Assembly: GCF_018129025.1 (NCBI RefSeq)
Contig: NZ_JAAEDI010000015.1
Coordinates: forward strand, 62,001 to 126,000
From: Neoroseomonas terrae
Lineage (GTDB): Bacteria; Pseudomonadota; Alphaproteobacteria; Acetobacterales; Acetobacteraceae
Length of the DNA: 64,000 bases
Direction: 5' to 3'
A model generated the notes under the pieces. That model was not told the DNA's origin. It worked only from the letters and a program-made list of their open reading frames with translations, and made no database searches. Made by a program: the position numbers and the translations under genes. Positions 1 through 64,000 of this stretch are shown piece after piece; position 1 is the first letter of the stretch; every line of letters starts with the position of its first letter.

Positions 1-1191
<1,191 letters not shown>

Positions 1192-1195
1192 GGCG

Positions 1196-1510
1196 ATGGA
1201 AGTACGTCTGGTGCCGGGTGAGGCGGCGCAACTGATCGAGCCGACCGACCTGCGGCGGTTCAGCGTGACCGTCGCGGGTACGCCGGAGGCACTGCCGGTG
1301 CTGGCGGAGGGGCTTCGCGGCATCGTGGATTTCGAGGGCAGCGAGCATGCCTGGGTGTCGGTGGCTTGGCTGCTGGAAGCGTCGAACCGCGCCGACTGGG
1401 CGGATTGGCGGTACGAGTTCGCCAACATGATGAAGTACGCGGAAAGCAAAGGGTGGACGCGGTCCGACCCGGATGCGATCCGCGGGCATGTGGTGTGGGT
1501 GCCGGCCTGA
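1196..1510 (+). CDS. hypothetical protein, 104 aa, downstream of glmS
   Basis: Small soluble protein that I do not recognise. It has no signal peptide or membrane segment; it is acidic in the middle and Trp-rich (SVAWLLEASNRADWADWRYEF). It starts with ATG 4 bases after the glmS stop, which suggests co-transcription and perhaps translational coupling. Codon use matches the neighbours (G/C third positions), which supports a real gene. No function can be assigned. Confidence 0.6.
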   Translation: MEVRLVPGEAAQLIEPTDLRRFSVTVAGTPEALPVLAEGLRGIVDFEGSEHAWVSVAWLLEASNRADWADWRYEFANMMKYAESKGWTRSDPDAIRGHVVWVPA

Positions 1511-1698
1511 CTGTCGGGCCCGGTGGAGCGCTGCTCTTCCTACTTTCTCACACGCGCGGCCCGAATCGGAGCGATGGCGGGGACAGGGCTGCTTCCATTC
1601 GCGCCGGCGCGGCTTCGACTTCGGCCCCCGTTCGCCGAGCATCACCATCCGACGACGTGATGCCGCTCGATCGGTACCTTGTAGCGCCTGCTTGTAAG

Positions 1699-2001
1699 CT
1701 ACTTGGTGTAAAAGATGCTGCCTGGACAGGCAGCGAGGACGGCGAAGTTGAAGACGATGATCGCCACGCCGATCTTCAAGGCGACACCCACAGCCGGATC
1801 AGCGAAGCGTGCCCGAGCCTCCGGATCCGATGTGCTGATCCGCTCGCGATTGTTGAACACATGATAGAGGAATTGCCCGAGGCTCATGTCTGGCTTTCGA
1901 CGCCACCAGATTGCAACGGAGGCGACGAATAGAACCAGGAATGACAAGGCAATCACTATCCAGCCGTCATGCACGTAAAGCCCGCAGACCGCCTCCCCCA
2001 C
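1699..2001 (-). CDS. small membrane protein, 100 aa
   Basis: Predicted inner-membrane protein with two hydrophobic stretches, about residues 12-32 (WIVIALSFLVLFVASVAIWW) and 72-92 (ALKIGVAIIVFNFAVLAAC), joined by a polar loop. The start is GTG; an in-frame GTG lies nine codons further in. Base composition is clearly less GC-rich than in the flanking genes, with A/T at many third positions, so recent acquisition or relaxed selection is possible. No family recognised. It stands alone between glmS and a catabolic cluster. Confidence 0.5.
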   Translation of the reverse strand: MGEAVCGLYVHDGWIVIALSFLVLFVASVAIWWRRKPDMSLGQFLYHVFNNRERISTSDPEARARFADPAVGVALKIGVAIIVFNFAVLAACPGSIFYTK

Positions 2002-2167
2002 GTCACTACGCTCCCTACGACAAACCTAAAGCCTGCGAGTGTGTCCCATCTGCGCCTCAGTCCGTCGAGGGTGGCGGCGGGATAGCGAATGCCGCCGAAG
2101 CTTAGTGCGATGTGGAGGAGGATTGCTTGTCGTGCTTCAGCCAGGAGGGTCGAGTACCAAGAGACTG

Positions 2168-2231
2168 CGGTCCAGGATGCCCAGCATCCTGGCGGGGTGA
2201 GGTTTGGAGAGGGGCGGGGCCCCTCTCCAAT
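2168..2231 (-). repeat. composite palindromic intergenic repeat, partial copy R1
   Basis: Contains module A, a 9-bp stem (2173-2193, CCAGGATGC/GCATCCTGG), followed by a 12-bp perfect stem (2205-2231, TTGGAGAGGGGC/GCCCCTCTCCAA, GGG loop). The order matches the right end of full copy R9 (51450-51675). It begins 16 bases past the stop of the minus-strand Bug gene and could act as a 3' hairpin for it. Confidence 0.8.
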
Positions 2232-2246
2232 TCTCTCAGCGCCGAG

Positions 2247-3200
2247 TCACTCCGGCCGCACGCCCAGGTCGCGCAGGATGCGGCCGTAGGCCTCGTATTC
2301 CCGCTGCACCATCGCGGTGAAGTCGGCGCGCGACATGTAGTTCACAGGCACGCGCTGGGCAGCCGCGACGCGGCGGAAGTTCGCGTCTTCCACGCCGGTG
2401 CGGCAGGCTTCCTCAAGCCGCGCCATCACCGGTTCCGGCGTGCCGCGCGGGGCGTAGATGCCGACCTGGCTGAGCTGTTCGGCATCGATCCCCTGTTCGC
2501 GCGCCGTCGGCACGTTCGGGTAGTCCGGGTGCCGGCGCGCGGAGAACACCGCGATCAGCCGCACGCGGTCGCCGTCGATCAACCCGCTCGCCGAGGCCAC
2601 GACCGCCGCGGAGAAGTCGAGCCGCCCCGCGACCAGCTCATTCAGGTGCGGCGGGTCGCCGCGGAAGGGGATGTGGGTGAATTCGACGCCGGTCGCCTTC
2701 GTCACCCGCACCACGCCAAGCTGCGGCAGCGAGTTCGGCCCCGGGCTACCGAAGGTCAGCGACCGCTGCCGGCCGGCGGCCACCAGGCCCGGCAGGTCGC
2801 GGATGTCGCTGTCGGCGCGGACGAGGATGCCGATGATGTTCTCGTTGGTGCCGCAGACCGGGGCGAAGCTGTCCGGCCCGATGCCGAGGTTGCGCACCAT
2901 GTGCGGCTGCACCGCGACGGGCGTCACCGGCGTCAGGCCCAGCGTGTAGCCATCCGGCGCGGACTGCGCGACGAAGCGCATGCCGACGACGCCCGAGCCG
3001 CCATCGCGGTTCGTCACCACCACAGGCTGGCCCATGATGCGGGTGAAGTGCTCGCCGAGCGCGCGGCCATAGGCGTCCGACGCGCTGCCGGGTGCGTAGG
3101 GCAGAACCACGGTGATCGGCCGGTCGGGGAAGTTCTGGGCCTGCGCGGCGAAGGGCGCGAGCAGGCCGAGGGCGAGAAGAAGACGACGCACGCTGCTCAC
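2247..3200 (-). CDS. tripartite tricarboxylate transporter substrate-binding protein (Bug/TctC family)
   Basis: Periplasmic solute receptor of 317 residues. The start is the GTG at 3200, which overlaps the stop of the upstream cyclase as GTGA. This start gives a clean signal peptide (RRLLLALGLLAPFAAQAQ) followed by the typical Bug start NFPDRPITVVLPYAPGS. Other family marks are VVTNRDGGSGVVG, FGSPGPNSLPQLG, THIPFRGDPPHLNELVAGRLDF and the PNVPTAREQG region. Bug receptors bind carboxylates; the ligand cannot be read from sequence. Translational coupling to a cyclase and a fumarylacetoacetase suggests an aromatic or dicarboxylic acid as substrate (inference). No TctA/TctB membrane genes are in the window, so it is an orphan receptor. 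Confidence 0.9.
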   Translation of the reverse strand: MSSVRRLLLALGLLAPFAAQAQNFPDRPITVVLPYAPGSASDAYGRALGEHFTRIMGQPVVVTNRDGGSGVVGMRFVAQSAPDGYTLGLTPVTPVAVQPHMVRNLGIGPDSFAPVCGTNENIIGILVRADSDIRDLPGLVAAGRQRSLTFGSPGPNSLPQLGVVRVTKATGVEFTHIPFRGDPPHLNELVAGRLDFSAAVVASASGLIDGDRVRLIAVFSARRHPDYPNVPTAREQGIDAEQLSQVGIYAPRGTPEPVMARLEEACRTGVEDANFRRVAAAQRVPVNYMSRADFTAMVQREYEAYGRILRDLGVRPE

Positions 3201-3985
3201 TCCTCGATGATCGCGACGGCGCGGGTCCAGCCCGCGGAGGCGCGATGGATCTTCACGGGGAAGCAGGCGACCATGAAGCCGTCTGACGGCAGGGTCTCGA
3301 GCTTCGACAGCTTCTCGATGTGGCAGTAGCCGATCTCGCGGCCGGCGCGGTGGCCTTCCCAGATCAGCCCGGCATCGCCGGTTTCCTGCACCTTCTTCTT
3401 CGTCAGCGAGAAGGGCGCGTCCCAGGACCAGCCGTCGGTGCCGGTGACGCGCACGCCCTGTTCCAGCAGCCACAGCGTCGCGGCCTTGCCCATGCCGCAG
3501 CCGGAGTGGATGTAGTCGTCCTCCCCATACCGCGCGCCCGCGCTCGTGTTCACGACAACGATCTCCAGCGGCTTCAGCGTGTGGCCGATGCGCTTCAGCT
3601 CCGCCTGCACGTCGCCGGGCGTGGCGACATAGCCATGGTCGAAATGCCGGAAGTCGAGCTTCACCGCCGGCTGGAAGCACCATTCCAGCGGGATCTCGTC
3701 GATCCGCCAGGACGGTTCGCCGCCGGGCACCGTGCGCTCGTTCATGCGCGGGAAGAAGTGGTACGGCGCGTCCAGGTGCGTGCCGTTGTGCGTGCTGAGC
3801 TTCACCTTCTCGACCGCGGCGTAGTTGCCTTCCGGCAGCTGGTCGATGGCGATCTCGAATTCCTGCGCCATCATCGGCGCGGTCATCTGGTGGTCGAGGT
3901 ATTCGATCTCGGGCAGCGAGCGAGGCGGGTCCGAGGCGATGCCGGATTTCAGCGCGACCGAGATGTCGACGATACGACGGGGCAT
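3197..3985 (-). CDS. cyclase family protein (kynurenine formamidase-like)
   Basis: A 262-residue member of the metal-dependent cyclase/formamidase family. The family signature H-x-G-T-H-x-D-A-P-x-H is present as HNGTHLDAPYHF near residues 66-77, with further candidate metal or catalytic residues around HSGCGMGKAATLWLLEQG and GTDGWSWD. Relatives hydrolyse N-formylkynurenine, cyclic amides or isatin; the exact substrate is not determinable. It lies 22 bases downstream of the fumarylacetoacetase gene and shares a 4-base overlap with the Bug receptor, so the three form one minus-strand operon, likely for degradation of an aromatic compound. Confidence 0.85.
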   Translation of the reverse strand: MPRRIVDISVALKSGIASDPPRSLPEIEYLDHQMTAPMMAQEFEIAIDQLPEGNYAAVEKVKLSTHNGTHLDAPYHFFPRMNERTVPGGEPSWRIDEIPLEWCFQPAVKLDFRHFDHGYVATPGDVQAELKRIGHTLKPLEIVVVNTSAGARYGEDDYIHSGCGMGKAATLWLLEQGVRVTGTDGWSWDAPFSLTKKKVQETGDAGLIWEGHRAGREIGYCHIEKLSKLETLPSDGFMVACFPVKIHRASAGWTRAVAIIEE

Positions 3986-4007
3986 GTTCAGCGTTTCCTG
4001 TTGTTGA

Positions 4008-5294
4008 TTATGCGGGCCAGGCGATGGCGGGGTTCAGCACGCCGCGGCATTCGCCGAAGCCGATCGGCACGGCGCCAGGCGCCTCGGCGCGGCCGCGGAA
4101 GATGATGTCGTCGCCATCCTCGATCCAGCGGCGCTCCTCGCCGGTCGGCAGGGTGACGGCGCCGGTCTGGTTGATCTCGGCGAGGCAGGCGCGCGCGATG
4201 TCGACGGGCCCCGAGACGGTGCCGCTGCCGAGCAGGTCGCCGGCCAGCAGGTTGCAACCGTTGGAGGTGTGGTGGGCGACCATCGCGGCCGCGGTCCAGT
4301 ACATGTCGGAGAACTGCGTGTCGGTCAGCAGGAAGGGCTCGATGCCTTCGGCCCGCATGCGCGCGGTCTGGATTAGCGCGGTCATCCGCACGGACAGCGC
4401 GCCGTTGCTGCGGTTGAACGGGCTGTCGAGATGCGGCAGGCAGGGCGGGTCCTGCGCGGGGGCCGCGACCGCGAAGGGGATCAGCGCCTCGGCGGTGACG
4501 ATCCAGGGGGAGACGGAGGTCGAGACGGACTTCCCGAGGAACGGTCCGAGCGGCGGCATCTCCCACCGCTGCACGTCGCGCACGGACCAGTCGTTCAGCA
4601 GGCCGTACCCGAAGATGCGATCGGGCGCGGCGGACATCGGCACGGGCTGGCCGAGCGCGTTGTCCCCGGCGATCCAGATCGCCATTTCCAGTTCGTAGTC
4701 CATCGCCTCGGTCGGGCCGAAGCGCATGGCGCCGTCCTGCTGCTTCCATTGACCGTGCGGGCGCGTCACGGCCTCGCCCGACACGCGCACAGACGACGCG
4801 CGCGAATGATAGGCGACGGGGAGCTGATGGAAGGCCGGGGGGAGGGGATTGGCCGGGTCCCGCCGGCGGCCGGATCGCAGGCAGTGGTCGTAGCTGACCA
4901 TGAAATCGGTGAAGTTGCGGACCGTGGCCGGCAGATGCATCCGCGCCTTGGCCATCGGCACGAGCAGCGCGTCCTCCTGCCCCTGCGCGGGTGAGCCCTG
5001 CGCCAGCAGCGTGGACACCTCCGCCCGCAGCGCCGCTGAGGCCGGCCGCCCCTGCGCCATCAGCGCGCTGAGCGAGCCATCCGTCACCGCGCGATTGGTC
5101 ACGAACCCCGCGGCATAGGCGGCCGTCAGGTCGAGGATCGAATCGCCGATCGCCACGCCGCAGCGCGGGTCCATGCCATCCGTCGTGAAGACGCCGAGCG
5201 GGAGGTTCTGGATCGGGAAGTCCGTGCCCGGCGCCTGCGCCGAGGCGACCCAGCTCTTCCGCGCAGGATCATGAGTGGCATCGCGTTGGGCCAA
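4008..5294 (-). CDS. fahA: fumarylacetoacetase
   Basis: Hydrolyses fumarylacetoacetate to fumarate and acetoacetate, the last step of tyrosine/homogentisate breakdown. Family marks: SWVASAQAPGTDFPIQNLP at the N-terminus, a metal-binding EMAIWIAGDN-type stretch, LLNDWSVRDVQRWE, PLGPFLGKS and LLGSGTVSGP. Length 428 residues is normal. I chose the TTG at 5294 because a GGAG Shine-Dalgarno sits 6 bases before it; an ATG at 5330 is the alternative. The rest of the homogentisate pathway (hmgA, maiA) is not in the window, so a related substrate is possible. It is divergent from a GntR regulator, which may control it. Confidence 0.9.
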   Translation of the reverse strand: MAQRDATHDPARKSWVASAQAPGTDFPIQNLPLGVFTTDGMDPRCGVAIGDSILDLTAAYAAGFVTNRAVTDGSLSALMAQGRPASAALRAEVSTLLAQGSPAQGQEDALLVPMAKARMHLPATVRNFTDFMVSYDHCLRSGRRRDPANPLPPAFHQLPVAYHSRASSVRVSGEAVTRPHGQWKQQDGAMRFGPTEAMDYELEMAIWIAGDNALGQPVPMSAAPDRIFGYGLLNDWSVRDVQRWEMPPLGPFLGKSVSTSVSPWIVTAEALIPFAVAAPAQDPPCLPHLDSPFNRSNGALSVRMTALIQTARMRAEGIEPFLLTDTQFSDMYWTAAAMVAHHTSNGCNLLAGDLLGSGTVSGPVDIARACLAEINQTGAVTLPTGEERRWIEDGDDIIFRGRAEAPGAVPIGFGECRGVLNPAIAWPA

Positions 5295-5337
5295 GGGTCG
5301 CTCCGTTTCGCTCCGAATGCTCACGATCATGCGCGTG

Positions 5338-5372
5338 TTGATCGAGATGGCAACCCGAAATATATTTTCGAG
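5338..5372 (+). promoter_or_regulatory. promoter and inverted repeat before the GntR gene
   Basis: A -35 like TTGATC (5338-5343), a 17-base spacer and a -10 TATATT (5361-5366) end 6 bases before the GntR start codon, implying a leaderless message. An inverted repeat CGAAA-N5-TTTCG (5356-5370) covers the -10 in the gap between two divergent genes, the usual place for a GntR-family operator. This AT-rich patch stands out from its surroundings. Confidence 0.55.
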
Positions 5373-6044
5373 ATGGAGACAGAACCGGCGACCGCGGTCG
5401 AGGCCGCGACTCATCGCCTGCGGGAAGAGATTGTCGCCGGATCGCTGCCGGCAGAGGCGCGGCTGCGCCTGCGCGACCTGACGGCCCGCTTCGGCTACGG
5501 GGCGACGCCGCTGCGGGAGGCGTTGTCGCGCCTGGCCGCCGAAGGCTTCGTTCTGTTCGAGGGGCAGAAGGGCTTCTCGGTGCCGCCGGTGACGCGGACG
5601 CATCTGCTGGACATCACGCAATCACGGCAGTTCGTGGAGCCGGAAGCGCTGCGCCTTGCGATGGAACACGGCGACGCGGCTTGGGAGGACGAGATCGTCG
5701 CTTCCGTCTCCCTGATGCGCCGGGAGATCGAGCGCCGCCGCGCCGACCCGGACTGGCTCGACATCTACGAAGCCAAGCACCACCGGCTGCATCGCGCGCT
5801 GATCGCCGCCTGCCCGCTGGTCGCGCTGAGGGCTTTCTGCGACGAGCTCTACATGCAGACCACGCGCTATCGTCGCCTGATGAAGAGCGCGATGGAGGAT
5901 TGGCCACGCAGCTCCGCCGCGCACCAGTCCCTGGCCGATGCCGTGCTGGCGCGCGATCCGGCGGCGCTGCAGGGAATGCGCGACCATATCGGGACGACGT
6001 CGACGCGGGTGCTGGCGATGCTGGGGGAAACGCCGGCACCCTGA
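5373..6044 (+). CDS. GntR family transcriptional regulator (FCD subfamily)
   Basis: DNA-binding regulator of 223 residues. The N-terminal winged helix-turn-helix covers about residues 10-75 (AATHRLREEIVAGSLPAEAR, GATPLREALSRLAAEGFV). The C-terminal all-helical FCD ligand-binding domain follows, with its metal-site residues in RQFVEPEALR, HHRLHRALIAAC and AHQSLADAVLARD. I start it at ATG 5373 rather than an upstream in-frame ATG (5271), because the longer form reads through the divergent promoter and the DNA-binding domain normally begins close to the N-terminus. Probably represses the divergent fumarylacetoacetase-cyclase-Bug operon and itself. Confidence 0.88.
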   Translation: METEPATAVEAATHRLREEIVAGSLPAEARLRLRDLTARFGYGATPLREALSRLAAEGFVLFEGQKGFSVPPVTRTHLLDITQSRQFVEPEALRLAMEHGDAAWEDEIVASVSLMRREIERRRADPDWLDIYEAKHHRLHRALIAACPLVALRAFCDELYMQTTRYRRLMKSAMEDWPRSSAAHQSLADAVLARDPAALQGMRDHIGTTSTRVLAMLGETPAP

Positions 6045-6100
6045 CAGCAGCCCCGACCGGGCCTATCTTCCGGCCACACCCGGAGGAAAGGGACGCCGCC

Positions 6101-7579
6101 ATGCTCGACACCGCCGCCAAGGTTCCGTTGAAGGATTCGGAGCTCTTCCGCCAGGCCAACTACATCGACGGCCAATGGGTCCAGGCCGACAGCGGCAAGA
6201 CCCTCGCCGTGCGCAACCCCGCGACGGGCGAGGTGATCGGCACCGTCCCCGCCATGTCCGGCGCCGAGACGCGTCGCGCCATTGAGGCCGCCAATGCCGC
6301 CTGGCCGGCCTGGCGCGCGATGCTCGCGAAGGACCGCGCGGTCATCCTGCACAAGCTTGCCAAGCTGATGCATGAGAATGCGGACGATCTCGCCGCGATC
6401 ATGACGGCCGAGCAGGGCAAGCCGCTCGCGGAAGCCAAGGGCGAGGTGGTCTATTCCGCCTCCTTCATCGAGTGGTTCGCCGACGAAGGCCGCCGCGTCT
6501 ACGGCGAGACGATCCCGCAGAACGCCAAGGGCCGCCGCGTCATCGTGACGAAGGAGCCGATCGGCGTCTTCGCCGCGATCACGCCGTGGAACTTCCCCTC
6601 GGCCATGATCACCCGCAAGGCCGGCCCGGGCTGGGCCGCGGGCTGCACGGGCGTGATCCGCCCGGCGTCGCAGACGCCGTTCTCGGCGCTCGCCATCGCC
6701 GTGCTGGCCGAACGCGCCGGCATGCCGAAGGGTGTGTGCAACGTCATCACCGGGCCGTCCGGTGAGACCGGCAAGGAACTCACCGCCAACCCGATCGTGC
6801 GCAAGCTGTCCTTCACCGGATCGACCGAGGTCGGCCGCGTGCTGCTCGCGCAATGCGCCGCGACCATCAAGAAGACCTCGATGGAACTGGGTGGCAACGC
6901 GCCCTTCATCGTGTTCGACGATGCGGATCTCGATGCCGCGGTGCAGGGCGCGATGGCGTCGAAGTACCGCAACACCGGGCAGACCTGCGTCTGCGCCAAC
7001 CGCATCCTGGTGCAGGACGGTGTCTATGACGCCTTCGCCAAGAAGCTGAAGGAAGCGGTGGAAGGCCTGAAGGTCGGCCCCGGCATGGAACCGGGCGTGA
7101 CGCAGGGCCCGCTCATCAACGCGGATGCCGTTGCGAAGGTCGAGGAGCACATCGCCGACGCGCTCGCCCAGGGTGCGACGATCGTCACCGGCGGGCACCG
7201 CCACAAGCTCGGCGGCAACTTCTTCGAACCGACCGTGCTCGCCAACGTGCCGCATGGCGCGAAGATCTTCGGTGAGGAGACCTTCGGCCCCGTCGCCCCG
7301 CTGTTCCGCTTCAAGACGGAGGAAGAGGCGATCAGGCTGGCGAACGACACCGAGTTCGGCCTCGCCTCCTATTTCTACGCCCGCGATGTCGGTCGCATCT
7401 TCCGCGTCGCCGAGGCGCTGGAATACGGCATTATCGGCATCAACGAGGGCATCATCTCGACGGCCGAAGTGCCCTTCGGGGGCTTGAAGCAGTCCGGCCT
7501 CGGCCGCGAAGGCAGCCATCTCGGCATCGAGGAGTATCTGGAGGTGAAGTACCTCGCCCTCGGCGGCATCGGGACGTGA
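6101..7579 (+). CDS. gabD: NAD(P)-dependent succinate-semialdehyde dehydrogenase
   Basis: Aldehyde dehydrogenase superfamily, 492 residues, closest by motif to GabD. Present are TPWNFPSAMITRKAGPGWAAGC (cofactor-fold start), the catalytic Glu in MELGGNAPF, the catalytic Cys in NTGQTCVCANR and the C-terminal PFGGLKQSGLGREGS. GabD oxidises succinate semialdehyde to succinate. The start at 6101 follows a good Shine-Dalgarno (GGAGGAAAG, 6081-6089). It overlaps the MaoC gene by GTGA and that gene overlaps the VOC gene by ATGA, so all three are translationally coupled. A related semialdehyde (glutarate or methylmalonate type) cannot be excluded as substrate. Confidence 0.9.
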   Translation: MLDTAAKVPLKDSELFRQANYIDGQWVQADSGKTLAVRNPATGEVIGTVPAMSGAETRRAIEAANAAWPAWRAMLAKDRAVILHKLAKLMHENADDLAAIMTAEQGKPLAEAKGEVVYSASFIEWFADEGRRVYGETIPQNAKGRRVIVTKEPIGVFAAITPWNFPSAMITRKAGPGWAAGCTGVIRPASQTPFSALAIAVLAERAGMPKGVCNVITGPSGETGKELTANPIVRKLSFTGSTEVGRVLLAQCAATIKKTSMELGGNAPFIVFDDADLDAAVQGAMASKYRNTGQTCVCANRILVQDGVYDAFAKKLKEAVEGLKVGPGMEPGVTQGPLINADAVAKVEEHIADALAQGATIVTGGHRHKLGGNFFEPTVLANVPHGAKIFGEETFGPVAPLFRFKTEEEAIRLANDTEFGLASYFYARDVGRIFRVAEALEYGIIGINEGIISTAEVPFGGLKQSGLGREGSHLGIEEYLEVKYLALGGIGT

Positions 7580-8031
7580 GCGAGCCGATCTACCTCGAGG
7601 ACCTGACCGTGGGCCGGCGCTTCACCGCCGGCCCGGTGACGATCACCGAGGAGGAGATCATCGCCTTTGCCTCCCGCTACGATCCGCAGCCTTTCCACAC
7701 CGATCCGGCGGCGGCGGCGAAGCATCCGGTGTTCCAGGGCCTCGCCGCCAGCGGGTGGCATACGGCGGCGCTGGCGATGCCGCTGGTCGTCCAGGCCGCG
7801 GGCAACATCGCCGGCGGCATCATCGGCAGCGGCGGCGAATTGCGCTGGCCGAGGCCGGTGCGCCCCGGCGACAGCCTGTCCGTCGAGATCGAGGTGACGG
7901 AGGCGACGCCCTCCCGCTCGCGCCCCGACCGCGGAACGGCGGTGATGCACATCCGCGTCCTGAACCAGAACGGGGAGGAGGTGCAGACCTTCACCCCGCG
8001 CATCGTCGTGCCGCGTAGGCCCGCGCCATGA
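7576..8031 (+). CDS. MaoC family dehydratase
   Basis: Hotdog-fold hydratase/dehydratase of 151 residues. The R-hydratase motif is visible as YDPQPFHTDPAAAAKHPVFQGLAASGWHTAALAM, with the Asp/His pair expected for enoyl-CoA hydration. It starts with GTG overlapping the dehydrogenase stop. Likely hydrates an acyl-CoA in the same catabolic route as the neighbouring dehydrogenase; the substrate is not determinable. Confidence 0.85.
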   Translation: MSEPIYLEDLTVGRRFTAGPVTITEEEIIAFASRYDPQPFHTDPAAAAKHPVFQGLAASGWHTAALAMPLVVQAAGNIAGGIIGSGGELRWPRPVRPGDSLSVEIEVTEATPSRSRPDRGTAVMHIRVLNQNGEEVQTFTPRIVVPRRPAP

Positions 8032-8414
8032 AGCTCGGCTACGTCATCCACTACGTGCCGGACGTGGCCGCGACGGTCGCCTTCTACGCGGCGGCCTTCG
8101 GCTTCGCGCAGCGTTTCGCCGCCGAGGACGGCACCTATGCCGAGATGGATACCGGCGCGACGGTGCTGGCCTTCGCGTCCGAATCCATGATCGAGGAGCA
8201 GGGTGCGAGCTTCCGCCGCACGCGTCCCGGCGAGACGCCGCCGGGCATGGAGATCGGCCTCGTCACCGAGGATGTCCGCGGCGCCTTCGCCACGGCCGTC
8301 GCCGCGGGCGCGGTGCCGCTGCTGCCGCCGAAGGAGAAGACCTGGGGCCAGACGGTCGGCTATGTGCGCGACCTCAACGGCGCGCTGGTCGAGATCTGCT
8401 CGCCGATGGGCTGA
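8028..8414 (+). CDS. VOC family protein (glyoxalase/dioxygenase fold)
   Basis: Single vicinal-oxygen-chelate domain protein of 128 residues with paired beta-alpha-beta-beta-beta modules (LGYVIHYVPDVAATVAFYAAAFGF and MEIGLVTEDVRGAFATAVAAGA) and the common C-terminal YVRDLNGALVEICSP. Typical metal ligands would be His8 and Glu124. Family members are glyoxalases, dioxygenases or antibiotic-binding proteins; which applies here is unknown. It overlaps the MaoC gene by ATGA and ends this operon. Confidence 0.85.
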   Translation: MKLGYVIHYVPDVAATVAFYAAAFGFAQRFAAEDGTYAEMDTGATVLAFASESMIEEQGASFRRTRPGETPPGMEIGLVTEDVRGAFATAVAAGAVPLLPPKEKTWGQTVGYVRDLNGALVEICSPMG

Positions 8415-8420
8415 CCAGGA

Positions 8421-8759
8421 TCAGCGCAGCGCAAGGCCGCGGATGCGCCGCGCGTCGATCCCGTCATGGCGCTGCGCGGTCCCGTCAGCGAAGGTCGCGC
8501 GCAGTGCGTAGAGGCCGATGCAGGATGGCAGCGTGATCGTCTCGGCCGCGCCGGGCGCGAGGCCGTTCGGCAGGCGGTTGAAGGTGCTCGGCGCTTCCTG
8601 CGCGCTGTCGACGTAGAGCGCCACCACCTGCTGCGCGGTCTCGTTGCGCAGCTCGATGCGGGTCGGCAGGGCGCAGGCGAGCAGCGGCGCCGGCGCGGCG
8701 AGCAGGCCTGCCACGAGCGCGACAAGGCAGCGGCGCGGCGTGTCGGTTCGCGGTGTCAT
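8421..8759 (-). CDS. hypothetical secreted protein, 112 aa
   Basis: Has a clear signal peptide (CLVALVAGLLAAPAPLLACA) and a mature part of about 80 residues rich in short beta-type segments (TRIELRNETAQQVVALYVDS). It has the look of a small periplasmic beta-sandwich protein, but no family is recognised. It overlaps the preceding minus-strand gene by ATGA (8756-8759), so the two small exported proteins are probably made together. Confidence 0.7.
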   Translation of the reverse strand: MTPRTDTPRRCLVALVAGLLAAPAPLLACALPTRIELRNETAQQVVALYVDSAQEAPSTFNRLPNGLAPGAAETITLPSCIGLYALRATFADGTAQRHDGIDARRIRGLALR

Positions 8760-9058
8760 CGCCGCGTGGCGGTGTCGCGGGCGGCATTGGCGCCCGGACG
8801 GCGCTGCCTGCCGGCCGCGGCTTGAGCCAGGAGCGACGCCTGCCAGGTCCCGCATCGCGACATGCCGGTCCGCGGTTCCGACAACCACGCGCCGAGGGGC
8901 AGGTCGGCCGTCCCGTTGGCGCGCGGCGTTTCGGGCCGGTCGATCGGGGCGGCCTGCGCGCCATCCTGCACGGGCGCGTGTGTCGGAATTCCGCAGGCGA
9001 TCGCCGTGCCTGGGAGGGCTGCGGCGATCATCGCGATTGCGGCGAGTGTGCGGAACAT
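8756..9058 (-). CDS. hypothetical exported protein, 100 aa
   Basis: Starts MFRTLAAIAMIAAALPGTAIAC, a good signal peptide; the Cys after ATAIA could also fit a lipoprotein-like site, though the lipobox is weak. The mature part is low-complexity and Arg/Ala-rich. A longer frame to 9172 has no signal peptide at its start, so I chose the ATG at 9058. It is coupled to the next secreted protein by ATGA. No function recognised. Confidence 0.6.
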   Translation of the reverse strand: MFRTLAAIAMIAAALPGTAIACGIPTHAPVQDGAQAAPIDRPETPRANGTADLPLGAWLSEPRTGMSRCGTWQASLLAQAAAGRQRRPGANAARDTATRR

Positions 9059-9271
9059 CCTGCAATCCCTCTCGGTCCGGCGGAGACTAGGCGTCGGCGG
9101 TGCGTCCGCGCAGCGAAGTGCCTCACAGCCGGAAGGCGGTGGGCTGGCGCCTTCGCGTGCGCTCACATTCATCCGAACGCGATCTGCGCCGGAGACGTCC
9201 GTTCACCTCAGATCCTGCCGTCCGCGAGCATCGTCGCCTGCTCGGCCGGGCGCAGCCGGGCAGGATCTGCC

Positions 9272-10051
9272 CTAGGTGAGGCCAGCCGCGATCTCCGCCG
9301 CCACCTGCCGCAGCGCCGGCTCAGGGCGCGCCGCCAGCCGCTCCACCATGCCCCGGCGGAAGTCGTCATGGGCGGTGCGCGCGGCCTCGCGGAACCATCG
9401 CGTGGCTTCGTCCATCTCCCCCCGGTCGGCCAGCAGCACGCCGAGATTGAACTGCCCGCGGAAATCCCCCCGCTCGGCGGACGCCGCGTAGAGCAGCGCG
9501 GCGCGGGCGGGGTCGCGCGCCACCACCCAGCCTTCCTCGTAGAAGCGGGCGACCATGTTGATCGACTTGGCGTGCCCCTGCGCCGCCGCTGCATGATACC
9601 AGCGCAGCGCCTCGGCACGGTCCTCGGCGATGCCGTCCCCGCGCAGATACATGTTGGCCAGGTTGTACTGGCCCCAGTCGAAGCCGGCCTCGGCCGCGCC
9701 GCGGAACCAGCGCACCGCCTCGGCGTAGTCGGCGGCGATCCCCCAGCCATTCTCATAGCAGCGGCCCAGCATGTTCATGCCGGCGGCATCGCCCGCCCGG
9801 GCGGCGGAGCGGAACCACTCCGCGGCGGCCGCCTGGTCCCGTGCCACGCCCCCCAGCGCATCCAGAAGGTACTGCCCCCACAGCACCTGCGCGCGCGCCT
9901 GGCCCAGCATCGCCGCGGCCTCGATCCAGGGCGCGGCCTCCTCGGGCGGCGCCGCGAAGGCGGCCGCGAGGGTTTCGGGGCTGGCCTGCTGGATCGTGCT
10001 GAGCGGGATGGTACGGCGCTGCGGGCGGGCCGGGCGGTTGCGGCGGATCAT
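9272..10051 (-). CDS. Sel1-repeat (tetratricopeptide-like) protein
   Basis: A 259-residue protein made mostly of about five Sel1-like repeats (for example GMNMLGRCYENGWGIAADYAEAVRWFRGAAEAG and YNLANMYLRGDGIAEDRAEALRWYHAAAAQG). These alpha-alpha hairpins form protein-protein interaction scaffolds. The start at 10051 (MIRRNRPARPQRR) is preferred to a GTG-rich upstream extension. There is no signal peptide, so it is probably cytoplasmic. It is divergent from glutathione reductase. Partner and role unknown. Confidence 0.8.
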   Translation of the reverse strand: MIRRNRPARPQRRTIPLSTIQQASPETLAAAFAAPPEEAAPWIEAAAMLGQARAQVLWGQYLLDALGGVARDQAAAAEWFRSAARAGDAAGMNMLGRCYENGWGIAADYAEAVRWFRGAAEAGFDWGQYNLANMYLRGDGIAEDRAEALRWYHAAAAQGHAKSINMVARFYEEGWVVARDPARAALLYAASAERGDFRGQFNLGVLLADRGEMDEATRWFREAARTAHDDFRRGMVERLAARPEPALRQVAAEIAAGLT

Positions 10052-10293
10052 GATCGGTGTCTGGGCGGCGGCGGGGGTCCCGGCAAGCCCCGCGGCCCAG
10101 TCGCCTGATCCCATCGGGTTGCGGTGGCATCAGGCGGCTGGTTGGGGGTGCGGTGTCGGAACCGGGCAGGGGCTGGCCGGCCCCTGTCCTGACGGCAAGC
10201 TACTGCATCTGATAATGAGTCGCAATTGGCCCGGTTGGCGAAATCCGCATTCGGCCCGATATCCTGTCTGCACTGAACAGGAGACTGCCGCCC

Positions 10294-11676
10294 ATGCCCG
10301 CCCGTGATTTCGACCTTTTCGTCATCGGCGGCGGTTCGGCCGGCGTTCGCCTGGGGCGCATCTCGGCGGGCTACGGCGCCCGCGTCGGCGTGGCGGAAGA
10401 ACGCTTCTGGGGCGGCACCTGCGTCAATGTCGGCTGCGTGCCCAAGAAGATCATGGTCAACGCATCGGAATACAGCTGCTGGGCACAGGATGCCGCGGCC
10501 TTCGGCTGGGACATGGAGGTCCATGGCCATGATTGGCTGAAGCTCGCCGCCGCGCGCGATGCCGAGGTCACCCGGCTCTCCGGCATCTACGGCAAGCTGC
10601 TGGCCGGCGCGGGCGTGACCTCCTTCGACGCGCGCGCGAGCTTCATCGACGAGCACACGCTCGATGTCGGCGGGCAGCGCGTGACGGCCGATCGGATCGT
10701 CATCGCGACGGGCGGCACGCCGCATCGGCTCGACATTCCAGGGCAGGAACTCGCCTATGTCTCGGATGATCTGTTCACGCTGAAGGCCCTGCCGAAGCGC
10801 GCCCTGGTCATCGGCGCCGGCTACATCGCGGTGGAATTCGCGACCATCCTGTCCGGGCTGGGGTCCGAGGTCGAACTCGCCTACCGCGCGCCGCAGCCCC
10901 TGCGCGGCTTCGACGAGGACATCCGCGCCGCGGCGGTCGAGGCACTGGTCGCCCAGGGCATGGTGCTGAGCCCCGACGTCAGCCCCGTCCGCATTGGGCA
11001 GGTCGAGAACCACCTGATGGTCACCCTGTCGAACAGCGGCGTGCGGGAGGCCGATGCGGTGTTCTTCTGCACCGGCCGCACGCCGAACACCGCGTCGCTC
11101 GGGCTGGACAAGGCCGGCGTCGAGATGAAGGACGGCGGCGCGGTCATCGTCGACGACGAACACCGCACCAGCGTCCCGCACATCTACGCGATCGGCGACG
11201 TGATCGACCGGGTGAACCTGACCCCGATGGCGACCGCCGTCGGCCACGCGCTCGCCGACACGCTGTTCGGCAACAAGCCTCGCCGCGCCAGCTACGAGAA
11301 CGTGCCGACCGCGGTGTTCATGTCGCCGCCCATCGCCTCGGTCGGCCTGACTGAGGCCGATGCGGCGAATATCGGCCCGGTCGACATCTACGCGACGCGC
11401 TTCACGCCGCTTCGCCACACCATCACCAAGCGGGAAGGGCGGCGGACGCTAATGAAGCTGGTCGTCTGCCAGCGGACGCAGAAGGTGCTCGGCGCGCATA
11501 TGCTCGGCGAAGATGCAGCGGAGATCATGCAGGGCGTCGGTATCGTGATCGCCATGGGCGGCACCAAGCAGGATTTCGACCGGACCATCGGCATCCATCC
11601 CACGGCGGCGGAGGAGCTGGTGACGCTTCGGACCCGCACGCGGGAAGCGGGCGTGACGTCCGCGGCGGCGCAGTAA
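10294..11676 (+). CDS. gor: glutathione-disulfide reductase
   Basis: FAD-dependent disulfide reductase of 460 residues that regenerates glutathione from GSSG with NADPH. It shows the FAD-binding GGGSAG, the redox-active disulfide GGTCVNVGCVPKK, the nucleotide-binding GAGYIAVEFA, the FAD-contacting YAIGDV and the catalytic His-Glu pair in GIHPTAAEELVTL. The start ATG follows AACAGGAGACTG. In front of it, near 10210-10230, lies an AT-rich stretch GATAATGAGTCGCAATTG that faintly resembles a Fur box. Confidence 0.95.
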   Translation: MPARDFDLFVIGGGSAGVRLGRISAGYGARVGVAEERFWGGTCVNVGCVPKKIMVNASEYSCWAQDAAAFGWDMEVHGHDWLKLAAARDAEVTRLSGIYGKLLAGAGVTSFDARASFIDEHTLDVGGQRVTADRIVIATGGTPHRLDIPGQELAYVSDDLFTLKALPKRALVIGAGYIAVEFATILSGLGSEVELAYRAPQPLRGFDEDIRAAAVEALVAQGMVLSPDVSPVRIGQVENHLMVTLSNSGVREADAVFFCTGRTPNTASLGLDKAGVEMKDGGAVIVDDEHRTSVPHIYAIGDVIDRVNLTPMATAVGHALADTLFGNKPRRASYENVPTAVFMSPPIASVGLTEADAANIGPVDIYATRFTPLRHTITKREGRRTLMKLVVCQRTQKVLGAHMLGEDAAEIMQGVGIVIAMGGTKQDFDRTIGIHPTAAEELVTLRTRTREAGVTSAAAQ

Positions 11677-11728
11677 GGTCGGGGGAGGGGAACCTCCCCC
11701 GAACCCCCTCCCTTTTTCTGTCTGTCAG
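11676..11728. repeat. dispersed hairpin repeat, second family, copy 1
   Basis: GGGGGAGG/CCTCCCCC hairpin followed by ACCCCCTCCCTTTTTCTG and TCTGTCAG, directly after the gor stop. A near-identical copy in opposite orientation is at 45073-45124. The T-run gives it some terminator character for gor. Confidence 0.7.
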
Positions 11729-11759
11729 CCTGTCGGTCCGGCGCCGCGGCCGGGAGCCA

Positions 11760-12923
11760 TCAGGCGGCGTTCAGGGTCGCTTCGAAGTCCCGGAACAACG
11801 TCACGGCCTTGGCATCGAAGAAGGGCAGGACCTGCGAGATGAAGATGCCGGTCGTCCCGCGACCGTGATCGATCCAGTAGTAGCAATTCGCCATCCCGGC
11901 CCAGGCCAGCCCGCCGGCCGAGCGGCCCTGCGGCGAGGGGTGACGGTTGATCAGGAAGGACAGGCCCCAGCCGCAATGCTGGCCGGGGAAGAAATCGGCG
12001 TCGTTGCTCGCCGCCGGGACGGCTGAGATCATCGGCTGCACCGCCATGCGCGGAATCTGGTCCTGCGCCATCATCGCGATCGTCTCGGGCCGCAGCAGCC
12101 TCTCCCGCCCGTGCCGCCCGCCATTCAGGATCATCCGGGCGAAGGCCAGGTAGTCGCGCGCCGTGGAGTAGAGCCCGCCACCACCGCTGTCGAACTCGCG
12201 CTCCACCTCCACCCCACGCTCGAGCGGCGTCAGCGAGCCATCCGGCCCGCGCGCATGGATCGGTGCGAGCCTTGCGCGCATCGCATCGGTCAGCTGAAAG
12301 CCGGTATCGGCCATGCCGAGCGGCGCGAAGATCGTCTCGGCGAAGTGAGTACCGAGGCTCTGGCCCGTCACCGCCTCCACCATGCGCCCGGCCCAGTCGA
12401 CGCCGATGCCATAGTGCCAAGCCTCGCCCGGGTCGAACAGCAGCGGCAGGTTCAGGGCCGCAAGCTTCCCGCTTGCCATCGGGGGCAGGCCGAGCGCCCG
12501 GCGCGCCTTGATCGTGTCCGCGCTCCACATCTCATAGGAGAAGCCGGAGGTGTGGGTCAGCAGATGGCGCAGGGTGATCGCCACGCGGGGCGCGCGCAGC
12601 AGCGCCTTGCCATCGGCATCGAAGCCGTCCAGCACCTGGATGCGCCCGATCTCCGGCAGGACCTCCGAGGCGGGGGCGTCGAGCGCCAGCCGCTTCGCCT
12701 CGACCAGCCGCATCGCCGCCGCGGCCGTGACTGCCTTCGTCATCGAGGCGATCCAGACGACGGTATCCGGTGCCATCGGCTCGGCCCCGCCGAGCCGCCG
12801 GACCCCGAAGCCCTGGACGAAGCCCGCGTCCTCGCGCCCCGCCGCGGCCACCACGACGCCCGGTATATCCCCCGCCTGGACCGCCGCCTGCATCCGCAGC
12901 GCGACCTGTTCCTGACCTCGCAT
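11760..12923 (-). CDS. serine hydrolase, beta-lactamase/class C esterase family
   Basis: A 387-residue member of the penicillin-binding-protein-like serine hydrolases (EstB/class C). The catalytic SxxK is SMTK in [18 protein letters not shown], the Tyr motif is in [11 protein letters not shown], and [14 protein letters not shown] is the usual family stretch. There is no signal peptide, so it is cytoplasmic and more likely an esterase or peptidase than a true beta-lactamase. The start at 12923 follows a GGAGAGG-type ribosome site; a longer frame runs upstream but has no family similarity. Confidence 0.88.
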
Positions 12924-13086
12924 CCGTGCCTCTCCCCCCACATGGCCGCCCGCCACCCTCGCACGGCGCCGCGGCTTCCCCCACCCCCGCGATCGTGGAC
13001 GAAGGACCGGCACCTTGCCGCACCCCCACCCGGCCACCTACCTCAGCATCCCGGCATGTGGCCGGGCGCGGCCGGGTGCCCGATCG

Positions 13087-13112
13087 GGAAACGCGCCAAT
13101 TGGCGGGTTTCC
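13087..13112. promoter_or_regulatory. 26-bp near-perfect palindrome upstream of DAHP synthase
   Basis: Arms GGAAAC and GTTTCC surround a perfect core GCCAATTGGC; only one mirrored pair mismatches. It ends 47 bases before the aroG start and overlaps a possible -35 (TTGGCG, 13100-13105). Candidate operator for feedback control of aromatic biosynthesis. Confidence 0.45.
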
Positions 13113-13159
13113 AATGCGGCGCTAAGGTGCGCGACTTTCTTGGAGGAGAGTGCCAGACA

Positions 13160-14539
13160 ATGACCGCGCGTGGCTGGAGCCCTGATTCATGGCGGGCGAT
13201 GCCGATCCGGCAGGTGCCGGACTATCCGGACCAGGCGGCGCTTGCCGCGATGGAAGGGAAGATCGCGCGATTTCCTCCCCTCGTTTTTGCAGGTGAGGCG
13301 CGCCGCCTGAAATCGGCGCTGGCCCGCGCCGGGGATGGCGAGGCCTTCGTCCTGCAGGGCGGCGACTGCGCCGAAAGCTTCGGCGACTTCACCGCCAACG
13401 TCATCCGCGACACCTTCCGCGTGCTGCTGCAGATGGCGGTGGTGCTGACCTTCGGTGGCCAGGTGCCGGTGGTGAAGCTCGGCCGTATGGCCGGGCAGTT
13501 CGCCAAGCCGCGGTCGAGCGACACCGAGACCAAGGGCGGCGTCACCCTGCCGTCCTATCGCGGTGACATCGTGAACGGCCCCGACTTCACGGACGCCGCC
13601 CGCATCCCCGACCCGTCGCGCCTGGAGTTCGCCTACATGCAGTCGGCGGGCACGATGAACCTGCTGCGCGCCTTCGCGACGGGCGGCTATGCCGACCTGC
13701 ACCATGTCCATCGCTGGAACCTGGGCTTCGTCGCGCGCAGCCCGCTGGCCGATCGCTACGCGGACCTCGCGACGCGCATCGACCAGACGCTGAACTTCAT
13801 GCAGGCCTGCGGCATGTCCGACCTGCCGCAGGTGCGGGAGACGGATTTCTACACGAGCCACGAGAGCCTGCTGCTGCCCTATGAGCAGGCGCTGACCCGC
13901 GTCGATTCCACGACCGGCGACGCCTATGCCTGCTCGGCCCACTTCCTGTGGATCGGCGACCGCACCCGCCAGCCGGACGGCGCGCATGTGGAATTCCTCC
14001 GCGGGGTGAAGAACCCGATCGGCATGAAGGTCGGCCCGACCATGGAGGCGGATGAGCTGGTCCGCCTGACCGAGATCCTGAACCCGGCGAATGAGAAGGG
14101 CCGCCTGACCCTGATCTCTCGCATGGGCCACGACAAGGTCGAGGCGAAGCTCGCCCCGCTGGCGCGCGCGGTGCAGAAGGCTGGCCGCAACGTGGTGTGG
14201 CTGTGCGACCCGATGCACGGCAACACCACGACCGTGGCCGGCTACAAGACCCGCGTCTTCGATTCCATCATGGGCGAGGTGCGCGGCTTCTTCGATGTGC
14301 ATGAGGCCGAGGGCAGCATCGCCGGCGGCGTGCATGTCGAGATGACTGGCTCCGACGTGACGGAATGCCTTGGCGGCGCGCATCGGCTGTCGGAGACGGA
14401 TCTCTCGGCGAACTACGCCACCTCCTGCGACCCGCGGCTGAATGCCGAGCAGTCGCTGGAACTGGCGTTCCTGATCGCCGAGGAGCTGAAGGCCCGAAAG
14501 GCCGCGATCCAGGCGAGCCCCGCCCAGGCGGCCCAGTGA
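13160..14539 (+). CDS. aroG: class II 3-deoxy-7-phosphoheptulonate (DAHP) synthase
   Basis: Condenses phosphoenolpyruvate and erythrose-4-phosphate, the entry step of the shikimate pathway. At 459 residues it is the plant/actinobacterial-like type II enzyme. Marks: [79 protein letters not shown] and [18 protein letters not shown]. The start at 13160 has a GGAGGAGAG ribosome site (13142-13150). The next gene starts with GTG overlapping its stop. The trp genes 12-20 kb away use its product, but no physical operon links them. Confidence 0.94.
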
Positions 14540-15774
14540 ACAAGCCCACCGCGCTCGGCGAGGCCACGCTGGGCGCGGCGCTCGCCACGGGTATCCCGCG
14601 GCGAGCGGCGGCACCGGCGGCGGCGCCGGACACAGACGACGCGGTCATCACCGCGCGCACCGATTCCTACTTCAACCGCACCAAGCAGATCGTGCAGCGC
14701 TTCGGCGATGCGCGCGTGACCTATGCGGTGTTCCTGCGCCGGCCGGTCGTCTCGGCGCCGCGGCTGGCGCTCGACTGGATGCGGGCGGTGGCGAAGGCCC
14801 GCGGCGTCGAGATCCAGATCGATTTGGTGCATGAGGAAGGGACATGGGTCGGCGCCGGTGATCCGCTGATCTACGTCACCGGGTCCTTCGTCGCGCTGTC
14901 GGACCTCGAGACGCTGCTGTTGCAGAAGCTCGGCGCGGCCTGCGTCGCCGCCCACAATGCGTACCAGATGTGCCTTGAACTGCCGAAGGTCGCTTTCCTC
15001 GCCATGGAGGCCCGGCACTGCGCCGGGGCCGAGATGCAGGAGATGATGGCCTATGCCGCGGCGATCGGCAGCCGCGCGGCGCAGGCCGAAGGCGCCAAGG
15101 GCTTCATCGGCAATGCCAACGACCTGACCGCGCACTGGTTCGGCCAGAAGGCCGGCTACGGCACGATGCCGCATGCGCTGATCGGCTATGCCGGCAACAC
15201 CGTCCGCGCCGCCGAGATGTTCCATGAGGCATTCCCGAGCGATGCGCTGACCGTGCTGGTCGATTATTTCGGGCGGGAGGTGACGGACGGCCTCGCCGTC
15301 GCGCGGCGCTTCCCGGAACTGGCGGCGGCGGGCCGGCTGTCGATGCGGCTCGACACCCATGGCGGCCGCTTCCTCGAAGGGCTGGACCCGGCAGAATCCT
15401 ATGCCGTGCTGGAACGGCACGCGCCGGGGGCGATCCGCCGCTACCGTTCCGAGACCGAGCTGCGCTACCTGGTCGGCACCGGCGTTTCAGCAGCGGCGAT
15501 CTGGAGCATGCGCGAACAACTCGACGCCGCTGGGTTTCCCAAGGTGCGCATCGTCGCCTCCTCCGGCTTCGGTGTCGGCAAGTGCCGCGTCATGGCCGAG
15601 GCAAAAGCGCCGATCGACGTGGTCGGCACCGGCAGCTTCATCCCCGATGCCTGGTCCGAGACCTACGCCACCGCGGACATCGTGGACTATGACGGCACGC
15701 CGCGGGTGAAGGTGGGCCGCGAATTCCTGCTGCGGCACGAACAGCGCCGCAAGCGCAACGGCGGCGGCCAGTAG
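14536..15774 (+). CDS. pncB: nicotinate phosphoribosyltransferase
   Basis: Converts nicotinate and PRPP to nicotinate mononucleotide in the Preiss-Handler route to NAD+. The 412 residues show the TDSYF N-terminal start of the catalytic fold, [11 protein letters not shown], the [14 protein letters not shown] stretch, RLDTHGGRF and the phosphate-binding [14 protein letters not shown]. It belongs to the shorter archaeal/alphaproteobacterial branch. GTG start overlaps the DAHP synthase stop (GTGA). NAD+ synthetase, the last enzyme of the same pathway, is 1.7 kb downstream. Confidence 0.9.
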
Positions 15775-15781
15775 CGCCGCC

Positions 15782-16693
15782 TTGTCGTCCTCCGCAGCCG
15801 CCGCCGCACCCGGCGCCGCCCGCCAGCGCGCCCGTGACCGGCGGATCGGCTGGGCCGCGGCGCTCGGCGTGCTGGCGGTCTGGGTCGGCTTCCAGCTGAT
15901 CGGCCGATATGCCGTGCGGCAGGATTTCACGCCCTGGGACATGGGGGCGCTGCGCTATCTGGGGGCCTTCATCCTGGCCATGCCGCTCGCCTGGCACTTC
16001 GGCCTGCCGCGGATCACGCCGTCGCGGCTGGCCGCGGTGATGCTGATGGCGGGGTTCGGCTTCCCGCTGCTCGCCTATTTCGGCTTCGCCAATGCGCCGG
16101 CGGCGCATGGTGCGGTGATCATGTCGGCGGGCCTGCCGCTGGCGACGACGGTGCTTGCCTGGGTGATGCTGCGGGAGGTGCCGAGCCTGCTCCGGATCGC
16201 CTGCCTCGCGCTGGTGGTCGTTGCGGCGCTGCTGTTGGCCCTGGATGGCAAGGCGAGCCCACCAGGTGCCTGGATCGGCGATCTGTTCTACGCGGCGGCG
16301 TCCGTCTCCTGGGCGGCCTATACGCTGCTGGTGAAGCGGTGGGGGCTGCCGCCGCTCGGCACGACGCTGTTGATCGCGCTGCTCGGGGCGCCGGTGTTCC
16401 TGCCGGTCTGGTGGGTGGCCTTGCCCTCCGCGATGGCGGCGGCGCCGACCGGCGCGATCCTGACCCAGATCGTCTACCAGGGCTTCCTGTCGAGCGTCAT
16501 CGCTGGCTTTCTCTACACGACGGCGGTCGCGCGGATCGGCCCGGCCTCGACGACGTTGATCGGCGCGCTGGTGCCGGGGCTGGTTGCGGCCGCGGCCTGG
16601 CCCCTGCTGGGCGAGACGCTGGGCGTGGCGGGCATGCTGGGCGTTGCCCTCGCCATGGCGGGGATGGCGCTGGGCGTCGCGGCGTCTCGTTAA
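15782..16693 (+). CDS. EamA/DMT family transporter
   Basis: Inner-membrane transporter of 303 residues with about ten hydrophobic helices in two EamA halves (GWAAALGVLAVWVGFQLIGR to LLLALDG, then GDLFYAAASVSWAAYTLLVK to the C-terminus). Members export amino acids or other metabolites; substrate unknown. The start is probably TTG, 7 bases after the pncB stop, so it is in the same transcript. Confidence 0.88.
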   Translation: MSSSAAAAAPGAARQRARDRRIGWAAALGVLAVWVGFQLIGRYAVRQDFTPWDMGALRYLGAFILAMPLAWHFGLPRITPSRLAAVMLMAGFGFPLLAYFGFANAPAAHGAVIMSAGLPLATTVLAWVMLREVPSLLRIACLALVVVAALLLALDGKASPPGAWIGDLFYAAASVSWAAYTLLVKRWGLPPLGTTLLIALLGAPVFLPVWWVALPSAMAAAPTGAILTQIVYQGFLSSVIAGFLYTTAVARIGPASTTLIGALVPGLVAAAAWPLLGETLGVAGMLGVALAMAGMALGVAASR

Positions 16694-16733
16694 GCACGCC
16701 CGACTTCGGCCGCGGCTGCGTTCGATGTCGCGC

Positions 16734-17411
16734 TCAATCCGAGTTCTCGGTGATGATGTAGATCGATGCCGCGTCGCGGAGCGCCTTGACGCGCATGTAG
16801 GGCCCGAGCTGCCCCCAGAGTTCATCCGGCAGTGCTGTCAGGCGATCAAGAGACTGACGGCTCAAATCGATCGGGTAGGCACCTTCGGCGAGGAAGCGCG
16901 AGACCCGATGTCGAAAATGATGTTCGGCAGAAAACCCGAGCCGGCCGATCGCGGCCTCGTAGGCTGCAATGTTCTTCTCGTAGTAATCTCGTAGATCCCT
17001 GTCGCCGGTTTTCAGAAAGCTCTCGTGGTCGATGCAAAAGCTCCCGCCAAAAGAATGGTAGTAGGATCGGCAAAACTCGCCGATAGGACCAACCATCGAT
17101 GGCATGATTGATGCCGGAAAGACCGTGAAATACTGTTGGATGCAATGATGGCCGCCGGTCTGATGACTTAGGCCCATCATCGGTCGGACGGACTCGATAT
17201 CCTCCGCAGCGAGCGCCAGAAGAGGGTCGAAGCTGTCAGGCCAGCCCACGAAGGCACCGAATCGGACCGCCCGCGTGGTTGCGGGAATCGTGGCGAACTC
17301 GACGGCGGTTTCGTAGGGCAGCCATTGCCGCACGCCATCCTCCGAATACGTATCCCCGATGATGAGCCCCTTGGCGCCAAGGAGGCCTGGCAGGCCCAGA
17401 CCGTCTGTCAC
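16734..17411 (-). CDS. hypothetical protein with AT-richer composition
   Basis: A 225-residue protein that I do not recognise. It is rich in aromatic residues, His and Cys (HHCIQQYFTVFPASIM, EFCRSYYHSFGGSFCIDH, EKNIAAYEAAIGRLGF). Such stretches are seen in polysaccharide or glycosyltransferase-type proteins, but this is only a resemblance. I chose the GTG at 17411; an ATG at 17489 would leave just 18 bases to the divergent nadE. The gene is visibly less GC-rich than both neighbours and does not fit their pathway, which suggests horizontal acquisition. Confidence 0.65.
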   Translation of the reverse strand: MTDGLGLPGLLGAKGLIIGDTYSEDGVRQWLPYETAVEFATIPATTRAVRFGAFVGWPDSFDPLLALAAEDIESVRPMMGLSHQTGGHHCIQQYFTVFPASIMPSMVGPIGEFCRSYYHSFGGSFCIDHESFLKTGDRDLRDYYEKNIAAYEAAIGRLGFSAEHHFRHRVSRFLAEGAYPIDLSRQSLDRLTALPDELWGQLGPYMRVKALRDAASIYIITENSD

Positions 17412-17507
17412 TCGTCGATCGTCCTTCCTCTGGCCGGCTGCCACCCGCTCCGCCAACGTCGGCGTCTCGTTGACCCCCCGAACCCGCATCCCTAGGTTCC
17501 GCCCATC

Positions 17508-19178
17508 ATGGCCGACACGCTGAAGATCGCGCTTGCGCAGATCAACACCACCCATGTGGGGGCGCTCGACAGGAACGCCGACCGCATCCGCGCCGCGCGC
17601 GCCGAGGGCGCGCGCCTCGGCGCCGATCTGGTGGTGACGCCGGAATTCTCGGTGGGCGGCTACCTGCCCGAGGACCTCGTCCGCAAGCCGGCCTATGTCG
17701 CCGCCTGCGCCGAGACCATCGCGGCGCTCGCCGCCGAGACCGCCGATGGCGGCCCGGGGCTGATCGTCGGCGGGCCCTGGGCCGATGGCGACAAGCTCTA
17801 CAACGCTGCCTTCCTGCTCGAAGGCGGCCGCATCGCGGCCCGGCGGGCGAAGCACGAACTGCCCAATTACGGCGTGTTCGATGAGAAGCGCGTCTTCGAT
17901 GCCGGCCCCGCGCCCGGCCCGGTGCCCTTCCGCGGTTTCCGCATCGGCCTGATGGTCTGCGAGGATTGGTGGCTGCCGACCGTCGCCGAGACACTGTGCG
18001 AGACGGGCGCCGAGATCCTGCTGTCCATCAACGGTTCGCCCTTCGAGGAAGACAAGCACGAGAAGCAGCGCCTGCCGCTGTCCGTGACGCGGGTTGTGGA
18101 GACGGGGCTGCCTTTCGTCTTCCTCGGCCAGGTGGGCGCGCAGGATGAGATCGTCTTCGACGGTGCGTCCTTCGTGCTGAACCCCGACCGCTCGCTCGCG
18201 CATCTGATGCCGAGCTTCGTCGAGGAGGTGCGCCTGACGGAGTGGCGGCGCGAGGGCGAGCGCCTGGTCTGTGCCCCCGGCGCCGTGGTCGCGCCGCCGG
18301 CGCCGCTCGGGCAGGTCTATGCGGCGATGACGCTCGGCCTGCGGGACTATGTGAACAAGAACGGCTTTCCGGGCGTGGTGCTCGGCCTGTCGGGGGGTAT
18401 CGATTCCGCGATCTCGGCGGCGGTCGCCGTCGATGCGCTTGGCCCGGATCGCGTCCATGCGGTGATGATGCCGTCGCCCTACACCAGCGGGGAAAGCCTG
18501 GAGGACGCCGCGGACTGCGCGCGGCTGCTCGGCATCCGCTACGACACGATCGGCATCGGGCCGGCGATGGATGCCTTCGGCGGCATGCTCGCGCCGGTCT
18601 TCGGCAATCGTCCGCCGGACATCACCGAAGAAAACCTGCAGTCGCGCATCCGCGGCGTCACGCTGATGGCACTGTCGAACAAGTTCGGTTCGATGCTGCT
18701 GACGACAGGCAACAAGTCCGAGATGTCGACCGGTTACGCCACGATCTATGGCGACATGTGCGGCGGCTATTCCGTGCTGAAGGACGTGTACAAGACGATG
18801 GTCTTCGCGCTGTGCCGCTGGCGCAATGCGAATGTTCCCACCGGCGCGCTGGGTCCGGCGGGGGCGGTGATGCCCGATCGCGTCATCACCAAGCCGCCTT
18901 CCGCCGAACTGCGCCCGAACCAGAAGGACCAGGACAGCCTGCCGGAATACGAGGTGCTGGACGCCATCCTGGAAGGGCTGATCGAGGGCGAGAAATCCGT
19001 CGATGCCCTGGTCGCCGACGGCTTCGACCGCCCGACCGTGCTGCGCGTGTGGAAGCTGCTCGACCGCGCGGAATACAAGCGGCGGCAGGCCCCGCCGGGC
19101 GTGAAGATCACCGCCCGCGCCTTCGGTCGCGACCGCCGCTACCCCATCACCAACGGTTTCACGGCGCTGGTCAAATGA
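17508..19178 (+). CDS. nadE: NAD+ synthase, glutamine-dependent
   Basis: Makes NAD+ from deamido-NAD+ using ATP and glutamine. The N-terminal nitrilase-type glutaminase domain shows the Glu of VTPEFSVGGY, the Lys of RRAKHELPNYGVFDE and the Cys of GLMVCEDWW. The C-terminal ATP-pyrophosphatase domain begins with the P-loop LGLSGGIDSA and contains TTGNKSEMSTGYAT. Length 556 residues is typical. Its stop overlaps the next small gene (ATGA). Confidence 0.96.
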   Translation: MADTLKIALAQINTTHVGALDRNADRIRAARAEGARLGADLVVTPEFSVGGYLPEDLVRKPAYVAACAETIAALAAETADGGPGLIVGGPWADGDKLYNAAFLLEGGRIAARRAKHELPNYGVFDEKRVFDAGPAPGPVPFRGFRIGLMVCEDWWLPTVAETLCETGAEILLSINGSPFEEDKHEKQRLPLSVTRVVETGLPFVFLGQVGAQDEIVFDGASFVLNPDRSLAHLMPSFVEEVRLTEWRREGERLVCAPGAVVAPPAPLGQVYAAMTLGLRDYVNKNGFPGVVLGLSGGIDSAISAAVAVDALGPDRVHAVMMPSPYTSGESLEDAADCARLLGIRYDTIGIGPAMDAFGGMLAPVFGNRPPDITEENLQSRIRGVTLMALSNKFGSMLLTTGNKSEMSTGYATIYGDMCGGYSVLKDVYKTMVFALCRWRNANVPTGALGPAGAVMPDRVITKPPSAELRPNQKDQDSLPEYEVLDAILEGLIEGEKSVDALVADGFDRPTVLRVWKLLDRAEYKRRQAPPGVKITARAFGRDRRYPITNGFTALVK

Positions 19179-19564
19179 GCGAAGAATTCGAAGCCGAGGT
19201 CTTTCCGAAGGGCGAATACGCCGTTCAGATCATGGACATGTCGGGGGCGAACGGCGACGAGCCGGTGGAGACCGTCACGGGCTTCATCAGCATCGAGCAC
19301 GCCAACGCCTTCGCGCGCCGCTACGTCCGCGATTCCGTGGAGCGCTGTCGTGCGCCGGGGGCGGATGCCAAGGCGACGCTCGATGCGTGGTTCGCCTTTG
19401 GCGAGGATGCGGAGGTGCTCGGCGCTGGCGACGACGCCTGGGTCAGCCGATCCGAGTTGAAGGACTTCGCCGACGCGCCCGTCCGCGACGCCGAGGAACG
19501 CAACTGGCGCGTCCTTGACCCTCGCCGCGACGAGGATGACGACGACGCTGAGGATGAGGCGTGA
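19175..19564 (+). CDS. hypothetical acidic protein, 129 aa
   Basis: Small cytoplasmic protein with a very acidic tail (RRDEDDDDAEDEA). The central part AFARRYVRDSVERCR...LDAWFAFGEDAEVLG parallels EYARRFIRDQVEGLR...EQAFLSFGEYAIAPG in the gene at 19839, so the two are paralogues separated by a repeat element. ATG overlaps the nadE stop, so translation is coupled. No function recognised. Confidence 0.75.
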   Translation: MSEEFEAEVFPKGEYAVQIMDMSGANGDEPVETVTGFISIEHANAFARRYVRDSVERCRAPGADAKATLDAWFAFGEDAEVLGAGDDAWVSRSELKDFADAPVRDAEERNWRVLDPRRDEDDDDAEDEA

Positions 19565-19580
19565 ACGGGATGATGCGGGA

Positions 19581-19759
19581 CCGGAGGGGCGCCGCCCCTC
19601 CGGACTACCCCGCCAGGTGCTTGGAGCACCTGGACCGCAAACATCTGCTGCCGGGCGACAGCGGCGCGCCTTCTGCCGATGGCGCACGGCGCCAGGTTGA
19701 GGTTTCCAAAGGCCTTTCGGCCTTTGGTGGGGTGGCTTGGAGGGGCAAGGCCCCTCCAA
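19581..19759 (+). repeat. composite palindromic intergenic repeat, full copy R2
   Basis: Reference copy. Order: hairpin C' (19581-19603, CCGGAGGGGC/GCCCCTCCGG), hairpin A (19613-19633, CCAGGTGCT/AGCACCTGG), a 72-base linker, hairpin B (19706-19727, CCAAAGGCC/GGCCTTTGG), hairpin C (19737-19759, TTGGAGGGGC/GCCCCTCCAA). All stems are perfect. It begins 17 bases after a stop codon. Confidence 0.9.
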
Positions 19760-19838
19760 TCCTTCAGCGGAAGCCGCCCCGTCGTCAGGACGCTGGACGC
19801 CTTGACGTGGCGCCGGCTGGCCGGGGCAGGGTCGGGGC

Positions 19839-20144
19839 GTGAGCCATTCTGTCCTCTGCGGCGATTTCGCGCATTACCAGGACCCGGACGAGGAATGGTC
19901 CGTCGACGGTTTCCGCACCGCGGACGCCGCGACCGAATACGCCCGTCGCTTCATCCGCGACCAGGTGGAAGGGCTGCGGCCCGAATACCCGGACCCCGCG
20001 GCGCTGGAACAGGCCTTCCTGTCCTTCGGTGAGTACGCCATCGCGCCGGGCTTCGACCTAAAGCCCTGGCTCGCCCACTGCATCGCGACCCCCGCCACCA
20101 AGCGGGTGGAAACCGACTACCAGGCGCTTGATCCCAACACATGA
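19839..20144 (+). CDS. hypothetical protein, 101 aa, paralogue of the 19175 product
   Basis: Small soluble protein starting with GTG (SHSVLCGDFAHYQDPDEEW). Its core matches the upstream gene at 19175-19564 in spacing and in several positions (Y/F-ARR-Y/F-I/V-RD-x-VE; AFxxFGE). Its last codons overlap the gltX start as ATGA, so it is translated ahead of glutamyl-tRNA synthetase. Function unknown. Confidence 0.75.
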   Translation: MSHSVLCGDFAHYQDPDEEWSVDGFRTADAATEYARRFIRDQVEGLRPEYPDPAALEQAFLSFGEYAIAPGFDLKPWLAHCIATPATKRVETDYQALDPNT

Positions 20145-21475
20145 AACTCCGCTTCGCCCCGTCTCCCACCGGGCTGCTGCATGTCGGCAATCTGCGCGCC
20201 GCCCTCGCCAACTGGCTGCATGCGCGCCGGCACGGCGGCAGCTTCATCCTGCGCCTGGATGACACCGACCTCGAACGCTCGAAGCCGGAATACGCGGCGG
20301 CGATTGAGGAAGACCTTCGCTGGCTCGGCATGCCGTGGGACGAACTGGTTGCGCAGTCTACTCGGCTCGACCGCTACGCCGCGGCGGCCGAACGGCTGAA
20401 GGCCTCCGGCCGGCTGTATCCCTGTTTCGAGACTGAGGAAGAACTCTCCTACAAGCGCGAACGCCGCCGTCGTGAAGGCAAGCCGCCGCTCTACGACCGC
20501 GAGGCGCTGAAGATGACGCCCGAGCAGATCGAGCGCGCGCTCGCGAACGGCAAGCAGCCTTACTGGCGCTTCAAGCTGTCGATGCGGTCGGTGGCGTGGC
20601 GGGACCTCGTGCTCGGGGAGCGCAGCGTGAAGCTGTCGACGATCTCCGACCCCGTGCTGGTCCGCGCGGACGGCTCGCCGCTCTATACGTTCACGAGCGT
20701 CGTCGACGATATCGAGATGGGCATCACCCACGTCATCCGCGGCGAGGACCACGTCACCAACACCGGCATCCAGCTCGACATCTTCGAGGCTCTGGGCGGC
20801 AATCCGAAGACGCTGACCTTCGGCCATCTGCCGCTGCTGACCGACCAGGATGGCGGGCCGCTGTCGAAGCGGCTCGGCTCCATCTCCCTGCGGCATCTCC
20901 GCAAGGACGGGATCGAGCCGGCGGCGCTGGTCGGCTACCTCGCCGCGCTCGGCACCTCGGCCGATCCGGTGCCGGGCATGCCGGCCGATCTCGCGCCGGG
21001 CTGGGACATCAGCCGCGTCTCCCACGCGACGGCGCGGTTCGATACACGCCAGATGCTGGCGCTGAACCGCCGCGTGCTGCACGAGGCGCACTTCGAGACC
21101 GTCCGCGACCGGCTGCCCGACGGCGCCGACGAGGCGTGGTGGGTCGCCATCCGCGGCAACCTCGACCTGATGCGCGAGGCGCGGCCCTGGTTCGACATCG
21201 TCCGCGGCACGATCGTGCCGCCGGTGCTGGAGGGGGAGGGCGATTTCCTGCGCGCGGCGCTGGATGCCCTGCCGCCGGAACCCTGGGGCGCGGACACCTG
21301 GCCGGCCTGGACCAACGCGCTGAAGGCCGCGACCGGCCGCAAGGGCAAGGCGCTGTTCCTGCCGCTGCGCCTCGCCTTGACGGGCGAGGACCATGGCCCC
21401 GACCTCGTGACGCTGCTGCCGCTGATCGGGCGGGAGAAGGCGGCGCTGCGGCTGCGCATCGCAGCCGGCGCTTGA
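20141..21475 (+). CDS. gltX: glutamate--tRNA ligase
   Basis: Class I aminoacyl-tRNA synthetase of 444 residues charging tRNA-Glu. HIGH-like signature FAPSPTGLLHVGN at the N-terminus, RGEDHVTNT in the catalytic domain, KMSKS-like LSKRLGS and a helical anticodon-binding C-terminus. It is somewhat shorter than the usual 470-490 residues. The preceding 101-aa gene overlaps its start. A 7-bp hairpin follows at 21479-21497. Confidence 0.95.
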   Translation: MKLRFAPSPTGLLHVGNLRAALANWLHARRHGGSFILRLDDTDLERSKPEYAAAIEEDLRWLGMPWDELVAQSTRLDRYAAAAERLKASGRLYPCFETEEELSYKRERRRREGKPPLYDREALKMTPEQIERALANGKQPYWRFKLSMRSVAWRDLVLGERSVKLSTISDPVLVRADGSPLYTFTSVVDDIEMGITHVIRGEDHVTNTGIQLDIFEALGGNPKTLTFGHLPLLTDQDGGPLSKRLGSISLRHLRKDGIEPAALVGYLAALGTSADPVPGMPADLAPGWDISRVSHATARFDTRQMLALNRRVLHEAHFETVRDRLPDGADEAWWVAIRGNLDLMREARPWFDIVRGTIVPPVLEGEGDFLRAALDALPPEPWGADTWPAWTNALKAATGRKGKALFLPLRLALTGEDHGPDLVTLLPLIGREKAALRLRIAAGA

Positions 21476-21478
21476 ACC

Positions 21479-21497
21479 TGGCGCGGATTCCGCGCCA
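21479..21497 (+). terminator. hairpin after gltX
   Basis: TGGCGCGG/CCGCGCCA stem with an ATT loop directly after the gltX stop. No U-run follows, so it may be a weak or Rho-assisted terminator, or an RNA-stability hairpin. Confidence 0.4.
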
Positions 21498-21616
21498 TAA
21501 GAACGCCATGTCCGTGTCCAGGCTCCGCGCGCCCGCGCTCTGTCGCTGATCCGCCTCTCGGGGGAAGAACTTCCCCGCGCGCCTGCTCGACCGACCCATT
21601 TCCGCCGGACACCACC

Positions 21617-23041
21617 ATGACCGACCTTCTCATCCACGACAGCGCCGCGCGCACCAAACGTCGCTTCGTGCCGATCGATCCCGGCAATGTGCGGCTCTAT
21701 GTCTGCGGCCCGACGGTCTACGACCTCGCGCATCTCGGCAACGCCCGCCCGGTCGTGGTGTTCGACGTGCTGGCCCGTCTGCTGCGCCGGCTCTATCCGC
21801 GCGTCACCTACGTCCGGAACATCACGGATGTTGACGACAAGATCAACGCGCGGTCCCGCGACTCAGGCGAACCCATCGCCGCCATCACCGCGCGCACCAC
21901 GGAAGACTTCCACCGCGACATGGCGGCGCTGAACGCGCTGCCGCCGGACGTCGAACCGCGCGCGACCGGCCACATCCCGGCGATGATCACGCTGATCGAA
22001 CGCCTGATCGCCAATGGCAACGCCTATGCCGCCGACGGCCATGTGCTGTTCTCCGTCCCGTCCTTCGCTGATTACGGCAAGCTGTCAGGCCGCAGCCCGG
22101 ATGAGCTGCTGGCTGGCGCGCGCATCGACGTCGCCCCCTACAAGCGCGACGTCGGCGACTTCGTGCTGTGGAAGCCCTCCGACGACACTACCCCCGGCTG
22201 GGACAGCCCGTGGGGCCGGGGCCGGCCGGGCTGGCACATCGAATGCTCCGCCATGTCCTGGCAGCATCTCGGCGAGGAATTCGACATCCATGGCGGCGGC
22301 CACGACCTGATCTTTCCGCACCATGAGAACGAGGTCGCGCAATCCGTCTGCGCCTTCCCCGGCCATGCCTTCGCGCATTACTGGATGCACAACGGCATGC
22401 TGCTGGTGGACGGCGAGAAGATGTCGAAGTCGCTCGGCAATTTCCGCACGGTGCGCGACATCCTCGCCGAAGGCCCCTGGGCCGGAGAGGCCTTCCGGCT
22501 GCTGCTGCTGCGCACGCATTATCGCCAGTCGCTGGACTTCACGACCGAGGCGCTGCGCGAGGCGAAGGCCGAACTCGACGACCACTACGCCATGCTGTCG
22601 CGCGCGCCCGCAGCGCCCGCCGGCGGTGCTGCCGAACGCCTTACCGAGTGGGTGCTCGCGCCGCTGATGGACGATCTCAACACGCCGCTCGCCCTCGCGC
22701 GGCTGCGCGACCTGCGCACGCTGGAGAATGCGGTGACGGTCGGTGGATCGCCCGCCGTGGCGATGGAACGCGCCGGCCTGTCCGCGCCGCCCGTCCCCGG
22801 CGTGGCCGCCGCGGCCTTCCGCGAGGCCGCTGCCATCCTCGGCGTCGCGACCGGTGACCCCGCCGCCTGGCGCCAGGGCGGCGCGGACGACGGCGCGGCG
22901 GTCGAAGCCGCCATCGCCGCGCGCCTCGCCGCCCGCAAGGCGAAGAACTGGGCTGAGGCCGACCGCATCCGCGATGACCTCACCGCCCAGGGCATTCTGC
23001 TGGAGGACGGCCCCGGCGGCACCACCTGGCGCCGCGCTTGA
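21617..23041 (+). CDS. cysS: cysteine--tRNA ligase
   Basis: Class I synthetase of 474 residues charging tRNA-Cys. HIGH-like [17 protein letters not shown], zinc ligands around VCGPTVYD and [11 protein letters not shown] with HHENE, and KMSKS in [12 protein letters not shown]. The C-terminus DGPGGTTWR is typical. It follows gltX after 141 bases that hold the short hairpin and no recognisable gene. Confidence 0.96.
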
Positions 23042-23102
23042 CCTTGCCGCCATGGGAAGCCCGATCACCCCGCCCGGTCATCACCAACCGGGAAGCTCTG
23101 CC

Positions 23103-23468
23103 ATGAACCGCCTGATCCTCGCCGCCGCTGCCGCGCTTTTCGTCCTGCCCGCCGCGGCCCAGCACGCCGGCCACGGTTCCCACGCGCCCGCGCCGGCCAC
23201 GGCGGCGCAGGAGCCGGCCTCCACGGCCGCCTACCGCGCCGCCAGCGATCGCATGCACCGCGACATGACCATCACCTACACTGGCAATGCCGATCGGGAC
23301 TTCGCCGCCGGCATGATCCCGCACCACCAGGGCGCGATCGACATGGCCCGCGTGGTGCTTCAGTACGGGTCCGATCCCGACATGCGCGCCCTCGCCGAGA
23401 ACGTGATCCGCGCGCAGGAGGCCGAGATCGCCCAGCTCCGCGCCTTCCTCGCGCGCACGCCGCGATGA
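23103..23468 (+). CDS. DUF305 family periplasmic protein
   Basis: 121 residues with a signal peptide ([17 protein letters not shown]), a His-rich segment ([12 protein letters not shown]) and the DUF305 signature [18 protein letters not shown]. Family members are ferritin-like helical proteins often near copper-resistance genes; the His residues suggest metal binding (inference). It overlaps trmJ by ATGA. Confidence 0.85.
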
Positions 23469-24277
23469 CCGGCGGGCGCAAGGACGGCCGCGCGACGCTG
23501 ACGCCGCCCGCCGGCGAGAGCCCGATCGTCGTCCTCGTGCGCCCGCAGATGGCGCGCAACATCGGCACTACGGCGCGCGCCATGGCGAATGGCGGGCTTT
23601 TCCACCTGCGCATCGTCGCGCCGCGTGATGGCTGGCCGCAGCCCGACGCCTATCCATCCGCCTCGGGCGCGGACGCGATCCTTGATGCGGCGATGGTGTT
23701 CGACAGCGTCCCGGATGCGGTGGCGGACTGCCATCGCGTCTTCGCCACCTGTCCGCGGCCGCGTCACGTCGTGATTCCGGTCTTCACCGCGCGCGCCGCG
23801 GCCGAGGATCTGCGGCAGATCGCGGGCCGCGGCCTGCGTTCGGCCGTGCTGTTCGGCCCGGAACGCGCGGGGCTCGAGAACGAGGACATGGCCTGCGCCG
23901 ACACGCTCGTGCGCTATCCGCTGAACCCCGAGCACATGTCGCTGAACCTGGCGCAGGCAGTGATGATCCTCGCCTATGAATGGTGGACGGCCGCCGAGGC
24001 GACGCCACCCCGCGCCCTGATGACGAACGAGACGCGGGTCGCGACCAAGGGCGAGCTGGAGCTGTTCCTGAACCGCCTGGTCGGTGAGCTCGACGCCACG
24101 GGCTTCCTCGACAACATCGAGAAGCGGCCTGGGATGGTGCGCAACCTGCGCCACTGGTTCCAACGGGGCGAAGTGACGGAGCAGGAACTGCGGACGCTGC
24201 ACGGCGTGGTCACGGAACTGTCCCGCGGCAGGATGCGGCGGGGCCGCCCGGATGTGACGCCACCCTGGGAAGGGTAA
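23465..24277 (+). CDS. trmJ: tRNA (cytidine/uridine-2'-O-)-methyltransferase TrmJ
   Basis: SPOUT-class methyltransferase of 270 residues that 2'-O-methylates tRNA position 32. Knot motifs are [22 protein letters not shown] near the N-terminus, [14 protein letters not shown], and [17 protein letters not shown]. The C-terminal extension fits TrmJ rather than TrmL. Convergent with moeA; the 133 bases between hold nothing recognisable. Confidence 0.9.
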
Positions 24278-24410
24278 GGAAGCCTCGGCGCCTACCCTTG
24301 CCGGCGCTGACCGGTGCCAAAGCCGCGACCGCGGACCCGGTAGTCCGTCGACACTGACCAGCGTCCGGCGCCAGAGGGCAGGACAAGGTCGACCACGTCG
24401 GCCGCTGGTA

Positions 24411-25628
24411 TCAGACGCCGAGCTCTCCCAGCAGGATCGCCTCAACCTCCGCGCCTGCCTCCACCGCGGGCGCATAAGGTGCACGCAACACCAGCGCATC
24501 CGCCCGCGCCAGCGTCGCGAGCATCGAGGAATCCTGCGTAGCCGCGGGCGTCGCGACCATCCGCCCGGCGGCATCCACGGCCAGTATCGCGCGCAGATGG
24601 TCTGCGCGCTTGTCGTTCTCCACCAGCGCCACGCCCGAGATCACGCGTCGCGTCGGCGCCGGCGCGCCGGGCAGGCCCGACAGCTTCCCCAGCGCCGGGA
24701 TCAGGAACACCACCGCGCAGACCAGCGCCGAGACCGGGTTGCCCGGCAGCCCCAGCACCGGCGTCCGCCCCAGCCGTCCCCAGATCAGCGGCTTGCCCGG
24801 CCGCATCGCGATCTTCCAGAAGCCGAGCTCGAATCCTTCGCCGCCCAGCGCCGACTGGATCAGGTCATGCTCGCCGACGCTCGCCCCGCCGGTCGTCACC
24901 AGCATGTCGAACGCATGGGCCGTGGCAGCGACCTCCGCGATGGCCGCGGTATCGTCAGGTGCGATCGGCAGCACGACCGGATCGCCACCCGACACGCGCA
25001 CCAGCGCCGCCAGCGCATGCGCATTCGAGGACACGATGCCCCCCGGCGGGATCGGATCGCCGGGCAGGGCGATCTCATCCCCCGTCGCGAGGATGCCGAT
25101 GCGTGGCCGCCGATGCACCGCCAGCCAGGGATTGTTCGCCGCCGCCGCCAGCCCGATGTCGCGCGCCGTCAGCTTCCGCCCCGCCGGCAGCACCTCCGAC
25201 CCCTCGCTGAAATCCAGGCCCCGCCTGCGGATGTGCCGCCCGGCCTTCACCGTCTCATTCACGCGGACGCTGCCGCCGGACGCCGTCGCATCTTCCTGCA
25301 GCAGGATCGCATCCGCGCCGTCAGGCACGAAGCCGCCGGTAAAGATCCGCACCGCCTGACCGCTGCCCACCGTGCCCTCGAAGGGCCGCCCGGCCGGTGC
25401 CGCGCCGATCAAGGCAAGGCTCGCGCCCTCCACCGCATCCGCCGCGCGCACCGCATAGCCATCCATCGCGGAGACATCCGCCGGCGGCTGCGTCAGCCGC
25501 GCCGCGACAGGCCGGGCCAGAACACGCCCGGCACCTTCGGCCAACGTCACCGTCTCCGCCGCCGTCGGCGTCAGCGCGGCAATGATGCGCGCGCGTGCTT
25601 CCTCGACAGGCAGCAGGTCACTCGCCAT
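24411..25628 (-). CDS. moeA: molybdopterin molybdotransferase
   Basis: Inserts molybdate into adenylylated molybdopterin in the last steps of Mo-cofactor synthesis. 405 residues: [40 protein letters not shown]-type [26 protein letters not shown] and [10 protein letters not shown] are all present. The start at 25628 ([12 protein letters not shown]) overlaps the moaC stop by 11 bases, so the two are coupled. Confidence 0.94.
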
Positions 25629-26088
25629 GGAACTCGCCCGACTTGCCGCCGGCCTTGTGCACCAGGCGGACATCCTCGATCCGCATGCTGCGATCGACGG
25701 CCTTCACCATGTCGTAGACGGTCAGCGCCGCGACGGTCACGGCCGTCAGCGCCTCCATCTCGACCCCCGTGCGGCCGTTCAGCGACACCGTCGCCTCGAT
25801 CGCCACGGCGTCCTCGCCCTCCGGCTCCAAATTCACCGTCACCTTCGAAATCATCAGCGGATGGCAGAGCGGGATCAGCTCGGCGGTCCTCTTCGCCGCC
25901 ATGATGCCGGCGATGCGCGCGACGCCAAGCACGTCGCCCTTGCCGGCACGGCCTTCACGAATCAGCGCCAGCGTCGCGGGCTGCATGACGATGCGCCCGC
26001 GCGCCGTCGCGGTGCGCGCCGTCTCATCCTTGCCGGAGACATCCACCATCGCGGCGCGGCCGGCGTCGTCGAAATGGGTGAGCGTCAT
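25618..26088 (-). CDS. moaC: cyclic pyranopterin monophosphate synthase
   Basis: Works with MoaA in the first step of molybdopterin synthesis (GTP to cyclic pyranopterin monophosphate). 156 residues with [34 protein letters not shown], the conserved LIPLCHPL and [10 protein letters not shown]. It sits downstream of trpC, from which it is separated by 441 bases holding two inverted repeat copies, and overlaps moeA. Confidence 0.95.
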
Positions 26089-26124
26089 GGGCGACCCGAA
26101 CTGCTTGCGGCGGCGGGTGCAGGC

Positions 26125-26199
26125 GGGGAGGGGCTTTGCCCCTCCCCGGACCCCACCCCACCAAAGGCCGAAAGGCCTTTGGAAACCTTAACTTGGCCT
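26125..26199 (-). repeat. composite palindromic repeat, partial copy R3 (modules C and B)
   Basis: Hairpin C (26125-26147, GGGGAGGGGC/GCCCCTCCCC) then hairpin B (26161-26182, CCAAAGGCC/GGCCTTTGG), inverted relative to R2. Forms a head-to-head pair with R4. The 230 bases between them show no gene I can support. Confidence 0.85.
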
Positions 26200-26430
26200 C
26201 GGGCGTCCGGGGCGCTCCCGCACATCGAACCGCGGGCAGTGCGCAACGCGATCAGCCGCTCGCCACGGGCAATGAAAATCTGCCGATCTCCGGAGGACAT
26301 TTGCGAGGCGATACCGCCGAGGGCGTGCCAAACCTTCCCGCTGGCAACCGTCCCGCCGCGCCGGGCCCCAATTCTCCCCTCCCTCGGCGCCCCGCTTCCG
26401 CCAGGGCAACGCCGCACAACCGTCGCGCCC

Positions 26431-26502
26431 GGCGCCAAGTCGAGGTTTCCAAAGGCCTTTCGGCCTTTGGTGGGGTGGCTTGGAGGGGCAAAGCCCCTCC
26501 AA
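26431..26502 (+). repeat. composite palindromic repeat, partial copy R4 (modules B and C)
   Basis: Conserved linker end (GGCGCCAAGTCGAGGTTT), hairpin B (26449-26470) and hairpin C (26480-26502, TTGGAGGGGC/GCCCCTCCAA, AAA loop). Ends 27 bases from the trpC stop, so a trpC transcript runs into this hairpin pair before reaching moaC. Confidence 0.85.
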
Positions 26503-26529
26503 CCTTCGCCGCGATCCATCACCCCGCGC

Positions 26530-27365
26530 TTAACGCGCGTCGACTAGCTCGCGCGCCGCGGCCGTCACGTCCTGCTGCCGCATCAGGTGCTCCCCGACCA
26601 GGATGCAATGCGCGCCTGCCATCGCCATGCGCCGCACATCGGCGGGCGTGCGGATGCCGCTTTCCGCCACCGGCAGGCGGTCGGCGGGCACCAGCGGGGC
26701 CAGCGCCTCGGTCGTCGCGATGTCGGTCTGCAGCGTCCGCAGGTCGCGGTTGTTGATGCCGATCAGCCGGGTCTGCAGGCCCAGCGCGCGGTCAAGTTCG
26801 CGACGGTCGTGCACTTCCGCGAGTACCGCCATGTCGAGTGACAGGGCGATGTCCTCCAGCTCGTTCGCCTTCTCATCGGACAGCGCCGCCATGATCAGCA
26901 GGATGGCGTCCGCGCCCATGGCGCGGGATTCGAAGACCTGCCACGGGTGGATCATGAAGTCCTTGCGCAGCACGGGCAGCTTGCAGGCGGCGCGGGCGGC
27001 TTCCAGGTCCTCGCGCTTGCCTTCGAAATAGGGCGCGTCGGTCAGCACGGACAGGCAGGCGGCGCCGCCTTCCTCATACGCCCTGGCGAGCGCCGGCGGA
27101 TCGAAGGGGTCGCGGATCAGCCCACCGGAAGGCGAGGCGCGCTTGATCTCGGAGATCAGGCCGGTGCGGCCTTCGCCGATGCGGTGGCACAGCGCGCCCA
27201 CGAAGTCGCGCGGCTTCGGGGCGTCGCGGGCGGCCTTCTCGATCTCGGAACGGGAGGTGGCGGCCATGCGTGCCGCGACCTCCTTCTCCTTGTCGGCCAG
27301 GATGCGGACCAGCACGTCGGGCACGGAACCGGCATCGGCGGGCTTGGTCATGATAACGGGCGCAT

Positions 27366-27369
<4 letters not shown>
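26530..27369 (-). CDS. trpC: indole-3-glycerol phosphate synthase
   Basis: Closes the indole ring in tryptophan synthesis. TIM barrel of 279 residues with [47 protein letters not shown] and VAESGIRT. Overlaps trpD by ATGA (27366-27369). Confidence 0.95.
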
Positions 27370-28394
<1,025 letters not shown>

Positions 28395-28398
28395 CCCG

Positions 28399-28998
28399 TC
28401 AGGCCGCGGCGGGCGCGGCGAGGCGCGCGCCGGCGAGCGTCAGGAAGTTCCGCAGCAGATCGTGCCCATGGGCGGAGGCGATGCTCTCCGGGTGGAACTG
28501 CACGCCGGAGATCGGCAGTTCCTTGTGCTTCACGCCCATCGCGATGCCGTCCTCTGTCCAGGCGGTCACCTCCAGACAGTCGGGCATGGTCGCCCGGTCG
28601 ACGATCAGCGAGTGGTAGCGCGTGGCCGGGAAGGGGGAGGGGATGCCGGCGAACACATCACGGCCCTCGTGATGCACCTGCCACACCTTGCCGTGCACCG
28701 GTTCCGGCGCGCGGATGACCTGCCCGCCGAAGGCCTGGCCGATCGCCTGGTGGCCGAGGCAGACGCCCAACACCGGCAGCTTCACCTCGGCGGCGAGGCC
28801 GATCAGCGGCAGGCAGATGCCCGCCTGGTCCGGCGTGCAGGGGCCGGGCGACAGCACCACCGCATCCGGCTTCATGGCGAGCACCCCCTGCGGATCGATC
28901 GCGTCGTTCCGCCGGACCTCCACCTGCGCGCCGAGATCGCCCAGGAAGTGGAACAGGTTGAAGGTGAAGCTGTCGTAGTTGTCGATCAGGAGGATCAT
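28399..28998 (-). CDS. trpG: anthranilate synthase component II (glutamine amidotransferase)
   Basis: Class I amidotransferase of 199 residues that supplies ammonia to Trp[16 protein letters not shown] at the N-terminus, oxyanion [12 protein letters not shown], catalytic Cys in [14 protein letters not shown], and the His-Glu of [11 protein letters not shown]. First gene of the trpGDC-moaC-moeA run. Its partner trpE lies 5.8 kb away, beyond an unrelated gene block. Confidence 0.95.
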
Positions 28999-29034
28999 GG
29001 GGCGGATCGTTGGCCCCGCTGGCCGATGAAATCA

Positions 29035-29048
29035 AGTCAGCGCTGACT
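29035..29048. promoter_or_regulatory. 14-bp perfect palindrome in the trpG/Bug divergent region
   Basis: AGTCAGCGCTGACT lies 37 bases upstream of trpG and about 100 bases upstream of the divergent Bug gene. Size, symmetry and position suit an operator for either direction; no regulator gene adjoins it. Confidence 0.35.
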
Positions 29049-29149
29049 GATATCGGAGCCGGCCTCTCGCCGCGCCCCGAATCGCGTATGGTCGCGTACC
29101 AAGGCGGCGCCGCAACGATCGGCGATCGCCCAATATCCAGGAGGAAACG

Positions 29150-30160
29150 ATGACGCTGCTGTCTCCGGGCGGTCCAGGCCGCGCGACCGTGAAGGCGCTG
29201 GGGCGCCTCGCCTGCGGGCTGGCCGGGCTGCTGGCCGTGGCGGCGGCCGCGCCCGCCCGCGCCGCCGACCTGCCCGACCGGCCCATCCGCATCATCGTGC
29301 CCTTCACCCCGGGCGGGACCAGCGACATCGTCGCTCGTGTCCTGGCCGAGGCGGCCGGGCCACATCTGCCGCGCGGGGCGGTCATCGAGAACCGCGGCGG
29401 TGCGGGCGGCAATATCGGCATGGCCGAGGCCGCGCGTGGTGCAGCCGATGGCAGCACGCTGATCCAATGCGCCTTCGGCCCCTGCGGCGCCAATCCGGCG
29501 CTCTACACCAACCCGGGCTACGACCTGCTGAACGACTTCGCGCCGGTCATCCTGACGGGCGCGGTGCGGAACGTGATGACGGCGCGGCGGGAGTTGCCGG
29601 CCCAGAACGTGCAGGAATTCATCGCGCTCGCGCGGCGGCAGACGCTGTCCTTCGCGTCCTCGGGCGTCGGCGCGTCGAACCATCTCGGGCCGGAGCTGCT
29701 GAGGTCGATCACCGGGATCGAGATGACGCATGTGCCCTATCGCGGATCGGGCCCGGCGATCACCGACCTGGTCGCGGGGCGCGTCGATGTGTTTTTCGAC
29801 AATTTGCCCTCCATCCTGCCGCATATCCGCTCGGGCACGGTGCGGGCACTGGCGGCGGTGAGCGACCAACGCATCCCGGAACTGCCCGACGTACCGACCT
29901 TCGCGGAACAGGGCGTGCAGGGCATGGCGATCGATTCCTGGTTCGGCTTCATGGCGCCGGCGCGCACGCCGCCGGCCGCGATCGCCGCGCTCAACGCCGC
30001 CTTCGCCCGCGCCTTGCAGGACCCGGCGGTGCGCACGCGCATGGCGGAACTCGGCGCCACGCCTCTCGGCGGCACGCCGGAACAGATGGGCGCGCATGTC
30101 CGCGCCGAGGCCGCCCGCTGGGCGGAAGTGGTCCGCAAGCAGGGAATCCGCGCCGAATGA
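29150..30160 (+). CDS. tripartite tricarboxylate transporter substrate-binding protein (Bug/TctC family)
   Basis: Periplasmic solute receptor of 336 residues. Signal peptide (LACGLAGLLAVAAAAPARA), then PDRPIRIIVPFTPGGTSDIVAR, IENRGGAGGNIGMAEAARG and VPYRGSGPAITDLVAGRVDVFF. Strong ribosome site (AGGAGGAAACG) before ATG. Its stop overlaps the start of an enolase-superfamily enzyme, suggesting that the enzyme's sugar acid or hydroxy acid is the ligand (inference). No membrane components nearby. Confidence 0.92.
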   Translation: MTLLSPGGPGRATVKALGRLACGLAGLLAVAAAAPARAADLPDRPIRIIVPFTPGGTSDIVARVLAEAAGPHLPRGAVIENRGGAGGNIGMAEAARGAADGSTLIQCAFGPCGANPALYTNPGYDLLNDFAPVILTGAVRNVMTARRELPAQNVQEFIALARRQTLSFASSGVGASNHLGPELLRSITGIEMTHVPYRGSGPAITDLVAGRVDVFFDNLPSILPHIRSGTVRALAAVSDQRIPELPDVPTFAEQGVQGMAIDSWFGFMAPARTPPAAIAALNAAFARALQDPAVRTRMAELGATPLGGTPEQMGAHVRAEAARWAEVVRKQGIRAE

Positions 30161-31359
30161 GCCGCATCACGAGCATCCGCACGATCCGGATCGCCGAACG
30201 CCCCAACCTCCTCTGGGTCGAAATCACTACGGATGAGGGGCTGACCGGCCTCGGCGAGGCCTTCCGCGGCGCCGCGGCGGTCGAGGCCGTCATCCACGAA
30301 AGTGCGGCACCGCTGCTGCTCGGTAAGGATTCCCGCAACATCGAGGGATTCTCGCGCGCGCTGCTCACCCCCTATGTCGGCTTCGGCGCGTCCAGCGCCG
30401 AGGTCCGCGCGGCATCCGCCATCGACATCGCGCTGTGGGACCTGATGGGCCAGCGCCACGGCATCCCGGTGCATGAGGCGCTGGGCGGCCGCGCCCGCGA
30501 CCGGGTCCGCAGCTACAACACCTGCGCCGGCTACGACTACAACACGAAGTCCGCGCAGCGGCGCGACATCGGCGCCGCCGACGAATCGCGCGGCCCCTAT
30601 GACGACCAGGTCGCCTTCATGCGCGATGCCGGGGTGCTGGCGGAAAGCCTGCTCTCCGAAGGCTTCAACGCCATGAAGATTTGGCCCTTCGACATCTACG
30701 CGCCCGCCACGCAGGGCGTGTCGATCACGCTGTCGGACCTCAAGAAGGGCATCGAGCCCTTCGCGAAGATCCGCCGCGCCGTGGGCGACCGGATGGAGAT
30801 CATGGCCGAGCTGCACTCGCTCTGGTCGATGCCCGCCGCCTTCCAGATCTGCAAGGCGCTCGAGGAATTCGACATCACCTGGGCGGAAGACCCCATCGCC
30901 AAGATGGACGACGTCGCCTCGCTCGCTGAGCTGCGCCGTGCCGTCCGCACGCCGATCTGCGCGAGCGAGACGCTGGGCGGCAAGGTCGCCTTCCGCGACC
31001 TGCTGGTGGCGGGGGCGACGGACATCGTCATGCTCGACCTCGCCTGGTGCGGCGGGCTGACGGAAGCGCGCAAGATCGCTGCCCTGGCCGAGGCGTGGTC
31101 GCGCCCCGTCGCGCCGCATGATTGCACGGGGCCGATCACGCTGATCGCCTCCGTCCACCTCGCCATGCACGCGCCGACCGCGATGTTCCAGGAGGTGGTG
31201 CGCGCGACGCTCGCGACGTGGTATCGCGACCTCGTGACGGAGCTGCCGCGCGTGGAACAGGGCTGGGTGCTGCCGATGGAAGGTCCGGGCCTCGGGGCGA
31301 GGCTGCTGCCCGCCGTGGCGCAGCGTGACGATGCGATCCTGCGGGTCAGCGCTGCGTGA
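30157..31359 (+). CDS. mandelate racemase/muconate lactonizing enzyme family protein (enolase superfamily)
   Basis: A 400-residue enolase-superfamily enzyme, probably an acid-sugar dehydratase or racemase. An N-terminal capping domain is followed by the barrel with general base Lys in GFNAMKIWPFD, metal ligands in IMAELHSLW, WAEDPIAK and CASETLGG, and the C-terminal His in APHDCTGP. The exact reaction is not determinable. ATGA overlap with the Bug receptor makes a two-gene uptake-and-conversion unit; a GTGA overlap links it to the broken small membrane gene. Confidence 0.88.
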   Translation: MSRITSIRTIRIAERPNLLWVEITTDEGLTGLGEAFRGAAAVEAVIHESAAPLLLGKDSRNIEGFSRALLTPYVGFGASSAEVRAASAIDIALWDLMGQRHGIPVHEALGGRARDRVRSYNTCAGYDYNTKSAQRRDIGAADESRGPYDDQVAFMRDAGVLAESLLSEGFNAMKIWPFDIYAPATQGVSITLSDLKKGIEPFAKIRRAVGDRMEIMAELHSLWSMPAAFQICKALEEFDITWAEDPIAKMDDVASLAELRRAVRTPICASETLGGKVAFRDLLVAGATDIVMLDLAWCGGLTEARKIAALAEAWSRPVAPHDCTGPITLIASVHLAMHAPTAMFQEVVRATLATWYRDLVTELPRVEQGWVLPMEGPGLGARLLPAVAQRDDAILRVSAA

Positions 31360-31558
31360 TCGATGACGTGCCCGGCATTCCCTGGGTACAGCCGCTGGTC
31401 CTGGCGCTGCTGCTGTTCGGCGGGCTGGCGCTGCGCCGCTGGGGAAGCGGCCGGGCACCGGCGATCGGCATGGCGCTGCTGGGCTCGCGGTCGGCGTCGC
31501 CACCGGCTGGTTCACCTGGAGTTTGACGCAGGCGCTGGCGCTGATCGAGCCGGGCTAG
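31356..31558 (+). pseudogene. small membrane protein broken by a one-base deletion
   Basis: A GTG at 31356 overlaps the preceding stop. The frame encodes IPWVQPLVLALLLFGGLALRRWGSGR, then runs out of frame near 31482-31486 and stops at 31524. In the +2 frame the sequence continues sensibly as LAVGVATGWFTW to a TAG at 31556. Adding one C after GGGC restores a single protein of about 67 residues with two membrane helices. The rebuilt product aligns with the intact 65-aa gene at 31803 (PW-x-P, LRR, GxGR, second hydrophobic helix). Could also be a sequencing or assembly error. Confidence 0.65.
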
Positions 31559-31802
31559 CGACCGCGCTCGTGCCCTGCCTCTCGATCCTGTGGCGAGACC
31601 TGTGTATGCCGGCGCCGCCCGGCAGGCCGGCGCGGCGGGAACTCCGCGGCGCCCCGCCTGCCACGGCATCGAAGCGAGCAATCATGATGACGAGCCTGCG
31701 CATGACGATCACGACAGGGATGGCCGGCGAGCGGATCGCGCTGCCGGTCCGGCCCGCAGGGGTGCGGTGGCGCTGGCGTGCGATGCAGGGGATGTCCCGC
31801 GC

Positions 31803-32000
31803 ATGATGGCCGCCCTCGACGCCATGCCCTGGGCGATGCCCGCGCTGCTGACGCTGTTGGTCGGAACCGGCGCGATCCTGCGGCGCGGACACGGTGCGGG
31901 GCGCAAGCGCGCCGCATCGATCGTGATGGGCGTTGCGCTGGCGCTGGGCGCGGTCTGGATCGTGGCGAGCATCGCGCTCGCGCTGCGCGCCATCGACTGA
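31803..32000 (+). CDS. small membrane protein, 65 aa
   Basis: Two predicted membrane helices (MPALLTLLVGTGAILRR and IVMGVALALGAVWIVASIAL) joined by a basic loop (GHGAGRKRAAS). Paralogous to the broken gene just upstream. Its stop overlaps the TauE start by one base, which suggests a helper or accessory role for that permease (inference). The 244 bases between the paralogues hold no gene I trust. Confidence 0.6.
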   Translation: MMAALDAMPWAMPALLTLLVGTGAILRRGHGAGRKRAASIVMGVALALGAVWIVASIALALRAID

Positions 32001-32725
32001 TGGACGGCGCCGTGCTGGCGACCGCGCTGGTCGCCGCGGTGGCGGGTCTGGCGCGCGGCTTCTCGGGATTCGGCGCCGCGCTGATCTTCATTCCCCTCGC
32101 CAGTGCGCTGCTCGGGCCGCGCATCGCGGCGCCGCTGCTGATGCTGGTCGACAATGTTCTCGCCGCACCGCTGGTCCCGGCGGCCTGGCGGCAGGCGTCG
32201 CGTCGCGAGGTCGCCATGCTGACCGCCGGCACGCTGGTCGGCACGCCGATCGGCGCCTGGCTGCTGCTGCATGGTGACCCGCTGACGCTGCGCTGGGCGA
32301 TGAGCGGCCTGGCGCTGGCGATGCTCGCCTTGCTGGTGTCGGGCTGGCGGTACCAGGGGAAGCCGTCGCTGCCGACGTCGCTGGGCGTGGGAGCGACGGC
32401 GGGGCTGTTCTCGGGCGCGGTGCAGATGGGTGGGCCGCCGGTGGTGGCCTACTGGCTCGGCGGCGCCATCCCGGCCAGCCGCGTCCGCGCGAACATCGTC
32501 CTGTACTTCGCGGCGAGCGGGCTGATCAGCGCGGTGGTGTATCTGCTCGGCGGGCTGCTGACGGTCGAGGTGGTGCAGCAGGCCCTGGTCATCGGCCCTG
32601 CCTACGGGCTGGGGCTGCTGTGCGGCAGCCGGCTGTTCGGCCTCGCGAGCGAACGGCTGTTCCGCAGCATCTGCTTCCTGCTGATCGCCGCCGCCGCGGT
32701 GCTGGGGGCGCCCGTCTGGGGGTAG
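32000..32725 (+). CDS. sulfite exporter TauE/SafE family protein
   Basis: Polytopic inner-membrane protein of 241 residues with about eight helices. Family pattern ARGFSGFGAALIFIPLASALLGPRIAAPLLMLVDN in the first half is mirrored by GLFSGAVQMGGPPVVAYWL in the second. Members export sulfite, sulfoacetate or other organic acids; substrate unknown. Likely part of the Bug-enolase operon. Confidence 0.88.
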   Translation: MDGAVLATALVAAVAGLARGFSGFGAALIFIPLASALLGPRIAAPLLMLVDNVLAAPLVPAAWRQASRREVAMLTAGTLVGTPIGAWLLLHGDPLTLRWAMSGLALAMLALLVSGWRYQGKPSLPTSLGVGATAGLFSGAVQMGGPPVVAYWLGGAIPASRVRANIVLYFAASGLISAVVYLLGGLLTVEVVQQALVIGPAYGLGLLCGSRLFGLASERLFRSICFLLIAAAAVLGAPVWG

Positions 32726-32739
32726 GGATCGCCGTGCCG

Positions 32740-33198
32740 CTATGGCCCCGGAATGCCGAACAGCCGCGGATCCCACTCGACCCGCACGGGATCATCCACG
32801 ACGATCCGGGCGGCGTCGGGATGCAGCGGGTTGATCAGGTAGTTCGCTTCCTCGGGCACGATCACCGACGGCACGCGCAGCACGGCCGTGCGGCCGGACA
32901 CCGCCCAGGCCGTGCCCGCCGCCATGGCGGCCGGGCTGTCGATTTCCTGCCACCCGTGCGGCAGCGTGGTCAGCTCCTCGATGGGCAGGTCGTCCGGGAT
33001 GGTCGCGGTCACTGCATGGCGCGGCGCGGCCATGTCGCCGCCCTGTACCAGCACCTCCAGCATCGCCAGCGCCTTGCTGGATGCCGCGTAGATGACCGGC
33101 ACGCCGACCGCGTTCCAGCGACCGCCGACCATCGCTGCATCCGCGCCCGACCACAGCGGATGCGCCGCCCGGGTGATCCGCACCACGCGCGTCGGCAC
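32740..33198 (-). CDS. RES-domain toxin (NAD+-degrading)
   Basis: 152-residue RES family toxin. The Arg-Glu-Ser signature residues are visible in RITRAAHPLWSG, the R of GGRWN, then VIYAASSKALAMLEVLVQ. Characterised RES toxins deplete NAD+ and are held inactive by a Xre-type antitoxin. GTG start, 5 bases after the antitoxin stop. The order antitoxin then toxin is standard for this type. Confidence 0.85.
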   Translation of the reverse strand: MPTRVVRITRAAHPLWSGADAAMVGGRWNAVGVPVIYAASSKALAMLEVLVQGGDMAAPRHAVTATIPDDLPIEELTTLPHGWQEIDSPAAMAAGTAWAVSGRTAVLRVPSVIVPEEANYLINPLHPDAARIVVDDPVRVEWDPRLFGIPGP

Positions 33199-33203
33199 GC
33201 CTG

Positions 33204-33647
33204 TCAGGCCGGCAGGTCGTAGAGGATGTTCGCCAGCAGCCGCTCGGCGTGCCGCGCCCCGATCTCCGTCCTGGCGAGTTCCAGCGGCGTCATCCGCCCC
33301 AGCATCGGATGCGCGGTGGTCAGCCAGGCGACGCCCTTGGCGCGGTCGCCGAAGGCGCGCTCGGCGAGGGCCGTCAGCCGTGCCACGCGCTGCACGCGCT
33401 CCCCCGCCGCCAGTGGCAGCGGCCCTGGGCGCTTCATGGTCGAGACGGAGGTGAACAGCGCCGCGAAATCCTGGCTCGGCATCACATCGGCGAAGAAGCG
33501 GGCGAGATGGGCCACCGCCGCCTTGGGCACGCCGTCCAGGATGACCTTGTGCAGGTCGAGCATCGACTGCACGGGGGCCTTCAGCACCTTCTCGCCGCCC
33601 ATCGTCTCGGCGATCGCGTGCGGCTCGATCAGGGTGATGGCGTTCAT
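33204..33647 (-). CDS. Xre/MbcA/ParS-type antitoxin (DUF2384)
   Basis: 147-residue antitoxin partner of the RES toxin. The C-terminal toxin-binding domain is the DUF2384 region (AFGDRAKGVAWLTTAHPMLGRMTPLELARTEIGA). The N-terminal half is helical and probably carries the DNA-binding part. I chose ATG 33647 over an upstream TTG (33656), because the ATG is within one turn of the predicted transcription start. Likely autorepresses through the inverted repeat over its promoter. Confidence 0.85.
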   Translation of the reverse strand: MNAITLIEPHAIAETMGGEKVLKAPVQSMLDLHKVILDGVPKAAVAHLARFFADVMPSQDFAALFTSVSTMKRPGPLPLAAGERVQRVARLTALAERAFGDRAKGVAWLTTAHPMLGRMTPLELARTEIGARHAERLLANILYDLPA

Positions 33648-33683
33648 GTGAGCCAATATGGGAGCTCACATGGTCTGGGGCAA
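33645..33683 (-). promoter_or_regulatory. promoter and operator of the Xre-RES operon
   Basis: On the minus strand: -35 TTGCCC (33678-33683), exactly 17 bases, -10 CATATT (33655-33660), then the ATG at 33647. The perfect inverted repeat CATGTGAGC-N10-GCTCACATG (33645-33672) covers the spacer, the -10 and the start codon. Expected outcome: a leaderless mRNA repressed by the antitoxin or toxin-antitoxin complex. Confidence 0.65.
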
Positions 33684-33691
33684 GATAATCC

Positions 33692-34795
33692 CTACGCGGC
33701 CGCCGGCGGCAGGTTCCTCGTGTGGACCAGCAGCGCCGCCTGCCGGGCCGCCGCCGCCCAATCCGCCGTGCCGTCCGGGCAGCGCACCAATCGTACCGTC
33801 GGGTACCATACCGGCACCTCCGCCGCGTGCAGCCAGCGCCAGTCCGCGTTTCGCCCGTGCGTCAGCATCAGCGTCGGCCGCCCGAGCGCCCCGGCCAGGT
33901 GCAGCACGGCGGTGTCGACCGCCACGACCAGGTCCAGCGCCTCGATCGCCGCCGCGGTGTCCAGGAACCAGTCCGGCCCGCCATCCATCTCCGGCCCCAG
34001 ACGGTCGAGCGGGAAGGGAGCCTCCTGCTCCTCGCCCGGTCCCTTCTGCAGCGCGAACAGCCGCACGCCGGGCAGCGCTGCGATGGGCGCGAAGGCGGCG
34101 AGCGGCGCCGAGCGGTTGGCGTCGACCGGCGCCGCCGGATTCCCCTGCCAGACGATCCCGACGCGGAAGCCCTGCCCGCCGATCCGTGCGCGCATCCGTG
34201 TCAGCCGGTCCCGCTCCGCCGCCAGATAGGGGATCCGCCCGCGATAGTGCTGCGGCGACAGGCCGAGCGCCCGCGGCAGGTTCAGCAGGGGCAGCCAGGC
34301 CCTGACGCCGGCGATGCTGCCGGGCGCGGTGCTCGACCGCAGTTCCATCCCCGCCGTCAGCGGCGCCAGCAGGTTGTGCAGCCGCGGGTCCAGCACCGCA
34401 TGCACACGGATGCCCCGCGCCGCCAGCAGCGGCAGGTAGCGCGCGAACTGGATGGTGTCGCCGAGCCCCTGCTCCCCCATCACCAGCACGGCTTCCGGCT
34501 GGCCCTGGCCGCGCCAAATCGGCAGCGGCTCCGCGCCGCCATCCGGCCGTCGCCGCGTTACCCGCGGAAAGGCGGAGGGCAACAGCTCGAAGCGGATCTC
34601 GTAGGTATCCCAGGCCTCGTTCCACAGGCCGGCCTGGAACAGGCACCGGGCGAGGGCGGCCTGTACCGGCGGATGTCCCGGCACGAGCGCCGAGAGGTTG
34701 CGCAGGGCCGCCACGGCTTCCAGCGCCTGCCCGCGAGCGCGGGCATCCTCGGCAAGGGCGAGGATCGCCGAGACGTCAGGCGTTGCCGCGCTCAC
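33692..34795 (-). CDS. tetratricopeptide-repeat glycosyltransferase family 9-like protein
   Basis: 367 residues. An N-terminal TPR-like segment (ALAEDARARGQALEAVAALRNLSALVPGHPPV) is followed by a GT-B-type domain with the family motif VMGEQGLGDTIQFARYLPLLAARG, VGIVWQGNP and the C-terminal LDLVVAVDTAVLHLAGALGRPT. Relatives are ADP-heptose-type or protein glycosyltransferases. GTG start overlaps the trpE stop by 20 bases. Its place next to trpE is unusual and probably secondary. Confidence 0.85.
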   Translation of the reverse strand: MSAATPDVSAILALAEDARARGQALEAVAALRNLSALVPGHPPVQAALARCLFQAGLWNEAWDTYEIRFELLPSAFPRVTRRRPDGGAEPLPIWRGQGQPEAVLVMGEQGLGDTIQFARYLPLLAARGIRVHAVLDPRLHNLLAPLTAGMELRSSTAPGSIAGVRAWLPLLNLPRALGLSPQHYRGRIPYLAAERDRLTRMRARIGGQGFRVGIVWQGNPAAPVDANRSAPLAAFAPIAALPGVRLFALQKGPGEEQEAPFPLDRLGPEMDGGPDWFLDTAAAIEALDLVVAVDTAVLHLAGALGRPTLMLTHGRNADWRWLHAAEVPVWYPTVRLVRCPDGTADWAAAARQAALLVHTRNLPPAAA

Positions 34796-36290
34796 GCTTG
34801 CCCGCGGCGAAGCGTACCGCTTCCTCGGCCGCGCGGAACAGCGCGCGCGCCTTCTGGTGTGTCTCCTCGTATTCCGCCTTGGGGTCGGAATCGGCGACCA
34901 CGCCCGCGCCCGCCTGGACGTGCATGATGCCGTCCTTCACCAGCGCGGTGCGCAGCGCGATGCAGGTGTCCATGCCGCCATCGGCGCCGAAATAGCCGAT
35001 GCCGCCGGCATAAAGGCCGCGCCGCGACGGCTCCAGTTCCTCGATGATCTCCATGGCGCGGATCTTCGGCGCGCCGGTCAGCGTCCCGGCCGGGAAGCCG
35101 GCGGCGTAGGCATCCAGCGCATCCAGCCCGTTCCGCAGCCGCCCCTGCACCTCCGACCCGATATGCATGACCTGCGAATACCGTTCGATCTGGAACTGCG
35201 CCGTCACCTTCACCGAGCCGATCGCGGCGACGCGCCCGACATCGTTGCGGCCGAGGTCGAGCAGCATCAGGTGCTCGGCCCGCTCCTTCGGGTCGGCGAG
35301 CAGTTCGAGCTCCAGCGCGTGATCTTCCTCCGGGGTCGCGCCGCGGCGGCGCGTGCCGGCCAGCGGCCGCACCGTGACCGTGTTGTCGCGGCAGCGCACC
35401 AGGATCTCCGGGCTCGCCGCCACCACCGAGAACCCGCCGAAATCCCCGAACACCAGGAAGGGCGCCGGGTTGATCCGCCGCAGCGCCCGATACAGCGAGA
35501 AGGGCGGCAGCGCGAAGGGCACGGAGAAACGCTGAGACGGCACGATCTGGAAGGCATCGCCCGCGCGGATGTACTCCTTCGCCTTCTCCACCGCCGCGAT
35601 GAAGCTCGCCTCGGTGAAGTTGCTGTCGGGCTGGGCGAGCTTCGGCAGCACCGCCGGCGGGGCAGGGCGCGGCACCGGCCGGTCGAGCGCCGCCTCGGCC
35701 TCATCCAGCCGCGCCTCGGCGGCTTCCAGCGCCGCGGTCGGCTCCCCGCCCGGCCAGACCGGCGCGCAGAGCGTCAGCGTGTCCCGCACATGGTCGAAGA
35801 TCGCCATCAGGGTCGGCCGCGTCAGCACAGCGTCCGGGATGCCGAGCACGTCCGGGTTGGTCTCTGGCAGCTTCTCGATCAGCCGCACCATGTCGTAGCC
35901 GAGATAGCCGAACAGCCCGGCCGCCATCGGTGGCAGGCCCGGCGGCACCGGCATTCGGGCGGCCGCGATTACCCGGCGCAGGCTGTCGAGCGCCGGGCCG
36001 GGTTCCGGCTCGAAGGCATGCGGTGCGGACAGGGCGTGCCGATTGATCTCCGCCTTGCCGCCCTTGCAGCGCCACACTAGGTCCGGTGCCAGGCCGATCC
36101 CCGAATACCGCCCGCGCGCCGCTCCCCCCTCGATCGATTCCAGCAGGAAGGCATTGGGCTGCGCCCCGCCGGTCAGCTTCAGGAAGGCGCCCACGGGCGT
36201 GTCGAGGTCGGCGACGCGCTCCCGCACCAGCACCGTGCCGCGCCCGGCCTCCAGCGCCGCGCGCGCCGCCGTGTAGTCGCTGCCGCTCAT
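34776..36290 (-). CDS. trpE: anthranilate synthase component I
   Basis: Converts chorismate to anthranilate with TrpG. 504 residues with the feedback-site region FLLESIEGG, catalytic PLAGTRRRG, LLDLGRNDVGRV, GAPKIRAMEIIEELEPSRRGLYAGGIGY and GAGVVADSDPKAEYEET. Its start overlaps the ppiD stop as ATGA, so there is no room for a leader-peptide attenuator. It is physically split from trpGDC. Confidence 0.95.
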   Translation of the reverse strand: MSGSDYTAARAALEAGRGTVLVRERVADLDTPVGAFLKLTGGAQPNAFLLESIEGGAARGRYSGIGLAPDLVWRCKGGKAEINRHALSAPHAFEPEPGPALDSLRRVIAAARMPVPPGLPPMAAGLFGYLGYDMVRLIEKLPETNPDVLGIPDAVLTRPTLMAIFDHVRDTLTLCAPVWPGGEPTAALEAAEARLDEAEAALDRPVPRPAPPAVLPKLAQPDSNFTEASFIAAVEKAKEYIRAGDAFQIVPSQRFSVPFALPPFSLYRALRRINPAPFLVFGDFGGFSVVAASPEILVRCRDNTVTVRPLAGTRRRGATPEEDHALELELLADPKERAEHLMLLDLGRNDVGRVAAIGSVKVTAQFQIERYSQVMHIGSEVQGRLRNGLDALDAYAAGFPAGTLTGAPKIRAMEIIEELEPSRRGLYAGGIGYFGADGGMDTCIALRTALVKDGIMHVQAGAGVVADSDPKAEYEETHQKARALFRAAEEAVRFAAGKRERGNA

Positions 36291-38179
36291 CGTCCGGTCA
36301 CCTGTTCGAGCAGCTGGGTGTTCACCCGCACATTCGCCCGCGCGCGGATCGCCGCCGCGAACTGGGCATCGAGCTCGTCCTGCATGGTCTGCTCGATCTC
36401 GCTGCGCACGCGCGCCCGCGCGGCGTCGTCGCTGGTCGGGTCGAAGGGGGTGATGCTGGTCAGCTGCGCCACGGCGAAGCCGTCCCGCGTCTCGACCATG
36501 GACGCGCCGTCCTGGGTCAGTTCGAACAGCGGCGCCACCAGTTCGGGCGGCATCGGCGCGGCGAGCGCCGGGTCGCGCGTGACCGGACCCATCTCCTGCA
36601 CCGTCAGCCCGGCTTCCGTCGCCGCCTCGGCGATCGGCTTGCCGCCCCGGACTGCGGCGAGAAGCGCGGCCGCCCGCTCCTCCGCCGCCCGCCGCCGCTG
36701 GTCGGTCAGATAGGCGGCGGCGACCTCGTTCTCGACGCTCGCCAGTGGTCGCAGCGCGGGGGGGACGATCTCTCGGATCTGGATGGCGACGAAGGCGTTG
36801 CCCATCTCGGTCATGCGCGGCGCATCGCCCTGCCGTGCGGCGAAGATCGCCCGCAGCAGCGCCGGCCGCTCGCCTTCGGCCACCGGTAGGGTGACGGCGG
36901 CGTTCTCCTGGTTGCGGCCATTCGCATCGAGCGTCGCATCGGTCAGCGTCAGGCCGAAGCGTTCCGCCACCTCCGCCAGCGGCGTCCCGCCGGCGAGCGC
37001 GTCCTCGACCCGGTTTGCGCGTTCATAGGCGATGTCGAGTGCCCGGTCGTGCGCGACGGCGCGGCGCAGCTCGTCCCGCACATCGGCGAGCGTCCGCCGC
37101 GTCTCGGGCTCGATCTTCTCCACCTTGATGACGTGCCAGCCGAAGGGGCTCTGCAGCGGATCGGTCACCCCGCCTTCCGGCGCCGCGAAGGCCGCCGCCG
37201 CCACCGCGGCGTGCGGCAGCGACGCGCGGTCGAGCAGGCCGAGATCGGCCGCCCCGCCGTCGTCGGCGCGGGCCTGATGCTCGATGGCTTCGAGAGTGGC
37301 GCCGCCCCGCCACGCCTCGGCGATGGCGCGCGCCTGTTCCTCGTTCGGCACCACGGCCTGGTAGATCAGGCGCCGCTCCGGTGTCTCGTATTGTGAACGG
37401 CGTTGCTCGAACGCCTGTTCCAGATCGGCGTCACTGACCGAAACCTCTCCGGACAACGTCTCGGCCGACAGCGCCAGCACCGCGACCTCCCGGTACTCCG
37501 GCGAGGAGAAGCGCGCCGGATTGTTCTCCTGATACCGCTGGAGCTGCGCCTCGGTCGGCGTTTCCGGCGCCGGCATGGCGGCCCTGGTGATCAGCACAAC
37601 CTCCGCCGTCCGCCGCTGGAAGGCCCAGGCGAGCAGCGGCCCGGTCATCGCATCGGGCGCTGCCGCCCCGGAGCGCACCGCGCCGGCCAGTTGCTCACGC
37701 AGCACCTCATCCGACATCACGGTCAGGAACTGCTGCTCGTTCAGCTCGTTGTTGCGCAGGAAGCTGTCGAAGACGAGGCGCGAGAAGCTGCCATCGGCCC
37801 CGCGCAGCCCCGGAATGGCGAAGACCGCGTCGCGCACAACCTCGGGCGGCGCCGCGAGGCCCTGACGGTGCGCCTCGGTTCGCAGCGAATATTGCTGGAC
37901 CAGCCGCTCGAGCGCCGTGGCCGCCACCGCTCGGCGGATATTCTCATCGGGCTCGAAGCGGTTGCCGAGCTGGCGGGCGATGCGCGACATCTCGCGCCGC
38001 GCGGCGGCCTGGGCCTCCGGCAGCTCGATCGCGCTGTCGCCGACGCGCACGACGGCGCTGTCGCGGCCGAAATTCCGCACGACGTCCTCGATACCCCAGA
38101 CGAGGAAGGAGGCCAGGAGCAGCATGAAGAGGAGCTTGGCGGGCCAGGTGCCGGCCAGGCGGCGCATTGCGGTGAGCAT
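36287..38179 (-). CDS. ppiD: PpiD-like peptidylprolyl isomerase/chaperone
   Basis: Inner-membrane-anchored periplasmic folding factor of 630 residues. One N-terminal helix (LLFMLLLASFLVWGIEDVV) anchors it. A SurA-N-like region follows, then a parvulin domain around residues 265-360 (APEGGVTDPLQSPFGWHVIKVEKIEPE) and a second, degenerate C-terminal region. The start at 38179 is the ATG before the membrane helix; the upstream frame runs through repeat R5. ppiD-trpE adjacency is common in Rhodospirillales. Confidence 0.88.
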   Translation of the reverse strand: MLTAMRRLAGTWPAKLLFMLLLASFLVWGIEDVVRNFGRDSAVVRVGDSAIELPEAQAAARREMSRIARQLGNRFEPDENIRRAVAATALERLVQQYSLRTEAHRQGLAAPPEVVRDAVFAIPGLRGADGSFSRLVFDSFLRNNELNEQQFLTVMSDEVLREQLAGAVRSGAAAPDAMTGPLLAWAFQRRTAEVVLITRAAMPAPETPTEAQLQRYQENNPARFSSPEYREVAVLALSAETLSGEVSVSDADLEQAFEQRRSQYETPERRLIYQAVVPNEEQARAIAEAWRGGATLEAIEHQARADDGGAADLGLLDRASLPHAAVAAAAFAAPEGGVTDPLQSPFGWHVIKVEKIEPETRRTLADVRDELRRAVAHDRALDIAYERANRVEDALAGGTPLAEVAERFGLTLTDATLDANGRNQENAAVTLPVAEGERPALLRAIFAARQGDAPRMTEMGNAFVAIQIREIVPPALRPLASVENEVAAAYLTDQRRRAAEERAAALLAAVRGGKPIAEAATEAGLTVQEMGPVTRDPALAAPMPPELVAPLFELTQDGASMVETRDGFAVAQLTSITPFDPTSDDAARARVRSEIEQTMQDELDAQFAAAIRARANVRVNTQLLEQVTGR

Positions 38180-38246
38180 GCGCGCGTGATTAGCCGGGCA
38201 GGGGGCGGGACGGAAGGGGCGGGGGCGTTTGGCGGCGCAGCAGGGG

Positions 38247-38325
38247 TTGGAAAGGGGCTCCGCCGCTCTCCAGACCTCGCCCCGCCAAAGGCCGAAAGGC
38301 CCTTGGAAACCTTCACCTGTGCCGG
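38247..38325 (-). repeat. composite palindromic repeat, degenerate partial copy R5
   Basis: Degraded hairpin C (about 38247-38272) then hairpin B (38285-38306, CCAAAGGCC/GGCCCTTGG). Pairs head-to-head with R6. The gap between ppiD and tpiA holds only this pair and the tpiA leader. Confidence 0.7.
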
Positions 38326-38421
38326 GCAGGACAACCGCCTGGCAAGGGTGAGGGTCGCGCTGTGCACGGTGCGGGGTCATCGCGGGCATCGCGCCCGGAG
38401 CGCGGCCCCTTCACCGCCGAG

Positions 38422-38478
38422 CACCAAGTAAGGGTTTCCGAAGGCCTTTCGGTCTTTGGTGGATGGGCAAGGCCCATT
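38422..38478 (+). repeat. composite palindromic repeat, degenerate partial copy R6
   Basis: Hairpin B with substitutions (38437-38458) and a shortened hairpin C (ATGGGC/GCCCAT, 38462-38476). Opposite orientation to R5, as R4 is to R3. Confidence 0.65.
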
Positions 38479-38556
38479 CCGAGTCCACCCCCAGCCATGG
38501 ACAGCCCGCCCCCTCGCCGCTAACCGAATGCTGTACGAGAAGGGGAGAAGTCGCCC

Positions 38557-39288
38557 GTGACGCCTGGACTGCGACCGCTGATCGCCGGGAACTGGAAGAT
38601 GCACGGCACGCTGCGCGAGGCCGTGACCCTCGCCGAGGCCGTCCGCGCCGGCGCCGGGGGCATCTCCGCCGAGCTCCTGGTCTGTCCGCCGGCGCCCTAC
38701 GTCCATCCGGTCGCCGTCGCCATGCTCGGCCAGCCGGTCGCGGTGGGGGGGCAGGACTGCCATCTCGCCGTGAAGGGTGCCCACACCGGCGACGTCGCCG
38801 CCCCCATGCTGCGGGATTGCGGCGCGACCTATGTCATCCTGGGTCATTCCGAGCGCCGCGCCGACCATGGCGAGACAGATGCTGTGGTGAAGGCCAAGGC
38901 CGTCACGGCCATGGCCCATGGCCTGACGCCCATCATCTGCGTCGGCGAAACGCTGGCCCAGCGTGAGGCGGGGCAGGCCGAGGCGATCGTCCGCGCCCAG
39001 GTCGCCGGCAGCCTGCCGGACGGCTTTGCGGCGGCCGGGGGCGTGGTGGCCTATGAGCCCGTCTGGGCCATCGGCACCGGCAAGACGCCGTCCGAGGCCG
39101 ATATCGCCGCGATCCACGCCACCCTGCGCGAAGCCGTGGGCGGGACGACCCGGCTGCTCTACGGCGGCTCGGTGAAGCCCGGAAACGCGGTGGCGATCCT
39201 GGCGCTGCCGCATGTGGACGGCGCCCTGGTCGGCGGGGCGAGCCTGGTCGCGGAGGATTTCCTGGCCATCGCCCGCGCGGCGGGGTAG
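38557..39288 (+). CDS. tpiA: triose-phosphate isomerase
   Basis: Glycolytic enzyme of 243 residues interconverting dihydroxyacetone phosphate and glyceraldehyde-3-phosphate. Substrate Asn-Lys in AGNWKMHG, catalytic His in ILGHSERR, catalytic Glu in AYEPVWAIGTG, phosphate loop LLYGGSVKP. GTG start after AGGGGAGAAG. Head of the tpiA-secG-pyrG series. Confidence 0.96.
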   Translation: MTPGLRPLIAGNWKMHGTLREAVTLAEAVRAGAGGISAELLVCPPAPYVHPVAVAMLGQPVAVGGQDCHLAVKGAHTGDVAAPMLRDCGATYVILGHSERRADHGETDAVVKAKAVTAMAHGLTPIICVGETLAQREAGQAEAIVRAQVAGSLPDGFAAAGGVVAYEPVWAIGTGKTPSEADIAAIHATLREAVGGTTRLLYGGSVKPGNAVAILALPHVDGALVGGASLVAEDFLAIARAAG

Positions 39289-39323
39289 CCGCAGCCCTTG
39301 GTCTTCTATAGAAGCGCGCCGCC

Positions 39324-39647
39324 ATGACCACCGTCCTGCTCGTCCTGCACCTTTTCATCGCCCTGGCCCTGATCGGCCTCGTGCTGCTCCAGCGCAGCGA
39401 GGGTGGGGGGCTCGGCATCGGTTCCTCCCAGGGCATGGGCGCCTTCATGGGCGGGCGCGGCACGGCCAATCTGCTGACGCGGGCCACCGCGATCTGCGGC
39501 ACGCTGTTCTTCATCGTCGCACTGGTCCTCGCGCTGATGACGCGCGGGGCGAGCCAGCAGAGCCGCTCGATTCTCGATTCGCCGCCGCCCGCGAGCGCCC
39601 CGGCCGCCCCCGCGGTGCCGGCGCTGCCCGCCGTGCCGAACAACTAG
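39324..39647 (+). CDS. secG: preprotein translocase subunit SecG
   Basis: Small SecYEG component of 107 residues with two membrane helices (VLLVLHLFIALALIGLVLLQ and TAICGTLFFIVALVLALM) and the SecG loop QRSEGGGLGIGSSQG. The Pro/Ala-rich tail is typical of alphaproteobacteria. Between tpiA and pyrG, the usual place in this class. Confidence 0.95.
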   Translation: MTTVLLVLHLFIALALIGLVLLQRSEGGGLGIGSSQGMGAFMGGRGTANLLTRATAICGTLFFIVALVLALMTRGASQQSRSILDSPPPASAPAAPAVPALPAVPNN

Positions 39648-41372
<1,725 letters not shown>

Positions 41373-41430
41373 TAGCCGGGCTCGCCCTGGCTAAGGCCCG
41401 CGGGCCATACGAATGACTGGCCTGGTCGAT

Positions 41431-41656
41431 CGGAGAAGGGCTCTGCACTCCTCCGAGCCTCCACCCGCCAGGTGCTTGGAGCACCTGGACCGCACACTGT
41501 TGGTTCCCGGCAGCGGGTCCGCCACCCCTTCAGGCGCGCGCCGGGCGCAGGGCCGGGTTTCGGCTCCGTTCCTGACCGTTGCGCACGGCGCCAGGTCGAG
41601 GTTTGCAAAGGCCCTTCGGCCTGGGGTGAGTCCGAGAGGGGCAAGGCCCCTCTCGG
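41431..41656 (+). repeat. composite palindromic repeat, full copy R7
   Basis: Degenerate C' (41431-41455), hairpin A identical to R2 (41468-41488), a linker longer than in R2, degenerate B (41605-41624) and hairpin C with an 11-bp stem (41632-41656, CCGAGAGGGGC/GCCCCTCTCGG). Starts 59 bases after pyrG. Confidence 0.85.
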
Positions 41657-41698
41657 TTCCACAGCGGAGAACCAAGGGCCATCAGGAGCGCCCCCGCC

Positions 41699-41727
41699 TT
41701 GCCCGGGAAGATGGCGGGGCGGATAAC
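41699..41727 (+). promoter_or_regulatory. candidate kdsA promoter
   Basis: TTGCCC (41699-41704), 17-base spacer and GATAAC (41722-41727), about 50 bases before the kdsA start. The -35 hexamer is the same as in the Xre-RES promoter. Confidence 0.35.
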
Positions 41728-41777
41728 TGAATTCCTCGCGTGGCACGGCTCGGCCGCCTGCGCATCCGGAGCAAGCA

Positions 41778-42599
41778 ATGCGTCACGTCTCGATCGGCCC
41801 CATCACCATCGGCAACGACCTGCCGGTCGCCTTCATCTGTGGCCCCTGCCAGATCGAGAGCCGCGCGCATGCGCTGGAGACGGCCGCCGTGCTGCAGGAG
41901 ATGGCCAAGGCTGCCGGCGTCCCGCTGATCTACAAATCCTCCTTCGACAAGGCGAACCGGACGTCGGTCTCGGCCGCGCGCGGCATCGGCATGAAGGAGG
42001 GCCTCGCCATCCTGGCCGAGGTCCGTGAGCGCACCGGCCTGCCGACGCTCACCGACGTGCACCTGCCCGACCATTGCGCGCCGGCGGCCGAGGCGTGCGA
42101 CGTGCTACAGGTCCCGGCCTTCCTGTGCCGCCAGACCGACCTGCTGCTCGCCGCCGGCGAGACCGGCCGGGCGATCAACGTGAAGAAGGGCCAGTTCCTC
42201 GCTCCATGGGACATGAAGAACGTCGCGGCGAAGATCGCCTCCACGGGCAATGAGAACATCATGCTGTGCGAACGTGGCGCGTCCTTCGGCTACAACACGT
42301 TGGTCGCGGACATGCGTTCCCTGCCGATCATGGCCGCCACGGGGTATCCGGTGGTGATGGATGCGACGCATGCGGTTCAGCAGCCGGGCGGTCAGGGCAC
42401 TTCCTCGGGCGGGCAGCGGGAATACGCACCGGTCATGGCCCGGGCCGCCGTCGCGGTCGGCGTCGCGGCGGTGTTCATCGAGACGCATGAGGATCCGGAC
42501 CGCGCTCCGAGCGACGGCCCGAACATGATCCCGCTGCGCGAGATGCCGGCGTTGATCGCGCGGCTCAAGGCGTTCGACGCGCTGGCCAAGGCGGGCTGA
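41778..42599 (+). CDS. kdsA: 3-deoxy-8-phosphooctulonate (KDO-8-P) synthase
   Basis: Condenses arabinose-5-phosphate with phosphoenolpyruvate for lipopolysaccharide inner core. 273 residues with [27 protein letters not shown], the metal-site Cys in FICGPCQ and later [25 protein letters not shown] and [18 protein letters not shown]. Two small membrane genes follow immediately. Confidence 0.96.
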
Positions 42600-42600
42600 C

Positions 42601-42825
42601 GTGCTTCGGCGCGCCGTCGCCTTGCTCCTCGTGGTCGTCGGCGGCGCCACCTTCATTCATGCGATGGCGGGCTTCGGTGGCGGCGAGGCGGTTGCCGTGC
42701 TGGGCCTGTTCGGCATCGCGGTCGGTGCCAGCCTCGCCTGGAACGGCTCGCGCATTCCGCCCGACCCGAAGGGGGACGGCATCCATTCCACGACTTCCTG
42801 GGACGGCGGAGACGACAGCCGATGA
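42601..42825 (+). CDS. small membrane protein, 74 aa
   Basis: Starts with GTG one base after kdsA. Two hydrophobic stretches (AVALLLVVVGGATFIHAMAGF and AVAVLGLFGIAVGASLAW) and a polar tail. Overlaps the next small gene as ATGA. Unrecognised; likely co-translated with kdsA. Confidence 0.6.
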   Translation: MLRRAVALLLVVVGGATFIHAMAGFGGGEAVAVLGLFGIAVGASLAWNGSRIPPDPKGDGIHSTTSWDGGDDSR

Positions 42826-43067
42826 TGGCCCGCCCGCCCGGTCTGCCGCCCATGCCGCAGCGGCCCATCCCCGCGATCCTGCTGGCCGCCGCGCTGGCGG
42901 CGGTGTTGTGGTTCTCCCTGCCCGCGGCGCTGCGCGTGCTGCGCGAATCCGGCTGGCACTGGGAGACGGTGCTGGTCGTCGCCGGCTCACACGCCGTGGT
43001 GGTCGGCGCGCTTGGCTGGATTGCCTGGCTGTTCTGGGCAGGGCGGCGGCCGGGGGATGGCGGCTGA
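42822..43067 (+). CDS. small membrane protein, 81 aa
   Basis: Proline-rich start followed by two membrane helices (PAILLAAALAAVLWFSLPAAL and VLVVAGSHAVVVGALGWIAWLFW). ATGA overlap with the preceding gene. No family recognised. The 170 bases after it hold a short hairpin (TCGCCGA/TCGGCGA) and no gene. Confidence 0.6.
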   Translation: MMARPPGLPPMPQRPIPAILLAAALAAVLWFSLPAALRVLRESGWHWETVLVVAGSHAVVVGALGWIAWLFWAGRRPGDGG

Positions 43068-43236
43068 CGCGCGTCGGGCCTGGACGCGCCGCAGGATCCC
43101 AGTTCGAAGCCGCGTGAGCTCACCGTACGTTGTAGGTCGCCGACGGATTCGGCGAAGGCGTCGCGCCGCGCGCGATATGCCGTTCACATCATCCAGTCGA
43201 GAACCGGCGGGCCGGCGCGGTGCCCGAGTCGCGGCG

Positions 43237-43521
43237 TCAGATCATCTGGCCGCGCAGGAAGCCGAGGGCGGGCAGCGGCGTCCACTTCCTCGGCAGGTCG
43301 GAACGGCGGATGGGGGTGACGGAATAATGCGGCACGGGCTGCTTCGCCCGCACCAGCCAATCGGCATAGGCGTTGACCTGCTGGTCCCGCCACGCGCGGT
43401 CGTCCAGCGCCTGCGCGCGGGAGCGGAAGACCTCCGCTACGCGGCTCTTGCGCCCGACCGTCGCCACGACGGCCCAGAGCGTGTCCTCCTCACGGGATCG
43501 GACGCTGACGAGAGTCCCCAC
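43237..43521 (-). CDS. hypothetical protein, 94 aa
   Basis: Soluble protein with Arg/Trp-rich middle (RAWRDQQVNAYADWLVRAKQPVPHY). I use the GTG at 43521; a TTG at 43557 would add 12 residues. Codon use fits the genome, but there is no family match and no operon partner, so this is a moderate call. Confidence 0.5.
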   Translation of the reverse strand: MGTLVSVRSREEDTLWAVVATVGRKSRVAEVFRSRAQALDDRAWRDQQVNAYADWLVRAKQPVPHYSVTPIRRSDLPRKWTPLPALGFLRGQMI

Positions 43522-43636
43522 GGGGGCAGCGTGGCAAATCAGGCAGGCAGGGGTCAAGCGGCTGGGCCTGGCAGGGACGCCTTGCCGGGCGCCCCGCGTC
43601 GCGCTGATCTGCGGTCACAGACGTGGGAGTGGAAGT

Positions 43637-44524
43637 GTGATCGTCATCGGCCGGGGCAGCGTGCAGCAGGAGGAATGCGACGTGATGGGGCACATGAATG
43701 TGCGCCATTACGTCGCGCGCGCGGCGGATGCGCTCGCCTGGCTGGCGCTGGAGGCCGGATTGCCGCCATCGCGCGGCCGGCTTGCGGTGGTGGACCAGCA
43801 TCTGCGCTTTCTTCGGGAACTGGCGCCCGGCACGCCGTTCATCATCCGCGGCGGGGTGCTTCGGCTGGGGGTGGACCGGCTGCGAACCGTGGTCGAGATC
43901 CGCAATAACGCCGCGGATGCGCCGGCGGCGACGCTGGTGACGGACCTCGGCGTCTGGGCGGGGCCGGAGGGCGGTCTGGCGGCGCTGCCGGCAGAACTGG
44001 AGGCCCGGTCGCTGCTCGTCGAGATGCCGGCGCATGCCGGCCCGCGGGGCCTCGGCTTCGATCCGCCGGCGCCTTTGCCGGACCGCGCCGCGGCGCAGGC
44101 GATGGGGCTGACGGAAGGCTATCGCGGCGCCGTCCGCCCCCATGAATGCGACCCGGATGGCACGATGCGCGCCGATGTCATCATCGCCCGCATCTGGGAT
44201 GGCGTGCCGAACCTGCGCAACCGCGGCACCGGCCTCGGCATCAAGGAAGAAGGGATGGGCTCGGCTGCGCTGGAATACCGGGTCGCGCAGTTCCAACCGC
44301 TGCGCGCGGGGCAGTTGCTGACCGTGTGCAGCGGGCTGAAGGCGCTGGGTGAGAAGACGACGACCTGGACGCACCTGGTCCATGACGGTGAGACCGGCGT
44401 CATCGTCGCCGCGGCCGAGGCGGTGGGCATCGCCTTCGACCTCAAGGCTCGCAAGGCCGTGGCCATCCCGGCCGAACGCCGCGCCGCGCTCGAATCGCTG
44501 CTGGTCCGGGGCCTCGGGCTGTAG
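43637..44524 (+). CDS. acyl-CoA thioesterase-like double-hotdog protein
   Basis: 295 residues in two hotdog halves. The first begins VQQEECDVMGHMNVRHYVARAADA, the 4-hydroxybenzoyl-CoA/acyl-ACP thioesterase pattern (D-x-x-G-H-x-N). The second starts RGAVRPHECDPDGTMRADVIIARIWD, its degenerate counterpart. Likely hydrolyses acyl-CoA or acyl-ACP. GTG start with a GGGAGTGG-type ribosome site. Its stop abuts the convergent DUF1810 gene with no gap. Confidence 0.8.
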   Translation: MIVIGRGSVQQEECDVMGHMNVRHYVARAADALAWLALEAGLPPSRGRLAVVDQHLRFLRELAPGTPFIIRGGVLRLGVDRLRTVVEIRNNAADAPAATLVTDLGVWAGPEGGLAALPAELEARSLLVEMPAHAGPRGLGFDPPAPLPDRAAAQAMGLTEGYRGAVRPHECDPDGTMRADVIIARIWDGVPNLRNRGTGLGIKEEGMGSAALEYRVAQFQPLRAGQLLTVCSGLKALGEKTTTWTHLVHDGETGVIVAAAEAVGIAFDLKARKAVAIPAERRAALESLLVRGLGL

Positions 44525-44962
44525 TCACCCGGCGGCGAGCAATTCCGTGGTCAGCGGATCGGGTTCGCTGCCGCAGAAGATCGCGAGCGCCTCCGGGAAG
44601 ATCGCGGCGGGGTCGGCCTTCGCGAACAGCGTCATGCAGGACCGGAACTTCATGTCGTCCGGACTGCCGAGGATGGCTTGGAGGCTGCGGTCCCGATGGG
44701 TGCAGACGAGGCCCGTGCATTCCAGCAGGCGCGGCCCGAGCAGCGGATGCGTCAAATAGGCCTGCGCCTCGGCCAGCGAGGCGATGCCGTAGTGCACGGC
44801 CGTCGTGCTCCGCCCGAGCGCGCGAAGCTGTGGAAAGACGAACCACATCCAATGCGTGCGCTTTCGCCCGGCACGAAGCTCCTCACGCACAGCCGCAAGC
44901 ACCGGCGCCTGTGCCGTCACGAAGCGGTCGAGGTCGAAGGGATCCTGCATGTCGACCATCAT
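44525..44962 (-). CDS. DUF1810 family protein
   Basis: 145 residues (141 from the ATG at 44950) with the DUF1810 pattern DPFDLDRFVTAQAPV, GRKRTHWMWFVFPQL and YGIASLAEAQAYLTHPLLGPRL. These proteins are calpastatin-like in some annotations and have no agreed function. Convergent with the thioesterase gene. Confidence 0.85.
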   Translation of the reverse strand: MMVDMQDPFDLDRFVTAQAPVLAAVREELRAGRKRTHWMWFVFPQLRALGRSTTAVHYGIASLAEAQAYLTHPLLGPRLLECTGLVCTHRDRSLQAILGSPDDMKFRSCMTLFAKADPAAIFPEALAIFCGSEPDPLTTELLAAG

Positions 44963-45072
44963 AGCCGCCGGCACAATCCCGCCGCGCCTCCAATTCGGGC
45001 GCGATCGGTCCTCATCCGCTGCCGGACCAGCATTCGCAGGATGGGCCATGCTGCCGTGTTCGTGCTGTCCTG

Positions 45073-45124
45073 CTGACAGACAGAAAAAGGAGGGGGTCCG
45101 GGGGAGTTCTCTCCCCCGGCCTTA
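45073..45124. repeat. dispersed hairpin repeat, second family, copy 2
   Basis: Reverse-orientation copy of 11676-11728: CTGACAGACAGAAAAAGG, GGGGGTCC, then a GGGGGAG/CTCCCCC hairpin. Lies 9 bases before the flavin monooxygenase start. Confidence 0.7.
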
Positions 45125-45132
45125 TCTGCCCG

Positions 45133-46467
45133 ATGCGCGAAATCCGCCTGAACGCCTTCGACATGGCCTGTGTCGGGCACATCCAGCAGGGCCTATGGAC
45201 GCATCCGCGCGACCGCTCGCCTGACTATCTGACGCTGGGCTACTGGACCGACCTGGCACGCCTGCTGGAACGCGGGCTGTTCGACGGCCTGTTCCTCGCG
45301 GATGTGCTCGGCGTCTACGACGTGCATGGCGGCAGCCAGGATGCGGCGATCCGGCATGGCGTGCAGATCCCGCTGCTGGATCCGATGCTGCTGGTGCCGG
45401 CGATGGCGGCGGTGACGTCGGATCTCGGCTTCGGGGTGACCGTCAATCTGGCGTGGGAACCGCCGGCGCTGCTCGCGCGGCGCTTCTCGACGCTGGATCA
45501 CCTGACCGGCGGGCGGATCGGGTGGAATATCGTCACCGGGTATCTGGACAGCGCGGCGCGGGCGATGGGGCTCGACCGGCAGATGGCGCATGACGACCGC
45601 TACGGCATGGCGGACGAGTTCATGGCCGTGGCGTACCGGCTGTGGGAGGAATCCTGGGCTGCGGATGCGGTGAAGCGGGACCGGGCCGCGGGGCTGTACG
45701 CAGACCCGTCGCGGATCGCGCGGGTGCGGCATGAGGGGCGGCAATACCGGCTGGACGCGCCGCATCTGGTGGAGCCGTCGCCGCAACGGACGCCGGTGCT
45801 GTACCAGGCCGGGGCATCGGAACGCGGGCGGGAGTTCGCGGCGACCCATGCGGAATGCGTGTTCATCAATGGCGGGCCGAAGGCGCATGTGGCGGGTCTC
45901 GTCGCGGATCTGCGCCGCCGGGCAGGGGGGCGGCCGATCCGGGCGTTCATGGGGGCGACGCTGATCGTCGGGCGGACGGAAGCGGAGGCGCGCGACAAGC
46001 TGGAGGACTACCGCCGGCATGCGAGCGTCGAGGCCGCGCTGGTGCATGCGTCCGCATCGCTCGGCATCGATCTGGCGCGCTTCGGGATGGATGACGAACT
46101 GCCATCGTCGTCGGAGGCAATCCGGTCGAATGTCGAGGCGCTGCGCGCTGCCGCGCCGCGCGCGACGAAGCGGGCGCTGATCGACCGCATGGTGCTGGGA
46201 AGCCGCCAGCCGCCGATCGTCGGCAGCGTCGAGGCGGTGGCGGAGACGCTGATCGGCTGGGTGGATGGTGCCGATATCGACGGCTTCAACCTCTCCCGCA
46301 CGGTCACGCCGGAATGCCTCGATGATGTGGTGACGATGCTGATCCCGGCGCTGCAGGAACGCGGGCGGTACAAGCGAGGCTACGCGCCCGGTACCTACCG
46401 GGAGAAGCTGTTCGGTGCCGGGCCGCGTCTGGCCGCGCCCCATCCGGCCGCTGCCGTAGCCCGGTGA
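45133..46467 (+). CDS. LLM-class flavin-dependent monooxygenase (NtaA/DmoA family)
   Basis: 444-residue bacterial-luciferase-like enzyme using FMNH2 from a partner reductase. NtaA-family marks: VGHIQQGLWTHPRDR, FDGLFLADVLGVYD, LARRFSTLDHLTGGRIGWNIVTGYLDSAARAMG and VLYQAGASERGREFAATHAE. Relatives oxidise nitrilotriacetate, dimethyl sulfide or dibenzothiophene sulfones. The nitroreductase that follows could supply reduced flavin (inference). Confidence 0.9.
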   Translation: MREIRLNAFDMACVGHIQQGLWTHPRDRSPDYLTLGYWTDLARLLERGLFDGLFLADVLGVYDVHGGSQDAAIRHGVQIPLLDPMLLVPAMAAVTSDLGFGVTVNLAWEPPALLARRFSTLDHLTGGRIGWNIVTGYLDSAARAMGLDRQMAHDDRYGMADEFMAVAYRLWEESWAADAVKRDRAAGLYADPSRIARVRHEGRQYRLDAPHLVEPSPQRTPVLYQAGASERGREFAATHAECVFINGGPKAHVAGLVADLRRRAGGRPIRAFMGATLIVGRTEAEARDKLEDYRRHASVEAALVHASASLGIDLARFGMDDELPSSSEAIRSNVEALRAAAPRATKRALIDRMVLGSRQPPIVGSVEAVAETLIGWVDGADIDGFNLSRTVTPECLDDVVTMLIPALQERGRYKRGYAPGTYREKLFGAGPRLAAPHPAAAVAR

Positions 46468-46521
46468 CTTGCCCGAATGTCGCTGGACGCTAGGGTTCGT
46501 CCCATCACTCCGGGGAAAACC

Positions 46522-47358
46522 ATGACGATGGACGGAAACCAGATGCCCGCCGCCGCGGCGGCAATGACCGCCCGCTACGGCGCCGGCGCCGAGCCCAAGG
46601 CGGGGCCGTGGAATGAGACGCTGGCGGTACTGATGTCGCATCGTTCCGTTCGTGGCTTCAGAACGGATGCGCCGCCGGAAGGCACGCTCGAGACCCTGGT
46701 CGCGGCGGCGCAGTCGGCCGCGACATCGTCCAACCTGCAGACCTGGTCAGTGGTGGCCGTCGACCGGCCGGAGGTACGCAAGGAAATCGCCGCGATCGCC
46801 GGCAACCAGAAGCATATCGAGGTCTGTCCTATCTTCCTCGTCTTCCTGGCCGACACCTCGCGCAACGGGCGTCTGGCGCAGGAGGCGGGGGTGGAACTCG
46901 CCGGGTTGCCATACCTCGAATCCTTCCTCGTCTCCTCGATCGACGCCGCGCTCGCCGCGCAGAATACTGTGGTGGCGGCGGAGAGCCTGGGCCTCGCGAA
47001 TGTCTATATCGGCGCGGTGCGCAACGACGTGACACGGGTGGCCGAGCTGCTCGGCTTGCCGCCGGGCGCGGCGCCGGTCTTCGGCCTATGCATCGGCTAC
47101 CCGCTCCCGGGGCGGGAAGGGGAGGTGAAGCCCCGCCTGCCGCAGGACGCTATCCTGCACCGGGAAACCTACGACGCGGCCGATAGCGGACACCGCGCCG
47201 CCTATGATCCGCGCATGGAAGAATTCTCCCGCCGGCAGGAAATGGCGGGCAGCACCTGGTCCCAGCGGGTGATCGCGCGGCTCGGGACGTTCAAGGCGCT
47301 GCACGGGCGCGAGAAGCTAAAGGAGAAGATCATCGGGCTCGGTTTCCCGCTGCGGTAA
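46522..47358 (+). CDS. NADPH-dependent nitroreductase (NfsA-like)
   Basis: FMN-dependent nitroreductase-fold enzyme of 278 residues. HRSVRGFRTDAPPEGTLE, AAQSAATSSNLQTWSVVAV and the FMN-site VVAAESLGLANVYIGAVRND are typical of the NfsA/FRP group. The start at 46522 follows CGGGGAAAAC. It lies 54 bases after the flavin monooxygenase and is likely co-transcribed. Confidence 0.88.
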   Translation: MTMDGNQMPAAAAAMTARYGAGAEPKAGPWNETLAVLMSHRSVRGFRTDAPPEGTLETLVAAAQSAATSSNLQTWSVVAVDRPEVRKEIAAIAGNQKHIEVCPIFLVFLADTSRNGRLAQEAGVELAGLPYLESFLVSSIDAALAAQNTVVAAESLGLANVYIGAVRNDVTRVAELLGLPPGAAPVFGLCIGYPLPGREGEVKPRLPQDAILHRETYDAADSGHRAAYDPRMEEFSRRQEMAGSTWSQRVIARLGTFKALHGREKLKEKIIGLGFPLR

Positions 47359-47381
47359 GCGCAGGGACCGCGTCGGGCAGA

Positions 47382-47577
47382 TCGGAGGGGCTCTGCCCCT
47401 CCGAACCTCCCCGCCAGGATGCTGGGCATTCTGGACCGCATTCTGTTGGTGCCGGGCAGCAGGGGTGCGGCGACCCGTTGTGCGCGGGGGCTGCGGGACT
47501 GCCAGCCGCGCCAGGTCGAGGTTTGCAAAGGCCCCTCGACCTTTGCTGGGGTGGTATGGAGGGGCAAAGCCCCTCCA
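47382..47577 (+). repeat. composite palindromic repeat, full copy R8
   Basis: C' (47382-47404, TCGGAGGGGC/GCCCCTCCGA), degenerate A (47414-47434), linker with the conserved GCCGGGCAGC and GCGCCAGGTCGAGGTTT, B variant (47525-47546, GCAAAGG start) and C (47557-47577). 23 bases after the nitroreductase stop. Confidence 0.88.
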
Positions 47578-47672
47578 ACTGCGAAATGGAAGGAACGCGG
47601 GTCCCACATCGACCGAGCCAGACGCTGCGCCCCTCTCCCATCGACGGGCGGCCCGGCTATGCTCCCCGGACC

Positions 47673-48410
47673 ATGTGCGGCCGATACTTCCAGCAACGCT
47701 CCTCCGGCGAGATCGCCGCGCATCTGGGCGTCCAGACCGCGATCCCCAACCTGCCGCCGTCCTTCAACAAGGCGCCGACGCAGGACGGCCTCGTGGTGCG
47801 CCGGCACCCGGAAACAGGGGAGGCGCACCTCGATGTCCTCCGCTGGGGCCTGGTGCCGCACTGGGCGAAGGATGCCTCGGGGGGGGCGCGGATGATCAAT
47901 GCGCGCGGCGAATCGATCGCCGGGAAGGCGGCCTTTCGCGACCCCTTCCGCAAGCGCCGCTGTCTCGTGCCGATGGACGGCTTCTACGAATGGCGGAAGC
48001 ACGGCGCCGCCAAGCAACCCTTCGCCTGCGCGTTGCGCTCCGGCGGTCCAATGGTCTGCGCCGGGCTATGGGATGGCTGGAAGCAGCCGGAGGGGGAATG
48101 GCTGCGCAGCTACACCATCGTCACCTGCGCCTCGGCCGGGCGGCAGGCGCTGCTCCATGAACGCATGCCGGTGATCCTGCCGCGGGAAGCCTGGGACCGC
48201 TGGCTCGACCCGACCGCGGGCGATACCGAGTTGCTGGGGCTGCTCAAGCCAGCCGAGGATGCGCTCCTCGGCTTTTGGCCGGTGCCGACGCGGGTTGGCC
48301 GGGTGGCAGAAAACGACGCCGGGCTGATCGCGCGCGACCCCTTGGCGGTCGCACCGCCGGAACTGGACGATCCGCCGCCCGGCCAGGCGCCGTTCGCAGG
48401 GGTCGCCTGA
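47673..48410 (+). CDS. SOS response-associated peptidase (SRAP, YedK/HMCES-like)
   Basis: Protects abasic sites in single-stranded DNA by forming a covalent link through its N-terminal Cys. 245 residues: catalytic Cys2 (MCGRYFQQ), NARGESIAGKAAFRDPF, the Glu of PMDGFYEWRKHG and the His of HERMPVILP. Starting at ATG 47673 puts Cys at position 2 after Met removal, as required. Confidence 0.93.
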   Translation: MCGRYFQQRSSGEIAAHLGVQTAIPNLPPSFNKAPTQDGLVVRRHPETGEAHLDVLRWGLVPHWAKDASGGARMINARGESIAGKAAFRDPFRKRRCLVPMDGFYEWRKHGAAKQPFACALRSGGPMVCAGLWDGWKQPEGEWLRSYTIVTCASAGRQALLHERMPVILPREAWDRWLDPTAGDTELLGLLKPAEDALLGFWPVPTRVGRVAENDAGLIARDPLAVAPPELDDPPPGQAPFAGVA

Positions 48411-48415
48411 CGCGT

Positions 48416-48832
48416 TCAGTCGTCGCGGTGGACGCGTTCCATGCGCTCGTGGCGCTCCTGCGCCTCAATGCTCATGGTGGCGATGGGGCGGGCTTCGAGG
48501 CGGCGCAGGCCGATCGGCTCTCCGCTTTCCTCGCAGTATCCGTAGGTCCCGGTTTCGATCCGGTCGATCGCCTGATCGATCTTGCTGATCAGCTTGCGGG
48601 CCCGGTCCCGGGTGCGGAGTTCAAGGGCGCGGTCGGTCTCGACACTGGCGCGGTCCGTCAGGTCGGGTTCCGCGATCCCGCCTTCGGAGAGGGAGGAGAG
48701 TGTCTCGCCTGCCTCCCTGAGCAGGTCCTGTCGCCACTTGAGGAGCTTCTGCCGGAAGTACTCCAGCTGAAGCGGGTTCATGAACTCCTCGGCGTCCGAG
48801 GGGCGGTAGTCCGGCGGCAGCGTCACGAGCAT
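48416..48832 (-). CDS. dksA: RNA polymerase-binding protein DksA
   Basis: 138-residue stringent-response cofactor acting with ppGpp on RNA polymerase. Coiled-coil with the acidic tip DLTDRASVETDRALELRTRDR and the C-terminal globular part CEESGEPIGLRRLEARP...SIEAQERHER. Only one of the four zinc Cys of E. coli DksA remains. A 14-bp palindrome lies at 48867-48880 upstream. Neighbours fliX and flgI, as in Caulobacter. Confidence 0.93.
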   Translation of the reverse strand: MLVTLPPDYRPSDAEEFMNPLQLEYFRQKLLKWRQDLLREAGETLSSLSEGGIAEPDLTDRASVETDRALELRTRDRARKLISKIDQAIDRIETGTYGYCEESGEPIGLRRLEARPIATMSIEAQERHERMERVHRDD

Positions 48833-48866
48833 ATCTATCCATTCCCCCGGGCCGAGGGTGCTCCCA

Positions 48867-48880
48867 GCTCCGATCGGAGC
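48867..48880. promoter_or_regulatory. 14-bp perfect palindrome in the dksA leader
   Basis: GCTCCGATCGGAGC, 35 bases before the dksA start. Could be an operator or a transcript hairpin next to the ribosome site. Confidence 0.3.
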
Positions 48881-48974
48881 AGGCACCCCCCCTCGATGCG
48901 GGCGGAACATAGACGCGTGCCATGGCGAAAGCCAAGAGGGGAGAAAGCGACAAATCCCTGAAACAGCGCGCTTT

Positions 48975-49391
48975 TCAGTCCGATGACGCGGCGGGGTCCA
49001 GGCCGTGGCGTGCAAGTTCCACCCTGGCGCGCAGCCGGATCGCCGTAAGGACGGCAGCCAGGGCGGGATCGGCCGCCTCCGCGCCAGTCGGCAACGCGGC
49101 CAGGCGGTGAAGGGCGGCCTGGTCCAGCGCACCCTCCAGCACCCCGATCTGCAGTTCGCGAAGCGACAGCAGCAGGGCATCCGCCTGCTGCCGGGCGCGG
49201 GCATCGCGCTCGGCCGCGGGTCCCGACTCCTGCAGCGCCAGCAAGCCGAGCGGCTGCGCCGGCACCGCGCCCTGGGTACCGGCGGCCGCATGGGCCCTGA
49301 CCCCACCCAGGCTGAAGCTTCCCCGCCCGCTACCTGTCGGCCGCGTCCTGCCTCCTGCCAAACCACCCGACACGCCCCGAACGCCAACCAT
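48975..49391 (-). CDS. fliX: flagellar assembly protein FliX
   Basis: 138-residue class II flagellar assembly regulator, restricted to alphaproteobacteria, where it couples basal-body assembly to the sigma-54 activator FlbD. The C-terminal helical part is diagnostic: LGLLALQESGPAAERDARARQQADALLLSLRELQIGVLEG, AALHRLAALP and ALAAVLTAIRLRARVELARHGL. Divergent from flgI exactly as in Caulobacter. Confidence 0.85.
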   Translation of the reverse strand: MVGVRGVSGGLAGGRTRPTGSGRGSFSLGGVRAHAAAGTQGAVPAQPLGLLALQESGPAAERDARARQQADALLLSLRELQIGVLEGALDQAALHRLAALPTGAEAADPALAAVLTAIRLRARVELARHGLDPAASSD

Positions 49392-49468
49392 GGCCCTTCC
49401 CTTCCGCCCCACCGGCAATCCCCCGCCGGTTCCCGGCAGATACTGCCGGCCGACTCGGCTGCTATCGC

Positions 49469-49484
49469 TGGCACGGCCCTTGCG
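49469..49484 (+). promoter_or_regulatory. sigma-54 promoter of the flgI operon
   Basis: TGGCACGGCCCTTGCG matches the RpoN consensus TGGCACG-N4-TTGC at every defined base. The start site would be near 49495, giving about 73 bases of leader before flgI. Sigma-54 control of flgI is expected where FliX/FlbD operate. Confidence 0.75.
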
Positions 49485-49567
49485 CCGACCACGCCAGCCC
49501 GGCGACTGCCGTGGCACCGGTTCGATCAGCCGCGCCGCGCCGCCAAGCGCGGCCTGGGAGGAGCATC

Positions 49568-50689
49568 TTGGCCCCCAATGCTTACGCGAGAACAAAGAAG
49601 ATGGTGGCCTGCCTGGCGCTGGCCCTCGGCCTGGCGATGCCGGCCGTCGCCCAGGTCCGCATTAAGGACATCGCCGATGTCGAGGGCGTGCGCGACAATC
49701 AGCTGGTCGGCTACGGCTTGGTGGTGGGGTTGAACGGCACGGGGGACCGGCTGCGCTCGGCCGTCTTCACCCGGCAATCGCTGGTCGGCATGCTCGAACG
49801 GCTCGGCGTGAACACGCGCGACAATGAGCGCCAGCTCGATACGCGCAACGTCGCCGCCGTCATGATCACCGCCAACTTGCCGCCCTTCGCTCGGCCGGGC
49901 AGCCGGATCGATATCTCGGTCTCGGCCCTGGGCGACGCGACGAACCTGACCGGCGGCACGGTGCTGGTCACGCCGCTGCTCGGCGCGGATGGGGAGGTTT
50001 ACGCCGTCGCGCAGGGCGCCGTCGCGACCGGGGCGATCAGCGCCCGCGGCGCCGGCGCTTCCGTCACCCGTGGCGTGCCGACCGCCGGCCGCATCGCCAA
50101 TGGCGCCATCGTGGAGCGGGAGGTGCCGTTCCAGCTCGCCGCCCGTGATCGCGTCCGCCTGTCCCTGCGCAACCCGGACCTGACGACGGCGCGGCGCATC
50201 GCCTCGGCGATCAACGGGGCGCTGCGCGGCGAGGTCGCTGCCGCGACCGATTCCCGCACCGTGACCGTCGCCCTCGGCGGCCGATCCCCGGTCGATTTCC
50301 TCAGTCGCATCGAGCAGCTCCGCGTCGAGCCCGACCAGGTGGCGCGCGTCGTCATCGACGAAGCCTCCGGTACCATCGTCATGGGCGCGAATGTGCGGGT
50401 CTCCACCGTCGCCATCGCGCAGGGCAACCTGACGATCAGGGTGACGGAGACGCCGCAGGTCAGCCAGCCCAACCCGCTGGCGCAAGGGGAGACGGTCGTC
50501 GTGCCGCGCACCTCGATCGAGGTGGACGACCAGGCCAACCGCCGCATAGGCGTGCTGCCGCGCGCCGTCACGCTCGACCAGCTCGTGCGCGGTCTGAACA
50601 GCCTCGGCGTCGGCCCGCGCGACCTGATCACCATCCTCCAGGCCATCAAGGCCGCCGGCGCCCTCCAGGCCGAGCTGGAGGTCCGCTGA
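49568..50689 (+). CDS. flgI: flagellar P-ring protein FlgI
   Basis: Builds the P-ring around the flagellar rod in the periplasm. 373 residues: signal peptide (MVACLALALGLAMPAVAQ), then VRIKDIADVEGVRDNQLVGYGLVVGLNGTGD, LLERLGVNT-type MLERLGVNTRD, RNVAAVMITANLPPFARPGSRID and TLDQLVRGLNSLGVGPRDLITILQAIKAAGALQAELEV. I prefer the TTG at 49568 because GGGAGGAG sits 4 bases before it; the ATG at 49601 has no usable ribosome site. Confidence 0.95.
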   Translation: MAPNAYARTKKMVACLALALGLAMPAVAQVRIKDIADVEGVRDNQLVGYGLVVGLNGTGDRLRSAVFTRQSLVGMLERLGVNTRDNERQLDTRNVAAVMITANLPPFARPGSRIDISVSALGDATNLTGGTVLVTPLLGADGEVYAVAQGAVATGAISARGAGASVTRGVPTAGRIANGAIVEREVPFQLAARDRVRLSLRNPDLTTARRIASAINGALRGEVAAATDSRTVTVALGGRSPVDFLSRIEQLRVEPDQVARVVIDEASGTIVMGANVRVSTVAIAQGNLTIRVTETPQVSQPNPLAQGETVVVPRTSIEVDDQANRRIGVLPRAVTLDQLVRGLNSLGVGPRDLITILQAIKAAGALQAELEVR

Positions 50690-51024
50690 TGGACACGCCC
50701 ACCATCGCCCCGGTTCAGCCGCGCCCGTTGCGTGCGCCCGGTGCTGCCGGCAGCGACGCCGCCATGCGCCGCGCCGCCCAGGATTTCGAGGCCCAGGCGC
50801 TGGGCATCCTGATGCAGCCGATCTTCGCCACGGTGGATACCGCCGGGTCCCGCTTCGGCGGCGGCGCGGCGGAGGCGCAGTGGCGGCCCCTTCTCGTCGA
50901 TGCCTATGCCGCCGCCGCCGTGCGGTCGGGCCATGGCATCGGCCTCGCCGACGCCGTGCTGCGGGAACTGCAACGCCTCCGCGGCGCGGACACCACCCCC
51001 AATACGGGAGAAATTACCCCATGA
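50689..51024 (+). CDS. flgJ: rod-binding protein (FlgJ N-terminal domain)
   Basis: 111 residues corresponding to the FlgJ rod-scaffold domain (RRAAQDFEAQALGILMQPIFATVD, GIGLADAVLREL) without the muramidase half, as usual in alphaproteobacteria. Its start overlaps the flgI stop as TGATG. Confidence 0.85.
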   Translation: MDTPTIAPVQPRPLRAPGAAGSDAAMRRAAQDFEAQALGILMQPIFATVDTAGSRFGGGAAEAQWRPLLVDAYAAAAVRSGHGIGLADAVLRELQRLRGADTTPNTGEITP

Positions 51025-51422
51025 TGGACAGCCTGATCCTGGCCGGCCAGCGCCTCGCCGAGGCCCTCCGCGCGGAGAACGACGCGCTGGCGCAGCTCGA
51101 CCTGCCCCGTGCCGCCACGCTCGCGACCAGCAAGATCGCGGCGTCGGACGCCTTCGCCGCTGCCTACGCGGCGCAGGCGAAGCATGGCTCGGCGCCGGAG
51201 GGGCCGATCCGTCAGGCGGCCGCTCTGCTGGCCCGCCGGCTGGAGGAGCTAGGGCAGGAGAACCGGCGCCTGCTGGAACGTGCCGTGGCGCTGCAATCCC
51301 GTGTCATCGAGACGATCGCGGGCGCCGCCCTGCAACGCAATGCGCCAATGGGTTACGCGCCGGCGAACCATCGCCCGCCGGGCGGGGCGGCACCGGCGCT
51401 GACGCTGTCGGCGCGCGTTTGA
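51021..51422 (+). CDS. flgN: FlgN-like flagellar chaperone
   Basis: 133-residue helical protein with the FlgN-type pattern (LAEALRAENDALAQLDLPRAATLATSKIAASDAF) and a helical ELGQENRRLLERAVALQSRVIETIAGA stretch. FlgN chaperones hook-filament junction proteins. Weak primary similarity, but the place after flgI-flgJ supports it. ATGA overlap with flgJ. Confidence 0.7.
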   Translation: MMDSLILAGQRLAEALRAENDALAQLDLPRAATLATSKIAASDAFAAAYAAQAKHGSAPEGPIRQAAALLARRLEELGQENRRLLERAVALQSRVIETIAGAALQRNAPMGYAPANHRPPGGAAPALTLSARV

Positions 51423-51449
51423 GGCGTGTCGGGGCAGCGGCGGTCGGAA

Positions 51450-51675
51450 TTGAAGGGGCTTTGCCCCTCCAAACCAACCCAGCAAAGGCCGAAAGGCCTT
51501 TGCAAACCTCGACCTGGCGCCGGGCGCCGCTGGCAGACTGGACGGCGGAATCCGCCCTTGCGCACGATACGCGCTGGAGGCGGCGATGTTTCCAGGCACG
51601 CCCAGCGCCAGGAGATTGCGGTCCAGGTGCTCCAAGCACCTGGCGGGGTGGTTCGGAGGGGCAGCGCCCCTCCGA
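51450..51675 (-). repeat. composite palindromic repeat, full copy R9
   Basis: Full-length inverted copy: C (51450-51472), B (51482-51503, GCAAAGGCC/GGCCTTTGC), linker, A (51623-51643, CCAGGTGCT/AGCACCTGG), C' (51653-51675, TCGGAGGGGC/GCCCCTCCGA). Begins 27 bases after flgN. The remaining 150 bases to the YCII gene hold nothing recognised. Confidence 0.9.
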
Positions 51676-51828
51676 CCTTAGGTCGCGCCACGCACCGCCG
51701 CGCGGCGAGGCGCGGAACCGGACGGGCAGCGCGATGTTTTTCACGCCACCCTGTCGATTCAGCCCGGCCTCGTTCGTCGTAGGGTCAGGGCGGCCGCTGG
51801 GGTCGTCTGCGGAGATGGAGACGGAACG

Positions 51829-52251
51829 ATGCGCGTGATGGTGCTGGTGAAGGCGACCGAGGACAGCGAAGCGGGCGTGCCGCCGACGGTCGAACTGTTC
51901 GAAGCGATGAGCAAGTTCAATGATGAACTGGCCAAGGCCGGCGTCATGCTGGCCGGCGAGGGGCTGAAGCCGTCCTCCCAAGGCAAGCGCGTGGCCTTCG
52001 ACGGGCCGGGCCGCAGCGTGATCGACGGGCCTTTCGCCGAGACGCGGGAGCTCGTCGCCGGCTTCTGGTTGTGGGAGGTGCGAGACATGGCCGAGGCCGT
52101 CGAGTGGGTGAAGCGCTGTCCCAACCCGATGTTCGGCCCGAGCGAGATCGAGATTCGGCCGGTCTATGAGGCCAGCGATTTCGGCGAGCTGATCGAGAAG
52201 GGCATGGCGGACCAGATGGAGCGCCTGCGCCGCCAGACCGGCGGGAACTGA
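51829..52251 (+). CDS. YCII/DGPF-domain protein
   Basis: 140-residue YCII-related protein with the DGPF motif (SVIDGPFAETRELVAGFWLWEV). Such proteins are regularly encoded beside ECF42 sigma factors and are part of that module; biochemical role not established. The sigma factor starts 3 bases after its stop. Confidence 0.9.
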   Translation: MRVMVLVKATEDSEAGVPPTVELFEAMSKFNDELAKAGVMLAGEGLKPSSQGKRVAFDGPGRSVIDGPFAETRELVAGFWLWEVRDMAEAVEWVKRCPNPMFGPSEIEIRPVYEASDFGELIEKGMADQMERLRRQTGGN

Positions 52252-52254
52252 GCT

Positions 52255-53550
52255 GTGCCGCCGCCGGGGCAGGGGGCCGCGGCGGCGGCCGTCGAGGCGG
52301 TGTTCCGCATCGAGCGGGCGGCGCTGATCGGCGGCCTGCTGCGCCTGGTGCGGAATCTCGATGTCGCCGAGGATCTGGCGCAAGATGCCATGGAAGCGGC
52401 GTTGGCGGATTGGCCCCGCGGCGGCGTGCCTGAGCGGCCGGGCGCTTGGCTGATGGCCACGGCCAAGCGCCGCGCCATCGACCGCTTCCGCCGCGACCGC
52501 ATGCTCGGCCGCCGCCATGCCGAGATCGGGTGGGAAGGCGAGGTGGCGCAGGACGTCGCCGGCGCCATCGATGCCGCGTTGGATGACGGGATCGGCGACG
52601 AGGTGCTGACGCTGGTCTTCACCGCCTGCCATCCCATGCTGCCCCCGGAATCCCGCGCCGCGTTGACACTGCGCCTGATCGGCGGGCTGACGGTGCCGGA
52701 GATCGCCCGCGCCTTCCTGTCCAACGAGCCGACGATCGCGCAGCGCATCACCCGCGCGAAGCGCAGCATCGCCGAGGCGGGGCTGGTCTATGAGGTGCCG
52801 CGGGGTGCGGCGCTGGCGGCGCGTCTCGCCTCGGTGCTCGAGGTGCTCTACCTGATCTTCAATGAGGGCTACGCCGCGACGGCGGGTGAGGCGCTGACGC
52901 GGCCGGACCTGTGTGCCGAGGCCTGCCGCCTCGGCCGCATCCTGGCTGCCGCCATGCCGGCGGAACCCGAGGTCCAAGGCCTCCTGGCTTTGATGGAGCT
53001 GCAGGCGTCGCGCCTCGCGGCGCGTAGCGGGACGGATGGCGCCCTCGTGCCCTTGCCCGCGCAGGATCGCCGCCGCTGGGACCGGACGCGCATACGGCTT
53101 GGCCTGGCCGCGTTGGCGCGGGCCGAGGCGTTGGGCGGTGCGGAAGGTCCTTATGCCTTGCAGGCTGCGCTCGCGGCCTGTCACGCGCGTGCGCGGACCG
53201 CCGACGCGACCGATTGGCCGCGCATCGCCGGGCTGTATGACCGGCTGCTGGCCGCGATGCCCTCGCCCGTGGTGGCGCTGAACCGCGCGATCGCCCACGG
53301 GATGGCGTTCGGCGCCGCGGCAGGGCTGCGGCTGCTAGCGGTGATCGAAGAGAAGGGGGCCTTGCGCGGCTATGCGCCATTGCCAGCGGCGATCGGCGAT
53401 GCGCTGTTCCGGCTGGGGCGCCGAGGCGAGGCGAAAGTTGCCTTCGCCGCAGCGGCCGGGATGACGCGCAACGAGCGGGAACGAGATTTCCTGTTGGGCC
53501 GCGCGGCGGATTGCGTAGCGCCGTCCGGGCGGGGGTGCGACGCCCCATGA
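52255..53550 (+). CDS. ECF sigma factor, ECF42-like with C-terminal extension
   Basis: 431 residues. Sigma region 2 (RLVRNLDVAEDLAQDAMEAALADWP; PGAWLMATAKRRAIDRFRRDR), region 4 (LTLRLIGGLTVPEIARAFLSNEPTIAQRITRAKRSI) and the long DUF6596/TPR-like C-terminus (LEVLYLIFNEGYAAT; VALNRAIAHG). No anti-sigma factor is adjacent, as usual in ECF42, where the extension controls activity. GTG start. Confidence 0.92.
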   Translation: MPPPGQGAAAAAVEAVFRIERAALIGGLLRLVRNLDVAEDLAQDAMEAALADWPRGGVPERPGAWLMATAKRRAIDRFRRDRMLGRRHAEIGWEGEVAQDVAGAIDAALDDGIGDEVLTLVFTACHPMLPPESRAALTLRLIGGLTVPEIARAFLSNEPTIAQRITRAKRSIAEAGLVYEVPRGAALAARLASVLEVLYLIFNEGYAATAGEALTRPDLCAEACRLGRILAAAMPAEPEVQGLLALMELQASRLAARSGTDGALVPLPAQDRRRWDRTRIRLGLAALARAEALGGAEGPYALQAALAACHARARTADATDWPRIAGLYDRLLAAMPSPVVALNRAIAHGMAFGAAAGLRLLAVIEEKGALRGYAPLPAAIGDALFRLGRRGEAKVAFAAAAGMTRNERERDFLLGRAADCVAPSGRGCDAP

Positions 53551-53892
53551 TGCCGACGCCTCATGCCCGGAGCGATCCTGCGGCGTGAGGGATGGCCCTG
53601 CGGGTCGGCTCGTCGATCAGGCCAGTTGGGTCGGTTTTTGGTCGAAATCGTAATGAAAGGCCGGCCGGAAGCCGGGAAGGCTGGTATCGCCCGGTCCGGC
53701 GAGGTGAGGGCAGCCACGATTTTCCGCATGAATGGCGAATCGTACCGGCGGATCAGGATCACGGGATGGCTCCTTTCCGCGGGGCAGGGCGGCGGGCCGG
53801 CCCGTCCGGACCGTCATCGTCCAGCCATGCCTTGGAAAGACGGCCGTCCTGCGCTACAGACCGCGCCTCTCCGCCGCGCGGCGCCTCTGCGG
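53551..53892. other. intergenic region without recognised gene
   Basis: 342 bases between the sigma-factor gene and tRNA-Leu. Short frames cross it on both strands but lack ribosome sites, family similarity or conserved composition. No repeat of either family is present. Confidence 0.6.
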
Positions 53893-53977
53893 GCGGGCGT
53901 GGTGGAACTGGCAGACACGCCGGATTTAGGTTCCGGTGGCGCAAGCCGTGGGGGTTCGAATCCCTTCGCCCGCACCA
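53893..53977 (+). tRNA. tRNA-Leu (anticodon UAG)
   Basis: 85 bases. Acceptor stem GCGGGCG pairs with CGCCCGC (53967-53973); discriminator A and encoded CCA (53975-53977). Anticodon arm CCGGA/TCCGG with loop TTTAGGT gives UAG, reading CUA. A long variable arm and T-arm GGGGGTTCGAATCCC fit a class II tRNA. Directly precedes tig, as in many Rhodospirillales. Confidence 0.95.
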
Positions 53978-54028
53978 ACAGGCGCCGCCGGTTGTCTCTA
54001 AGCCTTCGGATTGGATGGACGTCCCTCG

Positions 54029-55861
54029 ATGCAGGTCACCGAGCTCGCGAATGACGGGCTGAAGCGCGCCTACTCCGTCACCGTCTCCGCGGCGGATCTT
54101 GCCGCCTCGCGCGACAAGCGGCTCGCCGAGATCGCCAAGACCGCCACCATGCCGGGCTTCCGCCCGGGCAAGGTGCCGATGTCGGTGGTGAAGCAGCGCT
54201 ACGGCTCCGCCGTGCTGGGGGAGGTGCTGGAGCAGTCCGTTTCCGACACCTCGCGCCAGGTGATCACCGATCGCGGCCTGAAGCCCGCGATGCAGCCGAA
54301 GGTCGAGCTGACGAGCTTCAACGAGGGCGCCGACCTCGAATACCGCATGGATCTCGAGATCCTGCCGGATGTGCCGATGCCGGATTTCTCGGGCATCGAG
54401 CTGGAGCGCCTGAAGGCCGAGCCGGCCGAGGAGGCGATCGACAAGGCGCTTGCTTCCATCGCCGAGCGCAACGGCGAGCTGGCCGATGCCGAGCCGCGCG
54501 CCGCGACGAAGGGCGACATCCTGGTCAGCGACTTCACTGGCCGCCTGCCGGCCGACCTGCTGAAGAACGGCCCCGGCCTCGGCGCCGTGCCGGGCAAGCC
54601 GGGTTCCCTCCCGACCGGCTGGGCCGTCGAGACGGTTGGCCCGCTCGACCATGAGATCGCGGCGATCGGCAGCGAGGCCGGCCGCCCGTATTTCGACCTG
54701 AAGGTGACAGGCACGCCGACCGAGAAGGCGATCCTGCGCATCCGCTTCGCGCCGGTCGACGAGCTCCAGGTGAAGGGCGGCGACACGCTGACGCTGCTGA
54801 CCGCGGTGCGCGTCGCGGACGGCGCCTTGCCGGCGGGTGCGGAGCCGAAGACCGGCTTCAACGAGATCTCGGGCGACAAGGACATCCACCAGCGCGCCGC
54901 CGCGACCCTGGGCGCCGATGGCGATCGCATGACGCTGACGCTCGCCGAAGGTGATGCGCCTGTGCAGGCCTGGCCGAGCTTCGTCGTGACGCTGCCGGCC
55001 GGTGCAGTGGATTTCACGCTGCGCGTCGGCCCCGCCCGGGTCTTCGCCGGCAGCGAGGAACCCGAGGCGCGCGTCTTCCCGGGCGGCACCGCGACCGATC
55101 TGCCGATCGAGGTGGCCGGTACCGGCTTCATCCCCGGCTTCACCGAGCAGATGGACGGCATGGCGCCAGGCGAGACCCGCGAGATCGACGTGGTCTTCCC
55201 GGGCGACTATGGCTCGGCCCAGCTGGCCGGCAAGCATGCCCGCTTCTCGATCACCGCGAAGGCGCTCAAGACCCGCGTCGCGAAGCCGATCGATGACGAA
55301 CTCGCGAAGGCCGTCGGCATGGCGGACCTCGCCGCGCTGAAGGATGCGATCCGTGGCTCGCTCCAGCGTGAGTACGACGCGCTGGCGCGGCTGAAGCTGA
55401 AGCGCGCGCTGCTCGACAGCCTGGCCGACAAGGCGTCCTTCCCGGTGCCGGAAGGCATGGTGGAGGCCGAGTTCGCGCAGATCTGGCAGCGCGTCGAGGC
55501 CGACCTGAAGGCGGGCCGCCTGGACGATGACGACAAGGGCAAGGACGAGGAGACGCTGAAGGCCGAGTACCGCGGCATCGCGGAGCGCCGCATCCGCCTC
55601 GGCCTGCTGCTGTCCGAGATCGGCCGCGCCAACAACGTGCAGGTCGGCCAGGACGAGATGGCCCGCGCCGTCCAGCAGGAAGCGATGCGCTACCCCGGCC
55701 AGGAGCAGCAGGTGCTGGAGTTCTTCCGCAAGAACCCGCAGGCCGCGGAGAACCTCCGCGCCCCGCTGTTCGAGGAGAAGGTCGTGGACTTCATGATCGA
55801 ACTCGCGAAGGTCACCGAGCGCCAGGTGGCGCCGGAGGAGCTGACGACCGCCGCCGCCTGA
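54029..55861 (+). CDS. tig: trigger factor with a large insertion in the FKBP domain
   Basis: Ribosome-bound chaperone, 610 residues instead of the usual 430-450. N-terminal ribosome-binding domain: FRPGKVPMSVVKQRYG near residues 49-64. The FKBP-type domain begins KGDILVSDFTGRLP, is interrupted at about residue 175, and resumes near 342 (EEPEARVFPGGTATDLPIEV, GTGFIPGFTEQMDGMAPGE). The C-terminal helical domain follows normally to the end. Removing residues 175-341 leaves 443 residues, the normal length. The insert (NGPGLGAVPGKPGSLPTGW, PYFDLKVTGTPT, AGAVDFTLRVGPARVF) resembles the jelly-roll module of phage tail proteins. No stop or frameshift; codon use is uniform. Confidence 0.93.
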   Translation: MQVTELANDGLKRAYSVTVSAADLAASRDKRLAEIAKTATMPGFRPGKVPMSVVKQRYGSAVLGEVLEQSVSDTSRQVITDRGLKPAMQPKVELTSFNEGADLEYRMDLEILPDVPMPDFSGIELERLKAEPAEEAIDKALASIAERNGELADAEPRAATKGDILVSDFTGRLPADLLKNGPGLGAVPGKPGSLPTGWAVETVGPLDHEIAAIGSEAGRPYFDLKVTGTPTEKAILRIRFAPVDELQVKGGDTLTLLTAVRVADGALPAGAEPKTGFNEISGDKDIHQRAAATLGADGDRMTLTLAEGDAPVQAWPSFVVTLPAGAVDFTLRVGPARVFAGSEEPEARVFPGGTATDLPIEVAGTGFIPGFTEQMDGMAPGETREIDVVFPGDYGSAQLAGKHARFSITAKALKTRVAKPIDDELAKAVGMADLAALKDAIRGSLQREYDALARLKLKRALLDSLADKASFPVPEGMVEAEFAQIWQRVEADLKAGRLDDDDKGKDEETLKAEYRGIAERRIRLGLLLSEIGRANNVQVGQDEMARAVQQEAMRYPGQEQQVLEFFRKNPQAAENLRAPLFEEKVVDFMIELAKVTERQVAPEELTTAAA

Positions 55862-55890
55862 CCGAGGCCGCGCATCGCAGGATTCGCCAA

Positions 55891-55919
55891 GGGGCAGCCG
55901 GCATCGGCTGCCCCTTTTT
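55891..55919 (+). terminator. Rho-independent terminator after tig
   Basis: Perfect 10-bp stem GGGGCAGCCG/CGGCTGCCCC with a GCAT loop followed by TTTTT, 30 bases past the tig stop. The clearest intrinsic terminator in the window. Confidence 0.92.
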
Positions 55920-56035
55920 CATGCAGCGCGGCTCCGTTTCATGCTCTCCATCCCGCCTGCGGAAGTAAATGCGCGGCTTCCATGTCGGCCTGCTTGCACC
56001 GCCGCCCGCGCCTCGCCTACATCGGAAGGCAGAAC

Positions 56036-56851
56036 ATGAGCGGTCGTCCGGGCCGCCGAAATATGGGGAGAACGTCGAGGGTGCCTGATGCCATCCTGGA
56101 GACGGCGGGACTGACGAAGGAGTTTCGCGGCTTCGTTGCCGTGAACGACGTCAACCTGTCGGTTCGCCGCGGCACGATCCACGGCCTGATCGGCCCGAAC
56201 GGCGCCGGCAAGACCACCTGCTTCAACCTGCTGACCAAGTTCCTCCCGCCCACCCGCGGCACCATCCACTACGATGGGCGTGACATCACCGGCATGAAGC
56301 CGGCCGAGGTCGCGCGGCTCGGCCTCGTGCGCTCGTTCCAGATCTCCGCGGTTTTCCCGCATCTCTCGGTGCTGGAGAACGTCCGTGTCGCGCTCCAGCG
56401 CAGCCGGGGTGGGTCCTTCGACTTCTGGCGGTCGGACGCGCTGCTGCGCCGCTATGACGACCGGGCGCGCGCGCTGCTCGAGGATGTGGGCCTGTCGGGC
56501 TATGCGGAACTGACGGCCGGCGAACTCCCCTACGGCCGCAAGCGTGCTCTCGAGATCGCTACGACCCTCGCCCTCGATCCCGTGATGATGCTGCTGGACG
56601 AGCCGACCGCGGGCATGACGCATGACGACGTCGGCCGCATCGTCGCGCTGATCCGCCGCGTTTCGGCCGGCCGTACCGTGCTGCTGGTCGAGCACAACCT
56701 CACCGTCGTCTCCGGCCTGTGCGACACGATCACGGTGCTGGCGCGCGGGCGCGTGCTGGCGGAAGGCGACTACGCCACTGTCGCCCGCAACCCGGAGGTC
56801 GTCGCCGCCTATCTCGGCACCGAAGCGCCCACGGAGGCCGCCCATGGCTGA
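56036..56851 (+). CDS. livG: branched-chain amino acid-type ABC transporter ATP-binding protein (LivG)
   Basis: 271 residues. Walker A GPNGAGKT, Q-loop VRSFQISAVFPHLSVLENV, signature LPYGRKRALEIA, Walker B MMLLDEPTAGM, H-loop LVEHNL. LivG-type insertion (RSRGGSFDFWRSD). ATG 56036 has GGAAGG six bases upstream; ATG 56063 and GTG 56081 are alternatives. Overlaps livF. No LivH/LivM permease genes are in the window. Confidence 0.9.
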   Translation: MSGRPGRRNMGRTSRVPDAILETAGLTKEFRGFVAVNDVNLSVRRGTIHGLIGPNGAGKTTCFNLLTKFLPPTRGTIHYDGRDITGMKPAEVARLGLVRSFQISAVFPHLSVLENVRVALQRSRGGSFDFWRSDALLRRYDDRARALLEDVGLSGYAELTAGELPYGRKRALEIATTLALDPVMMLLDEPTAGMTHDDVGRIVALIRRVSAGRTVLLVEHNLTVVSGLCDTITVLARGRVLAEGDYATVARNPEVVAAYLGTEAPTEAAHG

Positions 56852-57587
56852 CGCCCTCGCCGAACGGCTGCGCCCCGTGCAGGACGGCACGCCCCTGATG
56901 GCGGTACGCCGGCTCGAAGCCTGGTATGGCGAAAGCCACGTCCTGCATGGGGTCGACATCGACATCCGTGAAGGTGAGGTGGTCACGCTGCTCGGCCGCA
57001 ATGGCGCGGGCAAGACGTCCACGCTGCGGGCCATCATGGGGCTGGTCCCGAGACGCAGCGGTTCGGTCCAGTATGCGGGGCGGGAACTGATCGGCGCGCG
57101 GTCGGATGTGATCGCCCGCACCGGCGTCGCCTATTGCCCGGAGGAGCGCGGCATCTTCGCCTCGCTCGACGTGACGGAGAACCTGATGCTGCCACCGGTC
57201 GTGCGGCCGGGCGGCCTGCCGGTGGACGAGATCTACGCGCTGTTCCCGAACCTCAAGGAGCGCGCCCGCAGCCAGGGCACGAAGCTGTCGGGGGGCGAGC
57301 AGCAGATGCTCGCCATCGCCCGCATTCTGCGCACCGGGGCGAAGCTGCTGCTGCTCGACGAACCCTCCGAGGGCCTCGCGCCCGTCATCGTCCAGCAGAT
57401 CGGCCGCACGATCCGTGAGCTGAAGAGCCGCGGCTTCACCGTGCTGCTGGTGGAGCAGAACACCCGCTTCGCGCAGACCGTTGCCGACCGGCACTACGTC
57501 ATGGAGCACGGCAAGGTCGTGGACATGGTCCGCAACGAGGAGCTCGCCGGCTCGATGGGCCGCCTTCAGCAGTATCTCGGCGTCTGA
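56844..57587 (+). CDS. livF: branched-chain amino acid-type ABC transporter ATP-binding protein (LivF)
   Basis: 247 residues. Walker A GRNGAGKTSTLRAIMGL, LivF-typical VAYCPEERGIFASLDVTENL, signature LSGGEQQMLAIARIL, Walker B LLLLDEPSEGLAP and H-loop LLVEQNTRF. Second ATPase of the HAAT family pair. 61 bases after it the first of five receptors starts. Confidence 0.93.
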   Translation: MADALAERLRPVQDGTPLMAVRRLEAWYGESHVLHGVDIDIREGEVVTLLGRNGAGKTSTLRAIMGLVPRRSGSVQYAGRELIGARSDVIARTGVAYCPEERGIFASLDVTENLMLPPVVRPGGLPVDEIYALFPNLKERARSQGTKLSGGEQQMLAIARILRTGAKLLLLDEPSEGLAPVIVQQIGRTIRELKSRGFTVLLVEQNTRFAQTVADRHYVMEHGKVVDMVRNEELAGSMGRLQQYLGV

Positions 57588-57648
57588 CGCCGCACCGTGA
57601 CAGGCGGCGCGGATGCAGGCGCCGCTGGCTATCGAAGGAGATGCGTTC

Positions 57649-58890
57649 ATGACCGGACTTTCCCGCCGCGGAGTTCTCGCCGCCGGTGCCGCCGCCGCCT
57701 CCTGGGGGGCGCTGCCGGTTTCCCGCGCCCGCGCGCAGGCCGCCAACACCATCAAGATCGGCGTGCTGAACGACCAGTCAGGGCTTTACCGGGACCTGTC
57801 CGGGCCGGGCTCGACCGCCTGCGTTCGCCAGGCGGTGCAGGAACTGGGCGATCTCGGCTTCACGGTCGAGGTGCTGCAGGCCGATCACCAGAACAAGCCC
57901 GACGTCGGCTCGACCATCGCCCGCCAATGGATCGACCGTGACGGCGTGGACGTCATCATGGACGTCCCGACTTCCTCGGTCGCCCTCGCAGTGAACCAGG
58001 TGGTCAAGGAGAAGAACAAGATCATGCTGAACTCGGGCGCCGCGGCGTCCGACCTGACGGGTTCGGCCTGCACGCCCAACACCATCCACTGGACCTACGA
58101 CACCTACATGCTGGCCCGTGGCACGGGTGGGGCGATGGTGCGCGCGGGCGGCGACACCTGGTTCTTCATCACCGCCGACTACGCCTTCGGCCACGCGCTG
58201 GAACGCGACACGGCGGAATTCGTGCGCTCGGCCGGCGGGCGCGTGCTCGGCCAGGTACGCACGCCTTTCCCCGGGACGACCGACTTCTCCTCCTTCCTCG
58301 TGCAGGCGCAGGCATCCCGCGCGAAGGTGATCGGGCTGGCGAATGCCGGCGGCGACACGATCAACTCGATCAAGCAGGCGGCGGAATTCGGCATCACCCG
58401 CCGTGGCGTGAAGCTCGCCGGGCTGCTCGTGTTCATCACCGACGTGCATGCGCTCGGCCTGCAGACGGCGCAGGGGCTGGTGCTGACCGAGACCTTCTAC
58501 TGGGACCTCAACGACCGCACCCGGGCGCTGACCACGCGCGTGCGGCCGAACATGCCGAACAACGCACCGCCGTCGATGGTGCAGGCGGGCTGCTACTCCG
58601 CCGCGCTGCACTACCTGAAGACGGTGAAGGAGATGGGCGTCGCGGCGGCCAAGGCCGATGGCGCGGCGACCGTGGCGCGCATGAAGGCGATGCCGACCGA
58701 GGATGATGCCTTCGGTGCCGGCTCGATCCGCGCCGATGGTCGCAAGATCCACCCCGCCTACCTGTTCGAGGTGAAGAAGCCCGACGAAGGGCGCGGCGCC
58801 TGGGATTACTACAAGCTGCTGCAGACCGTGCCGGCCGATGAGGCCTTCCGGCCGCTCGCCGCCGGCGGCTGCTCGCTGGTCCGCAGCTGA
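57649..58890 (+). CDS. ABC transporter substrate-binding protein, HAAT/LivK type, paralogue 1
   Basis: 413-residue periplasmic receptor. N-terminal SRRGVLAAGAAA followed by ARAQA indicates Tat export. Type I receptor fold: IKIGVLNDQSGLYRDLSGPG, ADHQNKPDVG, VDVIMDVPTSSVALAVNQV, WFFITADYAFGHALERD and TETFYWDLNDRTRA. Ligand unknown; this branch includes short-chain amide, urea and amino acid receptors. Shine-Dalgarno AAGGAG upstream. Confidence 0.92.
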   Translation: MTGLSRRGVLAAGAAAASWGALPVSRARAQAANTIKIGVLNDQSGLYRDLSGPGSTACVRQAVQELGDLGFTVEVLQADHQNKPDVGSTIARQWIDRDGVDVIMDVPTSSVALAVNQVVKEKNKIMLNSGAAASDLTGSACTPNTIHWTYDTYMLARGTGGAMVRAGGDTWFFITADYAFGHALERDTAEFVRSAGGRVLGQVRTPFPGTTDFSSFLVQAQASRAKVIGLANAGGDTINSIKQAAEFGITRRGVKLAGLLVFITDVHALGLQTAQGLVLTETFYWDLNDRTRALTTRVRPNMPNNAPPSMVQAGCYSAALHYLKTVKEMGVAAAKADGAATVARMKAMPTEDDAFGAGSIRADGRKIHPAYLFEVKKPDEGRGAWDYYKLLQTVPADEAFRPLAAGGCSLVRS

Positions 58891-58955
58891 CCGATGCGGG
58901 GCGAGGCGGGATCCAACCTGCCCGCCCCATGCGTGCCGTCAACAGGGAGAGACGA

Positions 58956-60194
58956 ATGACCATGACCACCCGTCGCAGCCTGCTCGCCACCGGGGCCGCC
59001 CTGGGCGCACTGCCGCTGCACCGCGCCCGTGCGCAGGCGGCGAACACCGTCAAGATCGGCGTGCTGAACGACCAGTCCGGCCTCTATCGCGACGTGAACG
59101 GGCCGGGATCGGTGGCCTGCACCAGGCAGGCGATCGCCGATCTCGGGGCGACGCTGCGCGGGATGAATGTCGAGGTCGTGGTCGCCGACCATCAGAACCG
59201 CCCCGATGTCGGCGTGAACATCGCGCGGCAGTGGTTCGACCGCGATGGCGTGGACATGGTGATCGACGTGCCGACCTCCTCGGTGGCGCTCGCCGTCGCG
59301 CAGGTCGCGCGGGAGAAGAACAAGGTCTACATCAACTCCTCAGGCGCCACCTCCGATCTTACCGGATCGGCCTGCACGCCGAACACGCTGCACTGGACCT
59401 ACGACACCTACATGCTCGCCAAGAGCACGGGCGGCGCGATGGTCCGCGCGGGCGGCGACACCTGGTATTTCATCACTGCCGACTATGCCTTCGGCCATGC
59501 GCTGGAACGCGACACGACGCGCTTCATCACGGCAGCCGGCGGGCGCGTGCTGGGATCCGTGCGGACGCCGTTCCCGGGCACGACGGATTTCTCCTCCTTC
59601 CTGGTGCAGGCGCAGGCGTCGCGGGCGAAGGTGGTCGGCCTCGCCAATGCCGGCGGCGACACCATCAATTCCATCAAGCAGGCGGCCGAGTTCGGGCTGA
59701 CGCGGCGCGGCACCAAGCTCGCCGCGCTGCTGATGTTCATCTCGGACGTCCACGCGCTGGGGCTGGAGACGGCGCAGGGGCTGGTGTGCACCGAGACCTT
59801 CTACTGGGACCTCAACGACAACACCCGCGCCTTCACCGCGCGCGTGCTGCCGAACATGCCGGGCGGGCTGCGACCCGGCATGGCGCAGGCCGGCTGCTAT
59901 TCGGGGACGATGCACTACCTGAAGGCGGTGCTCGAAATGGGCGTGGCGGCGGCGAAGGCCGATGGTGCCGCGACGGTCGCGCGCATGAAGCAGATGCCGG
60001 TGCAGGACGACGCTTTCGGCGCGACCTCGATCCGCGCCGATGGGCGGCGGATCATGCCGGCCTATCTGCTCGAGGTGAAGACGCCGGCCGAGAGCCGCGG
60101 CCCCTGGGACTACTACAAGCTGCTGCAGACGACGTCGGCGGATGAGGCCTTCCGGCCGCTGTCGGAAGGGGGCTGCCCGCTGGTCCGGTCCTGA
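58956..60194 (+). CDS. ABC transporter substrate-binding protein, paralogue 2
   Basis: 412 residues; Tat-type TTRRSLLATGAALGALPLHRARA. Closest to paralogue 1 (shared VLNDQSGLYRD, NGPGSVACTRQA, ITADYAFGHALERDTTRF, LNDNTRAFTARV). Differences cluster in the ligand-facing stretches (SSGATSDLTGSACTPN; MPGGLRPGMAQAGCY). Ends GGCPLVRS. Confidence 0.92.
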   Translation: MTMTTRRSLLATGAALGALPLHRARAQAANTVKIGVLNDQSGLYRDVNGPGSVACTRQAIADLGATLRGMNVEVVVADHQNRPDVGVNIARQWFDRDGVDMVIDVPTSSVALAVAQVAREKNKVYINSSGATSDLTGSACTPNTLHWTYDTYMLAKSTGGAMVRAGGDTWYFITADYAFGHALERDTTRFITAAGGRVLGSVRTPFPGTTDFSSFLVQAQASRAKVVGLANAGGDTINSIKQAAEFGLTRRGTKLAALLMFISDVHALGLETAQGLVCTETFYWDLNDNTRAFTARVLPNMPGGLRPGMAQAGCYSGTMHYLKAVLEMGVAAAKADGAATVARMKQMPVQDDAFGATSIRADGRRIMPAYLLEVKTPAESRGPWDYYKLLQTTSADEAFRPLSEGGCPLVRS

Positions 60195-60261
60195 TTCGCG
60201 ACCCCGGGCGGGGCAACGACTCCGCTCGGAACCAATGAACGAACAACGGAGGATTCGCCTG

Positions 60262-61488
60262 ATGGAAACTACCCGCCGCGGCCTGCTCGCCGCCGGTGCC
60301 GCCACGGCCGCCATCGCGCCGCTCTCCCGCGCGCGGGCGCAGGCCAACACCATCCGCATCGGCGTGCTGACCGACATGTCCGGCACCTACCGCGACAATA
60401 CCGGCCCGACATCGGTCGCCGCGACGCGGGAGGCGGTGGCGGAATTCGGCACCAGCCACGGCTTCACCATCGAGGTGCTGGAGGCCGACCACCAGAACCG
60501 CCCCGATGTCGGCTCGAACATCGCTCGGCAATGGTACGACCAGGGGGTCGATCTGATCCTGGATGTGCCGACCTCCTCGGTCGGCCTCGCGGTCAACCAG
60601 ATCGCGAAGGAGAAGAACAAGCTCTACATCAATGTTGGTTCGGCCACTGCCGACCTGACCGGCCCGCAATGCGGCCCGACGACGCTGCACTGGGCCTACG
60701 ACACCTACATGCTGGCGAAGTCGACCGGTGGCGCGATGGTGCGCGCGGGCGGCGACAGCTGGTACTTCATCACCGCCGACTATGCCTTTGGCCATGCGCT
60801 GGAACGCGACAACACGACCTTCATCCGTGCCGCCGGTGGGCGTGTGCTGGGCGCGGTGCGGACGCCATTCCCGGGTACCACCGACTTCAGCAGCTTCCTG
60901 GTGCAGGCGGCGGCCGCGCGGCCGAAGGTGATCGGCCTGGCGAATGCCGGCGGCGATACCGCGAATTGCGTGAAGCAGGCCGCGGAATTCGGCATCACGC
61001 GCCGCGGCATCAAGCTCGCCGCGCTGCTGCTGTTCCTCAACGACGTCAACGGCATCGGGCTGCAGACGGCGCAGGGGCTCGTCTGCACGGAATCCTTCTA
61101 CTGGGACACCAACGACAAGACCCGCGCCTGGACGCAGCGCGTCGTCCGCCGCACGCCGACCAACTACCCGTCGATGATCCATGCCGGCTGCTATTCGGCG
61201 GCGCTGCACTTCCTCAAAGTCGTCGCCGCGATGGGTGTGCCTGCGGCCAAGGCCTCGGGGCTCGAACTGACGAACCGCATGAAGGCGATGCCGACCGAGG
61301 ATGACTGCTTCGGCCCGGGCACCATCCGCGTCGATGGGCGCCGGCTCTGCCCCTCCTTCCTGTTCGAGGTGAAGGCGCCGTCCGAGAGCCGCGGTCCCTG
61401 GGACTACTACAAGCTGCTGCAGACCACGCCGGCCGAGGAGGCCTATCGGCCACTGTCCGAGGGAGGCTGCCCACTCGTGCGCGGCTGA
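60262..61488 (+). CDS. ABC transporter substrate-binding protein, paralogue 3
   Basis: 408 residues; Tat-type TTRRGLLAAGAATAAIAPLSRARA. GVLTDMSGTYRDNTGP, WYDQGVDLILDVPTSSV, NVGSATADLTGPQCGP, FITADYAFGHALERDN, TESFYWDTNDKTRAWTQRV. The GGAGG ribosome site (60248-60252) supports ATG 60262 over ATG 60235. Confidence 0.92.
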   Translation: METTRRGLLAAGAATAAIAPLSRARAQANTIRIGVLTDMSGTYRDNTGPTSVAATREAVAEFGTSHGFTIEVLEADHQNRPDVGSNIARQWYDQGVDLILDVPTSSVGLAVNQIAKEKNKLYINVGSATADLTGPQCGPTTLHWAYDTYMLAKSTGGAMVRAGGDSWYFITADYAFGHALERDNTTFIRAAGGRVLGAVRTPFPGTTDFSSFLVQAAAARPKVIGLANAGGDTANCVKQAAEFGITRRGIKLAALLLFLNDVNGIGLQTAQGLVCTESFYWDTNDKTRAWTQRVVRRTPTNYPSMIHAGCYSAALHFLKVVAAMGVPAAKASGLELTNRMKAMPTEDDCFGPGTIRVDGRRLCPSFLFEVKAPSESRGPWDYYKLLQTTPAEEAYRPLSEGGCPLVRG

Positions 61489-61552
61489 CCGTCGCCGCGC
61501 GCCGCGACTGAGGAACGAACGCATTCAACGCTTGCCATGGGAGGAACGACGA

Positions 61553-62785
61553 ATGAGCGAGACCAGCCGCCGTAGCGTTCTTGCCGCCGGTGCGGCCTTC
61601 GCTGCCCTGCCCCTGTCGCACGCCCGTGCGCAGGCGGCGAACACCATCAGGATTGCGTTGCTCTGTGACTTCTCCGGCACCTACCGCGATGTGACCGGGC
61701 CGAACGAGCTTGCATGCGTCCGCCAGGCCGCCGCCGAGTTCTCCAATCGCGGCTTCAACATCGAGGTCGTGTACGCCGACAACCAGAACCGCGCCGATGT
61801 CGGTTCGAACATCACGCGGACCTGGATCGACCGCGACGGCGTCGATTGCATCGTCGATGGCGGCGCGTCCTCGGTCGCGCTGGCGGTGAACGAGGTTGTG
61901 CGGGAGAAGAACAAGGTCTTCCTCAACTCCTCCTCGGCGACCTCGGACCTGACGGGGCGGTTCTGCTCGCCCAACCTCGTTCATTGGACCTACGACACTT
62001 ACATGCTGGCGAAGTCGACCGGTGGCGCGACGGTGCGGGCCGGCGGGGATAGCTGGTATTTCATCACCGCCGACTACGCGTTCGGCCATGCGCTGGAACG
62101 CGACACCGCGACCTTCGTGCGCGCCGCCGGCGGGCGGGTGCTGGGGCAGGCGCGCACGCCGTTCCCCGGTACCTCGGATTTCTCCTCCTTCCTGGTGCAG
62201 GCGCAGGCCAGCCGCGCGAAGGTCATCGGCCTGGCGAATGCCGGCAGCGACACCATCAACTGCATCAAGCAAGCATCCGAATTCGGCCTGGCGCGGCGCG
62301 GCATCAAGCTGGCCTCGCTTCTGATGTTCATGCCCGATGTGCATTCCCTCGGCCTCGAACAGACGCAGGGGCTGATCTGCACCGAGACCTTCTACTGGGA
62401 CCTCAACGACCGCACGCGCGCCTTCACGCGCCGCGTCGCTGGCCAGCTCCAGTCCAACGTGCCGCTCTGCATGAACCATGCGGGCGGTTATGCCTCGGTG
62501 ATCCACTACCTGAAGGCCGTGGCCGACATGGGCGTGGCGCGCGCCAAGGAGAACGGCGCCGAGGTCGTCGCCCGCATGAAGGCGATGCCGTGCGACGATG
62601 ATTGCTTCGGCCCCGGCAGCATCCGCCAGGACGGGCGCAAGCTGCACCCCGCCTACCTGTTCGAGGTGAAGGCGCCGTCCGAGAGCCACGGCCGGTACGA
62701 CTACTACAAGCTGTTGCAGACCACCGCGGGCGACGAAGGCTTCCGCCCGATGGCCGAGGGCAATTGTCCGCTGGTGCGGAGCTGA
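61553..62785 (+). CDS. ABC transporter substrate-binding protein, paralogue 4
   Basis: 410 residues; Tat-type TSRRSVLAAGAAFAALPLSHARA. Most divergent of the set near the binding cleft: IALLCDFSGTYRDVTGP, VDCIVDGGASSVALAVNEV instead of DVPTSS, SSATSDLTGRFCSPN, PLCMNHAGGYASVIHYL instead of the AGCYSxxLHYL motif. It probably binds a different ligand from its neighbours (inference). Confidence 0.92.
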   Translation: MSETSRRSVLAAGAAFAALPLSHARAQAANTIRIALLCDFSGTYRDVTGPNELACVRQAAAEFSNRGFNIEVVYADNQNRADVGSNITRTWIDRDGVDCIVDGGASSVALAVNEVVREKNKVFLNSSSATSDLTGRFCSPNLVHWTYDTYMLAKSTGGATVRAGGDSWYFITADYAFGHALERDTATFVRAAGGRVLGQARTPFPGTSDFSSFLVQAQASRAKVIGLANAGSDTINCIKQASEFGLARRGIKLASLLMFMPDVHSLGLEQTQGLICTETFYWDLNDRTRAFTRRVAGQLQSNVPLCMNHAGGYASVIHYLKAVADMGVARAKENGAEVVARMKAMPCDDDCFGPGSIRQDGRKLHPAYLFEVKAPSESHGRYDYYKLLQTTAGDEGFRPMAEGNCPLVRS

Positions 62786-62842
62786 GGAATGGCGGCGGGG
62801 CCCAGCACCCCGTCCGCCGGCAGGAAGAAGGGAGAAAGGGTC

Positions 62843-64000
62843 ATGGACATGCATCGCCGCAGCCTTCTCGCCGCGGGCTCCGCCGCCGCAGTCGCGCCGT
62901 TCTCGCGCGCGCGTGCGCAGGGCGGCACCATCCGGCTCGGTGTCCTGACCGACATGTCGGGGCCTTATCGCGACAGCACCGGTCCCGCCAGCCTGCTGAT
63001 GACGCAGGTCGCCGCCGAGGAATTCGCCAATCGCGGCTTCACGATCGAGGTCGTCGGCGCCGACCACCAGAACAAGCCCGATGTCGGCGCCAACATCGCC
63101 CGCCAGTGGTACGACCAGGGCATGGATGCGATCGTCGACGTGCCGACCTCCTCGGTCGCGCTCGCGATCAACCAGATCGCGCGGGAGAAGAACAAGGTCT
63201 TCCTCAATTCGGGCGCAGCGACCTCGGACCTCACGGGCCCGCAATGCAGCCCGAACACGGTCCACTGGACCTACGACACCTACATGCTCGCCAAGGGCAC
63301 GGGTAACGCCATCGTGCAGACCGGCGGCGACAGCTGGTACTTCATCACCGCCGACTACGCCTTCGGCCACGCGCTGCAGCGTGACACGACCCGTTTCATC
63401 GAGGCCGCGGGCGGCCGAGTGGTCGGGGCGGCGCGCTATCCGTTCCCCGCCACGACGGATTTCTCCGCTTTCGTCGTGCAGGCGCAGGCCTCGCGGGCCA
63501 AGGTGCTCGGCATGGCGAATGCTTCGGGCGATACGCTCAACACCATCAAGGCGGCGCGCGAATTCGGCCTGCACCGGTCGATGAAGCTAGCCGCCCTGCT
63601 GATGAGCAGCACGGACATCCACGGCCTCGGCCTGGAAGCCGGGCAGGGGCTGTTGCTGACCGAGGCGTTCTATTGGGACCTCAACGACCGCACCCGCGCG
63701 TTGACGCAGCGGGTGCGGGCGCGGAACCAGGATCGACCGCCTTCCCAGGTGCCGGCGGGCTGCTACGGCGCGACGCTGCATTACCTCAAGGCCGTTGCCG
63801 ATCTCGGTGTCGCTGCCGCCAAGGCGGATGGCCGCGCCACCGTCGCGCGCATGAAGGCGATGCCGACCGACGACGACGCCTTCGGTCCGGGCCGCATCCG
63901 CGAGGACGGTCGCAAGATCCATCCGGTCTACCTGTTCGAGGTGAAGACCCCGGCCGAATCCCGCGGTCCGTGGGACTACTACAAGATCGCCGCCACCACC
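62843..64000 (+). CDS. ABC transporter substrate-binding protein, paralogue 5 (3' end outside window)
   Basis: First 386 residues; the frame is open to the last base. Tat-type MHRRSLLAAGSAAAVAPFSRARA. GVLTDMSGPYRDSTGP, ADHQNKPDVGANIARQWYDQG, DVPTSSVALAINQI, ITADYAFGHALQRD and TEAFYWDLNDRTRALTQRV. Nearest to paralogue 3 in its first lobe. By comparison about 25 residues are missing. Confidence 0.92.
   Translation, partial: MDMHRRSLLAAGSAAAVAPFSRARAQGGTIRLGVLTDMSGPYRDSTGPASLLMTQVAAEEFANRGFTIEVVGADHQNKPDVGANIARQWYDQGMDAIVDVPTSSVALAINQIAREKNKVFLNSGAATSDLTGPQCSPNTVHWTYDTYMLAKGTGNAIVQTGGDSWYFITADYAFGHALQRDTTRFIEAAGGRVVGAARYPFPATTDFSAFVVQAQASRAKVLGMANASGDTLNTIKAAREFGLHRSMKLAALLMSSTDIHGLGLEAGQGLLLTEAFYWDLNDRTRALTQRVRARNQDRPPSQVPAGCYGATLHYLKAVADLGVAAAKADGRATVARMKAMPTDDDAFGPGRIREDGRKIHPVYLFEVKTPAESRGPWDYYKIAATT

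Follow-up and report, generated by a model that had tools for sequence, protein, structure and literature searches.

The trigger factor (TF) gene tig of Neoroseomonas terrae, located at positions 54029 to 55861 on the plus strand of the window (the whole 64,000-nucleotide stretch of DNA that was analysed), encodes a 610-residue protein with a domain inserted into its FKBP isomerase domain. Judging by sequence comparison and structure prediction, this insert is one of the modules found in a widespread family of phage tail/baseplate proteins, with a beta-sandwich of the CBM4/CenC type. As a chaperone, trigger factor is considered to be conserved in its architecture. We tentatively propose, with a confidence that falls a little short of even, that the insert is a captured phage tail module which has been inherited vertically in this genus and lost or exchanged elsewhere, and which may now serve as a domesticated accessory binding domain of an otherwise intact trigger factor.

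The gene starts with an ATG at 54029, its stop codon ends at 55861, and a tRNA-Leu gene (53893 to 53977, plus strand, predicted by ARAGORN) lies upstream. The N-terminal ribosome-binding domain (residues 1–143, 54029 to 54457; Pfam Trigger_N, E 2.5e-38) contains F44, R45 and K48, which we take to be the ribosome-binding signature of trigger factor. Next, all on the plus strand, come the first FKBP strand (residues 164–173, 54518 to 54547), the inserted phage-tail-type beta-sandwich module (residues ~174–346, 54548 to 55066, with approximate borders), the remainder of the FKBP/PPIase domain (residues 347–417, 55067 to 55279) and the C-terminal chaperone domain (residues 434–590, 55328 to 55798; Pfam Trigger_C, E 1.1e-35). 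The Pfam FKBP_C match is confined to residues 344–403, corresponding to profile positions 20–86, showing that the start of the FKBP profile has been split off. A phmmer comparison with the E. coli TF aligns residues 1–173 and 339–606 and nothing in between, and ordinary TF shows no alignment to residues 175–341, which the preliminary description had singled out as foreign. Where the window protein has 177 residues between the columns on either side of the insert, insert-free relatives have 5–16; the insert-free TFs read are 440–468 residues long. The net gain is about 161–172 residues, which, together with the split domain seen with both Pfam and phmmer, bears out the earlier estimate of about 167 extra residues in the FKBP domain.

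When 40 TFs, 19 with an insert, are aligned, all inserts fall at one position, the turn that follows the DFxGR motif and precedes the FxGG motif. At this site, many insert-free relatives (e.g., L140, L157, L161, L165 and L169) have a loop of 7–16 residues that is often acidic, and others have five residues; the enlarged loop may be either a pre-adaptation or the scar of a lost module. Downstream of tig, the open reading frames (ORFs) at 55982–58890 resemble by eye a branched-chain amino acid ABC transporter (LivG/LivF and a binding protein), a region that differs from the usual tig neighbours, clpP-clpX-lon.

The proline–aromatic pocket of the E. coli TF comprises F168, F177, I195, F198, F217, Y221 and F233, as named in a published study (PMC6166725). 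The phmmer mapping gives as their equivalents F169, in the first FKBP strand, and F350, I368, F371, F390, Y394 and F406, in the FKBP part at residues 347–417; all seven are identical, and the module is positioned between the first and the second of them (E. coli F168 and F177). Because all seven pocket residues are conserved, the isomerase of the window TF is predicted to be intact, and the abolished isomerase activity that had been considered at the outset is not favoured. Among 34 insert-bearing main TFs, the seven pocket residues are kept in every protein, except for a valine in place of F350 in one, and F44, R45 and K48 are kept in 34/34.

Searched by itself against Pfam and PHROGs, the insert had no match with an E of 1 or below. 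A tblastn search of 50,697 phage records with the insert returned as its sole match gene 49 of Azospirillum phage Cd, present in two records and annotated in RefSeq as "tail protein" (E 2e-3, covering 91% of the query). When 299 genomes of the family were searched with the insert, 38 places in 30 genomes were found, including TFs and tail-like proteins that share the motif N.(V/I)RNPR.EGA..G.PG. Profile A3, made from 11 motif-bearing tail modules with that of phage Cd first, was applied to viral contigs, where 306 of 352 pattern stretches were confirmed and 79 loci retained. Using hhalign, 12 TF inserts and 11 tail modules matched with a probability of 99.85 (E 1.1e-30, 168 columns). Homology to the gp49-like phage tail module family extends along the whole module, and the window copy sits inside tig rather than in a phage structural gene.

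A beta-sandwich of the CBM4/CenC type is predicted for the insert, and the closest solved folds are CBM4-2, CBM16, CBM22, CBM61 and a hyaluronan-binding module, with Foldseek TM scores of 0.35–0.55 among the 50 PDB matches listed. The full-length model has a pTM of 0.53, so that it does not firmly predict where the module lies with respect to the other domains. The preliminary description had likened the insert to a jelly-roll of phage tail and carbohydrate-binding proteins, a likeness that sequence homology and the predicted fold both support. A divergent third copy of the module (E 1.9e-7) is found in the window's genome within a Mu-like tail gene (L296 4721–6835, G000:C46), whose 704-residue product combines a Phage_Mu_Gp48 domain, the module and further tail sequence, with tail/baseplate PHROGs. 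In a genome of another family (G426; L294 1114–2322, minus strand), a 402-residue tail-like protein has the module in its interior; by eye, the stretches on either side appear to form a single continuous tail protein, suggesting that the module may serve as an insertion in phages as well.

Within the genus, the near-full-length TFs, 30 in number (29 of 34 congeners plus the window's genome), all match across the insert; among the remaining congeners, contig ends truncate the TF in four, and one gave no match. Among the class relatives, 20 of 24 were matched, each in two pieces and none across the insert. Using an insert-inclusive profile, with four candidates scored per genome, 274 of the 299 family genomes gave a match; main TFs spanning the insert occur in at least 20 genomes of seven genus codes (g1, g28, g30, g40, g41, g53 and g88), and the other family matches listed begin after the insert, except for one second copy in G153. 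A search of 385 class genomes with the TF-insert profile A1, with at most nine candidates scored per genome, found only the window's genome (G000) and one phage-tail-like gene (that of G426), and hence no TF insert outside the family, with the limit that very divergent inserts may escape A1. It had been asked at the outset whether all related genera carry the insert without similarity to tail or CBM folds: the whole genus does have it, but other genera mostly do not, and the tail/CBM similarity is clear. In the literature, no such trigger factor appeared among the matches listed from open-licence PMC articles (titles and abstract starts).

A tree of 85 TF cores (34 with and 51 without the insert), built without the insert columns, requires at least eight changes to explain which cores carry the insert; seven of these are forced by well-supported branches, and 200 bootstrap trees of the core give 8–9 changes. 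A single gain on this tree would require 14 losses, making spread by exchange as plausible as loss. The closest pair, R. aerilata with the insert and R. nepalensis without it, is identical at 498/539 bases on one flank and at 735/805 on the other, and shows one clean in-frame difference of 501 bases. Since such very close relatives do without the module, it is not indispensable over short evolutionary times.

TF inserts of different lineages are about equally similar to tail modules and to each other (39 inserts vs. 30 tails), which led us to consider independent captures. In the module tree, 36 TF inserts stand apart from 57 tail modules with an SH-aLRT of 93 (91 with module columns only). 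With more tails, not chosen by motif, three changes are needed and 0/200 bootstrap trees unite the inserts, in a set that included one row in a wrong-strand reading. The corrected set, with seven extra tails (one a duplicate row), gives two changes in a free quick tree, and the tree uniting the TF inserts has the higher likelihood (+12.8, p-AU 0.68). Independent capture in each lineage is disfavoured by the trees that separate TF inserts from tails. One founding capture from a phage into a TF within the family is favoured rather than shown by these comparisons, and its direction is suggested by the family being broad in viruses and narrow in TFs; after the capture, loss and probably exchange would have followed.

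The sequence GCCGGC at 54547–54552 and 55046–55051 had been put forward as a possible target duplication at the borders of the insert. Both copies are present, but the second lies off the module border in the alignment. In the window, GCCGGC occurs 174 times versus 127.5 expected, with 0/100 shuffles as high, and seven copies lie inside tig (54421, 54547, 54677, 54829, 54994, 55046 and 55226). Given this frequency and the position of the second copy, the sequence provides no evidence for target duplication, which was rejected. Other repeats around the insert are 10–17 bases long and lie inside the insert or elsewhere in tig. The GC content is 0.704–0.720 in two 250-base segments wholly within the insert and 0.664–0.704 in those of tig wholly outside it; the insert is thus only slightly richer in GC, and a recent foreign origin by composition was also rejected.

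Selection was assessed by Nei–Gojobori counts in pairs with a core identity of at least 86%. Among eight metagenome-assembled genomes (MAGs), several of them lake-named, the omega of the insert is 0.04–0.13 versus 0.05–0.09 for the core. Other members of the genus show 0.2–0.8 for the insert versus 0.06–0.30 for the core, and the insert values are 0.93–1.35 in the worst-aligned pairs. The fast evolution outside one clade fits weak constraint as well as adaptation. Between Roseomonas sp. E05 and P. coralli, identity is 96% in the core (pS 0.18) and 37% in the insert (pS 0.43), suggesting replacement of the insert rather than gradual change, with values that are rough at such identity. Insert values below ~45% identity are unreliable. 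For the core of this pair, YN00 and Nei–Gojobori disagree, giving a dS of 0.61 and 0.20, respectively.

The window's genome has two TF genes, both with the insert, and no insert-free one. The second is a divergent 600-residue paralogue with the module (G000:C21:69880-71670; L002 976–2778), in which E replaces K48 and five of the seven isomerase-pocket residues are changed. A comparison of five second copies, all retrieved with the insert as query and representing four genus codes, shows K48 replaced by E in 5/5 and F44 lost in 3/5; of the seven pocket residues, between four and seven are gone from each copy. The second copy spans the module in G020, G021 and G032 and partly in G153. That second copies always keep the module was rejected on three counts. 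First, the second copy of G172 (L341 3–983, minus strand, G172:C69) is without it, while a close counterpart in G086 has it. Second, that of G105 (L355, G105:C117) consists of N- and C-domains only, the module and most of the FKBP part being absent. Third, the second TF of G223 is ordinary and insert-free. The paralogues thus show the same pattern of presence and absence and provide no argument that the module is indispensable; they slightly lower the odds of the readings that give it a function. No gene neighbourhood is common to seven second copies, except for one neighbour in two g120 genomes. In these genomes (G209 and G153; L331 and L332), a 264-residue ORF beside the second tig is 93% identical and the paralogue itself ~44–48%, indicating very fast evolution of the paralogue.

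Sequence and structure prediction thus place a phage tail/baseplate module in the FKBP beta-hairpin between the equivalents of F168 and F177, with the rest of the chaperone intact and the pocket conserved. On the reading proposed here, which the trees favour without proving it, one founding capture would have been followed by vertical inheritance in Neoroseomonas and, elsewhere, by repeated clean loss or exchange and by fast divergence. The module would be a domesticated accessory binding domain that, tethered beside the isomerase pocket, could offer a second surface for nascent or unfolded clients, or for a partner, near the pocket. Such an extra client- or partner-binding surface is considered the most likely role because the arrangement resembles that of SlyD in principle.

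The main rival is a near-neutral passenger, i.e., a captured module without a function of its own that is kept or lost by drift and recombination, and that is tolerated at the exposed tip of the hairpin because it folds by itself. We regard this as possible, at roughly one chance in three. It would account for the patchy distribution on the core tree, the clean in-frame block separating R. aerilata from R. nepalensis, the differing counterpart second copies within one genus code (G086 and G172), the fast divergence outside one clade and the equal conservation of pocket residues with and without the module; however, it sits less well with the module's presence in all 30 near-full-length TFs of the genus, with a fold-type pattern retained at 20–30% identity and with the strong purifying selection in the lake-MAG clade. 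Unlikely, in our judgement, is a more elaborate version of domestication, in which a phage receptor-binding-type module would have become an exchangeable, diversifying client-binding domain of the ribosome-associated chaperone, swapped, gained and lost between species by recombination through the conserved tig flanks; if true, a core folding factor would have a variable recognition domain.

Two further explanations seem to us improbable. The module may have retained carbohydrate or ligand binding, with a glycan, a glycolipid precursor or a small ligand in a CBM-like cleft, to which its nearest solved folds lend some credit; against this, trigger factor is by class a cytosolic protein, and Pfam CBM_4_9 is reached by 2/79 alignment members (best E 0.011) and never by the window insert. 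As little credence is given to a phage-related role, in which the TF module would meddle in tail assembly or adsorption as a decoy, a dominant-negative or a folding template. Several insert-bearing genomes, including the window's and G061 (R. rosea), do have module-bearing tail-like genes, but the closest row to the placed tail copies (G000, G032, G061 and G218 shown) is in no case the TF insert from that tail copy's own genome, and the identity between TF insert and tail module is mostly ~25–35%. A sequence artefact or mis-called gene is refuted to near certainty, as many assemblies made independently show this architecture at one and the same position, their inserts being 18–99% identical.

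Returning to the proposed domesticated binding domain, the presence of the module throughout the genus and its variability in close relatives suggest that a phage part now seems to belong to the basic protein-folding machinery, which would be a clear instance of housekeeping machinery taking up a viral structural module. Its presence and absence at ~92% DNA identity of the tig core provide natural matched pairs for co-translational folding tests.

We note several likenesses and differences between the window TF and known systems. First, relative to E. coli Tig (PDB 1w26), the window protein has ~165–170 extra residues, predicted to form a separate domain in the FKBP hairpin. Second, the module of Azospirillum phage Cd gp49 is homologous over the whole insert and of the same fold type, whereas the gp49-like modules of phages reside in structural proteins and the window module in a chaperone; the TF inserts that were aligned lack the RNPR motif of the phage modules and stand mostly apart from tails in trees. 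Third, compared with CBM4/CenC-like modules (R. marinus CBM4-2, PDB 2y6j), the insert is 10% identical and without a Pfam CBM match. Fourth, the insert-in-flap domain of SlyD takes the place of the flap loop; it binds peptides and increases isomerase activity on protein substrates (PMC5034536). SlyD and the window TF are alike in having a domain inserted in a loop of an FKBP isomerase near the pocket. However, the SlyD insert lies in the flap (80s) loop (PMC5034536), whereas the window insert lies in another loop, between the F168 and F177 equivalents, and the window module, unlike the insert-in-flap domain, is of phage-tail kin.
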